Assembly: GCA_001797275.1 (NCBI GenBank)
Contig: MGOY01000003.1
Coordinates: forward strand, 1-64,000
Length of the DNA stretch: 64,000 nucleotides
DNA from: Clostridiales bacterium GWF2_38_85
Lineage (GTDB): Bacteria; Bacillota; Clostridia; Oscillospirales; CAG-382
Direction: 5' to 3'
Shown here: piece after piece, positions 1 to 64,000 of the stretch
How positions within the stretch are numbered: position 1 is the stretch's first letter
Layout of the letters: each line of letters starts with the position of its first letter
Notes under the pieces: generated by a model
The model's database searches: none
Told to the model about the DNA's origin: nothing
The model's input: the letters and a program-made list of their open reading frames with translations, nothing else
Translations under genes and position numbers: made by a program

Positions 1-304
1 CAACAGAATATAAATCTTTTTCTTCACTCTTGAGCCTTGCGATATGACCTTTTTCAATAGCTTTTTCATATCCTACGATGTCAGGTACAGCATCTCGAGT
101 TAATTCCTCGAAAACAACATCGTCCCCAACCTCAGCAGGCAATTCTGTTACGCCTGTAAGAGCTTCGTTGCCTGTCAGCACAGCTTCGTTTTGTGTAGCT
201 GTTTCAGCTTGTGCAAGCACTGGCAAAGCAGTTGAGCCTGTAAGCATTGTCATCAACAAGCAAAGGCACAGACAGAGTGAGATAAAAGCGGTTTTTATTT
301 TCAT
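1..304 (-). CDS. N-terminal part of a secreted protein (possibly RHS/DNRLRE-type); runs off the left edge
   Basis: Reading leftward from an ATG at 302-304 gives 101 codons with no stop before the window edge, so only the N-terminus is present. It begins with a typical signal peptide (MKIKTAF, then a Leu/Cys/Met-rich core ending near LPVLAQA, likely cleaved after AQA). A low-complexity Thr/Glu/Ala stretch follows, then PDIVGYEKAIEKGHIARLKS. A Shine-Dalgarno (AAGGACGG) lies just upstream. The segment after the signal peptide resembles the N-terminal region of large clostridial cell-surface proteins with RHS or DNRLRE domains; this is a family resemblance from memory, not a demonstrated match. 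The function cannot be settled without the missing part. Confidence 0.6.
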   Translation of the reverse strand, partial: MKIKTAFISLCLCLCLLMTMLTGSTALPVLAQAETATQNEAVLTGNEALTGVTELPAEVGDDVVFEELTRDAVPDIVGYEKAIEKGHIARLKSEEKDLYSV

Positions 305-530
305 TTTTTCCGTCCTTTTGATTATAAAGCCAACAGTAGATTAATCGATTTTTTCGTATTTAAACGGTTGGCAAAGTCAATAAATTGACTCTGAAAAATG
401 CTCCGCATTTTCTGTAGCTTAGTAGTAACTTCTTATACCATATGAGTACAATAATGCTAATATGGTATATTCATCTACATAATACCATCGCCTTATGACA
501 AAGTCAACATAAATGTTAAAATATCATAAA

Positions 531-597
531 ATGCTATCGCACGAGCTGTTTGTTGTGTATAATATTAATCTCTCATAAAAAATTTTTAATCGAGAAA
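531..597. repeat. Direct repeat R1, partner of 1511-1584, with E1-like end
   Basis: The stretch beginning ATGCTATCGCACGAGC is closely related to the one beginning at 1511, about 980 bp away and in the same orientation. Each contains a TAATCT(C/T)TCAT motif like the left end of the E1 elements found at 39052 and 61591. In R1 a TTTTTAATCGAGA like the right end follows at once, so this may be an internally deleted E1 copy inside a longer repeat. The rest of the 345-603 gap shows nothing else I can name. Confidence 0.5.
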
Positions 598-603
598 AGC
601 ATA

Positions 604-1419
604 TCACTTATTTTTAAAGATTTGAATAACATATAAATCGTAAAACCCATCTTCGGTAGTAGCCTTTACTGTATAATCAACGGCATCTTTCCCACGATTT
701 AATGTAAGTAATTCGGATTCAATAGTAAAATTAATTATTTCATTAGCGTCGATTTTTAATTTTTCATGCAGTTTTTTTGAGATAAGTGTATCTCTTTCAT
801 CATTGCTGAGGAACGGAGCAACCACACCCTCACGGCAGCTGTCAATTTTCTGCACACAGTATATCAACCCTTCGCTATTTATGTAAACTATTAATTTAAC
901 ATTAAGCGTATAATCATATTTAACCTGCCATGTCAGAATACAATTTCTTATAGAGCCGGGGTAAAAAGCGGAAAAATCATTATACTTTGCGAAGTCTATC
1001 TCATCAGACATTAATTCCTCAACAGCATTTTTTAACTCTTCATCAGATAATTTTTCGATTTCGTCTATCGCCGGATAGGGAGTTATTCCAAGGTAAAATA
1101 ATATGTCATTATGCTCTGAATCAATACTAATTAATGGTTCGCTGCTTTCCTCCAAGCCTGTGCCTGCAGTTATTGAATAATGATCAATTTTTTCATTGGT
1201 TAGTTCAGAAAGTCTGCTCTTTTTGTATACAAGGTTATAAATTTTCCCATTGATTTCAACCGAACTAAGCTTATCGGTATTATTGTTAAAAAAGTCATTT
1301 TCTTGTGATGAATCAATAATTTCACATGTATAAAGAGAAGAAGTACAACCCATATAATTAATGCATATTGCTAACATTAGGAATGTGAAGCTTAATTTTA
1401 GAAATTTTAATGCTTTCAT
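604..1419 (-). CDS. Putative lipoprotein of unknown function
   Basis: 271 residues from the ATG at 1417-1419, chosen because AGGGGGAA lies just upstream; the frame stays open further but has no ribosome binding site there. The N-terminus (MKALKFLKLSF, a hydrophobic core, then INYMGC at about residues 20-25) looks like a lipoprotein signal with an imperfect lipobox, so the protein is probably anchored outside the membrane. The mature part is acidic, with no repeat or domain I recognise; residues near the C-terminus alternate as expected for beta strands. It lies between two copies of a direct repeat (531-597 and 1511-1584). It faces the opposite way to gpmI and has its own transcription. Confidence 0.6.
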   Translation of the reverse strand: MKALKFLKLSFTFLMLAICINYMGCTSSLYTCEIIDSSQENDFFNNNTDKLSSVEINGKIYNLVYKKSRLSELTNEKIDHYSITAGTGLEESSEPLISIDSEHNDILFYLGITPYPAIDEIEKLSDEELKNAVEELMSDEIDFAKYNDFSAFYPGSIRNCILTWQVKYDYTLNVKLIVYINSEGLIYCVQKIDSCREGVVAPFLSNDERDTLISKKLHEKLKIDANEIINFTIESELLTLNRGKDAVDYTVKATTEDGFYDLYVIQIFKNK

Positions 1420-1510
1420 TTTGTTGATTCCCCCTATGATAATTGATTTGTTTTCGAAATTATGACTATGGCTTTCAAACAGCAGAGCAATGTTTCCGTT
1501 ATATTGTATA

Positions 1511-1584
1511 ATGCTATCATACGAGCAGTCTGTTATGCATAATACTAATCTTTCATATAATATAACGAAAAAAAATCGAAAAGG
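1511..1584. repeat. Direct repeat R2, partner of 531-597
   Basis: It begins ATGCTATCATACGAGC and continues with AATACTAATCTTTCATATAA; over about 55 bp it matches R1 with scattered substitutions. It lies upstream of the lipoprotein gene, so that gene is bracketed by the pair. The remainder of the 1420-1878 gap holds only the gpmI promoter and leader. Confidence 0.5.
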
Positions 1585-1754
1585 TGTCGCGGAAATTGAA
1601 AAATATTTCAAATATTAATAAATAAATTTAAATTCACTTATAATACATTTTACAGGCCGCAAATGTTGCGCAAAAAAATAAAAATTATCATGTTTACAAA
1701 TTGTTTACATTTCGCCATATTCACCGTTTCATAAATAAATTATACTGTCTCCTA

Positions 1755-1783
1755 TTGCAAACAAAGCATTTTTGGTGTATAAT
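1755..1783 (+). promoter_or_regulatory. Sigma-A type promoter for gpmI
   Basis: TTGCAA at 1755-1760 and a perfect TATAAT at 1778-1783 are separated by exactly 17 bp. The predicted leader is about 90 nt to the gpmI ATG at 1879, which has GAAAGGAAA as its ribosome binding site. I see no riboswitch-like fold in the leader. Confidence 0.65.
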
Positions 1784-1878
1784 AATACAATGAATGCAAT
1801 TTTATAAGCATATTTTTTTATTATTTTATACTGATAAAAATAAAATTTACACACATCTCAGCTTGAAAGGAAACCTTT

Positions 1879-3528
1879 ATGGAAATCAAAAAAATAAGCA
1901 ATGGTGTTTTCGATGACAAAAAGCCGTACATACTTACAATTGTAATGGATGGAGTCGGACTTGCGCCTGCAAGCGAAGGCAATGCGGTTACGCTCGCAAA
2001 GACACCTACCCTTGACAGGATAATGGCAACATACCCGATGGTATCGCTCCAGGCACACGGTGTTGCCGTCGGGCTTCCGTCGGATGAAGATATGGGCAAT
2101 TCAGAGGTTGGCCACAACGCGCTCGGGGCAGGTCAGGTTTTTGCGCAAGGTGCAAAGCTTGTTTCCACTGCAATTGAAAGCGGTAAAATGTTTGAAGGCA
2201 AAACCTGGACGGACATAGTGGCAAACTGCAAAACAAACAACTCAACACTCCACTTTATCGGTCTGTTCTCGGACGGTAATGTGCATTCACATATAGACCA
2301 TCTTAAAGCAATGCTTGTCAGAGCAAAGGCTGACGGTGTCAAAAAGGCTCGTGTTCACATACTGCTCGACGGCAGAGATGTCGGAGAAACAAGTGCGCTT
2401 GATTATGTTGTTCCCTTCGAGGCATTCCTCGCAGAGCTGCGTGATGCTTCCTACGATGTTGAGATTGCATCGGGCGGTGGCAGAATGAGCATAACAATGG
2501 ACAGATATGAAGCCAACTGGAACATGGTCAAGGAAGGCTGGAAAACTCACGTTCTTGGTGAAGGCAGACAGTTTGCAAGCGCTGAGGAAGCAATTACAAC
2601 TTATCGCAGTGAAAGCAAGGTTATTGACCAGGACCTCCCGTCCTTTGTTATTGCAGAAAACGGACAGCCTGTCGGCAAAATTGTTGACAACGACAGCGTT
2701 ATTTTCTTCAACTTCAGGGGCGATAGAGCCATTGAGATATCTAAGGCATTTGAGGCTGACAGCTTCACCTACTTTGACAGAGGCACCCGCCCGAAGGTTA
2801 TGTATGCCGGTATGCTACAGTATGACGGTGACGCACACATCCCGAGCAGGTTCCTTGTAAATCCGCCCGAAATCAGCAATACCTTCGGGGAGTTTCTTGC
2901 AAAAGCCGGCGTTGCACAGTTTGCTGTTTCCGAAACCCAGAAATACGGTCATGTAACCTACTTCTGGAACGGTAACCGCAGCGGCAAATTCTCGGAGGAA
3001 CTTGAAGATTATCTTGAAGTTCCGTCAGATGTTGTTCCGTTTGAGCAGCGTCCCTGGATGAAATGCGCTGAAATAACAGACAAGCTTATCGAGGCTCTCA
3101 GAAGCGGAAAGTATCAATTTCTGCGTGTAAATTTCCCCAACGGCGACATGGTCGGGCACACGGGTGTACTCCGCGCAGCTATCATTTCAATGGAAGCACT
3201 CGACCTCTGTCTGGGCAGAATCCTCAGCGTTGTTGACGAAGTCGGCGGTATTGCAATAATCACAGCCGATCACGGAAACGCAGACGAGATGTACGAGATA
3301 GACAAAAAAACAGGAGCCGCAAAACGTGATAAAGACGGCAAGCCGAAGGCTAAGACCGCACACACCCTCAACCCGGTTCCCTGCATTTTCTACGATAATA
3401 CAAGCAAAGATAAATACACTGTTGTTGACGGCAAATACGGACTTGCGAACATTGCCGCAACCGTAACAACACTGATGGGTTATAAACCGCTCGATGTATG
3501 GAAAAAAAGCATCGTCGAACTGAAATAA
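1879..3528 (+). CDS. gpmI: 2,3-bisphosphoglycerate-independent phosphoglycerate mutase
   Basis: A cytoplasmic glycolytic enzyme that interconverts 3- and 2-phosphoglycerate, usually with two Mn ions. At 549 residues it is slightly longer than the usual 510-515. Visible signatures are the metal Asp in VMDGVG (D24), the phosphorylated Ser in DMGNSEVGHN (S75), HSHIDHL, DGRDVGETSALDY, GRMSITMDRY, NFRGDRAIE, NGDMVGHTG and the C-terminal metal site ITADHGNADEM. The ribosome binding site GAAAGGAAA precedes the ATG. A site-2 protease gene follows 24 bp downstream, so the two may be cotranscribed. The extra length is mostly a charged insert near residue 475 (KKTGAAKRDKDGKPKAK) just after the last metal motif. 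Confidence 0.95.
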   Translation: MEIKKISNGVFDDKKPYILTIVMDGVGLAPASEGNAVTLAKTPTLDRIMATYPMVSLQAHGVAVGLPSDEDMGNSEVGHNALGAGQVFAQGAKLVSTAIESGKMFEGKTWTDIVANCKTNNSTLHFIGLFSDGNVHSHIDHLKAMLVRAKADGVKKARVHILLDGRDVGETSALDYVVPFEAFLAELRDASYDVEIASGGGRMSITMDRYEANWNMVKEGWKTHVLGEGRQFASAEEAITTYRSESKVIDQDLPSFVIAENGQPVGKIVDNDSVIFFNFRGDRAIEISKAFEADSFTYFDRGTRPKVMYAGMLQYDGDAHIPSRFLVNPPEISNTFGEFLAKAGVAQFAVSETQKYGHVTYFWNGNRSGKFSEELEDYLEVPSDVVPFEQRPWMKCAEITDKLIEALRSGKYQFLRVNFPNGDMVGHTGVLRAAIISMEALDLCLGRILSVVDEVGGIAIITADHGNADEMYEIDKKTGAAKRDKDGKPKAKTAHTLNPVPCIFYDNTSKDKYTVVDGKYGLANIAATVTTLMGYKPLDVWKKSIVELK

Positions 3529-3552
3529 ATATTTATCAGAAAGGGTTCCATA

Positions 3553-4266
3553 ATGTTATTAAGAGCGATACAATCAGGTAATCTGATGGAAATGCTGCCC
3601 TATATTTTAGTTTCATTGCCATGTGTTCTTATTGCATCTACAATACATGAATTATCCCATGCATATGTTGCATATAAACTCGGTGATCCAACTGCCCGCA
3701 ATCTCGGGAGATTAACTCTTAATCCTGCAAAGCATATAGACCCCATCGGATTAGCTTTACTTATTTTTGTCGGCTTCGGTTGGGCAAAACCTGTACCCAT
3801 AATAACGAGAAATTTTAAAAAACCCCGCCGTGATATATCTCTCGTGTCAATTGCCGGTCCACTTTCGAACTTTCTGATGGCATTTATAATAATGTTAATT
3901 TTATATATCTTAGGCATATTTCATATTAACATGTTTGTATTATCAGAATATGGTATCACCGGTAGCTTTACTGATAAATTATTGTATCTTTTTAGCTATA
4001 TGTTTATCTATTTAATTAAAATTAATATTGTTCTCGGAGTATTTAATCTATTTCCAATACCTCCGCTGGACGGTTCAAAATTATTAATATCCGCATTACC
4101 TCAAAAAGCCGCTTATTATGTTGTAAGGTATGAAAGATATATTCAAATAGGTTTTTATATTTTATTATTTATGGGTGGTTTTAGTGGTATAATATGGTTC
4201 TTCGGTGATGCGGTTTTATCTGCTTATATTTCGTTTTTCAATTTGATATTTTCACCGTTTATGTGA
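3553..4266 (+). CDS. Site-2 protease family (M50) membrane metalloprotease
   Basis: A 237-residue polytopic membrane protein of the short M50 class (YwhC/RseP-like core without a PDZ domain). It carries the zinc site HELSH at residues 32-36 inside the first membrane segment and the partner motif NLFPIPPLDG at 165-174, whose Asp (D173) is the third zinc ligand. Other hydrophobic segments lie at about 65-80, 97-122, 144-165 and 190-230. It would cleave substrates within the membrane; no substrate can be named. AGAAAGGG precedes the ATG. It sits directly before scpAB, an arrangement common in Clostridia. Confidence 0.88.
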   Translation: MLLRAIQSGNLMEMLPYILVSLPCVLIASTIHELSHAYVAYKLGDPTARNLGRLTLNPAKHIDPIGLALLIFVGFGWAKPVPIITRNFKKPRRDISLVSIAGPLSNFLMAFIIMLILYILGIFHINMFVLSEYGITGSFTDKLLYLFSYMFIYLIKINIVLGVFNLFPIPPLDGSKLLISALPQKAAYYVVRYERYIQIGFYILLFMGGFSGIIWFFGDAVLSAYISFFNLIFSPFM

Positions 4267-4272
4267 TATTCT

Positions 4273-4986
4273 ATGGAAACACTCAGAATAGAAATCGAAA
4301 AGTATGAAGGACCGCTTGATCTGCTGCTTACGCTTATCTCAAAGCACAAAATCGATATACTCGATATTCCCATTTCGAATATTGCAGACCAATACATGGA
4401 GCATATCGAAGCGATGAGAAGTCTGAATATGGACATTGCAGTCGAGTTTATCTATATGGCGGCAGAGTTGATGCTGATAAAATCGAAAATGCTATTACCC
4501 AAGAATGATGAAGAAGACCCAAGAAAGCCTTTGGTTGATGCATTGCTCGAATATCAGAGAGCAAAGTCTACAGCGGAATTTCTCAAAATAAGATCAGAAA
4601 AATACTTCGACCGCTTTGCAAAGCAGCCTGATATAATTGAGCTTCCATATGAAAGACCGCATGAAAAGGAACAGCTGATTGAAGCCTTTGAAAGAATATA
4701 CTCAAGGTTGGCTGCAAAGTCCGAACAGAAAAACGAACTGTTTGAAAACCTTTCGAACAAAAGGGAGTATTCGATTGAAGAAAAGACAATTTGGCTGTTA
4801 CGCAGATTATACAGGATAAAAAAAGTTGATTTTGATGAGCTGTTTAAACAAATCAATTCCATAAATGAGCTTTGCGCAGCATTCCTGGCACTTTTACAGT
4901 TGATAGGAAACGAAAGAATTGATATCAGCCGAAAGCCCGGCACTAATACTATTTATGTAGCCTTGAAATTTCCCGAAAGGAAGTAA
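4273..4986 (+). CDS. scpA: Segregation and condensation protein A (kleisin)
   Basis: The kleisin subunit that bridges the two SMC heads in the bacterial condensin used for chromosome compaction and segregation. At 237 residues it is of normal length. The N-terminus LRIEIEKYEGPLDLLLTLI, followed by KIDILDIPISNIADQYMEHI, is diagnostic of the ScpA SMC-neck binding domain. A variable acidic/helical middle follows, then a C-terminal winged helix near residues 165-237. It starts 6 bp after the protease stop with no clear Shine-Dalgarno of its own, so translational coupling is likely. scpB follows immediately. Confidence 0.93.
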   Translation: METLRIEIEKYEGPLDLLLTLISKHKIDILDIPISNIADQYMEHIEAMRSLNMDIAVEFIYMAAELMLIKSKMLLPKNDEEDPRKPLVDALLEYQRAKSTAEFLKIRSEKYFDRFAKQPDIIELPYERPHEKEQLIEAFERIYSRLAAKSEQKNELFENLSNKREYSIEEKTIWLLRRLYRIKKVDFDELFKQINSINELCAAFLALLQLIGNERIDISRKPGTNTIYVALKFPERK

Positions 4987-4992
4987 AAACCG

Positions 4993-5652
4993 ATGGACAT
5001 CACCTTGAACGGAAATCCGACAATTGAATCAGCAGATATTGAAATGCTTGCCGGTGCTGTTGAGGCAATGCTCTTTTCGGCAGGCTCGCCTGTTCCGATA
5101 GAACGGCTCTGCAGTATACTTGCAGTAACCGAAGCAGAGTTATATAAAGCAAGACATATACTTGAGAAACGCTACCGTCAAACAAACAGCGGTATTGGCA
5201 TAATACTTCTTGAAGGCTCATTGCAGCTTTGCACAAAGCAGGAATTCGCACCCTATGTCAAGGCAGTGCTGGAGCTGAAGAAGCTACCTCCGTTATCGAA
5301 GGCATCTCTTGAGGTGCTAGCGATAATAGCATACAACCAACCTGTAACACGCGTTTTTATAGAACAGGTCAGAGGTGTAGACTCTGCATCAATAGTTTCA
5401 TCGCTCTGCGATAAAGGTCTGATACGCGAGGATGGCACACTTGATGCACCCGGCAGACCTACACTGTTTGTTACAACCAATACATTTCTCAGATGCTTCG
5501 GGTTATCTTCATTATCCGAGCTTCCCCATTCGTCCGAAAATGGGTTAATGCAAATGACCGGTGAAGAATTCACCGAACAACAGACGATTGATGATCTGCT
5601 GACGGGCAGCATACCGGAAACGGGTATAACCGATAAAGGTGTTGAGTTATAA
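4993..5652 (+). CDS. scpB: Segregation and condensation protein B
   Basis: ScpB forms a homodimer of tandem winged helices that binds the middle of ScpA in the SMC-ScpAB complex. The 219 residues contain the expected EAMLFSAGSPVPIERLC start of the first winged helix, then LEVLAIIAYNQPVTR and IEQVRGVDSASIVSSLCDKG with the typical GRPTLFVTTNTFLRCFGL of the second. The C-terminal 50 residues are acidic and unconserved, as in other family members. GAAAGGAAG precedes the ATG by 9 bases. Its stop codon overlaps the start of the next gene by one base, indicating coupling. Confidence 0.93.
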   Translation: MDITLNGNPTIESADIEMLAGAVEAMLFSAGSPVPIERLCSILAVTEAELYKARHILEKRYRQTNSGIGIILLEGSLQLCTKQEFAPYVKAVLELKKLPPLSKASLEVLAIIAYNQPVTRVFIEQVRGVDSASIVSSLCDKGLIREDGTLDAPGRPTLFVTTNTFLRCFGLSSLSELPHSSENGLMQMTGEEFTEQQTIDDLLTGSIPETGITDKGVEL

Positions 5653-6272
5653 TGACATTTTTGTATATTTTAATTGCTTTTTTTATTTTGATTGGTGTTC
5701 TGATGTTTATCAGACTGTCAGTCACAGTTTCTTATACAGACAATGTTTCAGTAATACTTAAGATTGGATTTATTAAATTCGACATGGGGAAATTTTCAAC
5801 AAAGGCTCATAAAGAAAAAAAGCCGACAGCTGAAAAAAAACCTAAAAAAGCGAAAGAAAAGGAACCCGCAGAACCGAGAAAACCTCTGAATGTGAGCGAT
5901 GTTATCAAGCTTATCAACGACGTTCTGATGTCGTTGATAAAAAAATTTCTTGGTTATCTGCGGATAGATAAATATAATATATCAGTCACTGTTGCAACAG
6001 GAGATGCTGCGACAACAGCAATTATGTACGGTGCGGCAACCGGTGCGTTGTATTCGTTGACTGCAATACTTACAACACTAAAACCGAGAAGGAAAAAAGG
6101 CGTATACAATGCTGAAGTTATCCCGGACTTCATCGGTGAAAAATCATCAATCAAAGCATCAATATCCCTCTCACTGCTTATGTGGCAGGCACTGGTATGC
6201 ACAGTAAAGGGCGGTAGCGGATTCTTAAAATTCTATTCTAAGAGAAATAAAAATGGCAATACTACTATATGA
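5652..6272 (+). CDS. DUF2953 family membrane protein
   Basis: 206 residues, starting on the ATG that overlaps the scpB stop (TAATG). An N-terminal membrane segment (about residues 3-20) is followed by a short beta-like stretch, a highly Lys-rich linker (about 50-78) and a C-terminal domain with a hydrophobic helix around 115-140. The order scpA-scpB-DUF2953-gerW is characteristic of Clostridia and DUF2953 proteins are often linked with sporulation; this assignment rests on gene context and general shape. I cannot name a biochemical activity. Confidence 0.7.
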   Translation: MTFLYILIAFFILIGVLMFIRLSVTVSYTDNVSVILKIGFIKFDMGKFSTKAHKEKKPTAEKKPKKAKEKEPAEPRKPLNVSDVIKLINDVLMSLIKKFLGYLRIDKYNISVTVATGDAATTAIMYGAATGALYSLTAILTTLKPRRKKGVYNAEVIPDFIGEKSSIKASISLSLLMWQALVCTVKGGSGFLKFYSKRNKNGNTTI

Positions 6273-6277
6273 AAATA

Positions 6278-6362
6278 ACAAACTAATTTAACCAGCCATT
6301 TGATGAATAACTTATTATTTACGGTTTTTTATCGAATGACAAAATAAAATTTATTTGTTGGT
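6278..6362. repeat. Imperfect long hairpin E3a upstream of gerW
   Basis: The left arm ACAAACTAATTTAACCAGCC pairs imperfectly with a right arm ending TTTATTTGTTGGT around a central loop. The right arm is clearly related to that of the hairpin at 6921-7012 (both contain CGGTTTTT, GAATGA and ATTTGTT in the same order). It lies between the DUF2953 gene and gerW and could end transcription of the scp operon or be a small repeated element. TATAAT at 6364-6369 lies just past the right arm. Confidence 0.5.
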
Positions 6363-6406
6363 ATAATATAAATTATAAAAAATTCAGAAGATTGAAAGGA
6401 AAGGTT

Positions 6407-6868
6407 ATGGCAATGAACGAAACTCCGATAAAACAAATGATTGAAGCAGCTCTGAGCAATATAAAGAATGTTGCTGACGCTAACACAGTAATCGGTACAC
6501 CTATTATTGTCAATGAGAATATTACAGTTATCCCTTTTTCGAAGGTTTCGGTAGGCTTTGCATCGGGCGGCAGTGATTTCGGTGGTAAAGCTCCCGATAA
6601 ATCAGCGAACTTTGCCGGAGGCAACGGTGCAGGCGTTACTGTTATTCCGCTCGGATTCATTATCGCAGCTTACGGTGATGTGCGTGTCATCGACCTGAAA
6701 TCTCCGTCAAGCTTTTCTGCTCCCTCCGACCCTGTCAATAAAACTATCGACACGGTTAACGGACTTATTGACCGCATGCCCGATATAATTGAAAAAATCA
6801 AATCAGTCCTACCAAACAAAAATAAGAAAACCGTTGAAGTTGAAACGGATATTACAGACGAAGAATAA
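6407..6868 (+). CDS. ytfJ: GerW/YtfJ family sporulation protein
   Basis: About 153 residues from the ATG at 6407, which has AAAGGA six bases upstream; the frame could also open at a TTG at 6392 that lies inside the ribosome binding site. The body has the family hallmarks: VIGTPIIVNENITVIPFSKV, then SVGFASGGSDF, a Gly-rich GGNGAGVTVIPLGFI and a C-terminal amphipathic region. In Bacillus subtilis the homologue is made in the forespore under sigma-F and is needed for normal germination. Here it stands alone between two hairpins (6278-6362, 6921-7012) and ahead of a DacF-type gene, fitting a forespore role. Confidence 0.88.
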   Translation: MAMNETPIKQMIEAALSNIKNVADANTVIGTPIIVNENITVIPFSKVSVGFASGGSDFGGKAPDKSANFAGGNGAGVTVIPLGFIIAAYGDVRVIDLKSPSSFSAPSDPVNKTIDTVNGLIDRMPDIIEKIKSVLPNKNKKTVEVETDITDEE

Positions 6869-6920
6869 TAGTTCCATATAACATATAATTCCCCTGAAAG
6901 CTATATAAATTATTAATATA

Positions 6921-7012
6921 AAACTAAAAAATGAATTACATCAGCCATTCTATAAAAACCTATAATTTTCGGTTTTTATAGAATGATAAAACAGAGATTC
7001 ATTTGTTAGTTT
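6921..7012. repeat. Long hairpin E3b upstream of the carboxypeptidase gene
   Basis: Nested inverted repeats: an outer 16-base arm (6921-6936 with 6997-7012, one mismatch) and a perfect inner 15-bp stem CATTCTATAAAAACC/GGTTTTTATAGAATG (6946-6960 with 6971-6985), loop TATAATTTTC. It resembles E3a at 6278-6362. No long T-run follows, so it is not an ordinary terminator. It lies 27 bp before the ATG of the carboxypeptidase. Confidence 0.65.
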
Positions 7013-7038
7013 GATATTTGTTATCACAAAGGGGATGT

Positions 7039-8250
7039 ATGATCTTGAAACCCGAATATATTAAAAAGCTACTGATTATTGGCGCTTGCTTTATTATCAC
7101 TGCATTATTGATTCTGTCGTTTGTTCCGCTTTTTTCTCCGGAGCTTGCTTGTTTCGCAGGTTATTCAGCTAACAACAGCGATGAACCGCTACAATTATGT
7201 TATGATATAGCAACCGGATTCCCGCTTGAAACAACCGCAAAGTCTGTCATGCTCATCGATATGGAATCGTTGCATGTTCTAACCTCGCTTAACCCGAACG
7301 AAAAGTTAGGAATGGCAAGCACAACGAAAATAATGACTGCACTCGTTGCACTCGATTTGCTTCCTTTATCAAAGAAAATCACAATCCCGAAGGAAGCTGT
7401 CGGTATTGAAGGTTCGTCAATATATCTGCTTGAGGGCGAAACACTGACGACCGAAGAATTGCTGTATGGTCTGCTTTTAGAGTCGGGCAACGATGTTGCA
7501 ACGACACTTGCAATAGCTGCATGCGGTGATGTTGTTAGCTTTGTTGACAGGATGAACCGGAAGGCAGCTGCACTCGGACTTAAAAATACACACTTTTCAA
7601 ATCCGCACGGACTGTCGGATGACAACCACTACACAACCGCTGAGGACCTTGCAACACTGACAGCAGTTGCTATGCGAAATGATATATTCAGAAAAATCGT
7701 TTCCGAGAAGAAAAAGACAATACCCTATGATGGAGTTGAAAACGGCAGAATACTTGTCAACCATAACAAACTGCTGAGTTCCTTTGAAGGTGCTGTAGGA
7801 GTCAAAACAGGTTATACCAAAGCAACCGGCAGATGCCTGGTCACAGCTGTAAGGAGAAACGGACAGACACTGATTGCAGTTACTCTCGATTGCTCAAACG
7901 ACTGGGCAATACATAAGCAGCTGCACGATTGGGGCTTCGAGAACTACCAAGGAAAAACTCTTGTCGGTATAATGGATCACAGCTACAGGGTGAATGTTGT
8001 AGGTGGTGAAAACGATTCTGTTATATGCCAGAATACAGCAGAAGCTTATGTTTGTGTCCCTGCTGACAGTGAGATAACATCAATAATATCACTTCCGCAA
8101 TTTATATATGCTCCCGTATATGAAGGTGATCCAATCGGCAAGGTAACATATTATACAGATAGCAGGATAATATATGAGCTGCCGCTGGTAGCTACAGATA
8201 ATATAAGACTAAAGAAAATAAATTTTTGGAGAAAACTATTTAATGGCTGA
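7039..8250 (+). CDS. dacF: D-alanyl-D-alanine carboxypeptidase (DacF-like, S11 family)
   Basis: A 403-residue penicillin-binding protein 5 type enzyme that trims the terminal D-Ala from peptidoglycan peptides, anchored outside the cytoplasmic membrane. The start at 7039 is chosen for the AAAGGGG just upstream. An N-terminal signal/anchor covers residues 10-32. The catalytic motifs are STTK (S94-K97, acylated Ser 94), SGN (149-151) and KTG (256-258), followed by a C-terminal beta domain that ends without an obvious amphipathic helix. Placement after gerW and before rluB suggests the sporulation enzyme DacF/DacB; the usual neighbours spmA and spmB are absent. The stop overlaps the rluB start by 8 bp. 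Confidence 0.9.
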   Translation: MILKPEYIKKLLIIGACFIITALLILSFVPLFSPELACFAGYSANNSDEPLQLCYDIATGFPLETTAKSVMLIDMESLHVLTSLNPNEKLGMASTTKIMTALVALDLLPLSKKITIPKEAVGIEGSSIYLLEGETLTTEELLYGLLLESGNDVATTLAIAACGDVVSFVDRMNRKAAALGLKNTHFSNPHGLSDDNHYTTAEDLATLTAVAMRNDIFRKIVSEKKKTIPYDGVENGRILVNHNKLLSSFEGAVGVKTGYTKATGRCLVTAVRRNGQTLIAVTLDCSNDWAIHKQLHDWGFENYQGKTLVGIMDHSYRVNVVGGENDSVICQNTAEAYVCVPADSEITSIISLPQFIYAPVYEGDPIGKVTYYTDSRIIYELPLVATDNIRLKKINFWRKLFNG

Positions 8251-8968
8251 AGAAAGAATACAAAAATATCTTGCTGCCGCGGGAATTTGTTCACGTCGTG
8301 AAGCTGATGCTGCAGTTTCTGAAGGAAAAGTTAAGGTCAACAACAAGACTGCCGTTATCGGACAAAAGGTTATCGAAGACGATATAATCGAATTCCGCGG
8401 TGAAGTTGTCGGTGAAAAGGAACGCAAGGTATATTATATGCTGAATAAACCGGCAGGCTATGTGACAACAATGGATGACTCACATGCTGAAAAATGCGTT
8501 GCTGATCTGTTTGGAGGCATAGAATTCAGAGTTTATCCTGTCGGAAGACTTGACAGAGCATCACAAGGACTTCTGATTTTAACAAACGACGGCGAGCTTG
8601 CTCTCAGGCTAACGCATCCACGTTACCATGTCGAAAAAGTATATATTGTCACAGTAAAGGGTGAAATTACCTCGTATATGCTGAATCATCTGATGGCAAT
8701 CGATAAAATAGAAGGCGAAAAAATAAAGCCTGTTAAGGTGACGATTGAATACCGCAATTCGAAATCAACAACACTTAAGTTTATCCTTAACGAAGGCAGG
8801 AACCGTCAGATTCGCAAGATGTGCGCTATGGTTAAGTTAGAAATTTCCGAACTCAAAAGAGTTGCAATCGGTGATTTAAAGCTTGGCAACCTGCAACCCG
8901 GAGCAATCAGAAAGCTGACCAAAGACGAAGTAAATTATTTAAAAGGACGAGTTGGATCTAATGCTTAG
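8243..8968 (+). CDS. rluB: Ribosomal large subunit pseudouridine synthase B type
   Basis: A cytoplasmic enzyme that isomerises a uridine in 23S rRNA to pseudouridine (position 2605 in the E. coli homologue). The 241 residues contain an N-terminal S4 RNA-binding domain (ERIQKYLAAAGICSRREAD, residues 4-22) and the catalytic domain with GRLDRASQGLLILTNDG; D104 is the nucleophile. NEGRNRQIRKM is the expected later motif. GGAGAA lies upstream, inside the end of the carboxypeptidase gene, so the two are translationally coupled. It fits RluB/RsuA equally by motifs; length and context favour RluB. Confidence 0.9.
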   Translation: MAEERIQKYLAAAGICSRREADAAVSEGKVKVNNKTAVIGQKVIEDDIIEFRGEVVGEKERKVYYMLNKPAGYVTTMDDSHAEKCVADLFGGIEFRVYPVGRLDRASQGLLILTNDGELALRLTHPRYHVEKVYIVTVKGEITSYMLNHLMAIDKIEGEKIKPVKVTIEYRNSKSTTLKFILNEGRNRQIRKMCAMVKLEISELKRVAIGDLKLGNLQPGAIRKLTKDEVNYLKGRVGSNA

Positions 8969-9335
8969 AATATCACCGATATTTGAAATAAACAGTAAAC
9001 GCAGACTTTGTGAGCTTTGTTGCACCGTATCCGACGACAATGCACTCACATATTCAATAAACGAAGATGAAAAAGAAATCGGTGTCTGTCAGTTCAAACT
9101 GACGGCTGATGGTGGAGAAATTCTCGTTCTGCGTAATAAAGAAGATTATGATGACGAGGATTCATTAATCATTGCCGGTAGAGCGGTACTAAATTTCATT
9201 GAGAAAAACGCAACAAAAAAAGCAATATACCTGGATAAAGCAACCCCGAATACAGCAAAAAGGCTGGGATTCATCGATGGCAAGCTTAATCTTGAGGGCT
9301 ATTTCGACAACTGCTGCGGCAGCTGTAAACACTAA
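8961..9335 (+). CDS. Small protein of unknown function, possibly a degenerate acetyltransferase fold
   Basis: 124 residues from ATG 8961; a TTG at 8952 sits closer to AAGGA (8943-8947) and is a possible alternative start. The ATG overlaps the rluB stop. A short beta-rich N-terminal half is followed by a helix with GRAVLNFIEKNATKKAIYLD and a C-terminal tail containing CCGSC. The order of strands and helix is reminiscent of GNAT acetyltransferases but no CoA-binding motif is visible, so this is only a shape-based suggestion. It is cotranscribed with rluB and yhbY. Confidence 0.6.
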   Translation: MLRISPIFEINSKRRLCELCCTVSDDNALTYSINEDEKEIGVCQFKLTADGGEILVLRNKEDYDDEDSLIIAGRAVLNFIEKNATKKAIYLDKATPNTAKRLGFIDGKLNLEGYFDNCCGSCKH

Positions 9336-9363
9336 ATAAAATAATTCTGAAACGGAGCTTTAT

Positions 9364-9654
9364 ATGTTAACAAGCAAACAAAGAGCATATTTGCGTTCAA
9401 TCGCTGCAAATTTAGATACTATCATTCAAGTCGGGAAAAATGGGATGAACGACAATGTTGTTCAAACGATTGATGCTGCACTGACTGCAAAGGAGCTTAT
9501 CAAGGCTCGAGTTTTTGAAGCCTCACCACTCACCTCGAGAGAAGCTGCGAAAATTCTCGCTGAACGTACAGCTGCTGACATTGTTCAGGTTATCGGTACC
9601 CGCTTTGTACTGTACCGCCCTGCAAAAGAACCAATAATTGTACTGCCCAAATGA
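9364..9654 (+). CDS. yhbY: YhbY family RNA-binding protein (CRM domain)
   Basis: 96 residues forming a single CRM/YhbY domain: LTSKQRAYLRSIAANL, the IQVGKNG motif, then ALTAKELIKARV and VIGTRFVLYRP. The family binds pre-50S ribosomal particles. It overlaps the nadD start by 4 bp (ATGA), and the yhbY-nadD-yqeK-rsfS order is the standard Firmicute arrangement linking ribosome assembly with NAD synthesis. Length and motifs are entirely typical. Confidence 0.93.
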   Translation: MLTSKQRAYLRSIAANLDTIIQVGKNGMNDNVVQTIDAALTAKELIKARVFEASPLTSREAAKILAERTAADIVQVIGTRFVLYRPAKEPIIVLPK

Positions 9655-10250
9655 AGCTGTTGGGTATTTTTGGCGGTACTTTCAATCCGCCTCACATCGG
9701 TCATTATCGTGCAGCGAAAGCATTTAATGATGAATTTAAACTTGACAAGCTTATTATAATGCCAAGTAACATCCCCCCGCATAAAATGATAGATAAGAAC
9801 AGCCCCTCACCGGAACAAAGATATGAGCTTTGCAGGCTTGCTTTCAATACACTAGGTGAGGTGTCAAATTTTGAGCTTTCGAACAACAGCACTTCCTACA
9901 CATATAATACTGTACGTCACTTTGAAGAGCTGTATCCCGAACACAAAATTGTACTTTGTATCGGTGATGATATGCTGTTCATTTTTGAAAAATGGTATAG
10001 GTTCAAATATCTGCTGACTCATGTTAAGCTTGCTGTCACAAACCGCTCGCAACTGCCCGAAAAGCAATTATCAGATGAGTGTGAACGACTAAGAAACAAA
10101 TACAAAGCAGATATAATGGTACTTGTATATACACCAACTGTAATTTCATCAACAGAAATAAGGGCTGAGTTGAAATCAGGTAAAAATATAGAAAATTATC
10201 TCGACAAGAGGGTTGTCGATTATATAAAAGCAAATAATTTATATCAATAA
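9651..10250 (+). CDS. nadD: Nicotinate-nucleotide adenylyltransferase
   Basis: Transfers AMP from ATP to nicotinate mononucleotide, giving deamido-NAD, in cytoplasmic NAD synthesis. 199 residues. The nucleotidyltransferase signature GGTFNPPHIGH (residues 8-18) includes the catalytic His pair, and the C-terminal ISSTEIRAELKSG is the second ATP-contacting motif; IGDDMLFIFEKW is the usual middle block. The ATG overlaps the end of yhbY. Confidence 0.95.
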   Translation: MKLLGIFGGTFNPPHIGHYRAAKAFNDEFKLDKLIIMPSNIPPHKMIDKNSPSPEQRYELCRLAFNTLGEVSNFELSNNSTSYTYNTVRHFEELYPEHKIVLCIGDDMLFIFEKWYRFKYLLTHVKLAVTNRSQLPEKQLSDECERLRNKYKADIMVLVYTPTVISSTEIRAELKSGKNIENYLDKRVVDYIKANNLYQ

Positions 10251-10266
10251 ATATTAAGGAATTAAA

Positions 10267-10875
10267 ATGTACAATTTTGATGCAATGATTGCAGCTGTAC
10301 CTGAACGGCGTATGAATCATACTCTGGGAGTATGTGATACTGCCGCCAGGCTTGCAAAAACACACTTCCCTACCTTAAACATCGAAGAAGTGAAAGCGGC
10401 TGCCATACTTCATGATATAACAAAATATCTGACACGCGACGAACATATACGACTATGTCAGGAATATAACATAACACTAGATGAGCTCACACTGAATTCG
10501 GATCGGGTATTGCATCAAATTACAGCTGCTGCCGTTGCGAAAAGCAGGTTCGATATATCCGATGCGGTTTACAATGCAATACGCTGCCACACAACCGGAA
10601 GTCCCGATATGCAACCGCTTGATATGGTAATATTGTTTGCTGACTACATTGAGCCAAACAGAAAATATGACGGGTGTACAGAGCTAAGACAATACTACGA
10701 CACACTGCTCCAAAACTGTGATCCATTCGTGCTTGAAAAATCAATTATCAAGGCTCTCGGAATGACAGTTATCGAGATTATGGAGCGTGATGAGCTTTTA
10801 CATCCACATACAATAATAGCAAGAAACTCTATGATACTCAAAATAAATCGATTATCGAAAGGAAATAACGAATGA
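10267..10875 (+). CDS. yqeK: YqeK family HD-domain hydrolase (diadenosine tetraphosphatase)
   Basis: 202 residues with an HD phosphohydrolase core: H18 in NHTLGVCDTA and H49-D50 in AAILHDITKYL, then VLHQITAAAVAK, IRCHTTGSP and the late metal Asp in VILFADYIEPNR. YqeK proteins split Ap4A symmetrically into ADP using iron. The stop overlaps the rsfS start (ATGA). Placement between nadD and rsfS is standard. Confidence 0.92.
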   Translation: MYNFDAMIAAVPERRMNHTLGVCDTAARLAKTHFPTLNIEEVKAAAILHDITKYLTRDEHIRLCQEYNITLDELTLNSDRVLHQITAAAVAKSRFDISDAVYNAIRCHTTGSPDMQPLDMVILFADYIEPNRKYDGCTELRQYYDTLLQNCDPFVLEKSIIKALGMTVIEIMERDELLHPHTIIARNSMILKINRLSKGNNE

Positions 10876-11264
10876 ATTCTATTAATATACATGAAAACGA
10901 GGCAAGACAAAAAGCAATCGAGCTTGGAAAGCTTGTTGTGAACGCACTTGACTCAAAGAAAGCAAATAATATAATGCTGCTCGGGTTGTCGAAGGAGACT
11001 GTTATAGCCGATTGCTTTGTCATTGCAACCGGTACTTCCTCAACACATATAAAATCACTTGCTGATGAGGTCGAATTCAAGCTGTTCGAAACCCTCCAGA
11101 TCAAACCCAGCCATATCGAAGGCTTCGGTAACTCTTCCTGGATTTTGATGGACTATGGCACAGTGATTGTACACATATTCACCAAAGATGCCCGCGAATT
11201 CTATAACCTTGAACGACTATGGGTTGATGCTGAAAATATTCCGGTTGAAACCATAGAACAGTAA
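10872..11264 (+). CDS. rsfS: Ribosomal silencing factor RsfS
   Basis: 130 residues of the DUF143/RsfS family, which binds uL14 on the 50S subunit and blocks 70S joining when nutrients fall. Motifs: KKANNIMLLGLSKETVIADC, the FVIATGTSSTHIKSLADEV block, HIEGFGNSSWILMDYG and VIVHIFTKDAREFYNLERLW. The ATG follows AAAGGAAA inside the end of yqeK, so it is translationally coupled. leuS follows 36 bp downstream. Confidence 0.94.
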   Translation: MNSINIHENEARQKAIELGKLVVNALDSKKANNIMLLGLSKETVIADCFVIATGTSSTHIKSLADEVEFKLFETLQIKPSHIEGFGNSSWILMDYGTVIVHIFTKDAREFYNLERLWVDAENIPVETIEQ

Positions 11265-11300
11265 TTAAGTTACAGAATAAACAAAAAGGAAATGATATAA

Positions 11301-13700
11301 ATGAAATATGATTATAAAGCCATAGAAAAAAAGTGGCAGGATAAATGGGAAGAAAAGAAGGCATTTAGAGTTGAGGTTGACAAAAGCAAGCCCAAATACT
11401 ATGCGCTCGTTGAATTCCCATATCCGTCAGGTGCAGGTCTTCATGTCGGTCACCCGCGGTCTTATACGGCAGTTGATATTATTGCACGCAAACGTCGTAT
11501 GCAGGGCTATAATGTTCTGTTCCCCATGGGATGGGATGCTTTCGGGCTTCCTACTGAGAACTTTGCGATTAAAAATCACATACATCCAAAAATTGTAACC
11601 AAAGATAATGTTGCACGTTTTACATCTCAATTAAAATCATTCGGTCTTTCCTTCGACTGGTCAAGGGAAATCGATACAACCGATCCCAACTACTACAAAT
11701 GGACACAATGGATTTTTCTTCAGCTTTTCAAGCATGGTCTGGCATACAAAAAAGAAATGGCAGTAAACTGGTGTACATCCTGCAAGGTTGTTCTTGCAAA
11801 CGAAGAGGTTGTTAACGGGACCTGTGAACGCTGCCACAGCGAAGTTATCCGCAAGGTCAAGAGCCAGTGGATGCTCAAAATCACCGAATATGCCGACAGA
11901 CTTATCGACGACCTCGAAACAGTTGACTATATTGAGAGGGTTAAGCTTGCCGAAATCAACTGGATCGGCCGTTCATACGGTGCTGATGTTGACTTTACAA
12001 CCACTGCCGGAGATAAGCTCCGTGTTTATACAACCCGTCCCGATACGCTTTTCGGTGCAACTTATATGGTTATCTCACCCGAACATCCTTATATTGAAAA
12101 ATGGGCTGATAAACTCACAAATTATAACGATATAATTGCATACAGAGAAGAAGCTGCAAAAAAGAGCGATTTTGAAAGAACAGAACTTGTCAAGGACAAG
12201 ACAGGAGTAAAGCTTGAGGGTGTAACAGCAATAAACCCTGTTACAAACGAAGAGATTCCGATTTTTGTTTCCGATTATGTACTTATCACATATGGAACAG
12301 GTGCGATTATGGCGGTTCCTGCACACGATACCCGTGACTTTGAATTCGCGAAGAAATTTAACCTCCCAATAGTTGAGGTTGTTGCGGGCGGAAATATCGA
12401 AGAAGAAGCATTCACCGATGTTGAAACAGGTGTTATGATAAATTCGGGCTTCCTTAATGGACTTGAAGTCAAGGAAGCAAAGAAGAAAATCACTGAATAC
12501 CTTTCTGAAAAGGGTATCGGTACACCCAAGATAAATTTCAAGCTTCGCGACTGGGTATTCTCAAGACAGCGTTATTGGGGAGAACCTATTCCGCTGGTTT
12601 ATTGCGAAAAATGCGGTTGGCAACCAATACCCGAGTCAGAGCTTACGCTCACATTACCTGAGGTTGAATCATACGAGCCGACAGACAACGGTGAATCTCC
12701 GCTTGCAAACATGACCGACTGGGTGAATACAACCTGTCCGAAGTGCGGTGGTGCTGCAAAGAGAGAAACAGATACAATGCCTCAGTGGGCAGGCTCATCC
12801 TGGTATTTCCTGCGTTATTGCGATCCGAAGAACAGTGATTTTCTTGCTTCAAAAGAAGCGCTTGACTACTGGATGCCGGTTGACTGGTACAACGGTGGTA
12901 TGGAGCATGCGACACTTCATATGCTTTACTCACGCTTCTGGGCGAAATTTTTATATGATATTAAAGTAATAAATTGCATTGAACCGTATAAAAAGCGTAC
13001 CTCTCAGGGAATGATACTCGGTGAAGACGGTGAAAAGATGTCAAAGTCGAGAGGAAATGTTATCAATCCCGATGATATCATCAATAGTTATGGTGCAGAT
13101 ACATTAAGGCTTTACGAGATGTTTGTCGGCGATTTTGAGAAGACAGCTACATGGTCATCTCAGAGCATCAAAGGTTCAAAACGTTTTCTTGAAAGATTCG
13201 ATAGTCTGTCCGATATGCTCAAGGATAAAACAGATCTTTCAATTGAACAGGCATTTCACCGCACAATCAAGAAGGTTACTCTTGACATCGAAGATATGAA
13301 GTTCAACACCGCCATCGCCGCAATGATGTCTCTGATGAACGATATCTACAATGCCGGCGGTCTTGACAAGCATTATCTTGAAGTGTTCACCAGAATGCTC
13401 GCTCCGTTTGCACCACATATTTGCGAAGAGATGTGGGAAAGACTCGGGCATAACGACTTTGTTTCGTTTGCAGCCTTCCCAGAGTATGACGAAGAGCTGA
13501 CAAAGGTTGCATCTGCCGAAATTGCAGTCCAGATCAACGGCAAACTCAAGGGCGTAATCACAATGAATGTCGGCAGCAGTGAGGCAGATGTGTTTACCGT
13601 AATCGGGAAAACCGAAAAATTTACGGCAGCGCTTGAAGGTAAAACAATCGTTAAAAAGATCTATATCCAGGATAAAATATTTAATATAGTCGTCAGATAA
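11301..13700 (+). CDS. leuS: Leucyl-tRNA synthetase
   Basis: Class I aminoacyl-tRNA synthetase charging tRNA-Leu in the cytoplasm; 799 residues, a normal bacterial length. The HIGH-type motif is HVGH (48-51), the KMSKS loop is exact at 579-583, a zinc-type CTSC...CERC module lies near residues 157-178, and the editing domain with [14 protein letters not shown] and [15 protein letters not shown] spans roughly 225-420. AAAAAGGAAA precedes the ATG. I see no T-box leader; the gene appears to be read from the rsfS operon. Confidence 0.97.
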
Positions 13701-13736
13701 TCTGATTTATATCTTTCTTAGCTGAAAGTTTTATTG

Positions 13737-13773
13737 ATTCGGCTTAAGTCAGTTTATTTGGCTTAAGCCGAAT
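13737..13773 (+). terminator. Inverted repeat between leuS and copA, possible terminator
   Basis: ATTCGGCTTAAG (13737-13748) and CTTAAGCCGAAT (13762-13773) form a perfect 12-bp stem with a 13-base loop. No U-run follows on either strand, so it is a weak candidate for a rho-independent terminator and could instead be an operator for copA, 68 bp downstream. Confidence 0.4.
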
Positions 13774-13841
13774 TCTGCCTTATTTGCAGAAAAGATAAAA
13801 CTATATGTCTAAAATTTATTTTTAGGACTGGAAAGAGAGTT

Positions 13842-16370
13842 ATGAAAGAGAAATTTGTAATAAACGGTATGAGTTGTGCGGCTTGTGCATCAAAGGTCGA
13901 AAAAGCAGTTGCAAAAGTTGAAGGCGTCGAAAATGTGGGTGTCAATCTGCTTGCCGGTAGTATGACAGTTGCATTCAATGATAATGTTGACAGCAAGGTG
14001 ATAATGGATGCGGTATCTAAAGCAGGTTACGCAGCATCAGTCGCAAATGTCAGTCAAACATCAGTAAAAAAAAATCAACCTATGATCGGTGATGAACACA
14101 CCAGCGTCAAGACACGGCTCACTGTTTCGATAGTATTTCTGATCCTTCTCATGTATCTGGCGATGGGGCATATGATTTCATTGCCTCTTCCCTCTTTTCT
14201 GAGCGGGAACGAAAACATGCTGTCGAATGCATTGTTACAGTTTCTGCTTTCGCTTCCTATTGTTTTTGTAAACAGAGAATATTACAGCCGGGGATTCAAT
14301 CTGCTTTGGAAACGCAGTCCTAATATGGATACATTAATTGCCCTTGGTTCAGGCGCAGCGCTTACTTACGGTGTGTTCGCCCTATTTATGATGAGCTACG
14401 CTTATGGTCATAATGATTTACACACAGCACACAAGTATGCTGCGGATCTTTATTTTGAATCGGCAGCAACCATACTGACATTAATTACAGTCGGTAAATA
14501 TATCGAAGCACGTTCAAAGAACAAAACCGCTAATGCATTGACAAAATTAGTCGGGCTGGCACCAAAAACAGCAACTGTTGTCCGTGACGGCAAAGAAATT
14601 ACAATCCCAACCGAGGAGTTAACCGTTGGTGACACTGTTATTGTATTACCCGGACAGAGTATTCCTGCTGACGGTGTAGTCATCGAAGGAAATGCGGCAG
14701 TTGACCAGTCTGCAATAACCGGCGAAAGTGTTCCGGTTGACAAATCGGTTGGAGATGAGGTAATTGCCGCTACTGTCAACAAAAACGGATATATAAAATT
14801 CACCGCAAAGCGTGTCGGAAATGATACAACCTTCTCAGAAATCATCCGGTTGATGGATGAAGCTGCATCCTCAAAGGCACCGATTGCACGGCTTGCCGAT
14901 AAAATCAGCGGCATTTTTGTGCCGATTGTAACCGGTATTGCGATTTTATCCGCAATTGTCTGGCTAATTCTCGGAAAACCCTTTGAATACGCACTTTACA
15001 CTGCGATCGCAGTGCTTGTCATAAGCTGTCCCTGCGCGCTCGGACTTGCGACACCTGTTGCGATAATGGTCGGCACAGGCAGAGCAGCAGCAAACGGCAT
15101 ACTTGTCAAAAGTGCAGCGGCACTTGAGAGACTTCACAAGGTTGACACTGTTGTGATGGACAAGACAGGCACAATTACGATTGGTACTCCCTCAGTCACC
15201 GACATTGTAACAACAGGTATAAATAAAAATGCATTTTTACGCATTGCAGGCTCACTGGAACGGCAATCAGGGCATCCGCTTGCAGAGGCTGTATGCAGGT
15301 ATACCGATGGAAACGCGATTGTGTTATACCCAGTTACACAATTCACCGAAATTGCAGGCAGAGGTGTCAGCGGAACAATAAATAACACTGCTGTAATCGG
15401 CGGAAACGCTGCCTTTATGCGTGAAAGCGGTATAGACATATCTACAATAACCGAATCTACAAAGCTGTATACCTCGCAAGGTAAAACACCGCTATATTTT
15501 GCAGAAAACAGCAGACTGCTCGGAGCGATCTTTACTGCCGACACAATAAAGCCCGAAGCAAAGGAATCGGTTGCAGAACTGAAACGGATGGGGTTGAATG
15601 TTGTTATGCTGACAGGAGACAACAACGCCGCTGCCGAATATGTTCGCTCCAAGCTTGACATAGACAAAGCAATTGCCGAGGTACTGCCTCAAGAAAAGGA
15701 AAGACATGTCCGTGAGCTGGTTGAACAGAAGCACACTGTTGTCATGGTCGGCGACGGTATCAACGATGCACCCTCGCTTGCTCGTGCTGATGTTGGTATT
15801 GCAATCGGCGCAGGTACGGATATTGCCATCGAAGCGGCCGATATAGTATTGATGAAGAGCCGCCTGACCGATGTTGTCACTGCAATAAAGCTGAGCCGCT
15901 CGGTTATAAGGAATGTCAAACAAAATCTATTCTGGGCGTTTATATACAATCTCATAGGCATTCCGCTTGCTGCCGGTGTTTTCACACCTATTTTTGGTTG
16001 GCAGCTCAGCCCGGTGTATGCCGCTGCTGCAATGAGCCTCAGCTCGCTGTTTGTGGTCGGTAACGCATCAAGACTGTACGGATTCAAACCGTTCAGATTG
16101 AAAATCAAAGAGATTCCGCAAGAAATTATTCCTGAGGAAAACGAAATTAGAAAGGAAGAGACAGAAACCATGAAAAAGATACTCAAAATAGAAGGAATGT
16201 CCTGCAACCACTGCAAGATGGCGGTTGAAAAAGCACTTAACGCACTTGAAAATGTAACTGCTGCTGTTGATCTCGCAAATAAGCAAGCAGAGCTGACAAT
16301 CACCGGCGATGTCAGCGAAAAGCTGATAGTCGATACAGTCAACGAGCTTGGGTATGAAGCAAGATTCTAA
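13842..16370 (+). CDS. copA: Copper-exporting P1B-type ATPase with fused C-terminal metallochaperone domain
   Basis: An 842-residue membrane pump expelling Cu(I). An N-terminal heavy-metal domain has GMSCAAC (C12, C15). The P-type core has ITGESVPV, the membrane metal site CPC (C396-C398), the phosphorylated Asp in DKTGT (D440), HP in SGHPLAEAV and VGDGINDAPSLARADVG. After the last membrane helices there is an acidic linker and a second complete metal-binding domain whose start (M777, KKILKIEGMSCNHC, C788 and C791) looks exactly like a free CopZ chaperone. An internal start there would give a 66-residue chaperone. The stop TAA (16368-16370) is one copy of the 3-bp target duplication of a solo repeat unit. 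Confidence 0.94.
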   Translation: MKEKFVINGMSCAACASKVEKAVAKVEGVENVGVNLLAGSMTVAFNDNVDSKVIMDAVSKAGYAASVANVSQTSVKKNQPMIGDEHTSVKTRLTVSIVFLILLMYLAMGHMISLPLPSFLSGNENMLSNALLQFLLSLPIVFVNREYYSRGFNLLWKRSPNMDTLIALGSGAALTYGVFALFMMSYAYGHNDLHTAHKYAADLYFESAATILTLITVGKYIEARSKNKTANALTKLVGLAPKTATVVRDGKEITIPTEELTVGDTVIVLPGQSIPADGVVIEGNAAVDQSAITGESVPVDKSVGDEVIAATVNKNGYIKFTAKRVGNDTTFSEIIRLMDEAASSKAPIARLADKISGIFVPIVTGIAILSAIVWLILGKPFEYALYTAIAVLVISCPCALGLATPVAIMVGTGRAAANGILVKSAAALERLHKVDTVVMDKTGTITIGTPSVTDIVTTGINKNAFLRIAGSLERQSGHPLAEAVCRYTDGNAIVLYPVTQFTEIAGRGVSGTINNTAVIGGNAAFMRESGIDISTITESTKLYTSQGKTPLYFAENSRLLGAIFTADTIKPEAKESVAELKRMGLNVVMLTGDNNAAAEYVRSKLDIDKAIAEVLPQEKERHVRELVEQKHTVVMVGDGINDAPSLARADVGIAIGAGTDIAIEAADIVLMKSRLTDVVTAIKLSRSVIRNVKQNLFWAFIYNLIGIPLAAGVFTPIFGWQLSPVYAAAAMSLSSLFVVGNASRLYGFKPFRLKIKEIPQEIIPEENEIRKEETETMKKILKIEGMSCNHCKMAVEKALNALENVTAAVDLANKQAELTITGDVSEKLIVDTVNELGYEARF

Positions 16371-16394
16371 TACTGTTTCTAAATCGAATTAGTA
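16371..16394. repeat. Solo 24-bp E1 terminal unit at the copA stop
   Basis: TACTGTTTCTAAATCGAATT followed by AGTA; in reverse complement this matches the left terminal unit of the E1 element at 58072 over 23 of 24 bases. It is flanked by TAA on both sides (16368-16370 and 16395-16397), the same 3-bp duplication seen at full E1 copies. The left TAA is the copA stop codon. Confidence 0.6.
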
Positions 16395-16449
16395 TAATAT
16401 TCAAAAACTCAACCATTTAAAAGCAATACTCTAAACGACGGTTATGAAA

Positions 16450-16486
16450 AACGGTGTAGTCAACATGTCTGCATCGTTTTTCTTTT
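16450..16486 (+). terminator. Rho-independent terminator after copA
   Basis: AACGGTGTAG (16450-16459) pairs with CTGCATCGTT (16469-16478), allowing two G-U pairs, around a 9-base loop, and is followed by TTTCTTTT. It lies 80 bp past the copA stop. Confidence 0.7.
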
Positions 16487-16512
16487 GGAATCTACCCATA
16501 CAGATTCTATAC

Positions 16513-16541
16513 TTGCTAAAAGATAAGATGTGTGATATACT
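16513..16541 (+). promoter_or_regulatory. Sigma-A type promoter for the methyltransferase gene
   Basis: TTGCTA (16513-16518) and TATACT (16536-16541) are separated by exactly 17 bp, just after the copA terminator and 38 bp ahead of the ATG at 16580. Confidence 0.55.
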
Positions 16542-16579
16542 TAATGGAAAAATATTTATATTTAGCGTTAGGAGACATC

Positions 16580-17344
16580 ATGGATTTCAGAAAAGTTTTT
16601 GATAGCATCCCAGAAAAATTTGATAAATGGAGACCGCGTTATTGCGATGAACTTTTTGCGGACTTAATAGAATACGCAAAGCTTGACTCTGAAAAAATTG
16701 CACTTGAAGTCGGCCCCGGTACAGGTCAGGCCACCGAGCCTGTATTAAAGACAGGTTGTTCGTATTTAGCGATTGAATTAGGTGAAAACTTTACGGAGTT
16801 TATGACAAATAAGTTTAGCCATTATAAAAATTTTCATATCATAAATGCTGACTATGAAACTTATGATTTAAAAAGTAACAGCTTTGATTTGGTATATTCA
16901 GCCGCAGCTTTTCAATGGATACCAGAGAAAGTCGGATATCCCAAAGCGTACGATATATTAAAAAGCAGCGGAACGTTTGCTATGTTTATGATGCGCCCCG
17001 ATATCCAACCCGGTGGTGGGTATACTGACGAGCCACTTTATACCAAGATACAGGAAGTCTATTCTGAGTTTTTTCATCCGGAAACAGAATATAAATGCCA
17101 ATTGAATTATGATGCACGTGATAAATACGGTTTTATTGATCTTGAATGTCGTGAATATCATAAAACAAGAGTATATAATGCTGATGATTATGTTTCATTA
17201 ATCGGAACTCACTCAGACCATTTAACACTGCAAGAACCATACAAAACAAAGTTTTTTGAAGGAATACGAGATGTAATTCTTAGTTTTGACGATAAAATAA
17301 CTCTATATGATAAAATAACAATGTATCTGGCGAAAAAGCCATAA
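16580..17344 (+). CDS. Class I SAM-dependent methyltransferase
   Basis: 254 residues from ATG 16580, chosen for TAGGAGA four bases upstream; the frame is open further but unsupported. The SAM-binding motif LEVGPGTGQAT is at residues 42-52, followed by the acidic motif II (LAIELGENF) and FDLVYSAAAFQWI, typical of the UbiE/Trans-aconitate-type methyltransferase group. KFDKWRPRYCDEL at the N-terminus is usual for this group of small-molecule methyltransferases. The acceptor cannot be deduced. The gene is monocistronic by its own promoter (16513-16541) and lies after the copA terminator. Confidence 0.85.
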   Translation: MDFRKVFDSIPEKFDKWRPRYCDELFADLIEYAKLDSEKIALEVGPGTGQATEPVLKTGCSYLAIELGENFTEFMTNKFSHYKNFHIINADYETYDLKSNSFDLVYSAAAFQWIPEKVGYPKAYDILKSSGTFAMFMMRPDIQPGGGYTDEPLYTKIQEVYSEFFHPETEYKCQLNYDARDKYGFIDLECREYHKTRVYNADDYVSLIGTHSDHLTLQEPYKTKFFEGIRDVILSFDDKITLYDKITMYLAKKP

Positions 17345-17421
17345 ATGATATGAGTTTTTCTTGCATATTTTCATTCTATATAGTAACATAAGAGTATAAT
17401 ATTTGAAGGGAAGGTAACTTT

Positions 17422-17869
17422 ATGCAAAATAAGCTTAAGTTAATATCAGGAGCTGTTATAATTCTTGTTGTTCTGTTTGCATTTTCGTCGTGTTTCTTAC
17501 TGAAAAATGAAAAGCTTGATACTGTGACAAATAATCTGCTTGTTGCTCTTGTTGATGAAGATACTGACGCAATTGAAGCGACCCTGCACCCCGACTGACA
17601 TTCTTGATGATATTGATGATTTTTATGAGAGTCTCGATAATGCCGGAATTGAGCTTGAAGGCGAAATTAAAAATCTTACCCCCACATATCGCGGTTTCAA
17701 CTCAAGTGTTGGCACCAACGGAACTCAAAAAACCACAGAATCTACATATACTGTAGAAATCGGTGATGATAGATATCAAATAAAAATATACACACTCGAA
17801 GACAACGGCGGTTTCGGTATAACCGGATTCACAATTGATAAATTCAAAAATAGCGAGTCATCGAAATAA
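17422..17869 (+). pseudogene. Lipoprotein gene broken by a frameshift
   Basis: From ATG 17422 (AAGGGAAGG upstream) the reading frame gives a lipoprotein start (MQNKLKLISGAVIILVVLF, lipobox near FSSC at about residues 21-24), then LDTVTNNLLVALVDEDTDAI and stops at TGA 17596-17598 after 58 codons. In the +1 frame, directly after, the sequence goes on as ILDDIDDFYESLDNAGIELE and ends at 17869. Both parts together look like one small lipoprotein of about 148 residues. The break lies in or beside CACCCCGACTGACA. Either a one- or two-base indel inactivated the gene or it is a sequencing error in the C-run. Confidence 0.75.
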
Positions 17870-17876
17870 TTGTAAA

Positions 17877-17911
17877 GGGCATTCCATACAAAACGGAATG
17901 CTCTTATTTTT
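17877..17911. terminator. Bidirectional terminator between convergent genes
   Basis: GGGCATTCC (17877-17885) pairs with GGAATGCTC (17895-17903), followed on the plus strand by TTATTTTTA. It serves the broken lipoprotein gene on the plus strand and overlaps the stop of the converging membrane protein gene on the minus strand. Confidence 0.75.
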
Positions 17912-18515
17912 ATGATTCAGTTACAATATCATGCGGTTGGATTATCAATGCTTTCTGTTCGTTCAGTAGCAGTAGTAGAATTGATGTCAATACACCCGAC
18001 AACAACATAACCGTAAAATCCCATGGTGAGAATGGTATTTCACTGATAGGAGTAAACAAAAATCCCGTTCCGAAGATGTACAGCTTCCCGTCCATCAGTA
18101 CCAGCTCACCGACGTACATTGCCACAGTCGTTGCGACAGCGATTAAGCTGGGTAGTATAATCGACAGGAATTTGTGTTTTCTGAAAAGCATACATCCGAA
18201 ATATACACCGAAGGTGATTCCATATACGATAAAGAACACACTCATCAGAAATGCCGATATCGGTGCGATATTTATTTCACCTGTCCTGTAAAATGCAGTG
18301 AAGCATGCGAGTATGCATAAGCTGACAAATACAACGACACTGATTAATTGTGCAATTAACGGTCTTCTCTTTTCATAATTACCAATTCCAAACATTCTTG
18401 TAAATCCATAAATAAGTCCGATTGTTGTCAGCAAATACAGGAGTTCCTGTTGTTTTATAAATTGTTTGGTAAACCTGTGGGGTTGCGACACAAAGACTGA
18501 GTTGCTAGGATTCAA
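17910..18515 (-). CDS. Polytopic membrane protein of unknown function in the BlaI/M56 operon
   Basis: 201 residues with about five hydrophobic segments (roughly 27-45, 55-75, 84-106, 115-136, 167-186) and short loops. It overlaps the end of the preceding gene by 11 bp, so it is translated with it. I recognise no domain. It is the last gene of an operon that starts with a BlaI-type repressor and an M56 peptidase, so it is likely controlled by that repressor. It may be a target, an immunity factor or part of the sensor; the sequence does not decide. Confidence 0.7.
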   Translation of the reverse strand: MNPSNSVFVSQPHRFTKQFIKQQELLYLLTTIGLIYGFTRMFGIGNYEKRRPLIAQLISVVVFVSLCILACFTAFYRTGEINIAPISAFLMSVFFIVYGITFGVYFGCMLFRKHKFLSIILPSLIAVATTVAMYVGELVLMDGKLYIFGTGFLFTPISEIPFSPWDFTVMLLSGVLTSILLLLLNEQKALIIQPHDIVTES

Positions 18516-18870
18516 GCGGTACTGCTATTTTTTCGATTGTTGTTTCATATGTATAGCCTGTGATAACCTTGATCTGCTCCAAGCCGATTTCACTTAACCA
18601 GAATGCGGCAACACCGAGTACAGAACCGGCAACCATTGAGTATTTCTTGAACAGCTTATACAGCAGAGGAAACAAAACCGCGACAACCAAAATACCGATA
18701 CACATTGGTGTGTATGGTATTATGTACTTGGGGTAGTTGGCAACCTCAATTGCTCCGTTTTCGATATATGCGTTGAGTGTTTTGATACCCATATAAATCG
18801 GGTATGCTGATGCTGCAAGCAATAATAAAAGAGAACTGAAATAAAAAATCCAATACTTTTTTTTGATCAT
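18505..18870 (-). CDS. Small membrane protein in the BlaI/M56 operon
   Basis: 121 residues: a Lys-rich start (MIKKKYWIFYF), a membrane segment at about 8-28, an extracytoplasmic stretch around 30-48, then two more hydrophobic segments (about 50-70 and 76-93) and a polar tail. No family recognised. It begins 22 bp after the M56 peptidase gene with GGAGG upstream and overlaps the next gene. Confidence 0.65.
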   Translation of the reverse strand: MIKKKYWIFYFSSLLLLLAASAYPIYMGIKTLNAYIENGAIEVANYPKYIIPYTPMCIGILVVAVLFPLLYKLFKKYSMVAGSVLGVAAFWLSEIGLEQIKVITGYTYETTIEKIAVPLES

Positions 18871-18892
18871 TTATAAAACCTCCATGTTAATT

Positions 18893-19807
18893 TTATACAG
18901 CTGCGTTTGTCAGCAGAATATATGCGATTGCAGCGGCAAATGCAATAAAACATACTGTTGAAAAGACGGTTGCTTGTTTATATGACAGAATGTTTTCGAT
19001 ACGAATCTTTGTCTTTGCTCCACCGAAGGTCGACACAAATATTGTTCGTTTCGCCTCGCAGTTGAAAATTGCTGTTGCATAGCTCTTTCTTTTTTCTTCA
19101 CCGCAGTGTTTCAATACCCTCTCGTCACAGGCAATTTCGTTGTCAATTAAGAAGTACTTCAGACAAATCCACGTTATCGGGTTGAACCAGTGCAGGCAGG
19201 CTGTCAGCACTGCTATAAAGCGGACAAGGTTATCAAGACGTCTGATGTGTGTATTTTCGTGTAGAAAAATGAATTCCATATCCGATTCGTTTACATTCTG
19301 TGGAAGAATTATTTTAGGTCTGAATATACCGTATACGGCAGGCGAATCGATTTTTTTAGATATGTATATGTTATCTCTGATATGCACTGAGTCCTTTATC
19401 GCAGCCATTGTTGTGATGTAAAGAAACAGCTGAGTCAGAAATGCAGCACAAAACCCGATTATCCAGACGGTTGCTGCAATATTAAATATATTTTCGAGCA
19501 GACTGGTTTTGTATACGATCGGGAAATATCTCTCGGCTGTTTGAAGCATATTTGTCATTGTTATTATCGGAAAAGCCACCGGCTCATATACAACCACGGT
19601 TTTAATCGCATATTTTGCCACTAAATTCATGATACTGAACCTGCTTTCGATGATGAACGGAATCGTAAAACGTATAAACGGTATTGCCCACAAATAACAA
19701 ATGACCGAACGAGGTATAGCTCTGATTTTACGCAGTAATAGGATGAAGATGCCGGCTGCACCTCCAATTATGCTCATATTCAGAACCCAGAAGAATACTC
19801 CGCTCAT
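18893..19807 (-). CDS. M56 family membrane metallopeptidase (BlaR1/MecR1-type) without a sensor domain
   Basis: 304 residues with membrane segments at about 5-25, 33-52, 108-131 and 282-302 and the zinc protease site HENTH (H183, E184, H187) in FIFLHENTHIRRLDN, then the conserved NEIACDERVL. In BlaR1 and MecR1 this domain is activated by an outer penicillin-binding domain and leads to destruction of the BlaI repressor. Here the protein stops just after the fourth membrane helix, so no sensor is attached. It follows the BlaI gene by 15 bp. What it senses is unknown. Confidence 0.88.
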   Translation of the reverse strand: MSGVFFWVLNMSIIGGAAGIFILLLRKIRAIPRSVICYLWAIPFIRFTIPFIIESRFSIMNLVAKYAIKTVVVYEPVAFPIITMTNMLQTAERYFPIVYKTSLLENIFNIAATVWIIGFCAAFLTQLFLYITTMAAIKDSVHIRDNIYISKKIDSPAVYGIFRPKIILPQNVNESDMEFIFLHENTHIRRLDNLVRFIAVLTACLHWFNPITWICLKYFLIDNEIACDERVLKHCGEEKRKSYATAIFNCEAKRTIFVSTFGGAKTKIRIENILSYKQATVFSTVCFIAFAAAIAYILLTNAAV

Positions 19808-19822
19808 ATCAATATAACCCTT

Positions 19823-20185
19823 CTAAATATGCTTATCTATCATCTCGCGAAGCTCATCGATTTCCTCTTTTGTCAGCTTTTTGTCATCAAGCAATGCTGC
19901 AAAAAACGCTTTTTTTGAGCCGCCGAACAGCTTGTCGATGAGTGACTTTGTTTCTGTTTTGACAACTTCGCTTTTTGATACGGTTGTAGTACAGACAAAA
20001 TTCGGCTCAGTCCGTACCACTGCATTTTTGTAAATCAATTTCTTGATAATTGTATAGGTTGTATTCTTGTTCCAGCCTATTTGTTCACCGGCGACTGCTG
20101 CTACCTGTTTCGCTGTAACAGGCTCGTTCGCCCATATAATTTCCATGACTTTTAACTCGCTGTCAAATACTTTGATCTGATCCAT
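19823..20185 (-). CDS. BlaI/MecI/CopY family winged-helix repressor
   Basis: 120 residues from the ATG at 20183-20185, preceded by GGAGAGGG; the frame is open further but runs into the promoter. The N-terminal half is the family winged helix: FDSELKVMEIIWANEPVTAK, GWNKNTTYTIIKKLIYKNAV and a wing with VVRTEPNFVCTTTVS. The C-terminal half (SLIDKLFGGSKKAFFAALL) is the usual dimerisation region, with FFAALLDD near the cleavage area of BlaI. It most likely represses its own operon through the palindrome at 20214-20229. Confidence 0.9.
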   Translation of the reverse strand: MDQIKVFDSELKVMEIIWANEPVTAKQVAAVAGEQIGWNKNTTYTIIKKLIYKNAVVRTEPNFVCTTTVSKSEVVKTETKSLIDKLFGGSKKAFFAALLDDKKLTKEEIDELREMIDKHI

Positions 20186-20213
20186 TTCTTTTATTCCCTC
20201 TCCAACTATTATT

Positions 20214-20251
20214 ATAGTATACATACTATCACAATAGTTTTTCTTTGTCAA
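20214..20251 (-). promoter_or_regulatory. Sigma-A promoter overlapped by a palindromic BlaI-type operator
   Basis: On the minus strand TTGACA (20246-20251) and TAGTAT (20223-20228) are separated by exactly 17 bp. The palindrome ATAGTAT-AC-ATACTAT (20214-20229) has perfect 7-bp arms and covers the -10 box. A repressor bound there would block RNA polymerase, as expected for autoregulation by the BlaI-type protein encoded immediately downstream. Confidence 0.75.
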
Positions 20252-20283
20252 GAAATTTATCAAAAATTCCATACAGCAAAGTA

Positions 20284-20308
20284 AAAAGGACGGTTTGCCC
20301 GTCCTTTT
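20284..20308 (-). terminator. Terminator of the spore protein gene
   Basis: AAAAGGACGG (20284-20293) and CCGTCCTTTT (20299-20308) form a perfect 10-bp stem with a 5-base loop. Read on the minus strand the stem ends in TTTTTAC. It lies 109 bp past the stop of the spore protein gene and ahead of the BlaI promoter. Confidence 0.75.
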
Positions 20309-20416
20309 CCGAATCTTGATCTATATTCGAACCATGCATATCCTGCACTGTTAACTAACGGTCGCAAGCCATAATAGTCGATGAAAGACCAAAATATTTG
20401 TTTTAAGCGTAGAAGT

Positions 20417-20614
20417 TTATTTGCTGCCCTTTAACTGATTCTCGGCGTTCTGAATCATCTTTTTAACCATTTGTCCGCCGATAGAACCTGCCTGTCTTGC
20501 AGTAAGGTCGCCGTTATAACCATTCTTAAGATTTACGCCAACTTCGCTTGCTGACTCCATCTTGAACTGTTCCATTGCGCCTTTTGCTTCAGGTACAAGT
20601 GTTCTGTTTGCCAT
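20417..20614 (-). CDS. Alpha/beta-type small acid-soluble spore protein
   Basis: 65 residues from the ATG at 20612-20614 with AAAGGAGAA upstream. The sequence NRTLVPEAKGAMEQFKMESA, followed by SEVGVNL, a DLTARQAGSIGGQMVKKMI block and a polar tail, is the standard alpha/beta SASP pattern, including the Glu-Ser region cut by the germination protease GPR. These proteins coat spore DNA, switch it to an A-like form and protect it from UV and heat. This is direct evidence that the organism forms endospores. Expression is expected from sigma-G in the forespore; I could not define that promoter. Confidence 0.93.
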   Translation of the reverse strand: MANRTLVPEAKGAMEQFKMESASEVGVNLKNGYNGDLTARQAGSIGGQMVKKMIQNAENQLKGSK

Positions 20615-20649
20615 TATTTTTTCTCCTTTTGTCATAACACAAAGTTTTG

Positions 20650-20690
20650 ACCAGAAGTTTTATAACTTTGCGGAGCAACTTTGCTCTGGT
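20650..20690 (-). other. Potential three-way fold in the leader of the spore protein gene
   Basis: On the minus strand an outer ACCAG/CTGGT pair encloses two small hairpins, GAGCAA/TTGCTC (20673-20686) and AAGTT/AACTT. It ends 36 bp before the ATG. It may be a structured 5' leader or a chance fold. Nothing else is visible in 20691-20830. Confidence 0.3.
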
Positions 20691-20832
20691 TATATTTTTT
20701 GTTATTTTTTGATTTTTATTACAACCAATTTATGTTATAAAAAATATCAAATACAAAATGAATGATACAAGTGTAAGGTTGTTTGATAATCATAGTATTA
20801 TACAACAGGAAGAAAATATGCTATATTTTTTA

Positions 20833-20861
20833 TTGACATATATTTGAAAGCAATATATAAT
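20833..20861 (+). promoter_or_regulatory. Consensus sigma-A promoter for the gene at 20909
   Basis: A perfect TTGACA (20833-20838), a 17-bp spacer and a perfect TATAAT (20856-20861). The predicted leader to the ATG at 20909 is about 40 nt. This is the strongest-looking vegetative promoter in the window. Confidence 0.8.
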
Positions 20862-20908
20862 CATCTTACTAAATAATTATTCTTATATTATATTCAGGGA
20901 GAATTCTA

Positions 20909-21595
20909 ATGTCAAAAAGAACAGTCAAGAAAGAACAATCAAAAGCAGTAAAAATATTTTGGAAAATCTTTATTTCATTAATCGGTATATTATTAATTTT
21001 TATTGCTATTAATGAAGTCGCCCTCGGTATATTTGGCAAAACTGCTATTGCAACTGTTTCTACACGTCGTGTCGGCGGAAGCAATAATAATGAACCACCC
21101 GAACGACAATATGACTGGTCTGTTGATTACAGTTTTATGGTTGATGGAAATGAATACAATGGTCATACAACTCACAAAGGCTCTGCAATGTCTGTGAATT
21201 ATGATAATCAAGTACATTATTATTCATTTGCACCGATTATTAATTCAATTGATGCGAATGCAATACCGAGTTTTGGAACATTCATCATGATAGGTCTTGG
21301 TATTTTTCTACTTATAATAATGAACGCAGATCCAAAAAAGAAAAAACGAATAGCAATTCCTTCATTAAATAAAACTACAAAAACCGTAAAAGCACCGAGC
21401 AATGAAAATTGCGAACAAGCAAAAGACGAGCGTGTTACAATGGCATGGCTCATGAAGAACACTACTGATTATGATGACTCTGTAGAGGAATACTACCAAA
21501 ACGGTTGGGATATAAATGACCCATCATGGCAATGCGAGTGCGGCGAATGGAATGAAAAAGAATTCTGTACTAAATGCGGCGAACATAAAAAATAA
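20909..21595 (+). CDS. Membrane protein with DUF3592-like domain and C-terminal zinc ribbon
   Basis: 228 residues. A Lys-rich start is followed by a membrane segment (about 13-36), an extracytoplasmic beta-rich domain of about 75 residues (ATVSTRRVGG ... WSVDYSFMVDGNEYNG), a second membrane segment (about 115-135), a basic linker and a cytoplasmic tail ending in a CxC-x9-CxxC zinc ribbon (CECGEWNEKEFCTKCGEHKK). The outer domain resembles DUF3592. The ribosome binding site is AGGGAGAA. It has its own consensus promoter and no operon partner. The function is unknown. Confidence 0.7.
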   Translation: MSKRTVKKEQSKAVKIFWKIFISLIGILLIFIAINEVALGIFGKTAIATVSTRRVGGSNNNEPPERQYDWSVDYSFMVDGNEYNGHTTHKGSAMSVNYDNQVHYYSFAPIINSIDANAIPSFGTFIMIGLGIFLLIIMNADPKKKKRIAIPSLNKTTKTVKAPSNENCEQAKDERVTMAWLMKNTTDYDDSVEEYYQNGWDINDPSWQCECGEWNEKEFCTKCGEHKK

Positions 21596-21663
21596 TTCAA
21601 ATAACATAAAAAACGTGAATTTGTTAAACAAAAAAACCCAAAAATATATTTTTTTATTATTTG

Positions 21664-22611
21664 TCAATAATGGTTCTTTTCTCCTAAACCATTTATTCGT
21701 ATATCATCTAATTCGTTAGCTGTCATTACATCGGAAATAAAAAGATTCAAGTATTCGTCCGAAATACTCTGGTTCATAATTAATAAATCATCAGTGTTAA
21801 CTGTAACAGGAATACCCGCATGATAGAGAGTTTTTATCGGATGGTATTTATAATCCTCAACAATGCCCAACATTACATTGCTGGTTGGACAAATATTGAG
21901 TTGTATTTTATGCCTAGATAACCAGTTCATAACAAACTCAGATTTTGCCGCAGCTATTCCATGATGAACTTCATCAAGCTCTAATTCTTCAACTGCTTCC
22001 ATAACATCATCTGCTGTGCCAAATTCTCCAATATGAGCCTTTAACCTTAATGACTGTTCTTTTGCTTTTTTATAAAGTGGTATAAAATTTTTTATTGGTT
22101 GAGCAAATTCATCACAACAAACATCTATTGATTTAAAATAATTATATGATAATATTTCTTCAAGTTTACCACATTCGTTATTAACATTACAAGCTCTATC
22201 AAATGTTAACTCGGGTAAAAAAAGAGTTTTCGGAGCAAATGTTTCATTATACGATTTTAAAATATTAATAAATGATTCCATTCCACCTACAAAATTGATT
22301 TCGGAATTTGAAAAGCTCATCGAGAGAACTGTAATATTATCCATTGAGGCTTGAACAAAACCCGCCTCCCATCTTTTTAATTGCCCAGTAAATCCCGAAC
22401 AATGTTTCTTTATATTTTCATTATACCATGTTTGCATATGAGATATAGAGTCAAATTTATTTGGTGGCTTATCAATATTAACATTTGCCCATTTTGCAAT
22501 ATAATCGACTTTTCCACTTCTACCAGCATGACTATGTAAATCACTTTTATGAAACAGAATCAACTCGTCAAGAGAACGATTTTGTAAAGCTGCCACAAAT
22601 TCATTACTCAT
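21664..22611 (-). CDS. Adenosine-deaminase-like amidohydrolase
   Basis: 315 residues with the layout of the adenosine/AMP deaminase family: metal His pair in SDLHSHAGRSG (H26, H28), KAHIGEFG (third His and catalytic Glu), VHHGIAAA, CPTSNVMLG and NTDD late in the sequence. The motifs are shifted from classical adenosine deaminase: HAGE reads HIGE, GHG reads HHG and the Pro of TDDP is Leu, so the substrate may be another purine or aminopurine. Start with AGAAAGGGAAA upstream. It is flanked by topB upstream and a converging gene downstream. Enzymes of this family act in purine salvage. Confidence 0.82.
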   Translation of the reverse strand: MSNEFVAALQNRSLDELILFHKSDLHSHAGRSGKVDYIAKWANVNIDKPPNKFDSISHMQTWYNENIKKHCSGFTGQLKRWEAGFVQASMDNITVLSMSFSNSEINFVGGMESFINILKSYNETFAPKTLFLPELTFDRACNVNNECGKLEEILSYNYFKSIDVCCDEFAQPIKNFIPLYKKAKEQSLRLKAHIGEFGTADDVMEAVEELELDEVHHGIAAAKSEFVMNWLSRHKIQLNICPTSNVMLGIVEDYKYHPIKTLYHAGIPVTVNTDDLLIMNQSISDEYLNLFISDVMTANELDDIRINGLGEKNHY

Positions 22612-22701
22612 TTTATTTTCCCTTTCTAAAGACCTTATATAAGAACCTTATATAATTTATAAATATTTCTTTCTTATAATTTAATCATAATCGTATCAGC
22701 T

Positions 22702-24891
22702 TCAACTCTTTTTGATTTCGTTTGCTTTTGCCAATGCTTGCGCAAATGCTGACAATGTCGGTGTTTCTTTTTGTTGTGAATCAAGATATTTGCGAACTTC
22801 GTTTTTAGAAGCGCCGTCATGGTTTTCAGAAAGCCGTTTGTTGAATGAGTCATATTTTTCACGGAAACCGCAGGTATGACAAATATATATTTTCTTGTCC
22901 CCTTCACCAAAAACTTCAAGCTTTTTGTGGCAGTTGGGACAGCGAGCATTACTCAAATAGGATAGATTCTGGCGATAACCACATTCGCGGTCAGGGCAAG
23001 TAAGCATTTTGCCATGTTTACCATTGATTTCAAGCAAAAATTTGCCGCATTGCGGGCAGGGTGTGCGTGTTGCATTATCATGTCGATAGTTAGCATCACT
23101 CGCAATGACACCGCTGACAAGGTGCGTGGTATAGCTTCTGATTTCATCAGTGAAGGTCTTTTGCTGCAGAGAACCTCGACTGATAAGCGTTAATTTTTGT
23201 TCCCATTTCGCAGTAAGCTCGGGTGATCTCAAATCCTCCGGAACCAGCCCGATAAGCTGTACGCCCTTGCTTAAGGGAATAATATCTTTACCGCGGCGTT
23301 CAACATAATTCGTTGCAAAAAGCTTCTCGATTATATCAGCACGTGTTGCCGGTGTACCCAAGCCGTTTGAGGCATCCATTACAGTACGCAGCTGGTTGCT
23401 TTCGATAAATTTGCCGGGATGCTCCATCGCAGTGAGCAGTGTAGCCTCATTGTAACGCGCAGGCGGTTTTGTTTTTCCTGTGCCAAGTTTTACACGCGTT
23501 ACAGTGAAGGATTGTCCTTTTTTTACGTCGGGCAGCATCTGTTCTTTTTCGTCCTCGGAATCATCATAATCCTGCACTGCGTTATCATAAATCGCTTTCC
23601 AACCCTTTTGAATAACAATCTTACCCTGGGCAGTGAAAAGCTCATCGCCGCATTCTGCTGTCAAGGTTACTTGCTCATATTCGAAATCTGAGCTGAGTAC
23701 AGCAAGAAAGCGTTTAACCACCAGATCATAAACCCTGCGTTCATCATTGTCTAACTTCGCAAGCTCAACATACTGCTCGGTTGGAATAATTGCATGATGA
23801 TCACTGACCTTCGTATCATCGACAAAATGTTTTGAAGCATGTATTCCCTGACGCAGTATTGCTTTTACAAAAATACTGTAAGAGCCGATGTTTATGCTGT
23901 TAAGGCGCTCAGTCAACGTCGGTACGATGTCTGTTGTAAGATAGCGTGAATCGGTGCGCGGATAAGTCAGCAGTTTGTGTTTCTCATACAACTGCTGCAT
24001 AATACCCAGTGTTTGTTTTGCCGAGAAGCTGTAGCGGCGGTTAGCATCTCGCTGAAGCTCGGTCAGGTCGTATAAAAGCGGAGCTGACTCTTTTTTATGT
24101 TCACGGCGTACCTCTGTTATAGTCATTACGCCCTTTTCTATTTTATGGACAACCTCTTCCGCTCTTGCTTTGTCAAACGTACGCATCTGCATGGATTTCT
24201 TGTCTTTCCAATACATATCGAATGTCGCCAGTGAAGCTGACACTGTAAAATATTCACGCGCAGAGAATTTGCGTATTTCTTCCTCACGCTCAACGATCAT
24301 AGCGAGTGTCGGAGTCTGGACGCGGCCTGCCGAGAGCTGAGCGTTGTATTTACAGGTCAAAGCGCGTGTTACATTGAGTCCGACAAGCCAATCTGCTTGT
24401 GCGCGGCAGAGTGCCGAATAAAAAAGATTGTCATATTCCCTGGCGGGACGAAGGCTTCTGAAGCCTTCTTTGATCGCCTTATCTGTCTGAGACGATATCC
24501 AAAGCCGTTTTATCGGCTTTTTAAAGCCTGCTTTTTCAATGATCCAGCGCGCAACAAGCTCGCCCTCACGTCCGGCATCGGTTGCTATTACAAGCTCTGT
24601 TACATCGGGATCACGCAGTAAATTTTTAACTGCGTTATACTGCCGCGAGGTTTCTTTTATTACAACAGTGTCGAGCTTTACGGGCAGCATCGGCAGCGTT
24701 TCAAGGTCCCACTTTTTATATTTTTCACCATAATATTCAGGGTCTGCGAGTGTGACAAGGTGACCGAGTGCCCATGTTACTATATATTCGTTTCCCGCAA
24801 TACAGCCTTCACGGCTCTGTTTGCAGCCAAGAACCCTTGCAAGCTCCCTGCCAACTGACGGCTTTTCGGCTAAAACCAGTATTTTGCCCAT
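22702..24891 (-). CDS. topB: DNA topoisomerase III (type IA)
   Basis: 729 residues from ATG 24889-24891, where the family-typical MGKILVLAEKPSVGRELARV begins; the open frame extends further upstream without support. Type IA topoisomerases cut one DNA strand through a Tyr; here Y310 in LLTYPRTDSRYL. The toprim domain has ATDAGREGELVARW and the gate region SAGRVQTPTLAMI. The C-terminus has two four-cysteine zinc modules (CPQCGKFLL ... CPDREC and CPNCHKKLE ... CHTCGF) and a Lys-rich tail. It removes negative supercoils and decatenates replication intermediates. No conjugation genes are nearby, so it is the chromosomal type rather than a marker of an integrative element. Confidence 0.94.
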   Translation of the reverse strand: MGKILVLAEKPSVGRELARVLGCKQSREGCIAGNEYIVTWALGHLVTLADPEYYGEKYKKWDLETLPMLPVKLDTVVIKETSRQYNAVKNLLRDPDVTELVIATDAGREGELVARWIIEKAGFKKPIKRLWISSQTDKAIKEGFRSLRPAREYDNLFYSALCRAQADWLVGLNVTRALTCKYNAQLSAGRVQTPTLAMIVEREEEIRKFSAREYFTVSASLATFDMYWKDKKSMQMRTFDKARAEEVVHKIEKGVMTITEVRREHKKESAPLLYDLTELQRDANRRYSFSAKQTLGIMQQLYEKHKLLTYPRTDSRYLTTDIVPTLTERLNSINIGSYSIFVKAILRQGIHASKHFVDDTKVSDHHAIIPTEQYVELAKLDNDERRVYDLVVKRFLAVLSSDFEYEQVTLTAECGDELFTAQGKIVIQKGWKAIYDNAVQDYDDSEDEKEQMLPDVKKGQSFTVTRVKLGTGKTKPPARYNEATLLTAMEHPGKFIESNQLRTVMDASNGLGTPATRADIIEKLFATNYVERRGKDIIPLSKGVQLIGLVPEDLRSPELTAKWEQKLTLISRGSLQQKTFTDEIRSYTTHLVSGVIASDANYRHDNATRTPCPQCGKFLLEINGKHGKMLTCPDRECGYRQNLSYLSNARCPNCHKKLEVFGEGDKKIYICHTCGFREKYDSFNKRLSENHDGASKNEVRKYLDSQQKETPTLSAFAQALAKANEIKKS

Positions 24892-25338
24892 AATAAGACC
24901 ATGCCTTTCCTGATGAAGCGGAATGCTTTGGGTGGTTCGGTATATGCCGTATTTCGGTTGTGATTCTGACCGAAAACACAAAACCCCCTGTTTAAAAGAT
25001 CTATCTTTCAAACTTTCTCCATACGAAATAAGAATATCGATTTATAATACTATAAATTTTCTACATTGTCAATTGATTAATTTTTTTATATATAAATCTT
25101 CGGTTTGGTATCATTTACAATGTAATATAAAACAATTTTATATTGAATTCTAATATTTTTTACTAAATTTTTATATAACTTAGACAAATAAAAAAGCAAA
25201 TCAAATTTCTTAATCTGCTAATTATATTCTATATGAAACTATTAAATGAATTATCTTAGCAATTAAAAAACCTACACTGTATAGTTTTTAAAAATTAATA
25301 ATATCACAATTCTTTTGTTACTTTAATATATACATCTG
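24892..25338. other. AT-rich intergenic stretch between topB and the ABC operon
   Basis: 447 bp that hold the topB promoter (25044-25072) and the end of the ABC operon. Near 25262-25291 a short AAAAACCTA ... TATAGTTTTT arrangement could be a weak terminator for the ABC operon on the minus strand. I see no open frame, repeat or RNA gene in the rest. Confidence 0.5.
25044..25072 (-). promoter_or_regulatory. Sigma-A promoter for topB
   Basis: On the minus strand TTGACA (25067-25072), a 17-bp spacer and TATTAT (25044-25049). The leader to the ATG at 24891 is about 145 nt; I see no recognisable riboswitch in it. Confidence 0.65.
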
Positions 25339-26196
25339 TCAATAAACATATGACAGGTACACATCTTCGATTGTCGGTTGTATGCTTACAGCAGTTTCAA
25401 ATGGCTTTTCAACGGATAAAATTCGTAATGTAACACCGTTTTCGCTTTTAGATATATTCGTTACTTTATACTTTTGTTTGATTGCATCAACTTTGTTTTC
25501 ATCGGATTCAACCGACCAAACACTTCCTTCAATTTTTTGGATCAGTTCAGCCGGCGCTGCATTCTCAATTATTACACCTTTACGAAGTATTATAATATTT
25601 TTTGCTATGTACTCAATGTCCTGTACAACATGTGTTGCAATTATAATAATTCGGTTTAGTGCAAATTGTGCAATATAATTTCTGACTGCTATTCTCTGCT
25701 TCGGATCAAGCCCTGCTGTAGGTTCATCAAGGATAAGTACCTCAGGATTTCCAAGTATAGCCTGAGCAAGCCCAAGCCTTTGCTTCATACCGCCCGAAAG
25801 CGAACCAATGCGTTTTTTCTGAACGTCAGATAGTTCAACAGCTGTTAAAATATTTTCAATCTGTATCTTTGCAGTGCTTCTATCAATATCCTTGAGTGAT
25901 GCCATATAATGCATAAATTGACTTATCGTAAACGATGAATACAGACCGGGAAACTGCGGCATAAACCCAAGCTTTTCTCTAAATTTTGAGCCAAGCTTTA
26001 TCACGCTTTCGCTGTTGAACAATATATTACCGCTGTCAGCCTGTAGATTATCTGTGATTATATTCATCAAGGTTGACTTTCCACTACCGTTAGGTCCAAG
26101 GAGACCATAGATACCTGGACTAAGCTCTGCACTGAATTCAATCAGTGCTTTTGTTTTGCCATAGGATTTGTTTATATTATCAATAGTCAATATCAT
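25339..26196 (-). CDS. ABC transporter ATP-binding protein
   Basis: 285 residues, the cytoplasmic ATPase of an ABC-2 type exporter. Walker A GPNGSGKST (34-42), signature LSGGM (133-137) in GSLSGGMKQRLGLAQ, Walker B VLILDE (153-158) followed by PTAGLDP, and the switch His in IIIATHVVQDI. The C-terminal 80 residues form the regulatory tail typical of the CcmA/BcrA class. Its start overlaps the end of the permease gene by 4 bp. Substrate not deducible. Confidence 0.92.
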   Translation of the reverse strand: MILTIDNINKSYGKTKALIEFSAELSPGIYGLLGPNGSGKSTLMNIITDNLQADSGNILFNSESVIKLGSKFREKLGFMPQFPGLYSSFTISQFMHYMASLKDIDRSTAKIQIENILTAVELSDVQKKRIGSLSGGMKQRLGLAQAILGNPEVLILDEPTAGLDPKQRIAVRNYIAQFALNRIIIIATHVVQDIEYIAKNIIILRKGVIIENAAPAELIQKIEGSVWSVESDENKVDAIKQKYKVTNISKSENGVTLRILSVEKPFETAVSIQPTIEDVYLSYVY

Positions 26197-28538
26197 ACCT
26201 TTGTACTCCTTATCCTGTTAGTTGTGCAATACTTATCGTTTGCTTTATATATCAGCAATAACATAATCACTAAAACCATAAAAGTATATATTAATAAATA
26301 TATCCACCATATCCCCCATAAATTAACATCAGCACTCTTGATATATATACGTGTTCCGTCAAGCATATTTACATATGCATATCCGGCAAAAAGTAAATAT
26401 CTTGGTAATATAAAAATCGCACCTGATAAAATTGCTGCAAAGGTTGCGTTTTTCAAAAGCTGTGAAATTGAGGTTGTAATCAACGCTAACAACACATATG
26501 AAATTATTGTTGTTGCGAAACGGATAAATATGAAGCCCGACAAGCTAATATCGGATGGCAACAACGAGAACTGACTGATGCTTGTTATTGGTGCATTCCA
26601 GAGAGGCAGTTGTAGATTGGAGACAGCTGTACTCAATTGCAATACAGCAAGGAAAAGTGATATTATGAAGCTGCACATAATTACAACAACATATTTACTG
26701 ATAAAGGTTTTTTGTCGTCCTTTTTTGGTGCTTCGCAGGATATTGACAAACCCGCTGGTATGCTCGTTGCCAAACGATATCGATGCAAACATTATTATCA
26801 ACGCTGTTATGTATATGTTGTAGTCTGTCAACAGGTATTTCTGCCAACCTGTGTCGTATATAAAGTATGGTTCATACTCATTTTCAATTATATAATTTTC
26901 CCGCTCCATGACCATTGATAGGGCTTTGTTATATGCCGGTGCGGAATAATAATTATTTAAATAGTCATTGATTTCATCAGTTGAAATCTGCTTATTTTGA
27001 TACTTCTGCAACATATCTTCATATGAGCCGATTAATTGATTCAATCTCATACTTTCCTCGCGTATATAATCGCTCTTTTCCTGTGTCCATTCACCCTCGA
27101 CTCTTTCCATGTATTCTTTATACAATCCGTCAACAATATTTGTTATTGGTTGAAATCGAACAGCTGTATTTGATATTACCATGTATGAGGCAATTATAAG
27201 AACTGAAATACTCTTCCAATTTATAAGTTTGAGAAATTCAGCAAGTAAAATAGAATGTGTATCGAAGGATAGCTTTATCGATTTTTTAGCAAGAAATTTT
27301 GGTTTTGGCAGCTTTTTTATAAACGAAAAAGCAATAACCCTACCTTTACAATAACCTGCCGTACAAAGTACAGCAAAAATCAAAATTGCAGGTATGTATA
27401 TACAAATCAACAACGATTCCTGAGTAATCGCACCCCCAAAGAACTCATACATCCGCAGTCGCTCGAATAAAGTTACCGGATTTGCTGCATTCAACAAATT
27501 TAAGATATGAATTCTTGAGTCAAGGTTGCTTTCCGGTATTAGTGTAATTAAATAGCTGATACCGTAAACGACTACACCGCTTGCAAGAACGGGTATATAA
27601 TTCTTAAAGAACACCGATATACACACAACAATTGTTGTGAAAAGACAGACCACCAATGCTTTTAACAATGTATATACTAATATACCCTGCCAAGCTGTAA
27701 TGCCGAACGGACAAAGCTCATAGAACACCTGCATCACTTTATTTGGCGAAGACAGCCCGATCCTGAGGTATACGGCAAGAAGTGTCGTCAGCGTAAACAA
27801 CAGAACGACAACAAATGAAATTGCATTAATTGCAAGTAGCTTTGCCACAGCTGTATTGATTCGACCGTTTTTTGTTGCGCGAATTATAGGAGCGGTTCCG
27901 TCACGCTGTTCTCTTACAAAAACAAAAATGCATACAAACAGGACGGCTATAAAAATAAACGGATTCACCCATCTATAACTAAAAAATTCTCTGTAGCCGT
28001 GAGGATACTCAAAAACGAATTCTGTGTTTAGCAGCTTTGTATATTTATCAATAACAGCAAGCTGATAAACATAAATAAAGCTATTTTTATCAATGCCTTT
28101 CAGGTCATAGATATGTAGCTGTTCTCTTGATTTATCAAGGATAGAATTGATTTTTGCAGCATAATTTTCGCCGGTCGTTTTATGATATTGAACCGTTGAA
28201 TATAAATTGTAATCGGACATACCTTCGGGGGCATATTTGTTCGGTAACTTTGGAGCGACAAAATTATTATCCCCATTCATCATCGCTTCCTGCTCAAGCT
28301 TTGATATTTCCTCTGCTTTTTTCAGATATTCAACCATATACTCGTCAATTTCATCAGGATTTTTCTGATACTCCTCGAAGAACGCCTGATATTGTTTGTT
28401 ATCTTTGTTAGCACGGTTTTCAACAGTGTTATAGCAGATAATCATATTTGCCACGAGAAGAGGCATAAGAATGATCCAAATAAACCGTATTCCGGTCAGC
28501 TTCTTCATTTCATATGTAAACGGAATCCCCAGCTTCAA
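26193..28538 (-). CDS. ABC-2 type permease with two fused membrane halves
   Basis: About 781 residues. The start is taken as the TTG at 28536-28538 because AGGAG lies nine bases ahead; an in-frame TTG at 28547 touches the ribosome binding site and an ATG lies at 28503-28505. The protein is built as two similar halves. Each begins with a short cytoplasmic stretch and a membrane helix (MKKLTGIRFIWIILM; FLKLINWKSISVLIIASYM), then a large acidic extracytoplasmic loop and five more membrane helices ending in each half with a MVLVIMLLL-like segment. So one polypeptide supplies both membrane domains for the single ATPase encoded next to it. The lipoprotein gene upstream is 29 bp away and is likely cotranscribed. 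Confidence 0.85.
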   Translation of the reverse strand: MKLGIPFTYEMKKLTGIRFIWIILMPLLVANMIICYNTVENRANKDNKQYQAFFEEYQKNPDEIDEYMVEYLKKAEEISKLEQEAMMNGDNNFVAPKLPNKYAPEGMSDYNLYSTVQYHKTTGENYAAKINSILDKSREQLHIYDLKGIDKNSFIYVYQLAVIDKYTKLLNTEFVFEYPHGYREFFSYRWVNPFIFIAVLFVCIFVFVREQRDGTAPIIRATKNGRINTAVAKLLAINAISFVVVLLFTLTTLLAVYLRIGLSSPNKVMQVFYELCPFGITAWQGILVYTLLKALVVCLFTTIVVCISVFFKNYIPVLASGVVVYGISYLITLIPESNLDSRIHILNLLNAANPVTLFERLRMYEFFGGAITQESLLICIYIPAILIFAVLCTAGYCKGRVIAFSFIKKLPKPKFLAKKSIKLSFDTHSILLAEFLKLINWKSISVLIIASYMVISNTAVRFQPITNIVDGLYKEYMERVEGEWTQEKSDYIREESMRLNQLIGSYEDMLQKYQNKQISTDEINDYLNNYYSAPAYNKALSMVMERENYIIENEYEPYFIYDTGWQKYLLTDYNIYITALIIMFASISFGNEHTSGFVNILRSTKKGRQKTFISKYVVVIMCSFIISLFLAVLQLSTAVSNLQLPLWNAPITSISQFSLLPSDISLSGFIFIRFATTIISYVLLALITTSISQLLKNATFAAILSGAIFILPRYLLFAGYAYVNMLDGTRIYIKSADVNLWGIWWIYLLIYTFMVLVIMLLLIYKANDKYCTTNRIRSTKV

Positions 28539-28567
28539 TAAAATCAACTCCTAAATTAAAGGGTTCA

Positions 28568-29821
28568 TTACCATTCTTCCACTTCAAGCTCTGTAAGCTC
28601 GCCTGTATCCAAATCAAGACAATATGTTTTTTCATAATCGGTTAAAAATGCCTGGTTATCATCTGCGTAAGTAAAATATGGATTTCCTATGATTTCAGAA
28701 TACACGATTTTATTCTCAAAAGTAGGTATATCAAAAATCATTAACTTTCCGTTTGAGTTATTGAAGGTTTCATATACATTCCCACGATGGTCTGTCGTAT
28801 CACCAAGGTAAACGGGTTCATTCGGGAAATACACTACTTTGTTATCCGTAACAAGAAACCTATCTGGCAACGATATATCCTCAAGCAATAATTCTGCTTT
28901 TGTAAAATCGGGTAAATCTGCTGTTTTGATTCTGTATAAGGTAGCAAAATGCAGTCCAACCGATTTGTCAGAATTTACACAATTATATGATTTTGAACCG
29001 CCAAGAGCAAAATATAAATATTCGCCTCTGAATTCAATATAAGCAAGACGTTCATCGGTAAATAATTCTGTAAAGCTGTTATCAAAATCGGTAATGTAAT
29101 ATGATAATCCTTTCCTGAATAAAATTTTATCTTCGCCGAAAACTATATTTGATATAAAGCTATCATTTCCCTTAATAACCTTTTCTGCTTTTCCACCAGT
29201 TTTTTTAACTCTGTATAAATCGCTCTTCAGCTCTGATTCTGTCTTTAAGTAGTAAATATAATCGCCGTTTATCCTTAACATTGACGCAAAAATTCCTGTA
29301 CTCTCCCATTCATCAAGCATCTGGATTTTTTGATTCTTTATAGAGACTTTATATACACCCATTAAGTCCCAATAAGCTTTACCCTCAGGTATTTTACCTT
29401 GTAATTTATCCTCTATGTACTCATAGTTATATACTGTATGTTGGCCGAAACAATATATGTTTTCACCGTCTGTAGCAATAAACTCAAAATCATAATATGT
29501 ATCAGAAGCACAATTCTCATTTGCATGGCCGCATAAAGGATACCGGCAGATTTTTTTTAATTCATTATTCTCAAAAAATCTAATTTGACCTTTATATAAA
29601 GAAAAGACTATCCCATCAAGCTTGCAGCCATATCCCCAATTCAAGTTTAAGTCATCATCGTTGTAATCAATAACATTGATTTGTTCTATCTCACGATGGC
29701 TTTCTTCATCTGATGTTTCAGATGGGGAACTGTAATAGCTGATGTCAGCTGACGGTTGATAGCAGGATGTTAATATTAAAATAAAAAATATGATAATATA
29801 TATAAGCTTTAATCTATTCAT
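28568..29821 (-). CDS. Lipoprotein with predicted beta-propeller-like repeats, linked to the ABC exporter
   Basis: 417 residues starting MNRLKLIYIIIFFILILTSC, with lipobox LTSC and Cys 20 as the lipidation site. After a Ser/Glu-rich spacer comes CRYPLCGHANENCASD (a CxxPLCxH-x4-C pattern that I know from several clostridial surface lipoproteins), then repeated YxYYLK / GEYLYFALG / DNKVVYFPNE units that suggest a DUF5050-like propeller. No convincing Shine-Dalgarno precedes the ATG. It sits just upstream of the ABC permease, so it may capture or sense the transported molecule; this is inferred from position only. Confidence 0.75.
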   Translation of the reverse strand: MNRLKLIYIIIFFILILTSCYQPSADISYYSSPSETSDEESHREIEQINVIDYNDDDLNLNWGYGCKLDGIVFSLYKGQIRFFENNELKKICRYPLCGHANENCASDTYYDFEFIATDGENIYCFGQHTVYNYEYIEDKLQGKIPEGKAYWDLMGVYKVSIKNQKIQMLDEWESTGIFASMLRINGDYIYYLKTESELKSDLYRVKKTGGKAEKVIKGNDSFISNIVFGEDKILFRKGLSYYITDFDNSFTELFTDERLAYIEFRGEYLYFALGGSKSYNCVNSDKSVGLHFATLYRIKTADLPDFTKAELLLEDISLPDRFLVTDNKVVYFPNEPVYLGDTTDHRGNVYETFNNSNGKLMIFDIPTFENKIVYSEIIGNPYFTYADDNQAFLTDYEKTYCLDLDTGELTELEVEEW

Positions 29822-29930
29822 ATTACTATATTACGAAGAATACAAATTTCTTGCATTATATTCTTCATATCCTTTCTATATATTAAAATATAAATATTTA
29901 ATCAAAAAATTTAAATATTATATTTCTATA

Positions 29931-29959
29931 GTTTAATGCCGTCAAAGACGGCATTAAAC
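29931..29959 (-). terminator. Strong hairpin after the small secreted protein gene
   Basis: GTTTAATGCCGTC (29931-29943) and GACGGCATTAAAC (29947-29959) form a perfect 13-bp stem with a 3-base loop, 9 bp past the stop of the gene at 29969. The following bases are A/T-rich but lack a clean U-run, so it may end or process the message ahead of the lipoprotein-ABC genes. Confidence 0.6.
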
Positions 29960-29968
29960 TTCTTTGAT

Positions 29969-30361
29969 TTAATAATCTGTTGTGCCTGAATATGTTAACC
30001 ACTGTTCAAAATCATATACTCGGATTGCATGGTATCCTTTTGCCCAAAGAACAGTACTTGATGAATCATATTCATCATAAACATCTCTTGCAGATGGTAT
30101 TTCTTTATTAATCACAGTAACAAATTCTCCACCTGATTCTAATAATACTTCAAGCTTACATGTTATATAATCATATGTATATGTGGAATAAGTTTCTACA
30201 GCCCAAATATCGTAATATTCATCACTGTATAACCATCCTCTACCGGTACCATTTGCATAACAATAAAAAGTAGTACTATCCAAGAGGAGAGCATTTGCGT
30301 TTATAATAAAAGACAAACATAAAAATAATGATATTGCAAGTGTAAATATTGATCTTTTCAA
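29969..30361 (-). CDS. Small secreted protein of unknown function
   Basis: 130 residues from a TTG at 30359-30361. The N-terminus is a clear signal peptide (KRSIFTLAISLFLCLSFIINANA, cleavage after ANA). The mature part of about 105 residues is Tyr-, Asp- and Thr-rich, with no Cys beyond one or two and patterns like YCYANGTGRGW and WLTYSGTTDY that suggest a beta sandwich. The good ribosome binding site (GAAAGGATA) actually serves an ATG at 30372 that gives only MKNH before a TGA overlapping the TTG; either that short frame is coupled to this gene or the gene lost a base. It precedes the ABC operon on the same strand. Confidence 0.6.
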   Translation of the reverse strand: MKRSIFTLAISLFLCLSFIINANALLLDSTTFYCYANGTGRGWLYSDEYYDIWAVETYSTYTYDYITCKLEVLLESGGEFVTVINKEIPSARDVYDEYDSSSTVLWAKGYHAIRVYDFEQWLTYSGTTDY

Positions 30362-30372
30362 TGATTTTTCAT

Positions 30373-30771
30373 AATTGTATCCTTTCTATTTGTTGTTATT
30401 ATAATAAATATATGTATTTGCTATATTTATATTACCATTGGACTCATACCTTTATCTGTTAATTACAGCTGAAATTATATATTAATACTATATTTGGCAT
30501 TTGTCAAGCTATTTCTGTTAATTATACCATTATTTTAATATTATGTTTTGTCATTACCATTCTTCCGCTTTTGGCTTTGTTATTTATGCTGAAACAAGGT
30601 AAAGGCGGTATGTTTTAAATATTTAAACCAAAATATCTGTCCACCGGCGCTACCAATGTTATTGAAAAGAATCGCAAAATCGATTGTAATTTTATATTCA
30701 AATGACTCTGTTATTCTGCTGATTTCATAATACTCTGAAAATTGTTTGCTGTCAACATTTTTGACATTTTG
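30373..30771. other. Intergenic stretch between the secreted protein gene and the chemotaxis operon
   Basis: About 400 AT-rich bases. A 67-codon frame on the minus strand (30580-30783) begins inside the chemotaxis terminator and has no ribosome binding site, so I do not accept it. I see no other gene, repeat or RNA. Confidence 0.5.
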
Positions 30772-30805
30772 AAAAAACAACAAGGTGCATCTTTACACCC
30801 TGTTG
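30772..30805 (-). terminator. Rho-independent terminator of the chemotaxis operon
   Basis: On the minus strand CAACAGGGTG pairs with CACCTTGTTG (30796-30805 with 30778-30787) around an 8-base loop and is followed by TTTTTT (30772-30777). It lies 44 bp past the cheB stop. Confidence 0.9.
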
Positions 30806-30849
30806 TCTTAATTATTTCATATAAATTATTGTTTCAACAAATTGAAAAT

Positions 30850-31872
30850 TTAACTCACTGATACCGCGTTTATAATTGCAGTCGGTATAGCTTCTATGCC
30901 ACATTGTCTTTCAACTGCACCAATTTCATAGGCGACCTTTGGCATACCATATACTACAGCAGTTTTTTCATCCTGACCTATCGTAGCAGAGCCACAATTT
31001 CTTATCTTTAGAAGTCCTTTTGCCCCATCCTGCCCCATTCCGGTCAGTATTACACCGACAGCATTTTGAGAGCATTCTTTTGCCACCGAATCGAAAAGCA
31101 CATCGACTGATGGGCAGTGGCCGTTTACTTTATCGCCTTCAAATATCTCAGTTTTATATCTATTCCCAATTTTTCGAATACGCAAATGTTTGTCTCCGGG
31201 GGCAATATACGCCCTTCCCGGTTCAATAAATTCATTCCCTTCGGCTTCTTTTACATTTAGCGAAGTCTGTACATTCATTCTGTCGGCAAACATTCTCGAA
31301 AATACAGGCGGGATATGCTGAACAATCACAATGCCGGGTATATTTGACGGTAAACGCTTAAGTACATTATATAATGCTTCTGTACCGCCGGTAGAAGCTC
31401 CGATTGCTATAATTTTATTATTATCAAAATTATGTGCTCTGTTTGTTTCTTCTCTATGTAATATTTGAGAAGGCTTGATTTTTGCTGTTACGGCAACTTT
31501 TATTTTTGCTGCAAGATCTATTATAAACGCTTCAATATTACCCGGAGCTTTATCATCAGGTTTTGTAACAAAGTCAACAGCACCTGCATTCATTGCGTCA
31601 AATATTGCATCTGAAATTGTGCTTACCACGATTACAGGTAGCGGGTATTGCGGTATCAATCTTCTAATGAATTCTATCCCATTCATTCTTGGCATTTCAA
31701 TATCACAGGTCATAACATTCGGGTTATGTTTTATTATTTCATCACGAGCCTGGAACGGATCGCTTGCTTTTGCTACAACCTCAATCTGTGGATCCTTTGA
31801 TAACCCTCTTGCCAGGACTTCTCTGAACAATACAGAATCATCAACAATGAGAACTTTGATTTTACTGTTCAT
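30850..31872 (-). CDS. cheB: Chemotaxis response regulator protein-glutamate methylesterase
   Basis: 340 residues from the ATG at 31870-31872 (GAGGT upstream). The N-terminal receiver domain has acidic residues 11-12 and the phospho-acceptor D57 in MTCDIEMPRMNG. The C-terminal esterase has the catalytic Ser in IGASTGGTEAL (S160), His in VQHIPP (H186) and Asp in GMGQDGAKGL. It removes methyl groups from chemoreceptors when phosphorylated by CheA, giving adaptation. It is the last gene of the cheY-cheA-cheW-mcp-cheR-cheB operon, just before the terminator. Confidence 0.95.
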   Translation of the reverse strand: MNSKIKVLIVDDSVLFREVLARGLSKDPQIEVVAKASDPFQARDEIIKHNPNVMTCDIEMPRMNGIEFIRRLIPQYPLPVIVVSTISDAIFDAMNAGAVDFVTKPDDKAPGNIEAFIIDLAAKIKVAVTAKIKPSQILHREETNRAHNFDNNKIIAIGASTGGTEALYNVLKRLPSNIPGIVIVQHIPPVFSRMFADRMNVQTSLNVKEAEGNEFIEPGRAYIAPGDKHLRIRKIGNRYKTEIFEGDKVNGHCPSVDVLFDSVAKECSQNAVGVILTGMGQDGAKGLLKIRNCGSATIGQDEKTAVVYGMPKVAYEIGAVERQCGIEAIPTAIINAVSVS

Positions 31873-31963
31873 AATCGTTACCTCGTCCATTTTATTTTTT
31901 GTTGATCGATATATTACATTTTATGGCACATTGCAACGCTATACCTTATGATTGCCGCAAGTA

Positions 31964-32776
31964 CTACGCCTTACGGTATACCGCGGGCATTATATATTTG
32001 AAATCGGTCTCGTATCTGGCGAGTGCTTCGGAGTGCCCGATAAACAAATATCCTCCGATTTCGAGTAAGTCATAGAATTTTTTTATAAGCTCCATTTTGG
32101 TCTCATAATCGAAATAGATCATTACATTTCTACAGAATATAACATGAAATTTACGCTTAAACGGAAATGTCTTATCCATCAGATTGAATTTCCTATATAT
32201 TACCTCATTCTTAAGCTTGTCAGTTATTATGTAGTTGTCGTTATCGTATTTTTTGAAATAATTCATCTTCCAGGCAGTCGGGAGCGGTTCTATCCTTTCA
32301 GCAGCATATATACCATTTTTTGCTTCTGCCAATACTTTTTCTGAAATATCGGTTGCTAATACTTTACTGTCCCAGAATAATTTATTCTTGCTGAAGTGTT
32401 CCTGAATAATCATAGCAAGAGTATATGACTCCTCACCTGATGAGCAAGCCGCGCACCAAACTCTCAGGTCTTTGTCGAGAACTTTATTTTCAAGATACGG
32501 CATTACAGTATTCTGAAAATATGTAAAATGTTCTTTTTCTCGCATGAAGAATGTATGATTAGTAGTTATTCTGTTCACAAGAGCAGTAATCGCTTCGCTT
32601 GATTTGTGCGCTACAAGATCATTGTAGAAATCGGTGAAGCTTTCATAACCTTTTTGTTGCAGTACATTTGTCAGTCTGCCTGTTAACAAAGCACGCTTTT
32701 CTTTTAAATTTATTCCGTAGTTCGCTTTAATAAAGCCAACAATCTGTTGAAATTCTTTATCAGTTATAGCATTCAT
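31964..32776 (-). CDS. cheR: Chemoreceptor protein-glutamate methyltransferase
   Basis: 270 residues with the CheR N-terminal helical domain (DKEFQQIVGFIKANYGINLK) and the SAM-binding domain: RVWCAACSSGEESYTLAMI, VLATDISEKVLAEAKNGIY, FHVIFCRNVMIYFD and a GGYLFIGHSEAL end. It methylates receptor glutamates, opposing CheB. No Shine-Dalgarno lies at its ATG; instead a 12-bp hairpin (32787-32820) occupies the space after mcp. Expression may depend on that structure or on coupling. Confidence 0.95.
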   Translation of the reverse strand: MNAITDKEFQQIVGFIKANYGINLKEKRALLTGRLTNVLQQKGYESFTDFYNDLVAHKSSEAITALVNRITTNHTFFMREKEHFTYFQNTVMPYLENKVLDKDLRVWCAACSSGEESYTLAMIIQEHFSKNKLFWDSKVLATDISEKVLAEAKNGIYAAERIEPLPTAWKMNYFKKYDNDNYIITDKLKNEVIYRKFNLMDKTFPFKRKFHVIFCRNVMIYFDYETKMELIKKFYDLLEIGGYLFIGHSEALARYETDFKYIMPAVYRKA

Positions 32777-32786
32777 AATTTTAGGG

Positions 32787-32820
32787 GTTGACAGGAGAGT
32801 TTAATGCTTCTCCTGCCAAC
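32787..32820 (-). promoter_or_regulatory. Hairpin between mcp and cheR
   Basis: On the minus strand GTTGGCAGGAGA (32809-32820) pairs with TCTCCTGTCAAC (32787-32798), one G-U pair, 10-base loop. The cheR ATG at 32776 begins 10 bases after it without a ribosome binding site; the only purine-rich AGGAGA lies inside the stem. It may limit cheR translation or be an RNA processing site. Confidence 0.5.
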
Positions 32821-32837
32821 TTTCCTTTCAAAGGATT

Positions 32838-34799
32838 TCAATACTTCCCAAATTCGTTATCACTGAGCGAAATTTTGATTTCCTTAGATTCAGGCTTTTT
32901 TATTTCTTTAATTTGAACCTGAGGCTTTTTTACTGTCATATTATATGCTTTTACTGTGCTGTTCTTTAATTTAAACTTTGTAATTTGTTCCTCCAGTACA
33001 ACAGCTTGTCCGGAGAGTTCTTCGCTTGCTGCGGCTGTTTCCTGTGATGTTGAGGAATTTGCCTGAACAACCTGCGATACCTGCATAACACCCTGGTTAA
33101 TCTGTGAAATACCGCTTGCCTGTTCATTAGATGCGACAGCGATGTTCTTTACAAGCTCTGCAACCTTTGCTACACCCTCAACAATCTTTTTCAATTCCTC
33201 AGCTGTGTTATCGACGATCTTCGATCCATCGTTGACTTTACTGATCGAACCTTCGATAAGTGTCGTGGTTTCTTTGGCAGCATTTGCTGATCTTGCTGCG
33301 AGGTTTCTTACTTCCTCTGCAACTACTGCAAAGCCTTTGCCATGCTGACCTGCTCTTGCTGCTTCAACCGCTGCATTAAGTGCAAGTATATTTGTCTGGA
33401 ATGCAATATCATCGATTACTTTGATTATCTTGGAGATGCTACTGGATGATGTGTTGATATCCTCCATAGATTTAAGCATCATCTTCATCTGATCATTACC
33501 GACAGCTGCATATTTTTGCGCCGAATCGGCATATGCATTTGCGGTTGTTGCGTTTTCCGCATTAAGCTTAGTCTGGGATGCTATTTCTTCAATCGACGCT
33601 GTAAGTTCTTCAATTGAGCTTGCCTGTTCGGTTGCACCTTGTGAAAGCTCGATGCTTGAATCGGATATCTGCTTTGCACCTGCGGCGACCTGTTCTGCTG
33701 CTGTTCTGATGCTGGACATAAGATCGTTCATGCTGTCCGTAACTGTCTGTAATGATTTTGCAAGTGTACCAAGCTCATCAGCTCTGTCGATATTGACATC
33801 AATATTAAAATTTCCGGCTGCCTGACTGTTCGCTACTTCAACAAGTCTTTTAATAGGCTTCTTGAAACCGAATGCTATAAACATGGCAATAATAATGCCA
33901 GCAATAACCGCAACAGTACTAATAATTATCAGACTTATTCTAAGACTATTCATATCAGCAAAAACTTCACTTTCAGGAGCTGCGAGACCAATTGACCATG
34001 TAGTACCTTTTATAGGTGAATACCCTAAATATTTATTTATACCCTGATAAAAATATTTACCTACTCCGGTTTCACCATTAGCCATTTTTCTTATTATATT
34101 TGCCAATGGAACCAATGTTTCGTCAGATTTAGATTGGTCAATAAAATTTGTAAATGAAGTGATTAAATCTCTTGTTTTATGTGCAACTACAGTACCTTCA
34201 CCATTTACAATATAAGCGTAGCCTGATGTTGCATATTTCATAGCTTCAACGAGCTCGGTAATTTTATATGCATCACGAACTGCTGTGAGTGTACCTATTA
34301 TTTTATTTGACGAATCTCTGAATGGGATAATATACAAAATCGAAATTTCAGATGTTCCAGCTATGTACATTGGGTTAGAAATTGAATTTACACCTTTTAT
34401 TGCTGTATTATAGAAACTTTCATTTGAAATATTGATTGAATCGTTTTTCAATGAATATCCGTTGCCATTTGCATCTGTTACTATCATATCATAACTACCG
34501 GTTGTTTCAGCTGCTCTTGTTAATAAATCAATTATCTCTGACTTATTTGCATTTATATCGAGAAACATCTCATCAAGTACCAGAGATTCTAATCTGTTAT
34601 GTACACCCTTGATGTGTTCGCTGATTTTATCTCCGGATTCCTGGGTTATTTTTAAAAGAGAATCATTAAGATTTTTTTCTAATGCGTTTGATGCAAGAAT
34701 GCTTGAATATACAGTTAGAATCACACATATTATGGTTATAACAAGCCCTATGTTAACAATAAGTTTTGCTGTTATGCTTTTAAATCGAAATTTTTTCAT
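32838..34799 (-). CDS. Methyl-accepting chemotaxis protein
   Basis: 653 residues. A first membrane helix (about 11-32), a dCache-like periplasmic sensor of about 250 residues, a second helix (about 289-311) and a HAMP linker ([19 protein letters not shown]) lead into a long signalling coiled coil whose tip is [20 protein letters not shown] and [13 protein letters not shown]. Methylation-type Glu/Gln pairs flank the tip. There is no C-terminal pentapeptide for CheR docking; the tail is charged and ends in EFGKY. AGGAGGG precedes the ATG. Being the only receptor in this operon it is a good candidate for the main one. The ligand cannot be read from sequence, though such double-Cache sensors commonly bind amino acids. 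Confidence 0.95.
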
Positions 34800-34831
34800 T
34801 TGAATTACCCTCCTATAATTTTCTATTATGT

Positions 34832-35329
34832 TTATCCACCTGCGAGATTCGTAAAAATTTCAGCATCATCGCAGCTCAAAAGGCTGTGGTAATCAAGTAA
34901 TAATTTGATATCTTCACCGACTTTACCGATACCTTTTATAAACTTATTACTCGATTTATTCATTTCCGGCGGATCAACGATATCACTTTCCGGAATGGTC
35001 AACACCTCAGAGACACTGTCAACAATGAATCCGATATCTGTATTGTCTATTAAAGCTACAATTATGCATGTCCTGTCATTGTACTCCAGTACATTCATAT
35101 TGAATCGTAACCTGATATCCATAACAGGTATAATTCGTCCTCTGAGATTAATAATGCCCTTTATATAATTTGGTAGTCCGGGGACCGATGTTATAGGCAT
35201 CATATTTATAATTTCGGTTACATATTTGATTTCTATACCAAAAAATTCTTTTCCAAGATTGAAGGTTAAGTATCTCCCGGACTGAGTATCCTCCTCAAGC
35301 ACGATAAAGTTGTTTACCAAATCTGCCAT
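34832..35329 (-). CDS. cheW: Chemotaxis coupling protein CheW
   Basis: 165 residues from ATG 35327-35329, with GGGAGGG seven bases upstream; the frame extends further inside cheA. The CheW fold is evident: [20 protein letters not shown], then [20 protein letters not shown] and [16 protein letters not shown], with [16 protein letters not shown]. It connects receptors to the CheA kinase. The gene lies 15 bp after cheA and 32 bp before mcp. Confidence 0.94.
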
Positions 35330-35343
35330 TAAATTTCCCTCCC

Positions 35344-37356
35344 TTATTTTATTTCTGCATTCATAAGCCAACCTGTATCAAGAATCAAGCTTATACTGCC
35401 ATTGCCAAGTAATGTGCAGCCTGCCACTCCTTCTACCATTCTTGTTCGTCTGATAAAATCAGGCATTGATTTTACGACAACCTGCTGCTGCCCGATGAGT
35501 GTGTCGGCAAACACACAGCGTCTTCTTTCATCCTGTTCAATCATTATAAGAATCCCATCTGTCAGTTCCTGAATTTCGGTTTCTATATCCCACTGCTGAT
35601 GCAGTTTTATGATAGCATAGCATTCACCACGTACCATTATCATCAGGTTCCCATCAGTATCGCATATAATATCATTTTTTTTTGGTTTAAAGGACTCACG
35701 GATTGCTGTAATCGGTATTGTGAAATGTCTGTCCCCAACTGAAATGTTCATTCCGTCGATGATTGCAACAGTAAGAGGAATTTTCATTGTGACAGTGGTT
35801 CCCTGCCTCTCTATGCTGTCGACTGTAACAGCCCCTCCGATCGATAATATATTCTGCATAACAACATCCATGCCAACACCGCGGCCGCTGAATTCAGATA
35901 CATTTTCGTTTGTCGAGAAACCGGGCATGAATATCATGTTGTAAATATCCCTGTCAGTCATCTCGCTTTCGGGTTTGAACAATATATTGTTCTTCTTTGC
36001 CTTAGCAAGAATTTTTTCTTTATTCAACCCTCGCCCGTCATCCTTGGCAAGAATAAAAACATTACTGCCCGAATTATATGCTTCAAGAGTAACCTTGCCT
36101 TCCGGTGACTTGCCGGCAGTAATACGTTCTTCAGGCATTTCAAGACCGTGATCTATGCTGTTTCTGACCAGATGCAGGAGTGGATTTGATAGGTGCTCGA
36201 TAATATTTTTATCAACTTCGGTCTCTTCGCCTATGAACTCAAGCATAACTTCCTTCCCAAGCTTTTTGCTCATATCACGGACAATCCGGTGCATTTTCTG
36301 AAAGGTTGTTGTTAACGGAACCAGTCTCATCGACATTACCATATCTTGCATTTCAACAATGATCTTATGAAGCTGCAGTGCTTCTCTCCGGAATGACTGA
36401 AGCTCAAGCCCCTTCAAATCCGGATTTTCAACAACCATTGATTCAGCAATTACAACCTCACCGATCAGGTTCATCAATTTGTCGAGCTTCGAAACATTAA
36501 TACTGATTATACTTTGAGCCGATTGATGGTTTTCTGCTTTATTATTATGTATTTCTTCATTTTGAATAAGTACATTTTTTACGTCTTTTTTATCTTCCGG
36601 CTTTATATCAGTACATTCATGAGAACACTTTTCGATATCAAGTAATGTTAAATCAATGTCTTTTATAAACGGTGTTTGCATAATAATGTCATTTAGCTCG
36701 TTGTATGATTTATTCGAATCAAAAAAAACTAAAAACCCGTTTTTTCTTATTTCAAATGCTGTATCATCGTTATCTATTATCCCTTCGGGATTATAAGATA
36801 TATTTTGGACATATTCTTCAAAATCCCTAATGAAAGAATAGGCGCGTATATTTTCCATTTCGCAGCCTTCTTCATAATATAAGATAGCTTTGAATGAATA
36901 CGATGGTAAATTATTAGATATTTCTTTAGGATTGGAGTTCTTTCCCACCTTTATATCTTCGAGACATTTTTCGATTTGTATTATTATCTCATCAGCACCA
37001 TTGATATCAAGCTCTGTGTTTTCTTTGATTTTATTGACTTCGCTGCTGATGAAATCCATACATAAAAGAATCAAGTCAGATATCAGGCTACTGTTATACT
37101 CAATCGAAGAATTTTCACGAATGAAAAAGAATAAATCCTCCGCCTTATGAGCAAGTGAAGCAATATAAGAATATGACATCATTGCCGCAGAGCCTTTGAT
37201 TGTATGCATGATTCTGAAAATTTCATTTATTGCGGAATCTGAAAAATGTCTTTCATTTTCGGTTTCGAGAATGATTTTTTCGAGTTGTTCGGTGTTTTGA
37301 GTTGTTTCAAACACGAACATCTCAAGCAACGAATCTCCGTTGTATTGCTCACCCAT
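35344..37356 (-). CDS. cheA: Chemotaxis histidine kinase CheA
   Basis: 670 residues with the usual domains: P1 Hpt with phospho-acceptor H51 in IMHTIKGSAAMM; a P2-like region about 155-250; P3 dimerisation near 285-350 (SKLDKLMNLIGEVVIAESM); P4 ATPase with HLVRNSIDHGLE, AKDDGRGLN and FSGRGVGMDVV; and the P5 CheW-like end. It autophosphorylates and passes phosphate to CheY and CheB. GAGGT precedes the ATG. cheY lies 22 bp upstream and cheW 14 bp downstream, so the genes are one operon. Confidence 0.96.
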   Translation of the reverse strand: MGEQYNGDSLLEMFVFETTQNTEQLEKIILETENERHFSDSAINEIFRIMHTIKGSAAMMSYSYIASLAHKAEDLFFFIRENSSIEYNSSLISDLILLCMDFISSEVNKIKENTELDINGADEIIIQIEKCLEDIKVGKNSNPKEISNNLPSYSFKAILYYEEGCEMENIRAYSFIRDFEEYVQNISYNPEGIIDNDDTAFEIRKNGFLVFFDSNKSYNELNDIIMQTPFIKDIDLTLLDIEKCSHECTDIKPEDKKDVKNVLIQNEEIHNNKAENHQSAQSIISINVSKLDKLMNLIGEVVIAESMVVENPDLKGLELQSFRREALQLHKIIVEMQDMVMSMRLVPLTTTFQKMHRIVRDMSKKLGKEVMLEFIGEETEVDKNIIEHLSNPLLHLVRNSIDHGLEMPEERITAGKSPEGKVTLEAYNSGSNVFILAKDDGRGLNKEKILAKAKKNNILFKPESEMTDRDIYNMIFMPGFSTNENVSEFSGRGVGMDVVMQNILSIGGAVTVDSIERQGTTVTMKIPLTVAIIDGMNISVGDRHFTIPITAIRESFKPKKNDIICDTDGNLMIMVRGECYAIIKLHQQWDIETEIQELTDGILIMIEQDERRRCVFADTLIGQQQVVVKSMPDFIRRTRMVEGVAGCTLLGNGSISLILDTGWLMNAEIK

Positions 37357-37378
37357 ATATTACACCTCGTTTCATTGT

Positions 37379-37744
37379 CTATTTGCTTGTCGCTATTTTC
37401 ATAAGTGTTTGAGTAATGTGTTCTTCTTTATAGGGTTTTACTATGAAGGATTTTGCACCACTGAGTATTGCTTCCTTAACCATTCTTTCCTGACCCATTG
37501 CAGAAATCATAACAACCTTTGCAGCCGGATCAATTTCTCGAATCTTTTTCAATGCTTCTATCCCGGTCATATCCGGCATTGTTATATCCATTGTTACAAT
37601 ATCCGGTTGAAATTCAAGGAATTTTTCGATGCCTTCCTGACCATTTTTTGCATCAGCGATAACCTTAAATCCGCTTTTTTCAAGAACGTTTTTTATTGCA
37701 AGCCTCATAAAAGCAGCATCATCAACAACCAATACGCTAATCAT
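37379..37744 (-). CDS. cheY: Chemotaxis response regulator CheY
   Basis: A 121-residue single receiver domain. D8-D9 and D53 (IVTMDITMPDMTG) form the acidic pocket; SAMGQERMV and the late Lys in FIVKPYKEEH complete it. Phospho-CheY acts on the flagellar switch proteins FliM and FliY encoded in this window. AGGGAGAAA precedes the ATG. It opens the chemotaxis block after the HD-GYP gene. Confidence 0.95.
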   Translation of the reverse strand: MISVLVVDDAAFMRLAIKNVLEKSGFKVIADAKNGQEGIEKFLEFQPDIVTMDITMPDMTGIEALKKIREIDPAAKVVMISAMGQERMVKEAILSGAKSFIVKPYKEEHITQTLMKIATSK

Positions 37745-37878
37745 ATATGTATTTCTCCCTTTCTTGACGATCTACGATGTTTTATGAATTTTCCTGTGTA
37801 TAGCATTTTTTGTTAAGAATGTTGGAACATACAAAACTCGTTGTCTATAAGATTTTCTTACAGACTGCCACGCTTCAA

Positions 37879-38970
37879 TCATTTGGTTTCTTTATTTCTA
37901 TTTATTCCGACAACCGTAACATTCAATAATGTCGGATCATTGCATAAATCATATACAACATTTTCGATCGGATCTCCTAATTTCGGTATCAATTTTACCT
38001 TTGGTCTCATATAGCTGTCCGGAAAATTTTCGATTACGATTCCTTTTACACCATTGCTCAGATCAACTATTGTTCCAACAGGATAAGGAACAATTTTTTT
38101 AATGAATAATTCGAGTATTTTGGGATCAAACATAATACCTGCATTACCCATAATGTGTTCCATTGCTTCCGATGGTGAAAAAGCTGTCCTGTAAGGCCGA
38201 TCTGATGTCATCGCGTCGTAATTGTCGCAAATAGCAATAATTTTGCCTTCGATTGTTTGCTTTGCAGCCGGAAGTCCCAGTGGATACCCTTTCGAATCAT
38301 ACCTTTCATGATGAGTCAGAACAGCTATGATCGATTCAAGCGGAAGCGCATTCTGTCTTTTCAAATAATCACTGCCAAACTGACTGTGCTTTTTCATTTG
38401 TTCATACTCATCATAAGTAAGAGGTCCATCTTTATTTAGAATTTCTTTCGGTATAAAAATCTTCCCGAGATCATGCAGTAATGCCCCCATACCAAGTTTA
38501 TAAAGACCGTTTCTGTTCATTCCTGCAGAAACTCCAACCATTATTGCCAATGCCGCTACACTAACACAGTGATAATATGTGTAATCATCAAAGACCTTCA
38601 GATCTACCATATTTACCATGGCATTTTTATCAGTGGATATTTCATCGATAATATCATCAAGCAAATGCTTCATTGTTGAAAATGAATATGATGTTACCAA
38701 AGAATCTCCCCGGTCAATGCCTTGAAAAAAGCTTCTGACTGCTTTCACAGTATTTTCTTTAAGCTTTGTACTGATAATACCTTTTACATTGGGTTCATCC
38801 GGCGAATTATCTACTATGTATGCGCCATCACAACCGGCAACTTCCAATTTGTTAATTAATGAATCCGTTAAAAAACTACCGGCCGAAAGAAGCAATTCAC
38901 TGCGTGAACCGTAGAGATTTTTTGCTAAAACCATTCCGGCTTTTAAATTAGACGGTTGTATATATCTCAT
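37879..38970 (-). CDS. HD-GYP domain protein, likely cyclic-di-GMP phosphodiesterase
   Basis: 363 residues. A short N-terminal DUF3391-like region (residues 1-60) is followed by the HD-GYP domain: HDLGKIFIP (H166-D167), THHERYDSKGYP with the GYP at 228-230, DNYDAMTSDRPYR and a C-terminal PilZ-like beta domain (VDLSNGVKGIVIENF). Such proteins degrade cyclic di-GMP, which in many bacteria favours motility. It is the first gene of the block that continues with cheY, 135 bp downstream, so it links second-messenger control to chemotaxis. No clear ribosome binding site; the start agrees with family alignments from memory. Confidence 0.9.
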   Translation of the reverse strand: MRYIQPSNLKAGMVLAKNLYGSRSELLLSAGSFLTDSLINKLEVAGCDGAYIVDNSPDEPNVKGIISTKLKENTVKAVRSFFQGIDRGDSLVTSYSFSTMKHLLDDIIDEISTDKNAMVNMVDLKVFDDYTYYHCVSVAALAIMVGVSAGMNRNGLYKLGMGALLHDLGKIFIPKEILNKDGPLTYDEYEQMKKHSQFGSDYLKRQNALPLESIIAVLTHHERYDSKGYPLGLPAAKQTIEGKIIAICDNYDAMTSDRPYRTAFSPSEAMEHIMGNAGIMFDPKILELFIKKIVPYPVGTIVDLSNGVKGIVIENFPDSYMRPKVKLIPKLGDPIENVVYDLCNDPTLLNVTVVGINRNKETK

Positions 38971-39037
38971 CTCAACACCACGTATTTGTAATATTTTATT
39001 TTCTGATACATTATAATGCCATATGTCTTTTTATTGA

Positions 39038-39169
39038 TTCTGCGGGAGTAATACTAATCTCTCATAAAACATAACGCTAAAATCCTGCAGAAAAAGCCAT
39101 TCAGCAAAGGTTTTCCTTGAATTTTATCTATGTTTTCAATCGATATAAGTATAAAAAACTCCCGCAGAA
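39038..39169. mobile_element. E1 element inserted in the loop of a terminator-like hairpin
   Basis: TTCTGCGGGAGT (39038-39049) and ACTCCCGCAGAA (39158-39169) are a perfect 12-bp inverted repeat. Between them lies a 100-bp E1 element (39052-39151) beginning TACTAATC and ending AAGTA, flanked by TAA on both sides (39049-39051, 39152-39154). Removing the element and one TAA restores a compact hairpin with a 5-base loop. The hairpin would end the flagellin message before the HD-GYP gene. Confidence 0.75.
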
Positions 39170-39199
39170 ATTCAATTATCAGATACCTTTTTCTTCAGC

Positions 39200-40057
39200 T
39201 TACTGAAGTAACTGAAGAACGCCCTGAGGTTGTGAGTTAGCCTGTGCAAGCATCGACTGAGCTGCCTGGAGAAGGATGTTGTTCTTTGTGTAGTTCATCA
39301 TCTCTTCTGCCATATCAACGTCTCTTACACGGGATTCTGCTGTCTGAAGGTTTTCCTTCGTTGTTGCCATGTTATTTGAAGCATGCTCAAGCTGGTTCTG
39401 TAATGCACCATAACCCGCTCTTTCGGTATTAACCTCTGTAATCGCATCTTCTACTGATGTTACTGTTACTAAAGCTGCATTTGTTGCAGTTGTAGCAGCA
39501 GCAGTAAGTGTTGTTAATGCACTAAGCTTAGTTGTTGTTGCTTGATCGATTGTTACACTTTGAGTTGCATTTTCACCATATTTAATTGTTGAAGCTGTTC
39601 CGGAACCATCCTGTGCCGTAAGAACACCTGCTGTATTAACCTGTGTGCCAAAAACTGCAATACCATTGAATTTTGTATTAGCATAAATTTCTGATATTGC
39701 TGTACCGAGCGCTTTCATTTCTGAACCTATGTTAACTTTGTCATCATCGCTGTATGTTCCGTTCTGAACTTGAACTGCGAGTTCTTTTATTCTTGTCAAC
39801 ATGTCGGATGCTTCGTTTAAAGCACCTTCAGCTGTCTGAATAAAGGAAATACCATCCTGTGCATTTCTGTTTGCCTGCGTAAGTCCGCGAATCTGGCTTC
39901 TCATCTTGTTCGAAATTGAAAGTCCCGCTGCATCGTCTGCCGCACGGTTAATTCTCGAACCGCTTGAAAGCTTCTCCATGGATTTGTTTGTTGCCACTGC
40001 ATTACTGTTGTACTGGCGATATGTATTCATCGCCGCTACGTTATTACTGATACGCAT
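39200..40057 (-). CDS. fliC: Flagellin 1
   Basis: 285 residues. Like the other three flagellins here it has the conserved N-terminal helices (MRISNNVAAMNTYRQYNSNA, LSSGSRINRAADDAAGLSIS) and the C-terminal helices ending QSMLAQANSQPQGVLQLLQ, which form the filament core; the central 90 residues differ and would face outward. Its N-terminal coding part (from about 39819) and leader are apparently identical to those of flagellin 2. The protein is exported by the FlhA/FlhB/FliPQR gate. The CsrA-type leader hairpin and AAGGAGGAA precede the ATG. Confidence 0.96.
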   Translation of the reverse strand: MRISNNVAAMNTYRQYNSNAVATNKSMEKLSSGSRINRAADDAAGLSISNKMRSQIRGLTQANRNAQDGISFIQTAEGALNEASDMLTRIKELAVQVQNGTYSDDDKVNIGSEMKALGTAISEIYANTKFNGIAVFGTQVNTAGVLTAQDGSGTASTIKYGENATQSVTIDQATTTKLSALTTLTAAATTATNAALVTVTSVEDAITEVNTERAGYGALQNQLEHASNNMATTKENLQTAESRVRDVDMAEEMMNYTKNNILLQAAQSMLAQANSQPQGVLQLLQ

Positions 40058-40065
40058 TTATAATT

Positions 40066-40099
40066 TCCTCCTTGAATTTCTTTCGGGATTCCATTCCCG
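40066..40099 (-). promoter_or_regulatory. CsrA-type leader of flagellin 1
   Basis: On the minus strand CGGGAATGGAATCCCG forms a hairpin with loop AUGGAA, which holds the CsrA core ANGGA. A second ANGGA (AAGGA) lies in the Shine-Dalgarno CAAGGAGGAAA. This two-site arrangement is how CsrA represses flagellin translation in Bacillus, and csrA and fliW lie 3 kb upstream. Confidence 0.7.
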
Positions 40100-40128
40100 T
40101 ATTATTTTTTTATCAGTGTAACTTCAGA

Positions 40129-41028
40129 TTATTGAAGCAACTGAAGAACACCCTGAGGTTGTGAATTAGCTTGTGCAAGCATCGACTGAGCTGCCTGGAG
40201 AAGTATGTTGTTCTTTGTGTAGTTCATCATTTCTTCAGCCATATCAACATCTCTTACACGGGATTCTGCCGACTGCAGATTTTCCTTTGTCGTTGCCATG
40301 TTATTTGCTGCATGCTCAAGTTGATTCTGTTGAGCACCGTAAGCAGCACGGGATGTATTAACTTCAGTTATTGCACTTTCAACTGATGTTACTGTTACAA
40401 GTGCCGCATTTGCTGCTTTAGCTGCAGCATCAGCACCGGTTACTGCACCGGCAGTAAGAGTTGTCATTGCATTAAGATTAGTTGTTGTGGCCTGTAAAAT
40501 ATCGATTGATTGGTTTGCATTCTCACCGTATTTGATTGTAGCAGCTATATCAGCTGCAAGTGGTGTTGCCGGAACTGTCTGTGCATCAAGTATACCGGCA
40601 GATGATGATGCCTGAGTGCCGAATACATCGATACCGTTAAATTTTGTGTTGGTGTAAATCTCGGTTATAGCTGTACCAAGAGCATTCATTTCAGAACCGA
40701 TATTGACTTTATCATCATTACTGTATGTTCCGTTTTGAACCTGAACTGCAAGCTCTTTAATTCTTGTCAGCATGTCGGATACTTCGTTCAAAGCACCTTC
40801 AGCTGTCTGAATAAAGGAAATACCATCCTGTGCATTTCTGTTTGCCTGCGTAAGTCCGCGAATCTGGCTTCTCATCTTGTTCGAAATTGAAAGTCCCGCT
40901 GCATCGTCTGCCGCACGGTTAATTCTCGAACCGCTTGAAAGCTTCTCCATGGATTTGTTTGTTGCCACTGCATTACTGTTGTACTGGCGATATGTATTCA
41001 TCGCCGCTACGTTATTACTGATACGCAT
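40129..41028 (-). CDS. fliC: Flagellin 2
   Basis: 299 residues; D0/D1 helices as in flagellin 1, with a longer, Ala/Thr-rich centre (SSSAGILDAQTVPATPLAAD). Its DNA from 40129 to 40920 is apparently identical to flagellin 3 at 41100-41891, and its start region matches flagellin 1. It is thus the product of unequal crossing-over in an array. The spacer to flagellin 1 contains no strong terminator, so the array may be read as one message or each gene may have its own start. Confidence 0.96.
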   Translation of the reverse strand: MRISNNVAAMNTYRQYNSNAVATNKSMEKLSSGSRINRAADDAAGLSISNKMRSQIRGLTQANRNAQDGISFIQTAEGALNEVSDMLTRIKELAVQVQNGTYSNDDKVNIGSEMNALGTAITEIYTNTKFNGIDVFGTQASSSAGILDAQTVPATPLAADIAATIKYGENANQSIDILQATTTNLNAMTTLTAGAVTGADAAAKAANAALVTVTSVESAITEVNTSRAAYGAQQNQLEHAANNMATTKENLQSAESRVRDVDMAEEMMNYTKNNILLQAAQSMLAQANSQPQGVLQLLQ

Positions 41029-41036
41029 TTATAATT

Positions 41037-41070
41037 TCCTCCTTGAATTTCTTTCGGGATTCCATTCCCG
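41037..41070 (-). promoter_or_regulatory. CsrA-type leader of flagellin 2
   Basis: Identical to the flagellin 1 leader: hairpin CGGGAATGGAATCCCG with AUGGA in the loop and AAGGAGGAAA before the ATG. Position is exactly 971 bp from the flagellin 1 copy. Confidence 0.7.
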
Positions 41071-41099
41071 TATTATTTTTTTATCAGTGTAACTTCAGA

Positions 41100-41999
41100 T
41101 TATTGAAGCAACTGAAGAACACCCTGAGGTTGTGAATTAGCTTGTGCAAGCATCGACTGAGCTGCCTGGAGAAGTATGTTGTTCTTTGTGTAGTTCATCA
41201 TTTCTTCAGCCATATCAACATCTCTTACACGGGATTCTGCCGACTGCAGATTTTCCTTTGTCGTTGCCATGTTATTTGCTGCATGCTCAAGTTGATTCTG
41301 TTGAGCACCGTAAGCAGCACGGGATGTATTAACTTCAGTTATTGCACTTTCAACTGATGTTACTGTTACAAGTGCCGCATTTGCTGCTTTAGCTGCAGCA
41401 TCAGCACCGGTTACTGCACCGGCAGTAAGAGTTGTCATTGCATTAAGATTAGTTGTTGTGGCCTGTAAAATATCGATTGATTGGTTTGCATTCTCACCGT
41501 ATTTGATTGTAGCAGCTATATCAGCTGCAAGTGGTGTTGCCGGAACTGTCTGTGCATCAAGTATACCGGCAGATGATGATGCCTGAGTGCCGAATACATC
41601 GATACCGTTAAATTTTGTGTTGGTGTAAATCTCGGTTATAGCTGTACCAAGAGCATTCATTTCAGAACCGATATTGACTTTATCATCATTACTGTATGTT
41701 CCGTTTTGAACCTGAACTGCAAGCTCTTTAATTCTTGTCAGCATGTCGGATACTTCGTTCAAAGCACCTTCAGCTGTCTGAATAAAGGAAATACCATCCT
41801 GTGCATTTCTGTTTGCCTGCGTAAGTCCGCGAATCTGGCTTCTCATCTTGTTCGAAATTGAAAGTCCCGCTGCATCGTCTGCCGCACGGTTGATTCTCGA
41901 ACCGCTGGAGAGTTTCTCCATAGATTTGTTTGTTGAAACTGCATTGTTGTTGTACTGACGATATGTATTCATCGCCGCTACGTTGTTACTAATACGCAT
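41100..41999 (-). CDS. fliC: Flagellin 3
   Basis: 299 residues, identical to flagellin 2 except near the N-terminus (NNNAVSTNK in place of NSNAVATNK). At the DNA level the difference begins at 41892, upstream of which several silent changes appear at once, marking a recombination boundary. The conserved ends and variable middle are as in other Firmicute flagellins. Leader AAGGAGGAAT and a CsrA hairpin precede it. Confidence 0.96.
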   Translation of the reverse strand: MRISNNVAAMNTYRQYNNNAVSTNKSMEKLSSGSRINRAADDAAGLSISNKMRSQIRGLTQANRNAQDGISFIQTAEGALNEVSDMLTRIKELAVQVQNGTYSNDDKVNIGSEMNALGTAITEIYTNTKFNGIDVFGTQASSSAGILDAQTVPATPLAADIAATIKYGENANQSIDILQATTTNLNAMTTLTAGAVTGADAAAKAANAALVTVTSVESAITEVNTSRAAYGAQQNQLEHAANNMATTKENLQSAESRVRDVDMAEEMMNYTKNNILLQAAQSMLAQANSQPQGVLQLLQ

Positions 42000-42007
42000 T
42001 TAATTAT

Positions 42008-42039
42008 TCCTCCTTGAATTTTTATGGGATTCCATTCCC
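42008..42039 (-). promoter_or_regulatory. CsrA-type leader of flagellin 3
   Basis: On the minus strand GGGAATGGAATCCC (stem of four pairs, loop AUGGAA) followed by AAGGAGGAAT. The flanking bases differ from the other copies, but the loop AUGGA and the Shine-Dalgarno ANGGA are kept, which supports selection on those sites. Confidence 0.65.
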
Positions 42040-42053
42040 TATTTTAGTTACTG

Positions 42054-42899
42054 TTATTGAAGTAACTGAAGAACGCCCTGAGGTTGTGAGTTAGCTTGTG
42101 CAAGCATCGACTGAGCTGCCTGGAGAAGTATGTTGTTCTTTGTGTAGTTCATCATTTCTTCTGCCATATCAACGTCTCTTACACGAGATTCTGCCGACTG
42201 CAGATTTTCTTTTGTCGTTGCCATATTATTGGAAGCGTGTTCGAGTTGGTTTTGCTGAGCGCCGTAGCCAGCACGGGTTGTGTTAACTTCGGTTATTGCG
42301 TTCTCAACAAGAGAAACAGTTACATCAGCTGGAACTGTATCTGCTGTTGCGGTTTCTGCTGTCAATAAAATTAGGTTGGTTACAGTTGCACCGGCTATTG
42401 TAATTGATTGGCTGGCATCTTCACCATACTTAATAGTAGCAGCAGTTCCTGGAGCAGCCGTAGTAAGATTGGTTGTACCTGATTGCGCACCAAAAACAGC
42501 AATTCCGTTAAATTTCGTGTTGGTATAAATTTCTGTTATTGCTGTGCCGAGAGCCTTCATCTCAGAACCGATATTAGTTTTATCATCATCACTATAAGTA
42601 CCGTTCTGAACCTGAACTGAAAGCTCTTTGAGTCTGGTCAGCATGTCGGATACTTCGTTCAAAGCGCCTTCTGCTGTCTGGATGAACGAGACGCCGTCCT
42701 GAGCATTTCTGTTTGCCTGCGTAAGTCCGCGGATCTGGCTTCTCATTTTGTTCGAAATTGAAAGACCTGCTGCATCGTCCGCAGCACGGTTGATTCTCGA
42801 ACCGCTTGAAAGCTTCTCCATGGATTTGTTTGTTGCCACTGCATTACTGTTGTACTGGCGATATGTATTCATCGCCGCTACGTTATTACTGATACGCAT
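42054..42899 (-). CDS. fliC: Flagellin 4 (most upstream)
   Basis: 281 residues; same terminal helices, with a divergent centre (SGTTNLTTAAPGTAATIKYG ... ATVTNLILLTAETATAD). It is the first flagellin after the csrA terminator and so the likely start of the flagellin messages. Codon choice in the N-terminal helix region differs in many silent positions from flagellins 1-3, so it is the older paralogue. Leader with CsrA hairpin and AAGGAGGAAA. Confidence 0.96.
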   Translation of the reverse strand: MRISNNVAAMNTYRQYNSNAVATNKSMEKLSSGSRINRAADDAAGLSISNKMRSQIRGLTQANRNAQDGVSFIQTAEGALNEVSDMLTRLKELSVQVQNGTYSDDDKTNIGSEMKALGTAITEIYTNTKFNGIAVFGAQSGTTNLTTAAPGTAATIKYGEDASQSITIAGATVTNLILLTAETATADTVPADVTVSLVENAITEVNTTRAGYGAQQNQLEHASNNMATTKENLQSAESRVRDVDMAEEMMNYTKNNILLQAAQSMLAQANSQPQGVLQLLQ

Positions 42900-42907
42900 T
42901 TATAATT

Positions 42908-42940
42908 TCCTCCTTGAATTTCTTTCGGGATTCCATTCCC
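42908..42940 (-). promoter_or_regulatory. CsrA-type leader of flagellin 4
   Basis: On the minus strand GGGAATGGAATCCC with loop AUGGAA, then AAGGAGGAAA eight bases before the ATG. Same two-site layout as the other three flagellins. Confidence 0.68.
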
Positions 42941-42975
42941 TTAATTTTGTTGTGAATTATTTCACTTCACAACAT

Positions 42976-43007
42976 ATATCGTATAATTATTCATAAAATA
43001 AAGTTAA
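42976..43007 (-). promoter_or_regulatory. Possible sigma-28 promoter for flagellin 4
   Basis: On the minus strand TACGATAT (42976-42983) resembles the sigma-28 -10 box GCCGATAT; TTAACTT (43001-43007) is a poor -35 match at a slightly long spacing of 17 bp. It lies about 77 bp upstream of the ATG. The call rests mostly on position and the CGATAT core. Confidence 0.3.
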
Positions 43008-43021
43008 TTGTTAAATGTGTA

Positions 43022-43065
43022 AAAATAAAATTGTCATGTTAACCATTTTTCGGTTAACATGACAA
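43022..43065 (-). terminator. Rho-independent terminator after csrA
   Basis: TTGTCATGTTAACC (43031-43044) and GGTTAACATGACAA (43052-43065) form a perfect 14-bp stem with a 7-base loop; on the minus strand TTTTATTTTT follows. It separates the flgF-csrA operon from the flagellins. Confidence 0.9.
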
Positions 43066-43081
43066 CAGACTGTATAAATAT

Positions 43082-43309
43082 TCACTTCTTAACTACTTGT
43101 TGTAATATTGACAGATTCGGAATATTCCCAGTTGAAACAGCTTCAATATTGCTTTTTACTGTTTCAAACACCTCACTGCGTATAATTTTAACATCCTTCG
43201 GTGCATCAATTCCAATTTTTATCTTATCACCAGTAACTTCGAGAATAATGACTTTTATGTTATCTCCTATAATAAAACTTTCTGACGGTTTTCTTGTTAT
43301 TACAAGCAT
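43082..43309 (-). CDS. csrA: Carbon storage regulator CsrA
   Basis: 75-residue RNA-binding homodimer: MLVITRKPSESFIIGDNIKV, then IILEVTGDKIKIGIDAPKDV and IIRSEVFE. It binds ANGGA motifs in RNA hairpin loops. Next to fliW (3 bp between the genes), as in Bacillus, where FliW sequesters CsrA until flagellin is exported and binds FliW instead. The extended C-terminal tail (about residues 50-75) is the region that contacts FliW in the Bacillus protein. Its expected targets are the four flagellin leaders downstream. Confidence 0.95.
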   Translation of the reverse strand: MLVITRKPSESFIIGDNIKVIILEVTGDKIKIGIDAPKDVKIIRSEVFETVKSNIEAVSTGNIPNLSILQQVVKK

Positions 43310-43312
43310 ATT

Positions 43313-43765
43313 CTACACCACCCTCTCAGAAATACCTTTTTCTGCGGGGAAGAGGCGTGTTCTGACTGAGTAATCGCGGTTTTCCAGAATAATCTGAGCA
43401 GCAATCTTTTTTTCAAAATTGATAATAACAGGGCTTTTCAGATTGATCGTAATATCTTTGACGCTTGCAGGAATTACTGCAACAACCAATATATTTATTT
43501 CGTCATGCTTTTTCGCTTGAAGCAATTCCAATGTTCCTTCCGGTAAAACCGGTAAATAATTTTCTATAAACATGAATGGATCAAGCAGTATAAATCTTGG
43601 ATTTTCATCTTCGACAGATTGTAGATGCATCATCCATTGATTATCAGGATTGTTAAGTACGACATAATTTTTGACATCCTCATATCCGTAAATCCCCTGT
43701 GGAAATTTTATTATATCGTTTTCATTAATTTCAACATTTTTAAAATCTTTTGTTTTAATAAACAT
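43313..43765 (-). CDS. fliW: Flagellar assembly factor FliW
   Basis: 150 residues: TKDFKNVEINENDIIKFPQG, IYGYEDVKNYVVL, then FILLDPFMFIENYLPVLPEG and a C-terminal DITINLKSPVIINFEKKIA, all typical of FliW. It antagonises CsrA allosterically and is titrated by cytoplasmic flagellin, forming a homeostatic switch. It follows the DUF6470 gene by 22 bp and precedes csrA by 3 bp. Confidence 0.95.
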   Translation of the reverse strand: MFIKTKDFKNVEINENDIIKFPQGIYGYEDVKNYVVLNNPDNQWMMHLQSVEDENPRFILLDPFMFIENYLPVLPEGTLELLQAKKHDEINILVVAVIPASVKDITINLKSPVIINFEKKIAAQIILENRDYSVRTRLFPAEKGISERVV

Positions 43766-43787
43766 TTTAATCTCCCATTATTATCTG

Positions 43788-44336
43788 TTACCAGAGCTGC
43801 CAATCATTCTTATGCGGTTTTTTTACTTGTTCCAACTCATCAGACCACTTGTCAACATATATTTCTACTGAATATGGAATATATTCAAATTTTATTTCCG
43901 GAGGTGTCCAGGTTACATTCCGCTGATCTTTTGTGTAGTTAATATCAACATAACCTTCTTCCCAGCTTATCTCAGGTCTGCTTTTTGGGATAAAGTCAAG
44001 TGTGCTTTGGATTGTGCGGTAAGAACGCTGTGCTGCAATTTCCGCGACTGTCATTCCATCAGGACCAAGCATAGCATTCTTTTCTTCACTGCGTCTTGCC
44101 ATTCCTTTGAGTACTGCCTGTTTGCCATAAACCGCAGCATCTTCCAACACTTTTTCAGGTGATTTTATACCGATAGACTCAAAAAAATCTGTGTTATCAA
44201 TTTTCATCTCAGCAGGATGTCTTTTCATTTGATAACCGTTTTTTTCTGTTTCCACCTTGACTTCCGAAGGTATTTTTTTAATTAAAAGCTGTGCTTTTGT
44301 TATTTCGTATCTTAATGAGACAGGATAAATATACAT
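43788..44336 (-). CDS. DUF6470 family flagellar-operon protein
   Basis: 182 residues beginning MYIYPVSLRYEITKAQLLIK, with RHPAEMKIDNTDFFESIGIK, AAVYGKQAVLKGMARRSEE, and a C-terminal stretch EIKFEYIPYSVEIYVDKWSD. Proteins of this type are regularly encoded between flgL and fliW in Firmicutes (YviE of Bacillus). The function is not established. No membrane segment or signal peptide. Confidence 0.8.
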   Translation of the reverse strand: MYIYPVSLRYEITKAQLLIKKIPSEVKVETEKNGYQMKRHPAEMKIDNTDFFESIGIKSPEKVLEDAAVYGKQAVLKGMARRSEEKNAMLGPDGMTVAEIAAQRSYRTIQSTLDFIPKSRPEISWEEGYVDINYTKDQRNVTWTPPEIKFEYIPYSVEIYVDKWSDELEQVKKPHKNDWQLW

Positions 44337-44368
44337 AACACCCTCCGGTATTCACATTCAAGACGATA

Positions 44369-45337
44369 TTAATCCAGAAAATCAAGAAGCGAGGGTTGTA
44401 ATATTTTCGTGCCCATCTGCAGGCAGGCATTATAAGCAAGCTCCTGCTGATTGAAGGCGATTATTGCCTCTTCAATATTTATACCTTCAAGCTCTGTCTG
44501 CTTTTCGGTTGCATTCAATTTTTCTGATTCTATTCGTCCTGTGAAATATGATATAAAATTAGTTTTCTCGCCGATACTGACATATTGAAGTCTGATATCA
44601 TCAGCTTTATCATTAAGCTTATCAGAATATATCCGGATATCATCGATATCGTTATTTTCAAGCTTGTCTGCAATTTTTCCGAGTAAATTGTAAAGGTTAT
44701 TGGTGATTCCGTTCTCGTCAACACCTGCACCCAATAATGCAGCACCCGTATTTGCAATATTCATTGCAGATTTTGGTTCAACTACACCACCGTCACCGAG
44801 TGTAAGTCCTATGCCTATATCAATAAATCTATATTCATCACTAAATGATCCCGTATTCATGCTTTCGCCATGATATAATAACTCACCATTATCTGCTGTT
44901 AAAAAAGGTATATCTCCGACATTTTCACCACCGAAAAGATAGTCACCTGCATATCTTGTATTTGCAGCTGCAAGAATCGATTCCTGATAACCACGTAGAG
45001 TATTGGCAACAGTGATTCTTACCGCAGAATCGCTGGTTCCGGTTGTACCCTGAGAAACTTGGGCAAGCGCTTCAGTAACAATATCATTTATATTTGAGAT
45101 TGTAGACTCATATTGATTAAGAAGTCCCTGAGCATCAGAAAGGTTTTCTTTATACATGTCAAGTCTTGAGAGATTTTTTCTGATCTTCATTGCTTTCAAG
45201 GCAGTTGCAGGATCCTCGGAAATTTTCATGTAGCGTCTTTCGGCTGTTACCCTTGTATTTGAAGCATTTAGATCAGTCAGACTTTCATGTAGATTTTTTA
45301 TATAATTTTTCGAAATAATATTATTAGTTAGTCTCAT
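44369..45337 (-). CDS. flgL: Flagellar hook-filament junction protein FlgL (HAP3)
   Basis: 322 residues with flagellin-like ends: MRLTNNIISKNYIKNLHESL, RRYMKISEDPATALKAMKI and a C-terminal INIEEAIIAFNQQELAYNAC followed by LQMGTKILQPSLLDFLD. It forms the second ring of the junction between hook and filament. Lies 30 bp after flgK. Confidence 0.95.
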   Translation of the reverse strand: MRLTNNIISKNYIKNLHESLTDLNASNTRVTAERRYMKISEDPATALKAMKIRKNLSRLDMYKENLSDAQGLLNQYESTISNINDIVTEALAQVSQGTTGTSDSAVRITVANTLRGYQESILAAANTRYAGDYLFGGENVGDIPFLTADNGELLYHGESMNTGSFSDEYRFIDIGIGLTLGDGGVVEPKSAMNIANTGAALLGAGVDENGITNNLYNLLGKIADKLENNDIDDIRIYSDKLNDKADDIRLQYVSIGEKTNFISYFTGRIESEKLNATEKQTELEGINIEEAIIAFNQQELAYNACLQMGTKILQPSLLDFLD

Positions 45338-45367
45338 TTTAAATATCTCCTTCCGAATATTACATTA

Positions 45368-46792
45368 TCAGCGTCCGACGGTTCCCATCCTGTTAATTAT
45401 AGTATCAAGCATTTCATCAAGTGCGGTCATAACTCTTGCGGATGCTTCAAATGCTTTCTGATATTTCATTAGATTGACGGTTTCTTCATTCAGAGATACA
45501 CCTTTAATTGCTTCTCTTTGGTTATCAACAGAAGAAAGAACTGTACTTGCTGTTTTCGACATATCAAAAGCGAAATTTACATCAATTGCAATATCAGTCA
45601 TAAGCTTTGAAACATATTCATCAAATGCGCCGTTAAATTTATCAGAAATTTGTCTTGGCGAATCAAGAGCGATGATCATCCTGAGAATATTGTCATTCAT
45701 ACCCTCCGAAGGATCTGAGGATGTGGTTGTTGTTATGTAATTCGAATTCTTCAGCCATTCCTCAGACAGGATAATAGTTGATGCTGAATCCCCTGCAAAT
45801 AATGGTTTTTCGGTGCTATTCAATTCATTGAACATTTCAGCAAAGCTTTTAGCAAAGTCATCGAGAGATTTCTGGTAATAAGGTATTCCGTTGAAATCAT
45901 TCCCGCTGTCTTCTGCATATGCTCCATTCCCATTCAGTGTATCAAGATAACCTTTTAAATCACCTGATATGACCTCAAGCTCACCACTTTCGGTTATTAT
46001 GGCCAGACCATCTGTATCATCCTGTAGGGATACTGTCGCAACCGATGCATGTTTAGAATCTATTAAGTACTGTGAACCGACTTTTACGCTTATTGTTCCG
46101 TCGGTATTTGATTCGGTAGATATATTTATATGACTTGACAGTTTGTCAAGATAAAGATTTCTTGTGTCAAGAAGCTCATTTGTCGGATTGCCCTGGAGTG
46201 TTTCAAATTGAACTGCCTTGTTCATTTGAACAATTTTCTCTGTCAGGGTATTTATATCCTGAATCGATACCGATAAATCAAATTTTTCCTGTTCGTTTAT
46301 TGTTTCAAGTTGTTTATTATAATAATTCAATGTTTCGGTTATCTTCTGTGCCGATGATCTGACTAGTCCGGAAAACTCAATATCACCGGTATTTGACGAG
46401 AGCGTCTGAAGCCTTGTGTAAAATTCCTCAAGTATAACGCTGAGACCGTCATTAAGAGTTTCATCGAAAACTTCCTCGATGTTTGTCAGAATTGATAACG
46501 ATTTTGATAATGAGGAGTCTTCTGAATTTGCAGCTCTGTATCTCGTATCCAAAAATTCATCGCGTATTTGATTAATCTGTGTTATTGAAACACCCTGCCC
46601 GAATTTGTCACTGTTCATCAAAGCATATTTATAGCTGGTCGAATCATAATATACAGTTGACTGTTCAACGACCTGACGTGAATAACCTTCGGTGTTCATC
46701 TTTGACATATTCTGACCGGTTACATCAAGTCCTGTTTGTGCTGTTTGAAGCCCTGATTTTGCTATTTCAAATCCTAAAAAAGATGCTCTCAT
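45368..46792 (-). CDS. flgK: Flagellar hook-associated protein FlgK (HAP1)
   Basis: 474 residues. Begins MRASFLGFEIAKSGLQTAQT, then GLDVTGQNMSKMNTEGYSRQ, typical of FlgK, and ends with SLNEETVNLMKYQKAFEASA, RVMTALDEMLDTIINRMG. It connects the hook to FlgL. It is shorter than the 500-550 usual, through a smaller outer domain. Its export chaperone FlgN is encoded just upstream. Confidence 0.95.
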   Translation of the reverse strand: MRASFLGFEIAKSGLQTAQTGLDVTGQNMSKMNTEGYSRQVVEQSTVYYDSTSYKYALMNSDKFGQGVSITQINQIRDEFLDTRYRAANSEDSSLSKSLSILTNIEEVFDETLNDGLSVILEEFYTRLQTLSSNTGDIEFSGLVRSSAQKITETLNYYNKQLETINEQEKFDLSVSIQDINTLTEKIVQMNKAVQFETLQGNPTNELLDTRNLYLDKLSSHINISTESNTDGTISVKVGSQYLIDSKHASVATVSLQDDTDGLAIITESGELEVISGDLKGYLDTLNGNGAYAEDSGNDFNGIPYYQKSLDDFAKSFAEMFNELNSTEKPLFAGDSASTIILSEEWLKNSNYITTTTSSDPSEGMNDNILRMIIALDSPRQISDKFNGAFDEYVSKLMTDIAIDVNFAFDMSKTASTVLSSVDNQREAIKGVSLNEETVNLMKYQKAFEASARVMTALDEMLDTIINRMGTVGR

Positions 46793-46816
46793 TTTTTCAA
46801 CCCGTTTCCAATCAAA

Positions 46817-47248
46817 TCAATTTATTATTTGCGCTTTTTTACTGTAGGTCTGATTTTCTTCGCTTACACCTAATTGAGAGGTCATGAATTTTACGATTTT
46901 TAATCTTGTGTCAAGCAGCTTCATGTTCAGACCGCTTATTTTTTTAATTTTTTTTATAATATTGAACATATCAATATAAACAGGTCTTATATTATTCTCA
47001 GCTTCGGGTATTTTCTCAAAAAGCTCTGTTACTGATTGTACCTCTAATCGATTACAAAGCTTTGTCCGTTGTTTCTCTGCTGCTGAACACTCCATTATCA
47101 AAGCTTGTTCGGCATTGATCAATGTATTCAATACTTCGACGCTCCCTTTTTCAAGCACAGCAGTTTTTTCATTTTCAACTTCTAACAATTTACTCAGTAT
47201 TTTATTCATTGAAGACAGGAGATTTTTAAGTTCAATTATGTCATTCAT
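46817..47248 (-). CDS. flgN: FlgN-type export chaperone
   Basis: 143 residues, all-helical with a heptad-like pattern (IELKNLLSSMNKILSKLLEV, IKKISGLNMKLLDTRLKIVK). This matches the FlgN/YvyG shape, and the position between flgM and flgK is the standard one. FlgN binds the C-terminus of FlgK and FlgL before export. Sequence conservation in the family is low, so context carries the assignment. Confidence 0.8.
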   Translation of the reverse strand: MNDIIELKNLLSSMNKILSKLLEVENEKTAVLEKGSVEVLNTLINAEQALIMECSAAEKQRTKLCNRLEVQSVTELFEKIPEAENNIRPVYIDMFNIIKKIKKISGLNMKLLDTRLKIVKFMTSQLGVSEENQTYSKKAQIIN

Positions 47249-47322
47249 ATTAATAGTTCATTTCCCCGGTGAAATTTTTGGCAAGGTCAATAATCACCGG
47301 TTTATCTGACCTCACCAATTTA

Positions 47323-47625
47323 TTACTTAGGTTTTGTACCTCTGATAATTGCTTCAGCAATGGCATCACTTGAAACAATATATTTGTCTGCAGCAATCTC
47401 ATCTCTGAGACGCAAAAGTTTTTCGGAAGAGGTTGGTTTTTTTACCTCTTTTATAACTATTTCTATTGAATTTTTTACAGGAGAAAATTCTTTAGCTTTA
47501 TTTGAAATAATTACTTTATCCTGAGATACAGACGCTTCTGTTTTTGACTTTCTTTCGCCCGAGTTGTTTTCTGACATCACAGGATTGTTGTATACTCTGT
47601 CAATTTCATTTCTACCTATTTTCAT
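47323..47625 (-). CDS. flgM: Anti-sigma-28 factor FlgM
   Basis: 100 residues from the ATG at 47623-47625 (AAAGGAG upstream). A charged, disordered N-terminal half (KIGRNEIDRVYNNPVMSENN) and the C-terminal sigma-binding helices (SSEKLLRLRDEIAADKYIVS, DAIAEAIIRG) are as in other FlgM proteins. It holds FliA inactive until the hook is complete and FlgM is exported. Its target FliA is encoded in this window at 49329-50099. Confidence 0.9.
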   Translation of the reverse strand: MKIGRNEIDRVYNNPVMSENNSGERKSKTEASVSQDKVIISNKAKEFSPVKNSIEIVIKEVKKPTSSEKLLRLRDEIAADKYIVSSDAIAEAIIRGTKPK

Positions 47626-47717
47626 AAAGCCGGCTCCTTTCTTTGCAAAAGACATAATTTAACTTATCTTCGCTATATATATCGCAGAAAGATAGAAAAA
47701 ATTAAGTCTCCGACAGA

Positions 47718-48455
47718 TCAATTTCTTAAATTATTCGCATATGATTCAAGTTCATCAGCGGTTTTTAACATCTGTGAATTAAGCTGGAACCCCCGTTGAG
47801 CAATTATCATTTTTGACATCTCAGTAATGAGGTTGACATTTGAACTTTCATTCATATCATAGATGAGTTTTGACTCTGTGTCAAGCTCAGGTGTAACCGT
47901 TGTGTCAGGTGATATCGTATATCTTCCGTTTCCGACAGAAATTAAATCGTTGGAATCAGTGACCTTAAAAATTCCAAGTACCATCGAACCTTCTAACGAT
48001 TCACCCGGTGCTGCAAGATTGAAGAACTCATCACCGTTTACAATTATTCTGTTCAACTCTGGGTCAAGTACAAAATCACCGTTTTCGGTAACAAGATAAT
48101 CTGCACCGTCAATATCTCTGACAGAAAAGTCACCTTTTTTTGTATATAAGGTTTCACCATTTTGATTTTCAACAGCATAATATCCGTTGCCGTTTATCAT
48201 TATACCATTTTCTCCGGTTGTAATAATTCCCTGTGTCATATCTCTGAAAATTAAAATTCTGCTTCCGTTACCCGTCTGAAGGTTCTGTGGTTCGCCATCA
48301 GCTGACTGTATATTTGTATATAACAAATCGGTAAAACTGATGACCTGTGCTTTATAACTGTCTGTTCTTGAATTTGCAATGTTGTTTGCAATCGCATCAA
48401 GGCAATACTGATAATTTTTAACCCCCGATTTTGAAGCATAAAATGCGTTTATCAT
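47718..48455 (-). CDS. flgG: Flagellar rod protein FlgG-type
   Basis: 245 residues from ATG 48453-48455 (AAAGGAATTT upstream; an in-frame TTG lies in the ribosome binding site). N-terminal SGVKNYQYCLDAIANNIANS and C-terminal SSNVNLITEMSKMIIAQRGF, with ELESYANNLRN at the end, are the paired helices of rod/hook proteins. The length fits FlgG/FlgF. It is the second of two adjacent paralogues. Confidence 0.82.
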   Translation of the reverse strand: MINAFYASKSGVKNYQYCLDAIANNIANSRTDSYKAQVISFTDLLYTNIQSADGEPQNLQTGNGSRILIFRDMTQGIITTGENGIMINGNGYYAVENQNGETLYTKKGDFSVRDIDGADYLVTENGDFVLDPELNRIIVNGDEFFNLAAPGESLEGSMVLGIFKVTDSNDLISVGNGRYTISPDTTVTPELDTESKLIYDMNESSNVNLITEMSKMIIAQRGFQLNSQMLKTADELESYANNLRN

Positions 48456-48473
48456 ACTTAAAATTCCTTTCAA

Positions 48474-49211
48474 CTAAACTCTGCCTACCTCGGTAACTGT
48501 CTTCTGGAGCAGCTGATCTGCCATCCTGACGATCTGACTGCAGGTCTGAAATGCTCTTGAGTCTTCAATCATCGCCGCCATTTCATCAGTCAGGTCAACA
48601 TTTGCCTTTTCAATGCTGCCCTGTATAACCTTGCCTGTAAAATTCATTGTATTACCATTCGGATTAAACAGCATGCTGTCCGATAATTTATATATCTGAG
48701 CTGTATCCTCGGGAACAGTAATTTGCAATATGTCAATAATATTACCCCCACTTGTTATCACACCACTCTCTGAAACAGATATCGCTGAACTACCGACATT
48801 GATTCTGCCCTTTTGTCCCATAACAAAGTTACTGTTTATATCAACAAGAAATCCGTTATCATCGACACTGAATCTGCCGTCACGGGTAAGCATTGTATTG
48901 CCTGCATTATCGGATACTGTAAAAAACCCGTTCCCATCAAGAGCAAAGTCGAGTGTTTGGTTTGTTTCGGTGATAGTTCCCTGGCTGAAATCTGTGTATA
49001 CTTTATTGATTACCGATCCATAGGTAGTGGAACCGACAATCTGACTTTCTTCATCAATTCTATATGTAATATATTCACCGAAGGTTGAAGATACGATTTC
49101 GGAATGCTTGTAACCTGCGGTTTCAATATTTGAAAGATTATTGCTTGTCAGATTTATTGACTGTGTTCTGGAAGCAAGTCCGGTTGCCGCAATTTTTATT
49201 GTATTATCCAT
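48474..49211 (-). CDS. flgF: Flagellar rod protein FlgF-type
   Basis: 245 residues from ATG 49209-49211. N-terminal IKIAATGLASRTQSINLTSN, NLSNIETAGYKHSEIV and C-terminal IEKANVDLTDEMAAMIEDSR, AFQTCSQIVRMADQLLQKTV are typical. It is adjacent to the FlgG-type gene (18 bp apart), as flhO-flhP in Bacillus. Which of the two is the proximal rod component cannot be told by eye. Confidence 0.8.
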   Translation of the reverse strand: MDNTIKIAATGLASRTQSINLTSNNLSNIETAGYKHSEIVSSTFGEYITYRIDEESQIVGSTTYGSVINKVYTDFSQGTITETNQTLDFALDGNGFFTVSDNAGNTMLTRDGRFSVDDNGFLVDINSNFVMGQKGRINVGSSAISVSESGVITSGGNIIDILQITVPEDTAQIYKLSDSMLFNPNGNTMNFTGKVIQGSIEKANVDLTDEMAAMIEDSRAFQTCSQIVRMADQLLQKTVTEVGRV

Positions 49212-49328
49212 TATATAAACGATCCCTTTCCCATAATAATCTTCACGTCCTACCGAATACAAAAGACAATGTAAAATATGTGGAGATACGTGCATACGTA
49301 CAATTACTCCATTTATTATATTAAAACC

Positions 49329-50099
49329 TTATGTCATAACATAAGCTGTGAGCCGTTCCTTCAGCTTGTTAAGTGCTTTGGCATGTATCTGAGATACTCT
49401 TGAAGCAGTCAGCCCCATAACGAATGCTATTTCTTTGAGTTTTAACTCCTCATAATAATAAAGTGAAATTACTGTCCGTTCGTTCTTGTCAAGTTGATCT
49501 ATATGTTGGGCAAGGACTTCTTTAAACTCATCCTCAAGAATCTTATCTTCCGGATGCTGTTCGACTGTCGAACTGTTTTCAATTAGCTGTATATTATTAT
49601 CCTGAATCAACTCTTCAAATGCAAATAATTTTGAGTTCAGTTCGTCCTGTCTGAGTTTGTCCACATCCTCTTCAGATATATTGAGCTGCAATGCAAGTTC
49701 ACTTTCTGTCGGTGTACGTCCGTTCTGATTCATAAACAGGGTTTCAGATTCATTTAATTCCTTAACCTTTTTACGTGTATCACGGGGTATCCAGTCTTTC
49801 TTGCGAACATAGTCTATTATTGAACCTCTTACACGAATTGAAGCAAAGGTGTCGAATTGTATACCCCTTTTATAATCATACCGTTCAATACAGTTGATTA
49901 ATTCAAGCACACCTTGATTTGTCATATCTTCAATGTCCTGTTGATTCGAAACCATTGTATACATTTTCTTTATATTAGTTGATACTATATAAAGATATGC
50001 TTCCAATATATAATTCCGTAAAGTTATATCTTTAGTCTGATTATACTCCTGCCATGTTTTTTCAATAATGACTACTGTATCATCTTTATAAAAGTTCAA
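49329..50099 (-). CDS. fliA: RNA polymerase sigma factor for flagellar genes (sigma-28, FliA/SigD)
   Basis: 256 residues. Region 2: YLYIVSTNIKKMYTMVSNQQ, DIEDMTNQGVLELINCIERY and DTFASIRVRGSIIDYVRKKD; region 3 with RTPTESELALQLNISEEDVD; region 4 SLYYYEELKLKEIAFVMGLT and ASRVSQIHAKALNKLK. It directs late flagellar genes, here expected to include the flagellins. It follows flhA by 35 bp. Its antagonist FlgM is encoded in the next operon. Confidence 0.95.
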   Translation of the reverse strand: MNFYKDDTVVIIEKTWQEYNQTKDITLRNYILEAYLYIVSTNIKKMYTMVSNQQDIEDMTNQGVLELINCIERYDYKRGIQFDTFASIRVRGSIIDYVRKKDWIPRDTRKKVKELNESETLFMNQNGRTPTESELALQLNISEEDVDKLRQDELNSKLFAFEELIQDNNIQLIENSSTVEQHPEDKILEDEFKEVLAQHIDQLDKNERTVISLYYYEELKLKEIAFVMGLTASRVSQIHAKALNKLKERLTAYVMT

Positions 50100-50134
50100 A
50101 AATACTCACCCCTTTATTCCAAGATTTTTTGCCT

Positions 50135-52174
50135 TTATACCGAAACAGAACCGACTGACTGTACATTCGTGTCAGCATTGATTTCATTGAAAGACAAGAC
50201 GATTGCTTGCGATGAAAATTGTTCAATAAGCCGTTTATAATAAAACCTAACTACCGGTGAAGTCAGAACTATAACCTCATCCATTCCATCCTTGAGCCTG
50301 TTCTCCTCTCTCAGCTGTGAAGATATGATTTTGTGTATAATTTCGGGTTCAAGAGAAACATAAGATGAATTACCGGTTTTCTTTATATTATTCATTATAA
50401 CATTTTCAATCTCAGGATTGATGGTAACAACTTTGATTGAATTGTCGTGAACGTATTTTCTTGTTATTGTACGCTTCAACGCCTGTCTTACATACTCAGT
50501 CAACATATCCATATCCTTGATGTTCGGTGCATATTCGGCAACTGTTTCGAGTATTGTTGTCAGGTCTCTTATCGGAATCTGTTCAGCAAGCAGGTTGCAG
50601 AGTACTTTCTGAAGGTCAATTGTTGATATGATTGACGGGACTGTATCTTCAATAAGCTCTTTATTGAGCTTCTTAAAGTTATCAAGCAGTTGTGTAAGCT
50701 CCTTACGGCCGAATAATTCATGTGAATGCACCTTGATTACCTCCGAAAGGTGAGTTACTATAACTGACAACGGATCAATTATTGTATAACCGCTCATCAT
50801 TGCTCTCTCACGTTTGTCGTCTGTAATCCATTTTGCCGGGATTTTAAATACCGGCTCAACAGTATCAATCCCTTGTATCTCATCAGCAGTACCAGACTGG
50901 TTCATTGCAAGGAAGCGGTCTGAAAGCACTTCTCCGCCTGAAATTGATTCGCCTTTGATTTTGATTACATATTCACTGATTCCAAGCTCTGCATTGTCAC
51001 GCAACCTTACGGTCGGGATTACAAATCCCATCTCTTCAGCGAACTGCCTTCGTAACATGACGACACGGTTCAAAAAGTTGCCGCCTTTGCTTTCGTCGAC
51101 CAGAGGAACAAGGCTGTATCCAAACTCAACCTCAATTGGTTCAATATTTAATAATGTATATATGTTGTCTGTGTTTTTAAAGAATTCGGTTTCACTCATC
51201 GGTAGATCGGGTGCGGATTCAAATACCGCTTCAACCTTATTTTTCTTTTTCAATCTTAGTGCAAGAATTATCATTGTGGAACCAACAATAAGCAGAAGTC
51301 CAACCGGAAATCCGGGCATAACAGATAATGCAATCAACGCTCCGCCGGTTATCAGAATTACGACAGGATACGAAACAATCTGTGTTTTAAGATCGGTACT
51401 CAAATCATTTACGGATGCTGCACGAGTAACAATCATACCTGTTGCGGTTGATATGAGAAGTGCCGAAATCTGAGATACAAGACCGTCGCCGACTGTTGCA
51501 GTTATATATATTGAAAGGACTTCGCCGAAGGTGTTACCACCCTGTACCATACCGATTATGATACCGCCGATACTGTTGATAAAAACAATAAGGATTGAGA
51601 CTATAGCATCACCCTTGATAAACTTAGTAGCACCGTCCATTGAACCGTAAAAATCGGCTTCACGCTGAATTTTCAGACGGCGCGCTTTTGCTGTCTCATC
51701 GTTGATCAACCCTGAGTTCAAGTCTGCATCAATCGCCATCTGTTTGCCTGGCATAGCATCGAGTGTGAATCGTGCCGCAACTTCGGAAACTCTTTCTGCA
51801 CCTTTTGTGATAACTATGAACTGTACTATAACTATTATAAGGAAAATAATAAATCCGACAACAGCATTACCGCCGATAACATATTGACCGAATGCTCTTA
51901 TTATCTGACCGGCATAACCGCTGTTACCAAGAATAAGACGAGTAGAGGAAACATTAAGCCCTACACGAAGCAATGTTGTTATAAGAAGTATCGAAGGGAA
52001 AACCGAGAACTCAAGCGCTTCCTTGATATACATTGTAATAAGAAGGATACCCATCGAAATGGCTATATTGATAATAAGCATAACATCAAGTAATGACGAA
52101 TTAAGGGGTATAATAATCAGAAATATTACACCAACGATGAAAATTGTCAGCATATTATCAAAAAGCTTTTTCAT
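50135..52174 (-). CDS. flhA: Flagellar type III export gate protein FlhA
   Basis: 679 residues. Eight membrane helices in the N-terminal half, with the family hallmarks NSSLLDVMLIINIAISMGIL, VFPSILLITTLLRVGLNVSS and FTLDAMPGKQMAIDADLNSG, then a large cytoplasmic domain that receives export substrates. It forms the nonameric ring under the FliPQR gate. In many Clostridia flhF and flhG follow; here fliA comes next. Confidence 0.96.
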   Translation of the reverse strand: MKKLFDNMLTIFIVGVIFLIIIPLNSSLLDVMLIINIAISMGILLITMYIKEALEFSVFPSILLITTLLRVGLNVSSTRLILGNSGYAGQIIRAFGQYVIGGNAVVGFIIFLIIVIVQFIVITKGAERVSEVAARFTLDAMPGKQMAIDADLNSGLINDETAKARRLKIQREADFYGSMDGATKFIKGDAIVSILIVFINSIGGIIIGMVQGGNTFGEVLSIYITATVGDGLVSQISALLISTATGMIVTRAASVNDLSTDLKTQIVSYPVVILITGGALIALSVMPGFPVGLLLIVGSTMIILALRLKKKNKVEAVFESAPDLPMSETEFFKNTDNIYTLLNIEPIEVEFGYSLVPLVDESKGGNFLNRVVMLRRQFAEEMGFVIPTVRLRDNAELGISEYVIKIKGESISGGEVLSDRFLAMNQSGTADEIQGIDTVEPVFKIPAKWITDDKRERAMMSGYTIIDPLSVIVTHLSEVIKVHSHELFGRKELTQLLDNFKKLNKELIEDTVPSIISTIDLQKVLCNLLAEQIPIRDLTTILETVAEYAPNIKDMDMLTEYVRQALKRTITRKYVHDNSIKVVTINPEIENVIMNNIKKTGNSSYVSLEPEIIHKIISSQLREENRLKDGMDEVIVLTSPVVRFYYKRLIEQFSSQAIVLSFNEINADTNVQSVGSVSV

Positions 52175-52184
52175 CTGAATTAAG

Positions 52185-53264
52185 TTATCCTTTCTTATTT
52201 TTTTTGTTTTTCTTTTGTTTCAACTTGTAAATGAATGCAAGTATGTCTGCAACGGGTTTATAAAACTCATCCGGAATAGGTCTGTCAAGCTCAACTGACT
52301 CATAAAGTCCTCTAGCAAGCGGTCGGTTTTCGGTAATTTCTATTCCGTTTTGCTCTGCTATCTCGATAATTTTCAATGCCAGATAATCCATGCCTTTTGC
52401 AATAACAATCGGAGCTTTATCCTTCGGAGGTTTATATCGTAATGCAACTGCAAAGTGTGTGGGATTTTTGATTACAACATCTGCAGTCGGAACTTTTTTC
52501 ATCATTCTCATTGCTGCCATTTTACGCTGGACATCCTTGATTTTACTCTTTATCTGTGGATCGCCTTCGGTTTGTTTATATTCATCTTTGATTTCCCGCT
52601 TCGTCATCCGAAGTTCTTTTTCATGCTCCCACCATTGATATAAGTAATCTGCAATCGCGAATAATGCCATATACATCGAAATATTCATTACTATATTATA
52701 TATTGTATCTCCTACCCAACCCATCGCTTCAACTGTCGATAACAGAGGTAGTTTCAATACAGTGTTTGTACTCGCTTTAATCTGAGTGTATAAAACCGCT
52801 GAAATAATAATTATTTTAACAAGAGATTTTATAAGCTCAACCAATGAACGAAGAGAAAGTATTTTTTGAAATCCTGTAACAGGATTAATTCTTGAAAATT
52901 GTGGTTTCAACTTTTTTGCGGAAAAAATAAATCTTGTCTGCGCTCCGCTCAACGCAACAGCGATCAGTGCCGCTGCGAGTCCAAAGGATATTATCAAAAT
53001 CAATGCTTTAATTGTGTATTGAGCGATAAGAGTTGCAATTGACTGAACTGTAAGCTCTGTAATATCAGAAATGTCATTAAAGCTGTTAGTTATAATACTA
53101 TTTATGAATCCAAGAGCAGGTGATATAACAAGCTTAAGCAGAAAAGTTATTACGAGCAGTCCTAATGCGCTTGATACATCCTTGCTTTGAAACACATTGC
53201 CTTTCTTACGCTCATCTTGACGCTTTTTTTGTGTGGCTTTTTCTGTTTTCCCACTGTCAGCCAA
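52185..53264 (-). CDS. flhB: Flagellar export protein FlhB
   Basis: 359 residues: four membrane helices, then the cytoplasmic domain with the self-cleaving NPTH motif (around residues 266-269) in VVIKNPTHFAVALRYKPPKD. The cut changes export from hook to filament substrates, together with FliK. N-terminus GKTEKATQKKRQDERKKGNV is typical. A Lys/Asn-rich tail ends the protein. Confidence 0.96.
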   Translation of the reverse strand: MADSGKTEKATQKKRQDERKKGNVFQSKDVSSALGLLVITFLLKLVISPALGFINSIITNSFNDISDITELTVQSIATLIAQYTIKALILIISFGLAAALIAVALSGAQTRFIFSAKKLKPQFSRINPVTGFQKILSLRSLVELIKSLVKIIIISAVLYTQIKASTNTVLKLPLLSTVEAMGWVGDTIYNIVMNISMYMALFAIADYLYQWWEHEKELRMTKREIKDEYKQTEGDPQIKSKIKDVQRKMAAMRMMKKVPTADVVIKNPTHFAVALRYKPPKDKAPIVIAKGMDYLALKIIEIAEQNGIEITENRPLARGLYESVELDRPIPDEFYKPVADILAFIYKLKQKKNKKNKKG

Positions 53265-53288
53265 TTATATTCACACCCTTACCCAGCA

Positions 53289-54071
53289 TTATTGTTTCAG
53301 CATTATACTTATCCCTTCTTCTATTCGTGCAAACATATATGTCATGGATGAATCCAAAACTCTTGATGTTGTCGGTAAAACCAGAAAAACAATAATCAAC
53401 CCAACTCCAAGTTTTATTTGTAATCCAACAATAAAGACATTTATATGAGGTACGATTCTCATCAGAACACCCAACCCTGCTTCTGTTAAAAACTCAATTG
53501 CAATTATCGGGATTGCCAGCTTGAGTGCGAGAATTAATATATCACCAAAAATAAGTACGATGTAGCTACCGATTTCAAAGTTGAAAATTTCTGTTCCAAC
53601 CGGGAAAAGCTCACATGATTTTGTTACAAGTCTGATCATTGTCAGATGGCTGTTTGAAAGAAAGAATAAAAACGTAAAAAGTATATTGTAAACCGTACCT
53701 GTCAATGCCATCGAAACATTGCTTTGAGGATCATAAACTTTCCCCATTCCGAGACCGAGCTGCATATCAATTGATTCACCTGCAATAAGAGCCAAAGACA
53801 TCACAAGCTGTATTATAAAACCAATCGTAAAACCAACAAGCATTTCCTTAATAACAACGAAAATGAATTCGATGAGAGAACCGATTACGGGATTTGAGCT
53901 GCCGAATGTAGGAACAATGCCGATTGCAATCAATATAGCAAGTCCTATTTTAACGATAGCAGGTACACTCTTTCTACCAAAAAAGGGATTGAACAGAAAA
54001 GCACCGGATATTCTTGTTACCACAAGAAGAAGCAGTATATAGTTGCTTTGTAAATCGTTAAATATATCCAT
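53289..54071 (-). CDS. fliR: Flagellar export gate protein FliR
   Basis: 260 residues, six membrane segments; LLLVVTRISGAFLFNPFFGR near the N-terminus and GFIIQLVMSLALIAGESIDM with LGMGKVYDPQSNV in the middle are the family markers. Part of the FliP5-Q4-R1 export channel. fliQ lies 2 bp upstream. Confidence 0.95.
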   Translation of the reverse strand: MDIFNDLQSNYILLLLVVTRISGAFLFNPFFGRKSVPAIVKIGLAILIAIGIVPTFGSSNPVIGSLIEFIFVVIKEMLVGFTIGFIIQLVMSLALIAGESIDMQLGLGMGKVYDPQSNVSMALTGTVYNILFTFLFFLSNSHLTMIRLVTKSCELFPVGTEIFNFEIGSYIVLIFGDILILALKLAIPIIAIEFLTEAGLGVLMRIVPHINVFIVGLQIKLGVGLIIVFLVLPTTSRVLDSSMTYMFARIEEGISIMLKQ

Positions 54072-54073
54072 AG

Positions 54074-54337
54074 CTATAAATTATTTGCGAATCCGAAAAT
54101 TCGTTCCGAAAAATCAATCATTGTAGTAATAAGCCATGAGCCGAGAAGTATCAGAATTAACCCGACTGCGACTATCTTCAGTATAAAAGCAATGCTTTGT
54201 TCTTGTATTTGTGTAGCTGCCTGGATTATTGAAACAATCAATCCTATAACAGCACTGACAATAAGAAAAGGTGCGGCAATTGTCATCGCAGTCATTATTG
54301 CTTCTTTTATTATGTAGGTTATATCCGTCTGCGACAT
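54074..54337 (-). CDS. fliQ: Flagellar export gate protein FliQ
   Basis: 87 residues, two membrane helices: IIKEAIMTAMTIAAPFLIVS and LIVSIIQAATQIQEQSIAFI with ILKIVAVGLILILLGSWLIT. Normal length for FliQ. Component of the FliPQR channel. Confidence 0.95.
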   Translation of the reverse strand: MSQTDITYIIKEAIMTAMTIAAPFLIVSAVIGLIVSIIQAATQIQEQSIAFILKIVAVGLILILLGSWLITTMIDFSERIFGFANNL

Positions 54338-54367
54338 TGCTTCATCCTTTCGTTATGATTAAAGTAT

Positions 54368-55126
54368 CTAATTGAATCCGGCAACAAGTGTCTGGAATGT
54401 CAGCTGCCATCCATCGATAAGAACAAATAACATCAACTTGAACGGAAGGCTTATCATTGTCGGCGGCAGCATTACCATACCCATTGACATCAGTGTGCTT
54501 GCCACAACCATATCTATAATCAAAAACGGAAGATATAACAAAAAGCCAATTATAAATGCTCTTTTGAGTTCACTTGTTATAAATGCAGGAATAATAACTG
54601 TTGTTGAAATTTCATTATAATCTTCCGGCCGTTCTGAATCACTTATATCAAGAAAAAAATTCAAATCTTCGTTTTTGGTCTGCTTGAGCATAAATTCTCT
54701 GAGCGGATCCATCGCATTTTCAAGCATTTGTTCCTGAGTTATCTCCCCGTTTTTATAGGGTGTATATGCTTCTATGTTGATATCATCTACAACCGGTGAC
54801 ATTATAAACAATGAAAGAAAGAGCGAAATTCCAATTAGCACCTGGTTTGGTGGTGTCTGTTGAAGCCCAATTGCATTTCGCAAAATTGATATTACGATGA
54901 TTATACGTGTAAAGCTGGTTGTCATTATCAGAATAGAAGGAATTAATGCGATAAATGTCAGCGAAAAGATAATATCAAGAGTATCTGTATTTCCCAGAAG
55001 TCCCGATGCTTCGCTTATCTCTGTTATGGGTGCTTCACTTTCAGCAGCTACTGAAACTGACATCATTATAATCATAGTAATGAGAATCACGGATAATAAG
55101 AGAAGCTTTATATATCTTTTTTTCAT
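54368..55126 (-). CDS. fliP: Flagellar export gate protein FliP
   Basis: 252 residues with a cleavable signal peptide (about 1-28, ending SVAAES), four membrane segments and the FliP blocks IIIVISILRNAIGLQQTPPN, QVLIGISLFLSLFIMSPVVD and DMVVASTLMSMGMVMLPP. Its start overlaps the fliO stop by 4 bp. It is the pentameric core of the export channel. Confidence 0.96.
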   Translation of the reverse strand: MKKRYIKLLLLSVILITMIIMMSVSVAAESEAPITEISEASGLLGNTDTLDIIFSLTFIALIPSILIMTTSFTRIIIVISILRNAIGLQQTPPNQVLIGISLFLSLFIMSPVVDDINIEAYTPYKNGEITQEQMLENAMDPLREFMLKQTKNEDLNFFLDISDSERPEDYNEISTTVIIPAFITSELKRAFIIGFLLYLPFLIIDMVVASTLMSMGMVMLPPTMISLPFKLMLFVLIDGWQLTFQTLVAGFN

Positions 55127-55491
55127 TTCTCTTTATTATTCCTTTCATCTGATACTTTATTACCATGTTTACCGTTCAGTGCAGACATGAATATACTCAT
55201 GAAATCTCCTGTCTGGCCGTTTGTTTTATACCTTTCGACAACAGTTTCATCAAGCTCGGTAAGCAATTCAGTTTTGCCGCTTGAAATTGACATAAGATAG
55301 TTCTTTGAGTCGACCTGTACGACCGCCAAAAACACATCCTTGCTAAGCATAACTCTTTCAATAACCTTAATTATTTTACCCGAAGTAAAAGAATTTTGCT
55401 TTTTTGCAATCCAGCGAGTTGTGAAATATGCTGCAATAATAACCAGAATCACCACAATAAGCGGCATTAGCAGCTGTAAAAAATCGTCCAT
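55123..55491 (-). CDS. fliO: Flagellar biosynthesis protein FliO
   Basis: 122 residues: one N-terminal membrane helix (LMPLIVVILVIIAAYFTTRW), then a short cytoplasmic beta domain with GKIIKVIERVMLSKDVFLAV. FliO helps assemble FliP. The family is weakly conserved; position between fliY and fliP is decisive. Confidence 0.85.
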   Translation of the reverse strand: MDDFLQLLMPLIVVILVIIAAYFTTRWIAKKQNSFTSGKIIKVIERVMLSKDVFLAVVQVDSKNYLMSISSGKTELLTELDETVVERYKTNGQTGDFMSIFMSALNGKHGNKVSDERNNKEK

Positions 55492-55504
55492 TTAATAAGT
55501 CCCT

Positions 55505-56608
55505 CTAATAATTCCTGCCGTTCATAACTTCAGTAATTCTGATACCGAAATTATCGTCGATAACTACCACATCACCTTTGGCAATAAGTTGTCCGTTGAC
55601 AATTATATCAACAGGATCGCCTGCCTGTTTATCAAGTTCAATTATTGAGCCTTTTGTTATATTCAAAACATCCTTTACCTGCTTTTTTGCTCTGCCTATT
55701 TCAACAGAAACTGTCAGTTCAACCCCCATGACAAGATCAAGATTCATTGAATCCGGTTCGTCATATTCAAAACTTTCGTCATCAAAGTTGTTAAACTGTA
55801 ATTTCTGAACACTGATATTTTGCCGTTCCTTCGATTTTTGCGTAGGTTCTCTTCGAAGTGGTGGTGATTGCCTTGGTTTTTCAGATTGTTTCGGAACATC
55901 TATGGCAAAAATAGGATTTTGATTATGCCCGGTAACATTATTCCGGTATGAATCTTTCGATTCAAATACAGGAGTATCTTCATCAGAGGTTGATGTACCG
56001 AAATTCATAGCATTAAAAACCAGCTCTTTTGTAAACGCAATCGGAAGTGCAGTTAAAAACTGACTGTCTATAAGTCCGTCAATGACAAACTTAAAGCAAA
56101 CAGATACAATATGGTCATCTGTCGATCCTTTAAAAAAATCATCATAAAATGTATCCGGATCTACTATTCTCGGTGGTGAAATATTGACGCTTTTATCAAA
56201 GAATGTTGCAAGAGCCGTACTTGCCGAGCCCATCATTTGGTTCATTATTTCACCGAGTGCACTTATATGAATTTCATCAAGCTCACCTTGTGATATTTCT
56301 GTTTCTCTCAATAAGCTGCTGACAATTGCTTTAACATCAGCTATGCTCATTACCATCAAATTAGCTCCATGTAACCCGTCGATGTAGTTGATTTCTACTC
56401 CGATAGCCGGTTCGAGCTGTTTATATTCGAACTCTGTATTTTTGATTACATTAACAACCGGTGTAGTTATGCTGACCTGTTTGTTAAGCAGTGTTGCAAT
56501 CGCAGTTGCGGCTGCACCCATACTGATATTAAGTATTTCACCTATTGTATCGATTTCAATACCGGTCAGGATCTCAGCCTCAATTTTTGTGGTTTTGCTT
56601 GTGCTCAT
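55505..56608 (-). CDS. fliY: Flagellar switch protein FliY (CheC phosphatase fused to FliN)
   Basis: 367 residues. Two CheC-type phosphatase motifs are present (DTIGEILNISMGAAATAIAT near residue 20 and SALGEIMNQMMGSASTALAT near 120), so it should dephosphorylate CheY-P. A polar linker of about 60 residues follows, then the FliN/SpoA domain (VMGVELTVSVEIGRAKKQVK, LDKQAGDPVDIIVNGQLIAK) that builds the C ring. No Shine-Dalgarno lies at the ATG; GAAAGGAT is about 40 bp upstream. Confidence 0.95.
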   Translation of the reverse strand: MSTSKTTKIEAEILTGIEIDTIGEILNISMGAAATAIATLLNKQVSITTPVVNVIKNTEFEYKQLEPAIGVEINYIDGLHGANLMVMSIADVKAIVSSLLRETEISQGELDEIHISALGEIMNQMMGSASTALATFFDKSVNISPPRIVDPDTFYDDFFKGSTDDHIVSVCFKFVIDGLIDSQFLTALPIAFTKELVFNAMNFGTSTSDEDTPVFESKDSYRNNVTGHNQNPIFAIDVPKQSEKPRQSPPLRREPTQKSKERQNISVQKLQFNNFDDESFEYDEPDSMNLDLVMGVELTVSVEIGRAKKQVKDVLNITKGSIIELDKQAGDPVDIIVNGQLIAKGDVVVIDDNFGIRITEVMNGRNY

Positions 56609-56692
56609 AGCTGTTATTATTTATAAATCAAAAATTGCGACTTATAAATATCCTTTCTTAAAAATTCGATGATTATTTTGTAATCAGATAAG

Positions 56693-57679
56693 TCATTTAT
56701 TAAATTTTTTTCCTCGATAATACGAGCTTAATCTGATTGCTTTTCGTGTCTTCTTTATACCCGGTTCACCTAAAAACCAAGTGTTTCCGTTTACCGTTAC
56801 CAAAGCCGGACTATTTATCCTTTGTTCGAGTTTTATAACATCCCCCACCTGCATATTAACAACATCCTTCAACGGAAGTTTGACGCTGCCAAGTATACCG
56901 CAAACCTCAACAAGTGAGTTGCTGAGTTCATCAAGCATACTACGCTTGACTTCTTCGCTCACAACAATAGTTTCGATTTTTTCATTGTTTTGTGCCATAG
57001 CTACAAGCATCGTATCAACATAGGTATACGGGACACAGGTTGTAATTGTACCTTTGATTGAACCGATATTGACATTCAATACAATTACTTCGACGACCTC
57101 TTGAATTCTAATAGACTTAATGAACCTTGAATTTGTTTCAATCTGGCTGAGAGTTACATTAGTATACGGTATGTTTGCCAAAGCTTCTTGAATAAAAATA
57201 CATATCTTCTTATAAACACGTTCCATCAACGCAATTTCTATTTCGGTAAACTCTCTGTCAAGAATTTTAGCTGAATCAACTGTACCGCCAAGCATACGGG
57301 AAATCAAGGTGAATGTAAGTGAATTTGACATATCCATTAATATTGAACCGTTTATTGAATCAATATCGATGACTGCTGTCATAAGCATGTCAGGTAAGGA
57401 GTTGTTGTACTCATAATATGGATGCTCTTCAATTGATGCAACCGTTATTTCACTATAGTTACGCAGAATACCAGCAAAATAAGCAGCGAGATGCCTTGCA
57501 AGAACATCTGCGATACTTGATAAAACTTTATTCTGATCTCGAGATAACTTTTTAGGACTTTTAAAGTCATAAATCTTAACGGGCTTTTCTTCGAGTCCTG
57601 TTTTGATATCCCCAAGCTTATCGTCGGCAAGCTCATTCAATAATTCATCTATTTGATTTTGTGAAAGTATCTCAGCCAT
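56693..57679 (-). CDS. fliM: Flagellar motor switch protein FliM
   Basis: 328 residues. The N-terminal EILSQNQIDELLNEL is the CheY-P binding helix; the middle domain has YEYNNSLPDMLMTAVIDIDS and ISRMLGGTVDSAKILDREFT, and the C-terminal SpoA domain VGDVIKLEQRINSPALVTVN. It transmits CheY-P binding to motor reversal. AGGGTTG precedes the ATG. flbD lies 37 bp upstream; the usual fliL is missing between them. Confidence 0.95.
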   Translation of the reverse strand: MAEILSQNQIDELLNELADDKLGDIKTGLEEKPVKIYDFKSPKKLSRDQNKVLSSIADVLARHLAAYFAGILRNYSEITVASIEEHPYYEYNNSLPDMLMTAVIDIDSINGSILMDMSNSLTFTLISRMLGGTVDSAKILDREFTEIEIALMERVYKKICIFIQEALANIPYTNVTLSQIETNSRFIKSIRIQEVVEVIVLNVNIGSIKGTITTCVPYTYVDTMLVAMAQNNEKIETIVVSEEVKRSMLDELSNSLVEVCGILGSVKLPLKDVVNMQVGDVIKLEQRINSPALVTVNGNTWFLGEPGIKKTRKAIRLSSYYRGKKFNK

Positions 57680-57716
57680 TGCCGCAACCCTATTCCAATC
57701 TTAAAATTATTTTAAT

Positions 57717-57986
57717 TTATTCTTCACTTTTTCTTTTCTTTGTTTTATTGGCATCTTCGTTTTTGGGTTTTTTCAGTTCTTTCTTTACATATAATTCACC
57801 AGTATTTTCGATCAGTTCCTTTTTATATTCCTTTATTTCCCCAATGATCTCATCAGGAGTCTCAATAGCATAATACTTTTTGCCGGTTGTCATTGTTATT
57901 AAAGTATCAGGCATTTGTTCGATAATTTCGATAAGGTCGCTGTTCATGTAGAATTTTTCGAGGTTAAGCTTTGTAAGTTCTATCAT
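57717..57986 (-). CDS. flbD: FlbD family flagellar protein
   Basis: 89 residues: MIELTKLNLEKFYMNSDLIE, IIEQMPDTLITMTTGKKYYA with a Lys-rich C-terminal tail. FlbD/SwrD proteins sit after flgE and raise motor power in Bacillus. In most Clostridia motA, motB and fliL follow; here fliM follows directly. AGAAAGGA precedes the ATG. Confidence 0.9.
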   Translation of the reverse strand: MIELTKLNLEKFYMNSDLIEIIEQMPDTLITMTTGKKYYAIETPDEIIGEIKEYKKELIENTGELYVKKELKKPKNEDANKTKKRKSEE

Positions 57987-58042
57987 AATATAAGTCCTTT
58001 CTGTATTTTTACATGGGGATATAAATTTTTATATCCCCTATG

Positions 58043-58253
58043 TTATTAAAACGGTAATTAAATAATACTTATACTAATTCGATTTAGAAACAGTGATAAA
58101 ATTCGAGGAAAAGTCCTTACTTGACGGACTTTTTCGAAGGGTTTTATCTACTGTTTCTTATGAGAAATAGTATTATTTATATGATGTCAAAAAGTCCATA
58201 AGCCAAAGACTTTTCGACATCACGCAATGAATATTTAATTGCCGCATTAATAA
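58043..58253. mobile_element. E2 element (107 bp) with nested E1 (58072-58172)
   Basis: Ends TTATTAAAACGG and CCGCATTAATAA form an imperfect terminal inverted repeat extending about 20 bp. An inner stem ATGTCAAAAAGTC/GACTTTTCGACAT lies at about 58183-58219. A 101-bp E1 (58072-58172, ends TACTAATTC and AATAGTA) is inserted and flanked by TTA on both sides (58069-58071, 58173-58175). Without it and one TTA the element is 107 bp, the size of the E2 copy at 61464-61570, which shows the uninterrupted sequence. The right end abuts the flgE stop codon. Together the two elements form strong hairpins in the operon message. Confidence 0.8.
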
Positions 58254-59138
58254 TTACCTTTTGAGATTTACCAGTTCTTCAAGTATCTGGTCTGATGTTG
58301 TTATTACTCTGGAGTTTGCCTGGAACCCTCTCTGGGCAACAATCATATCTGTAAACTCTTTTGTAAGATCAACGTTTGACATTTCAAGCCCGCCTGAAAC
58401 CAGCGACCCTGTTGCGCTGCTACCGGGAATTGAATAAACAGGTCGACCGGAACTTTTCGTTTCGGTGTAGGTCATATTGCCTTCCTGAGATAATGCATCA
58501 GGATTTGAGAAGGTTGCAAGAGCGAGCTGACCAAGTGTTTCGATCTGAAGCGTTATCGAATTTGTACCTGTAACCTTACCGTCGTTCGATACATAAAGGC
58601 CTGTATAATTTGTAAAATCATCAATTACAATAGGAGTTAAGATGCCATCTTTAATATTTTGTTCCGTATTAGAATCATCAAAGCTTATCAATCCTGTATC
58701 AGGATCTGCGACCGCCTGTGGCATTGAGCCAAGTACAAAGTTGCTGTTTGAATCAATCAGTGCGCCATTTGAGTTGAACTGAAGGCTACCGACTCTTGAA
58801 TAATTTACCTTGCCGGTTGAATCTTGAACAGCGAAATAACCTTCTCCGGATATGTATAAATCAAGAGGTCTCGAAGTCTGCTGATAACCGCTTCTGGTTG
58901 TAAGGACATCAATAGAAGATACAGAAGAACCATAACCGATCTGCATCGGATCTGAACCACCCGAAGTAGCTGTCGGTGCACTTGATGCTGATAATGTCTG
59001 ATAATATAAATCTTTGAAAAGAACTCTGCTGGATTTATACCCTGCTGTGTTTACGTTTGCTATATTATTACCGATAACATCAAGCATAGTCTGATGTCCT
59101 CTTAAACCTGTAACTGCTGAATACATTGATTTTATCAT
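58254..59138 (-). CDS. flgE: Flagellar hook protein FlgE
   Basis: 294 residues. N-terminal MIKSMYSAVTGLRGHQTMLD, VIGNNIANVNTAGYKSSRVL and C-terminal GGLEMSNVDLTKEFTDMIVA with QRGFQANSRVITTSDQILEE are the hook-protein signatures. It is short for a hook protein (commonly 400 or more), so the outer domains are reduced. Position after flgD and TIGR02530 supports FlgE rather than a rod paralogue. Its stop codon borders an E2 element. Confidence 0.9.
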   Translation of the reverse strand: MIKSMYSAVTGLRGHQTMLDVIGNNIANVNTAGYKSSRVLFKDLYYQTLSASSAPTATSGGSDPMQIGYGSSVSSIDVLTTRSGYQQTSRPLDLYISGEGYFAVQDSTGKVNYSRVGSLQFNSNGALIDSNSNFVLGSMPQAVADPDTGLISFDDSNTEQNIKDGILTPIVIDDFTNYTGLYVSNDGKVTGTNSITLQIETLGQLALATFSNPDALSQEGNMTYTETKSSGRPVYSIPGSSATGSLVSGGLEMSNVDLTKEFTDMIVAQRGFQANSRVITTSDQILEELVNLKR

Positions 59139-59217
59139 TTTATTTGACCCTTTCGTTTTAGTATAATTTTATTTTTTTATGTTATACCGCAAGGCTTATC
59201 TGTCATTTAAAGCCTTA

Positions 59218-59244
59218 TACTAATTCATTTTATTTGAAACAGTA
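59218..59244. repeat. Solo 27-bp E1 terminal unit upstream of flgE
   Basis: TACTAATTCATTTTATTTGA ending GAAACAGTA, flanked by TTA on both sides (59215-59217, 59245-59247). It matches the terminal unit of the E1 at 58072 with a few changes and three extra bases, and resembles the solo unit at 16371. Confidence 0.55.
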
Positions 59245-59266
59245 TTATAGCCTCCGTTAGGTCCAG

Positions 59267-59683
59267 CTATATTATTACGGCGCCGTCTAAATTTGTGAAT
59301 ACCTTCTGTTCATTGATTTCGTTGCTGTCAAGTATAGTAACAACAATATTTGATGGAACATTAACTATAAATGCTTTCCCGCCCATCAAAATCAAAGAAT
59401 CCCTGATCCCCTTTCTGTCTGCAGTCTCAACGGCAGAATTTAATTTATCAATATCCTCGGTTGAAAGCTCAATTTCTCTTTCATTAAGACGTTTTATAGC
59501 ATGCTTTGAAAATAAAACACCTGAATCCTTTTGTACTTCCACCAGAACCGATTCAAATGATTTTTCCGGTTCCTTTTCATAGGTTTTTTGTTTTACAGTA
59601 CTTTCATTTTTCAGCTTTTCTATCTGAGCATTATATTGCTCAATTTGAGCACTAAACTGTAAAAACGAGTTGTCAATCCTCAT
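59267..59683 (-). CDS. TIGR02530 family flagellar operon protein
   Basis: 138 residues: a coiled-coil N-terminal stretch (SAQIEQYNAQIEKLKNE), then the family core SKHAIKRLNEREIELSTEDI and GIRDSLILMGGKAFIVNVPS with TVLDSNEINEQKVFTNLDGA. These proteins lie between flgD and flgE in Firmicutes and are predicted to act in hook assembly. Its ATG overlaps the flgD stop by 4 bp. Confidence 0.87.
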   Translation of the reverse strand: MRIDNSFLQFSAQIEQYNAQIEKLKNESTVKQKTYEKEPEKSFESVLVEVQKDSGVLFSKHAIKRLNEREIELSTEDIDKLNSAVETADRKGIRDSLILMGGKAFIVNVPSNIVVTILDSNEINEQKVFTNLDGAVII

Positions 59684-60153
59684 ATTGTAGTTTCTTCACC
59701 TGCCTTATTAATTATTTCAGATTCGGTTACAGCTTCTGTTGTTGTGTCTCCGTTTGCAATGTCCATAATATCAGAAAGTTGATAAAAACCTCCATTAACA
59801 TATACATACGGAACTCCGCCATTAAAGCTGATCTGCTCAACCTTGCCTACTTCAATTGTTTCAATACCCGCACTGTCTATTGTTGATACACTAACAGCCT
59901 TGCCTATCAATGAAATTGCCATATTTGCCTGTATTGTGTTGTTAAGTTCACTTATCTGAGAGAGAGATGAAAACTGAGCCATCTGTGCAAGGAACTGAGT
60001 GTTGTCTACCGAATCAAACATGCTTTGATTCTGCAGCTGTGCTGCCATAAGCTTGAAGAAATCATCAATCCCGAGATCCGCAGTTTTATCAGCTGTCGCA
60101 TTATTATTACCTGATACATATGTACTTGCTGAATTTACTCCGTTTACATTCAT
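59680..60153 (-). CDS. flgD: Flagellar hook cap protein FlgD
   Basis: 157 residues from ATG 60151-60153 (AAAGGCGA upstream). The conserved N-terminal core LGIDDFFKLMAAQLQNQSMF, DSVDNTQFLAQMAQFSSLSQ is present; the Ig-like hook-cap domain seen in longer FlgD proteins is absent, as in Bacillus. It caps the growing hook and guides FlgE. Confidence 0.92.
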   Translation of the reverse strand: MNVNGVNSASTYVSGNNNATADKTADLGIDDFFKLMAAQLQNQSMFDSVDNTQFLAQMAQFSSLSQISELNNTIQANMAISLIGKAVSVSTIDSAGIETIEVGKVEQISFNGGVPYVYVNGGFYQLSDIMDIANGDTTTEAVTESEIINKAGEETTI

Positions 60154-60182
60154 TATTGTCGCCTTTCTTGTTATCACAGTAA

Positions 60183-61448
60183 TCAAATTTTATAATCTAT
60201 TGATCCCTTGATATACACACTTTTATTTGAAAAAACTGTTCTTTTTTCGGTCTCTGAATCGATCCCCGAATAATTTACTTCTTTGTTTTTATACTCAGTC
60301 TGGTTTCTGCCTTGATTACCACCTGCAAACATTGCATCAAAGTTGCTTGCTTCATACTCAACCGATATAGATATTGAAATATCATTTTTTGTATTGACAC
60401 TGTTCTGTAAATTTACCTTAAGACTATCGATTCCCCGAGTAATCAGTTCTTTTGTCTGTGACAGTTCGGTTTTCAGCATAACCTCTAACTTACCCTGTTC
60501 GCGGCTCAGATGCACTGTAACCTCACCGAGTCCTTCGGGTTTAAGCTTTAGTTTAAAGGTTGATATCCCTTCTTCCTTGACCGCTTCTCTGCGGATTGCA
60601 TTTGTCAACTGCGGCACAAGGTCGATTTCTGCTGTTTCAAGCTTTATTGCATCGGGCTTGTCAAGCTGTATATCCAATGTTTTTCGAAATTCAACTGACT
60701 GTCTCAGCTGGATAACATCATCTGTATTTTTGACTTCAGACCTTGCTCTGATTTCTGGCAGTTTTTCTGGTTTGGTCAGCTTACTGCTTTTTTGAGTAAC
60801 ATCGGATATATTCACTTCAGTTATTTTTTCAAATTGCTTGGAATCTGCTGTAAAACCGATTATTTCGATATCTGTTTTAATGTCGGTTTTATTCAATTGC
60901 TGCTTATATGTTGTCTGAAATAAAACATTTGTTTCTTTAGGTATATCTGTATGCTTTAATTCAGGTACATTGTTCTGTTCAGCAACTGTGTTTTCTGTAT
61001 CAATTTCAGCATTGATTGTTTGCTTTTCGTTTACATATCCTGATTTGTTCATGCTTTGTATTTGCAGCTTAACAGCATTACCTGATTCAATCTGTTTGAT
61101 TTCGGTATTTGCTTCAGACCGAATAAATCGAATTTCTGTTTTAATGTTGTTTGCAGCTATTGCAGTAAATCCGATCAATTCATACTCTGTTTCATCAATA
61201 CAATCTTCCGATTTATCTTCAGATATTTCAGCTGGCTCCTGCAGATTTTCAGCTGTAACAGATTCCTGGACATCTTTTGCCGGAGTTTTCATTAATGTCA
61301 GAGGGTTTTCTGCCATTGCCTGAAATAGCATATTACAAAAATTCTGCAACTCATTGTCTGTTTGCATTTGATTACTCATCAGAGTGTCTGCTGTCGGGAA
61401 TGCAAGTGGTATGACGGGTGTATTTATTGTTAACGCATTAATAATCAT
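60183..61448 (-). CDS. fliK: Flagellar hook-length control protein FliK
   Basis: About 421 residues. The long, polar, poorly conserved N-terminal part and a C-terminal FliK domain (FKLKLKPEGLGEVTVHLSRE, QGKLEVMLKTELSQTKELIT) match the family. It measures the hook and triggers the FlhB switch. The start is uncertain: a perfect AAGGAGGT lies only two bases from the ATG at 61446-61448, and a codon further on may be the real start; an upstream in-frame ATG (61458-61460) overlaps the ribosome binding site. An E2 element ends just upstream. Confidence 0.88.
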   Translation of the reverse strand: MIINALTINTPVIPLAFPTADTLMSNQMQTDNELQNFCNMLFQAMAENPLTLMKTPAKDVQESVTAENLQEPAEISEDKSEDCIDETEYELIGFTAIAANNIKTEIRFIRSEANTEIKQIESGNAVKLQIQSMNKSGYVNEKQTINAEIDTENTVAEQNNVPELKHTDIPKETNVLFQTTYKQQLNKTDIKTDIEIIGFTADSKQFEKITEVNISDVTQKSSKLTKPEKLPEIRARSEVKNTDDVIQLRQSVEFRKTLDIQLDKPDAIKLETAEIDLVPQLTNAIRREAVKEEGISTFKLKLKPEGLGEVTVHLSREQGKLEVMLKTELSQTKELITRGIDSLKVNLQNSVNTKNDISISISVEYEASNFDAMFAGGNQGRNQTEYKNKEVNYSGIDSETEKRTVFSNKSVYIKGSIDYKI

Positions 61449-61463
61449 CACCTCCTTCATTTC

Positions 61464-61570
61464 TTATTAATGCGGTAATTAAATATTCATTGCATGATGT
61501 CGAAAAGTCTTTGACTTATAGACTTTTTGACACCATATAAATAAGGATTATTTAATTGCCGTTTTAATTA
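61464..61570. mobile_element. E2 element, uninterrupted copy
   Basis: 107 bp with ends TTATTAATGCGG and CCGTTTTAATTA, in inverted orientation relative to the copy at 58043-58253. It holds the same inner stem (GATGTCGAAAAGTC/GACTTTTTGACACC). It lies directly upstream of the fliK ribosome binding site and 20 bp from an E1 element. Confidence 0.75.
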
Positions 61571-61590
61571 TTTATTCAGACTGACTGTAA

Positions 61591-61690
61591 TACTATTCTC
61601 TCATAAAACATTACGTTAAAATTCTGCAAAAAACCCATTAAGCAAAGGTTTTTTCTTGAATTTTATCTATGTTTTTAATCGAGATAAGTA
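61591..61690. mobile_element. E1 element that encodes the fliJ C-terminus
   Basis: 100 bp, ends TACTATTCTC and GAGATAAGTA, closely similar to the E1 at 39052-39151 (shared CTCATAAAACAT, AGCAAAGGTTTT and CTTGAATTTTATCTATG). Flanks are TAA (61588-61590) and TGA (61691-61693), a decayed TNA duplication. Its last 24 bases are read as the final codons and stop of fliJ. Confidence 0.8.
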
Positions 61691-62122
61691 TGAAGCTGTA
61701 TTTGCGATAAATTCTTCAATAAATCTTTCTTCGCTTTTCTGCTCTTCGGCTCTATATTTCAGACACTTGTTTTCGCGAAGCTTTTCAACTGTTGCTTTAT
61801 CTTTTGAAATAGCGATCAGCTTCTCGGCTTGTGTATCAATCTGACTCTGTTTCTCTATGATTTTCTTCTTTTGAAGTCTTATTTTATTCTGCAAATCCTT
61901 TATAAAATTCAACATCATAGCTGCGTTGATAATATTGGTTCCTCTTTGACAACTTATAAGATAGTTCTGTTTTTCAGCCTCATATTTCTGTATAAGATAA
62001 TTTAACTGTCTTTCAAGTTCAACATATTCGACACGCATCATTGATAATATGTCTTTTTCTTTTTTCTGAAGGTGTGTGTTATATTCAAGTACTTTCTGGA
62101 GTGGAAATTTAAACTTTTTCAT
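61667..62122 (-). CDS. fliJ: Flagellar export chaperone FliJ
   Basis: 151 residues forming a long coiled coil: KFKFPLQKVLEYNTHLQKKE, KDILSMMRVEYVELERQLNY and LRENKCLKYRAEEQKSEERF. FliJ links the FliI ATPase ring to FlhA. The last seven residues (YLSRLKT) and the TAG stop come from an E1 element starting exactly at codon 145, so the native C-terminus has been replaced; the core is intact and the protein is probably functional. Confidence 0.9.
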   Translation of the reverse strand: MKKFKFPLQKVLEYNTHLQKKEKDILSMMRVEYVELERQLNYLIQKYEAEKQNYLISCQRGTNIINAAMMLNFIKDLQNKIRLQKKKIIEKQSQIDTQAEKLIAISKDKATVEKLRENKCLKYRAEEQKSEERFIEEFIANTASYLSRLKT

Positions 62123-62132
62123 TCACAGAACC

Positions 62133-63443
62133 TCATTGTTTATTTATCAAAAGACTATTCATCATTTTTATAGTTTCGTTGAAACTGAATCTCTCATCAA
62201 TGCTTTGTTTCAGAAATTCATTAATTTTATCGATATTTTTTATTGCATAATCTAGCTTTGGATTTATACCGTTTTTATATGCTCCTATACTTATCAAATC
62301 AAAGTTCTCATAATATGTTGAGAGTATCGCTCTGATTTCAGATGCCGCTTTCATATGCTCCGGAGTGACAATTTCATTCATAATTCGACTTATGCTTGCA
62401 AGAACATCGATTGCCGGATAATGATTTCTCATTGCAACCACTCTCGACAGCACGATATGTCCGTCGATTATACCTCTGACCGTATCTGAAATAGGTTCGT
62501 TTACATCATCGCCTTCAACAAGTACTGTGTAGATGCCGGTTATCGAACCATTTTCAAAGTTCCCTGTTCTTTCGAGAAGCTTGGGCAATGTTGCATACAG
62601 TGAAGGCGTATAGCCTCTCGCAACCGGCGGTTCACCTACTGCGAGTCCAATCTCACGCTGTGCCATCGCAAATCTTGTCAGCGAATCCATCATCAAAAGA
62701 ACATCCTTGCCTTGATCTTTGAAGTACTCGGCGATTGCTGTTGCCGTCAATGCACATTTCAGACGCATCATTGCCGGTTGATCAGAGGTTGCAACAACAA
62801 CCACTGTTTTCTTAAGTCCGGCTTCCTTAAGATCCTTTTCAATGAAGCCTCTTACTTCCCTGCCTCTTTCACCGACAAGAGCGATAACATTGACATCAGC
62901 TTCGATGTTTCTTGAAATCATACCCATCAACGTACTTTTCCCGACACCGCTGCCTGAGAAGATACCCATTCTCTGCCCTTTACCGCAGGTTAAAAGTGAA
63001 TCAATCGCTTTGATACCCATTGTTATAGTTTCGTTTATCTGAGGTCTTAAAAATGGATTTGAGGGATTGCCTTGAACAGGATATGCTTTTATTGTTTGTA
63101 TTTCGCCTTTCCCGTCAATCGGTTTCCCAAAGCCATTGATAACTCTGCCTATAAGCTCGTCGCCGACCGGCACTTTAAGAACATCTCCGGTTGATTCAAC
63201 AATGCTTCCTTTCACAACGCCGATAAGTTCATCATATGGCATAAGTAAAACATGGTTCTCCTTGAATCCGACTATTTCCGCTTGTATGTATGCATTATTC
63301 TTCGAGTTGTATATCCTGCATACAGTGCCTATATCAACTGATGGTCCTGTGCTTTCGATAACCATTCCGACAATTTTATCTATCTTTCCTTTTGTTATCA
63401 CCGGTTCGGTTTTATCAATTATCTGACAGATGTTATCAAACAA
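62133..63443 (-). CDS. fliI: Flagellum-specific ATPase FliI
   Basis: 436 residues. Walker A GSGVGKST at 164-171, Walker B region DVLLMMDSLTRFAMAQREIG, and SVEGDDVNEPISDT-like VEGDDVNEPISDTVRGIIDG, as in F1-ATPase beta relatives. It forms a hexamer that, with FliH and FliJ, energises export. fliJ follows 10 bp downstream. Confidence 0.96.
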   Translation of the reverse strand: MFDNICQIIDKTEPVITKGKIDKIVGMVIESTGPSVDIGTVCRIYNSKNNAYIQAEIVGFKENHVLLMPYDELIGVVKGSIVESTGDVLKVPVGDELIGRVINGFGKPIDGKGEIQTIKAYPVQGNPSNPFLRPQINETITMGIKAIDSLLTCGKGQRMGIFSGSGVGKSTLMGMISRNIEADVNVIALVGERGREVRGFIEKDLKEAGLKKTVVVVATSDQPAMMRLKCALTATAIAEYFKDQGKDVLLMMDSLTRFAMAQREIGLAVGEPPVARGYTPSLYATLPKLLERTGNFENGSITGIYTVLVEGDDVNEPISDTVRGIIDGHIVLSRVVAMRNHYPAIDVLASISRIMNEIVTPEHMKAASEIRAILSTYYENFDLISIGAYKNGINPKLDYAIKNIDKINEFLKQSIDERFSFNETIKMMNSLLINKQ

Positions 63444-63472
63444 TTCAGCAACCCTTTCTTGTCCAATAGAAT

Positions 63473-64000
63473 TTATATATTTACTGTTGCATTTTGCAAT
63501 GTATTAAGCTGGGTGATAACGCTTGCATCAACAATTTTTTCGGTTGTCTCAACTATGCAGATCCCTCTTGATGCGTCATCCAATACTTCAACTTCAAGTC
63601 TTTCTGCACCGCTCACCATACTGAGCAGATAATCACTGTTCGAGGTAACAAGCTGTACTTCATGTTTTGATATGGTCAGTTTTAACCATTTCTGAGCAAC
63701 AAGGTCTTTGACAGCTTTCTCATATATTTTGAAGAATAGCTCTTTATCGGACGAAAGCTTCTGATTTATAACCTTTTCGGCTATTCTGAATGCAAGATCG
63801 ATTATATTATCTTTATTACTCTTAAGAAGTTTTTCCTTGTTTTCATCGAGAACGGTCAGCATGCCTTGCATTTCTTTTACAACTACCCTATTTTGATTTT
63901 CAATCAATTCGGTTGCTTCATCATATCCTGCTTTATAGCCTGATTTTTTTGCTTCTTCATAATCGGATACTGCTTTCTTCTCCGCATAACTTTTGAGTTT
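63473..64000 (-). CDS. fliH: Flagellar assembly protein FliH, C-terminal part (runs off the right edge)
   Basis: The frame is open to the window edge (176 codons visible), so the N-terminus is missing. KSGYKAGYDEAT is the Gly-x3-Gly-type segment of FliH, followed by the coiled coil and the C-terminal VIENQ... NIIDLAFRIAEKVINQKLSS, VKDLVAQKWLKLTISKHEVQ and VEVLDDASRGICIVET, as in V/F-type ATPase stator subunit E. FliH regulates FliI. 29 bp separate it from fliI. Confidence 0.9.
   Translation of the reverse strand, partial: KLKSYAEKKAVSDYEEAKKSGYKAGYDEATELIENQNRVVVKEMQGMLTVLDENKEKLLKSNKDNIIDLAFRIAEKVINQKLSSDKELFFKIYEKAVKDLVAQKWLKLTISKHEVQLVTSNSDYLLSMVSGAERLEVEVLDDASRGICIVETTEKIVDASVITQLNTLQNATVNI

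Follow-up and report, generated by a model that had tools for sequence, protein, structure and literature searches.

The question raised by this locus is what a BlaI/M56 repressor-protease pair might sense, and what it might control, when the protease comes without a sensor domain and is followed by open frames for membrane proteins of no known family. The window, that is the whole stretch of 64,000 nucleotides that was analyzed, comes from Clostridiales bacterium GWF2_38_85, a draft genome of 47 contigs with a single assembly, for which no second strain was found. On its minus strand the list of open reading frames gives, from 20251 down to 17910, a promoter, a BlaI gene, an M56 gene and open frames of 121 and 201 amino acids. 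The BlaI/M56 pair reported by the initial annotation is indeed present, with both genes scoring far above the cut-offs of their Pfam profiles (PF03965, 88.1 bits against a cut-off of 22.6; PF05569, 146.4 bits against 31). Likewise, no beta-lactamase is encoded in the operon, as had been stated; the Beta-lactamase2 profile (PF13354) has seven matches elsewhere in the genome, one of them inside the window at 7282-7668.

The first gene of the operon (19823-20185, minus strand) encodes a protein of 120 residues beginning with MDQIK, whose PF03965 match corresponds to the Penicillinase_R winged-helix domain, and whose sequence also matches the MecI/BlaI structures 1sd6, 1okr and 1sd4. To judge from its sequence this repressor looks intact. 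A CopY copper regulator serving the nearby metal-type P-ATPase gene (13842-16370) was considered and rejected: the NCBIfam CopY_TcrY profile gives only 67.6 bits against a cut-off of 121.95, the protein has a single cysteine, and neither of the two operator-type sites found in the genome (see below) adjoins the P-ATPase gene. Similarly, a possible second BlaI in the genome, a weak match on contig C27, turned out to be a 157-aa frame beside two transporter-like frames that scores 21 bits with PF03965, below the cut-off, and which by its resemblance we take to be MarR-like.

The second gene (18893-19807, minus strand) encodes an M56 membrane metalloprotease of 304 residues, which aligns over residues 143-284 with the BlaR1 structure 8exp. 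The zinc site proposed earlier (H183, E184, H187) is preserved as the HENTH motif at 183-187, to which the downstream E224...D228 motif can be added, both being conserved in the family, and the protease looks intact. The protein stops right behind its last hydrophobic helix, in agreement with the earlier statement that it lacks the penicillin-sensing domain of BlaR1: the C-terminal extracellular penicillin-binding domain is absent, and the NCBIfam profile blaR1_generic yields 96.6 bits against a cut-off of 400. The full-length M56 proteins neighboring the relatives of the downstream gene are equally short, with 303-339 residues, and by these lengths the missing sensor domain is a trait of the whole subfamily. 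In the excerpts of PMC9834060 the BlaR1 protein of Staphylococcus aureus is described as having the motifs H201EXXH and E242XXXD together with four full membrane helices and a re-entrant loop. The protease of the window shares with it the gluzincin motifs HExxH and ExxxD, this arrangement of membrane helices and the partnership with a BlaI repressor, but differs in lacking the beta-lactam-binding sensor domain, just as its operon lacks a beta-lactamase. A parallel in this respect is BlaR of Mycobacterium tuberculosis (Rv1845c), which likewise has no extracellular sensor domain and whose signal input is described as open (PMC5473688, PMC9834060); its targets, blaC, ATP synthase and cytochrome bd, are different, and the excerpts of the two papers mention neither a lipoprotein nor a protein of the kind described below.

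Upstream of BlaI a promoter-like TTGACA-17-TAGTAT arrangement is found on the minus strand at 20251-20223, with the -35 element at 20246-20251 and a -10 element, preceded by TG, at 20223-20228, separated by 17 bp and scoring 10/12 in the promoter scan. This promoter is overlaid by two perfect ACTAT-N4-ATAGT dyads on the same strand, predicted BlaI boxes that lie 20 bp apart and together span 20205-20238. Box 1, ACTATTGTGATAGT (20225-20238), overlaps the -10 element and is kept upstream of BlaI in the relatives, and half-sites of the form GACTAT/ATAGTC are bound in vitro by BlaI_1845 of Clostridium thermocellum (PMC8457756); box 2, ACTATAATAATAGT (20205-20218), is assigned from the sequence pattern and the relatives. 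Two such boxes, each with at most two mismatches, occur upstream of BlaI in 52 of the 57 relatives' loci described below that have this gene, 18 bp apart in 51 of them and 17 bp in one. A dyad operator, the predicted BlaI site, thereby covers the promoter of the operon that encodes BlaI. The palindrome previously noticed over the -10 element does exist, as a 16-bp sequence at 20214-20229; the conserved dyads, however, are the two boxes, and the palindrome is a by-product of their junction, because the right half of one box must be an inverted copy of the left half of the box that follows.

The combination of the -35 element with box 1 was used as a pattern in genome-wide searches. It recovered 11 sites in 10 of 63 genomes of the family (none with the reversed pattern as control); among 394 genomes of the order it recovered 23 sites, distributed over 22 genomes (one with the control). 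Of these 23 sites 21 lie in front of a BlaI gene, as judged by their position and downstream genes, and the other two are the second site of the window's own genome and one in the relative G080, both described below. The genome of the window has two sites. The second, on another contig (C24:38314-38341), stands in front of a gene for a lipoprotein-like protein of 482 residues (C24:36732-38180), of which a 98-residue stretch is 47% identical (E 8e-24) to a 130-aa lipoprotein encoded between M56 and the membrane protein gene in one of the relatives (G520). As operator and homology agree, the C24 lipoprotein is a putative member of the BlaI regulon outside the operon. Its promoter carries one good (perfect) box, to be set against the two half-site pairs required for BlaI_1845 according to the excerpts of PMC8457756. 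Two further sites with one mismatch, on contigs C9 and C14, were discarded: they lie inside open frames and have no TTGACA upstream in the stretch viewed.

The two frames downstream of M56, regarded in the initial annotation as two membrane proteins with overlapping frames, were found to be the halves of one broken gene, here termed MP330, which by its sequence is a pseudogene in this genome. Used as queries against 99 relatives, the 121- and the 201-aa frames match the same frames, both parts lying in one open frame in 12 other genomes. A profile of the family finds it in 16 of the 99 genomes; among the 15 besides the window's own, 12 have intact frames, two (G010, G087) have copies cut at contig ends and in one (G038) the copy is broken as well. 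Scanning GTDB genomes yielded 229 relatives, the best 80 of which are all uninterrupted frames in records labelled Clostridia, Bacillota or their subgroups. Intact members mostly have about 310-340 residues (about 320-340 for the single frame in the relatives). An AlphaFold2 model of one of them (L068; 73 sequences, pLDDT 83.2, pTM 0.83) has eight long helical stretches, which are read as membrane-spanning, with low confidence for residues 107-140, the loop that links helix 3 to helix 4. Applying the positive-inside rule to this model would place both termini inside, and many of the invariant residues (NYPKYIIPYTP, WQM..C, ACFTAF, MYxGE) would accordingly lie in or beside the outer loops. MP330 is a widespread eight-helix membrane-protein family of Clostridia. 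Searches by sequence against Pfam, NCBIfam, PADLOC and the PDB gave no match, which bears out the earlier statement that neither of the two frames has a known family; PHROGs returned nothing convincing, and a plasmid search with the member from Acetivibrio mesophilus (L067) returned no match. With the model, Foldseek gave 66 matches at E up to 10, none of them at 0.001 or better, and VIA-align gave a best Z of 7.1 over 113 residues (rmsd 4.2) and none of at least 8. The fold searches thus point to nothing beyond common helix packing, from which novelty of the predicted fold does not follow.

Analysis of the neighborhoods of MP330 revealed a recurrent association with the BlaI/M56 pair. In 60 of the best 80 of the 229 loci, MP330 has M56 immediately upstream or separated from it by one lipoprotein gene, and 57 of these also have BlaI. 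This sample is biased towards conserved copies, includes several loci on the same contigs as those of the 99-genome set and counts the identical L070 and L071 separately. In five of the 20 loci without M56 the contig extends less than about 1.2 kb upstream. M56 also adjoins MP330 in 13 of the 16 genomes carrying it among the 99 relatives. In a sample covering the class, MP330 is found in 18 of 391 genomes, and BlaI and M56 adjoin it in 11 of 16 loci examined, which were drawn from the 17 other matching genomes after leaving out a 29-residue fragment in G705. Homologs of the 121- and 201-residue proteins do co-occur with M56 in other genomes, as a single frame, and neither half matches a known transporter or immunity family. 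Of the self-contained four-gene module that had been envisaged, the sensorless M56/BlaI pair with an associated membrane protein is real and conserved, but its two small proteins are one broken eight-helix protein. On the other hand, two genomes that are both 97% complete (G001, G087) contain MP330 and gave no BlaI or M56 match. In a third, G080, MP330 stands alone behind two boxes of its own, and BlaI, a 298-aa M56 and a 201-aa lipoprotein are encoded behind two boxes on another contig. Paired boxes are found upstream of only one of the 20 MP330 genes without M56, so that most of the solitary copies give no sign of control by BlaI. A tree of the family, quickly built and with long branches, has 14 changes between the "alone" and "with M56" states (at least 9 counted by starred branches), which implies that the linkage was gained or lost repeatedly.

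The neighborhoods also contain accessory genes that vary from locus to locus, either between M56 and MP330 or upstream of the latter, comprising one lipoprotein family (12 clustered proteins, the Acetivibrio type among them), another and looser group, and some singletons. An automatic search for a lipobox succeeded with only some of these proteins, and none of the ten that were scanned exceeded a Pfam cut-off. A model of the Acetivibrio-type lipoprotein (pLDDT 81.9, 8 sequences) had no structural match at E 0.001 and a best Z of 4.8. In four members (L076, L135, L211, L222) MP330 itself bears an extra C-terminal region, and three of these share one domain with the products of separate genes downstream of MP330 in L078 and L113. 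The lipoproteins may provide the input of the system and could equally well be outputs.

These observations are best accommodated, with a probability of about 0.62, by a BlaI-M56 operon of a clostridial family in which BlaI sits on the boxes and is cut by M56, with MP330 as the main output in the relatives. What can be read directly from the sequence is a seemingly intact BlaI, a seemingly intact sensorless M56, the two putative boxes over the promoter, the MP330 pseudogene and the second box site. BlaI dimers bound to the two boxes would silence the -10/+1 region. On an envelope signal M56 would become active and cleave BlaI in the manner of BlaR1, possibly between A97 and L98, and this would derepress the operon along with any other box-bearing promoter. 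In the relatives the output would often include an exchangeable envelope lipoprotein alongside MP330, and in this genome, where MP330 appears to have been lost, the target left outside the operon would be the 482-aa lipoprotein on C24. M56 could itself detect the signal, by means of its membrane helices and outer loops, or could do so via a lipoprotein. The A97-L98 pair is nearly invariant in the 57 relatives and aligns with the N-F of MecI, which we take to be the cut site of MecI/BlaI; the residues themselves differ, the BlaI described here having A-L where MecI aligns N-F.

A more elaborate and still tentative version of this mechanism would regard BlaI and the sensorless M56 as a split BlaR1, with a common protease core whose input comes from envelope proteins that are encoded separately and can be exchanged (several unrelated lipoprotein types, and outer domains that are joined to MP330 or encoded in its vicinity) and that controls MP330. 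It would make MP330 a possible new kind of cell-envelope stress response.

The role assigned to MP330 is the point at which the strongest alternative departs. In this alternative the intact protein is itself the missing sensor, an eight-helix receptor whose conserved outer face would bind an envelope ligand and which would then turn on the adjoining sensorless M56, leaving the system of the window blind or dependent on another input. The tight operon linkage to a sensorless M56, the outer domains fused to MP330 or encoded beside it and the strongest conserved residues in or next to the outer loops, given the positive-inside rule on the model, would all suit a receptor. It is nevertheless unlikely, as MP330 occurs without detectable BlaI/M56 in two genomes and at many loci, is encoded in G080 on a contig of its own with BlaI-M56 and a lipoprotein elsewhere, and is broken in the window even though M56 and BlaI keep their family residues there. 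Given its presence without BlaI/M56 (G001, G087) and as a separate box target in G080, MP330 is more likely to be a regulated output than a dedicated sensor, and the small membrane-protein sensor suggested earlier is not borne out, the two small proteins being parts of one broken gene. That MP330 accompanies M56 at most loci would suit a sensor partner as well.

Returning to the preferred reading, the loss of MP330 in this genome can be traced to two lesions. The N-terminal part (18505-18870, minus strand; the 121-aa frame) covers helices 1-3 and ends at a stop codon in the outer loop that joins helix 3 to helix 4, at the site of a tryptophan (W114 of L068) that is invariant in 73 aligned intact members. 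Past this stop the same frame remains homologous (QLSLCVATPQ... against QLSLCMATPE... of L217) up to a junction near 18421 (18418-18424, minus strand), indicating that the stop sits inside a formerly coded stretch. At the junction, by comparison with L217 and L218 and with position and length counted by hand, about 56 nt are missing and the frame changes, at the cost of 18 residues of the relatives that form the start of helix 4. The C-terminal part (17910-18515, minus strand; the 201-aa frame) continues in the other frame with part of helix 4 to helix 8, its homology starting only at about residue 28. The window copy is thus still homologous, but the full-length eight-helix frame and its outer-loop WQ...C motif are lost. 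With two independent lesions a mere slip in sequencing is unlikely, even with a single assembly to go by, and an assembly or sequencing error in an organism with an intact MP330 is rather improbable: the genome is a draft, and a neighboring plus-strand frame (17422-17869) is also broken, but the in-frame stop and the loss of about 56 nt are of different kinds, unlike the usual single-base indel, and the frames of the neighboring M56 and BlaI genes are intact. An excess of changes at conserved sites (18 of 75) in a first alignment had suggested a long decay under relaxed selection. Once the nearest subfamily (L217-L220) was added there was no clear excess, with 18 of 77 in the window against 12-13 of 77 in the intact subfamily members, a result also in keeping with an assembly error; at the sites shared with L217-L220 the window has 6 changes of 58 against 0-3 of 58-61, some of the six lying in a doubtful region of the alignment. 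Any decay therefore seems to be recent, and the gene was apparently lost not long ago in this genome. That the locus encodes two separate small membrane proteins in overlapping frames, the 121-aa one being a small sensor, can hardly be maintained, for although both frames are open and hydrophobic and neither has a family, the two parts form a single frame in the relatives, both in each of the best 80 loci out of 229 and in 12 of the 15 other matching genomes among the 99 (two of the remaining three ending at contig ends and one being broken), and the first 27 or so residues of the 201-aa frame have no homology while the start of helix 4 is missing.

As for precedents, BlaI/M56 pairs and sensorless BlaR homologs are already known (PMC5473688, PMC9834060), and a partial description of this operon type exists for C. 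thermocellum, where it was regarded as a probable response to beta-lactams (PMC8457756), going by the excerpts of these papers. In the open-licence literature on sensorless BlaR1/M56 systems and on this operon, only PMC8457756 was found to treat this operon type, and the MP330 family, its repeated tie to a sensorless M56 and the exchangeable lipoproteins were not found there. The interest of the locus lies more with this family than with the window's own copy, whose "new proteins" are one broken gene. Sensorless BlaR1 homologs are known from mycobacteria, where their trigger is an open question, and MP330 systems offer a genetically simple version available in isolates (Acetivibrio), in which the operator half-sites are known, the membrane protein is defined and the lipoproteins can be exchanged, so that the input to a sensorless M56 becomes testable by single deletions. 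The excerpts of PMC8457756 describe the BlaI_1845 operon as autoregulated and as consisting of BlaI, BlaR1 and two hypothetical proteins, preceded by four half-sites (GACTAT/ATAGTC) in two inverted pairs that were bound in DAP-seq and EMSA, and they suggest a beta-lactam response and a homolog of peptidoglycan synthesis; neither a sensorless M56 nor an MP330 family is stated in them. The same layout, with BlaI, a short M56, a lipoprotein and MP330, is seen in A. mesophilus (L067) and A. straminisolvens (L069), where MP330 is the last gene and the sites are of the same kind, as well as in G747 (L213), and we infer that the Acetivibrio operon of L067 and L069 is the one treated in that report. 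Compared with this type, the window retains the boxes, BlaI, M56 and a broken MP330, but its operon, unlike those of L067 and L069, contains no lipoprotein gene, one with a box being located on C24 instead.

The promoter of a 482-aa lipoprotein-like protein encoded on contig C24 of the same genome as the window (36732-38180, minus strand; promoter 38314-38341) carries a perfect predicted BlaI box, and over a stretch of 98 residues this protein shows 47% identity to an operon lipoprotein of the related genome G520. The box-pattern search of the genome recovered no BlaI box pattern at the promoter of the metal-type P-ATPase of the window (842 aa, 13842-16370, plus strand), a protein with metal-binding-like motifs, GMSCAAC and GMSCNHC, at both of its ends. 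The Beta-lactamase2 domain (PF13354) has seven matches in the genome, namely one in the window (7282-7668, plus strand) and six elsewhere, and both BlaI-box promoters of the genome are distant from all of them. One of the seven is a 248-aa single-domain protein on contig C30.

In four loci of relatives MP330 is fused to a C-terminal extension that includes an additional hydrophobic stretch (L076, 5995-7848; L135, 2583-4379; L211, 4009-5889; L222, 4324-6030). Three of these four fusions have one domain in common, which is encoded by a separate downstream gene in loci L078 and L113. Further decayed members of the module are seen in genome G038 (locus L056), with MP330 split over two frames, and in L078/L210 and L220, where it is the M56 gene that is so split. 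The clostridial BlaI operons of loci L175-L184 (except L177) and L188 encode M56-like proteins unlike the M56 subfamily of the window operon; their box type is the same as in that subfamily, with a wider spacing between the two boxes.

In the window, a secreted-protein-like frame beginning MQNKLKLISGAVIILVVLFAFSSC (17422-17869, plus strand) converges on the MP330 remnant and is also interrupted: around 17580-17600 its coding sequence shifts to another frame. A Pfam search with its second part returned no match. Two opposed promoter-like sites, both full-consensus (12/12, TTGACA-17-TATAAT), lie at 20833-20861 (plus strand) and 20887-20915 (minus strand). The gene for a small acid-soluble spore protein (20417-20635) is on one side of the pair, and a gene of 228 aa (20909-21595) is on the other.

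Follow-up and report, generated by a model that had tools for sequence, protein, structure and literature searches.

A MITE-like element inserted into a second MITE-like element between flagellar genes of Clostridiales bacterium GWF2_38_85

Nested and intact elements among the flagellar genes

The window, i.e. the whole 64,000-nucleotide stretch of DNA that was analysed (contig MGOY01000003.1, positions 1 to 64,000), contains flagellar genes that are interspersed with short palindromic elements, here referred to as E1, its sister subfamily E1c, and E2. Between the gene for a flagellar rod/hook protein (58254-59138) and flbD (57717-57986), upstream of fliM and with all of these genes on the minus strand, an E2 copy is interrupted by E1. 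An intact E2 is located just upstream of fliK and adjoins a copy of E1c. The features are as follows.

58043..58071, plus strand: left part of the interrupted E2, from the outer TTATTAA inverted repeat to the first TTA beside E1, aligned to 61464-61570 (minus strand)
58069..58071, no strand: target duplication, left copy (TTA, or else TA at 58070-58071), from the empty-site comparison and the flank statistics over 48 copies
58072..58172, plus strand: E1, MITE-like, 101 bp, an imperfect palindrome with the ends TACTAATTC...GAAATAGTA, from the alignment, the other copies and the DNA fold (z = -7.6)
58173..58175, no strand: target duplication, right copy (TTA, or else a T of E1 followed by TA at 58174-58175), from the empty site and the flanks
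58176..58253, plus strand: remainder of the interrupted E2 to the right of E1, matching the reverse complement of 61464-61544 at 94%
61464..61570, minus strand: intact E2 with the unfilled site, from the alignment and the DNA fold (z = -5.3)
61591..61690, minus strand: E1c, in which the FliJ ORF has its final codons
39052..39151, minus strand: second E1c copy in the window

The E1c copy next to the intact E2 overlaps the 3' end of fliJ at 61667-61690, and the final residues of FliJ (YLSRLKT) and the stop are encoded by the element. Transcribed as minus-strand RNA, the nested pair is predicted to fold at -73 kcal/mol (z -10). In the only genome of the same genus, no match for the rod/hook protein was obtained and the orthologous flagellar locus was not located. 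A separate feature of the window is a region at 39190-42800 with four long tandem repeats of ~970 bp each, which are 79-89% identical.

When 58043-58253 is aligned pairwise to the reverse-complemented 61464-61570, the two are colinear except for one 104-bp gap, which falls where the sequence-only reading of this DNA had placed it. As that reading had also stated, 107 bp remain once 58072-58172 and one TTA are removed, and these match the copy at 61464-61570 (minus strand) at 99 of 107 positions without a gap. The same pairing was recovered by an unguided inverted-repeat search, in which the 81-bp right arm matched 61464-61544 at 94%. The exact unfilled sequence AATAATACTTATTTATATG is present in five other E2 copies (L002, L003, L004, L005 and L007), and the C in AATAATCC, the single mismatch that had been noticed across the site, is therefore a substitution private to the 61464 copy. 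The nested insertion of E1 into E2 is thus real, with backing from the five further E2 copies whose site is unfilled and from the E1 copies, of which dozens have the same ends and confirm the proposed E1 boundaries to within 4 bp; a chance origin of the pattern is excluded. The proposed order of events, E2 before E1, holds at 58043-58253 and gains additional support from the five unfilled copies. It is demonstrated at this copy only, which does not by itself make the E2 family as a whole the older one. The empty site at 61464 belongs to a paralogous copy and does not represent the same locus before insertion.

Two families of MITE-like elements

Together, E1 and E1c are present in at least 48 distinct full-length copies in the genome, a count that stems from targeted searches of an incomplete draft of 47 contigs and is hence a lower bound. 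As E1 recurs elsewhere as full-length E1/E1c copies, it is a discrete unit. Most of the 48 copies have a length of 97-102 bp, while three are longer (124-148 bp), and almost all are intergenic; L073 and L094 were scored within an ORF, both being located near contig starts, where the scoring coordinates were wrong. E2 is represented by about nine copies, seven of them good or moderate besides the two in the window, and resembles E1 in its length of ~100 bp, long imperfect inverted repeats, lack of an ORF, multicopy nature and almost exclusively intergenic position. Most E2 copies have TA on both sides, as judged from the flanks. With 101 bp (E1) and 107 bp (E2), both elements are shorter than 200 bp and without coding capacity, fold strongly as DNA and carry terminal inverted repeats, which are imperfect in E1 and read TTATTAA...CGGCAATTAAATA in E2; for E1, a target duplication is indicated by both the empty/filled pair and the flank statistics. 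Apparently, E1 and E2 are two bacterial MITE families that are undescribed, and the nested pair provides clean end-points for both as well as a relative time order at one locus.

RNAalifold yielded only a weak consensus structure over 45 copies, probably because two subfamilies were mixed, and we make no claim of selection on the stem. A scan for Rho-independent terminators found none in E1 or E2, its loop limit of 8 excluding the 9-nt loops of these elements, and Rfam gave no credible match. A search of 62 further genomes from this taxonomic family gave neither E1 nor a related element. Among 84,980 species genomes and among viral contigs, the exact E1 end patterns had no match, and E1 itself had none among plasmids and phages, in collections from which its own genome may be absent. 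A query with E1c led to a different family of the same order, one genome of which contains a 100-bp homologue flanked by TTA on either side; relative to copy L083, 78 of 102 aligned columns are identical, far above shuffled sequences. Thus, the E1/E1c superfamily extends beyond the species, though in diverged form.

The central hairpins of E1 (58107-58138), E1c (61627-61650) and E2 (61500-61535; positions approximate) appear to be alike, for example in AAAAAGTCCATA-N-AAAGACTTTTC, while the ends differ. The motif CATATATCAAAG is retained in the distant relative at L129. One copy, L035 (C14:308457-308560), combines E1c ends with an E1-type core, which suggests a possible exchange between the two subfamilies.

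Target duplication and mode of insertion

The unfilled site comprises 19 bp, of which a prefix of 12 bp and a suffix of 11 bp are common with the filled site. As the two overlap, 4 bp (TTAT) can be assigned to either side, and from a single empty site the duplication therefore need not be exactly 3 bp long. Accordingly, the TTA duplication previously proposed for this site stands as a duplicated flank, the length of which may be 2 rather than 3 bp. Over the full-length E1/E1c copies, identical 3-bp flanks occur in 34/48, compared to ~18 expected with shuffled partners, and the 2-bp flanks match in 41/48 (tallied from the flank table). With all copies turned the same way, the element is preceded by N-TA and followed by T-TA. 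The outermost T varies in 7 copies on the left but in only 1 on the right (48 copies; binomial p = 0.07), and losses of TA on the two sides, 5 and 7, are about equal. Over the 48 copies, a 2-bp TA duplication gives a fit no worse than that of a 3-bp TTA, and the data lean towards TA with the terminal T belonging to E1, the 3-bp TTA being the other choice.

Based on these findings, it is very probable that E2 inserted first and that E1 later moved in trans into E2, duplicating TA (or TTA). In the initial step, E2 would have entered the space that separates flbD from the flagellar rod/hook gene. A trans-acting transposase, recognising the gene-less E1 through its ends, may then have cut out or copied E1 and inserted it at T-TA-T within that E2, whereupon TA (or TTA) would have been duplicated. 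Should the empty 61464 copy instead be secondary, E1 having been precisely excised from it, such excision would have had to recur, since five more E2 copies share the same unfilled sequence and none besides that at 58043 carries E1; the remnants actually observed are 24-bp solos. Nothing specific speaks in favor of this scenario, which can hardly be credited.

The nature of the duplication bears on the type of element. A 3-bp TTA/TWA duplication, which would make E1 an element of the IS5/PIF-Harbinger type rather than of the IS630 type, is possible, if somewhat doubtful: it agrees with the identical 3-bp flanks of the 34 copies, TTA in one orientation, and with copy L027, flanked by TAA/TAA, but the unequal variation of the outermost T, as though the right T were the element's own, and the about equal loss of TA on both sides speak against it, as does the lack of a DDE_Tnp_1 transposase in the genome. 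E1 might also insert without any duplication, 3' of TTA(T) and itself ending in TTA, in the single-strand manner of IS200/IS605-derived elements. The single empty site alone is compatible with such a process, and so are flanks that are TTA nearly everywhere, but TA has decayed to the same extent on either side, L027 has AA on both sides, and the long inverted repeats of E1 begin at its very ends, whereas IS200/IS605-derived elements have subterminal hairpins; we consider this mode highly unlikely. A cognate transposase for E1 or E2 was not found in searches for PF01609 and PF13358 in the 47-contig draft. PF01609 (DDE_Tnp_1) had no match in this incomplete genome, while control genomes were positive. 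The sole PF13358 (IS630-like) transposase belongs to an element with ends that resemble E1 only marginally (25/500 shuffles were as good at the left end) and is not a convincing parent of E1. Another MITE, E4, matches the ends of this resident IS630 well (1/500 and 0/500 shuffles as good). A peptide-pattern search for relatives of the IS630 transposase confirmed none. As the genome is an incomplete draft, the parent transposase may simply be missing from the assembly, and we infer that the enzyme which mobilised E1 was a DDE transposase (for a TA duplication, an IS630-like one) that is now absent or was not found. The resident IS630-like transposase (L114 948-2007) is encoded by two ORFs that overlap, with eight consecutive A nearby, an arrangement as for programmed frameshifting.

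Solo remnants and other nested insertions

E1 contains two 9-bp direct repeats, and short sequences related to its ends occur alone in the window:

58086..58094, plus strand: AGAAACAGT, the left of the two direct repeats within E1, close to the end of the element and paired with 58163-58171 in the predicted slippage
58163..58171, plus strand: AGAAATAGT, the right of the two direct repeats, close to the other end of E1
16371..16394, minus strand: solo remnant TACTAATTCGATTTAGAAACAGTA, 24 bp, TTA on both sides, identical to the predicted E1 slippage product
59218..59244, plus strand: solo remnant of divergent sequence, TACTAATTCATTTTATTTGAAACAGTA, again with TTA at either side

A 77-bp deletion between the two repeats predicts the product TACTAATTCGATTTAGAAA[C/T]AGTA; the C form is found exactly at 16371-16394 and the T form exactly at contig C3:71777. 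About ten loci hold only TTA-TACTAATTCGATTTAGAAACAGTA-TTA or a close variant, and a reversed control pattern yielded none. Besides the two in the window, these loci are L089, L090, L094, L096, L099, L101, L102 and L109; nearly all of the solos are flanked by TTA at either end. Single-ended E1 matches as marks of long autonomous elements were ruled out, the matches being 24-bp solos or truncated copies. The simplest reading is that, once E1 had inserted, slippage of replication across its hairpin, from one direct repeat (AGAAACAGT) to the other (AGAAATAGT), gave rise to the solos. That the solos are the smallest mobile unit, moved alone by a transposase to which either half of E1 is a palindromic unit complete in itself, so that E1 would be a solo pair around a hairpin core common to otherwise different MITE families, appears very unlikely. 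With slippage as the origin of the solos, the E1 family would provide, within one genome, a natural record of transposition (full copies) and of hairpin-driven slippage deletion (24-bp solos). Several solos coincide with gene stop codons.

Nearly precise excision of Tn10 proceeds by deletion between short direct repeats near the palindrome ends and leaves a short remnant. The E1 solos are similar with respect to remnant formation, here deduced from sequence, whereas Tn10 is far larger than E1, whose remnant has 24 bp; the Tn10 process is discussed in PMC12524634. Small multicopy hairpin elements like E1 and E2 are also found as RUP, BOX and SPRITE in pneumococcus, with RUP and SPRITE being AT-rich as well. 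This likeness is one of features; host, terminal sequences and copy numbers differ. The Correia/NEMIS elements of Neisseria, with about 100-150 bp, inverted ends, a TA duplication and a hairpin RNA, resemble E1 and E2 in size, inverted ends and hairpin but differ in their terminal sequences. For Correia/NEMIS, RNase III cleavage is mentioned (PMC3049150). RUP has a length of 107 bp and ends like those of IS630-Spn1 (PMC3049150, PMC10969869), whereas no parent IS was found for E1 and E2. Members of RUP, BOX and SPRITE occur in clusters, with insertions of one family into another (PMC3049150, PMC10969869), and the nesting of E1 in E2 is therefore a known kind of event, though an unusually clean one: clear, but ordinary in kind.

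A survey of the E2 copies for further E1 insertions, as had been proposed, revealed no other E2 holding E1; one copy, in C40 (L119 1772-2000; about 23770-23980), is interrupted by a different MITE, the E4 element with IS630-like ends. In addition, the E1c copy L117 (C40:53596-53787) is interrupted by a fourth short element of approximately 85 bp, CCTCCACGCC...GTGGAGG.... With these two further cases, nesting is recurrent in this genome. The insert in L117 apparently lies between CTAA repeats.
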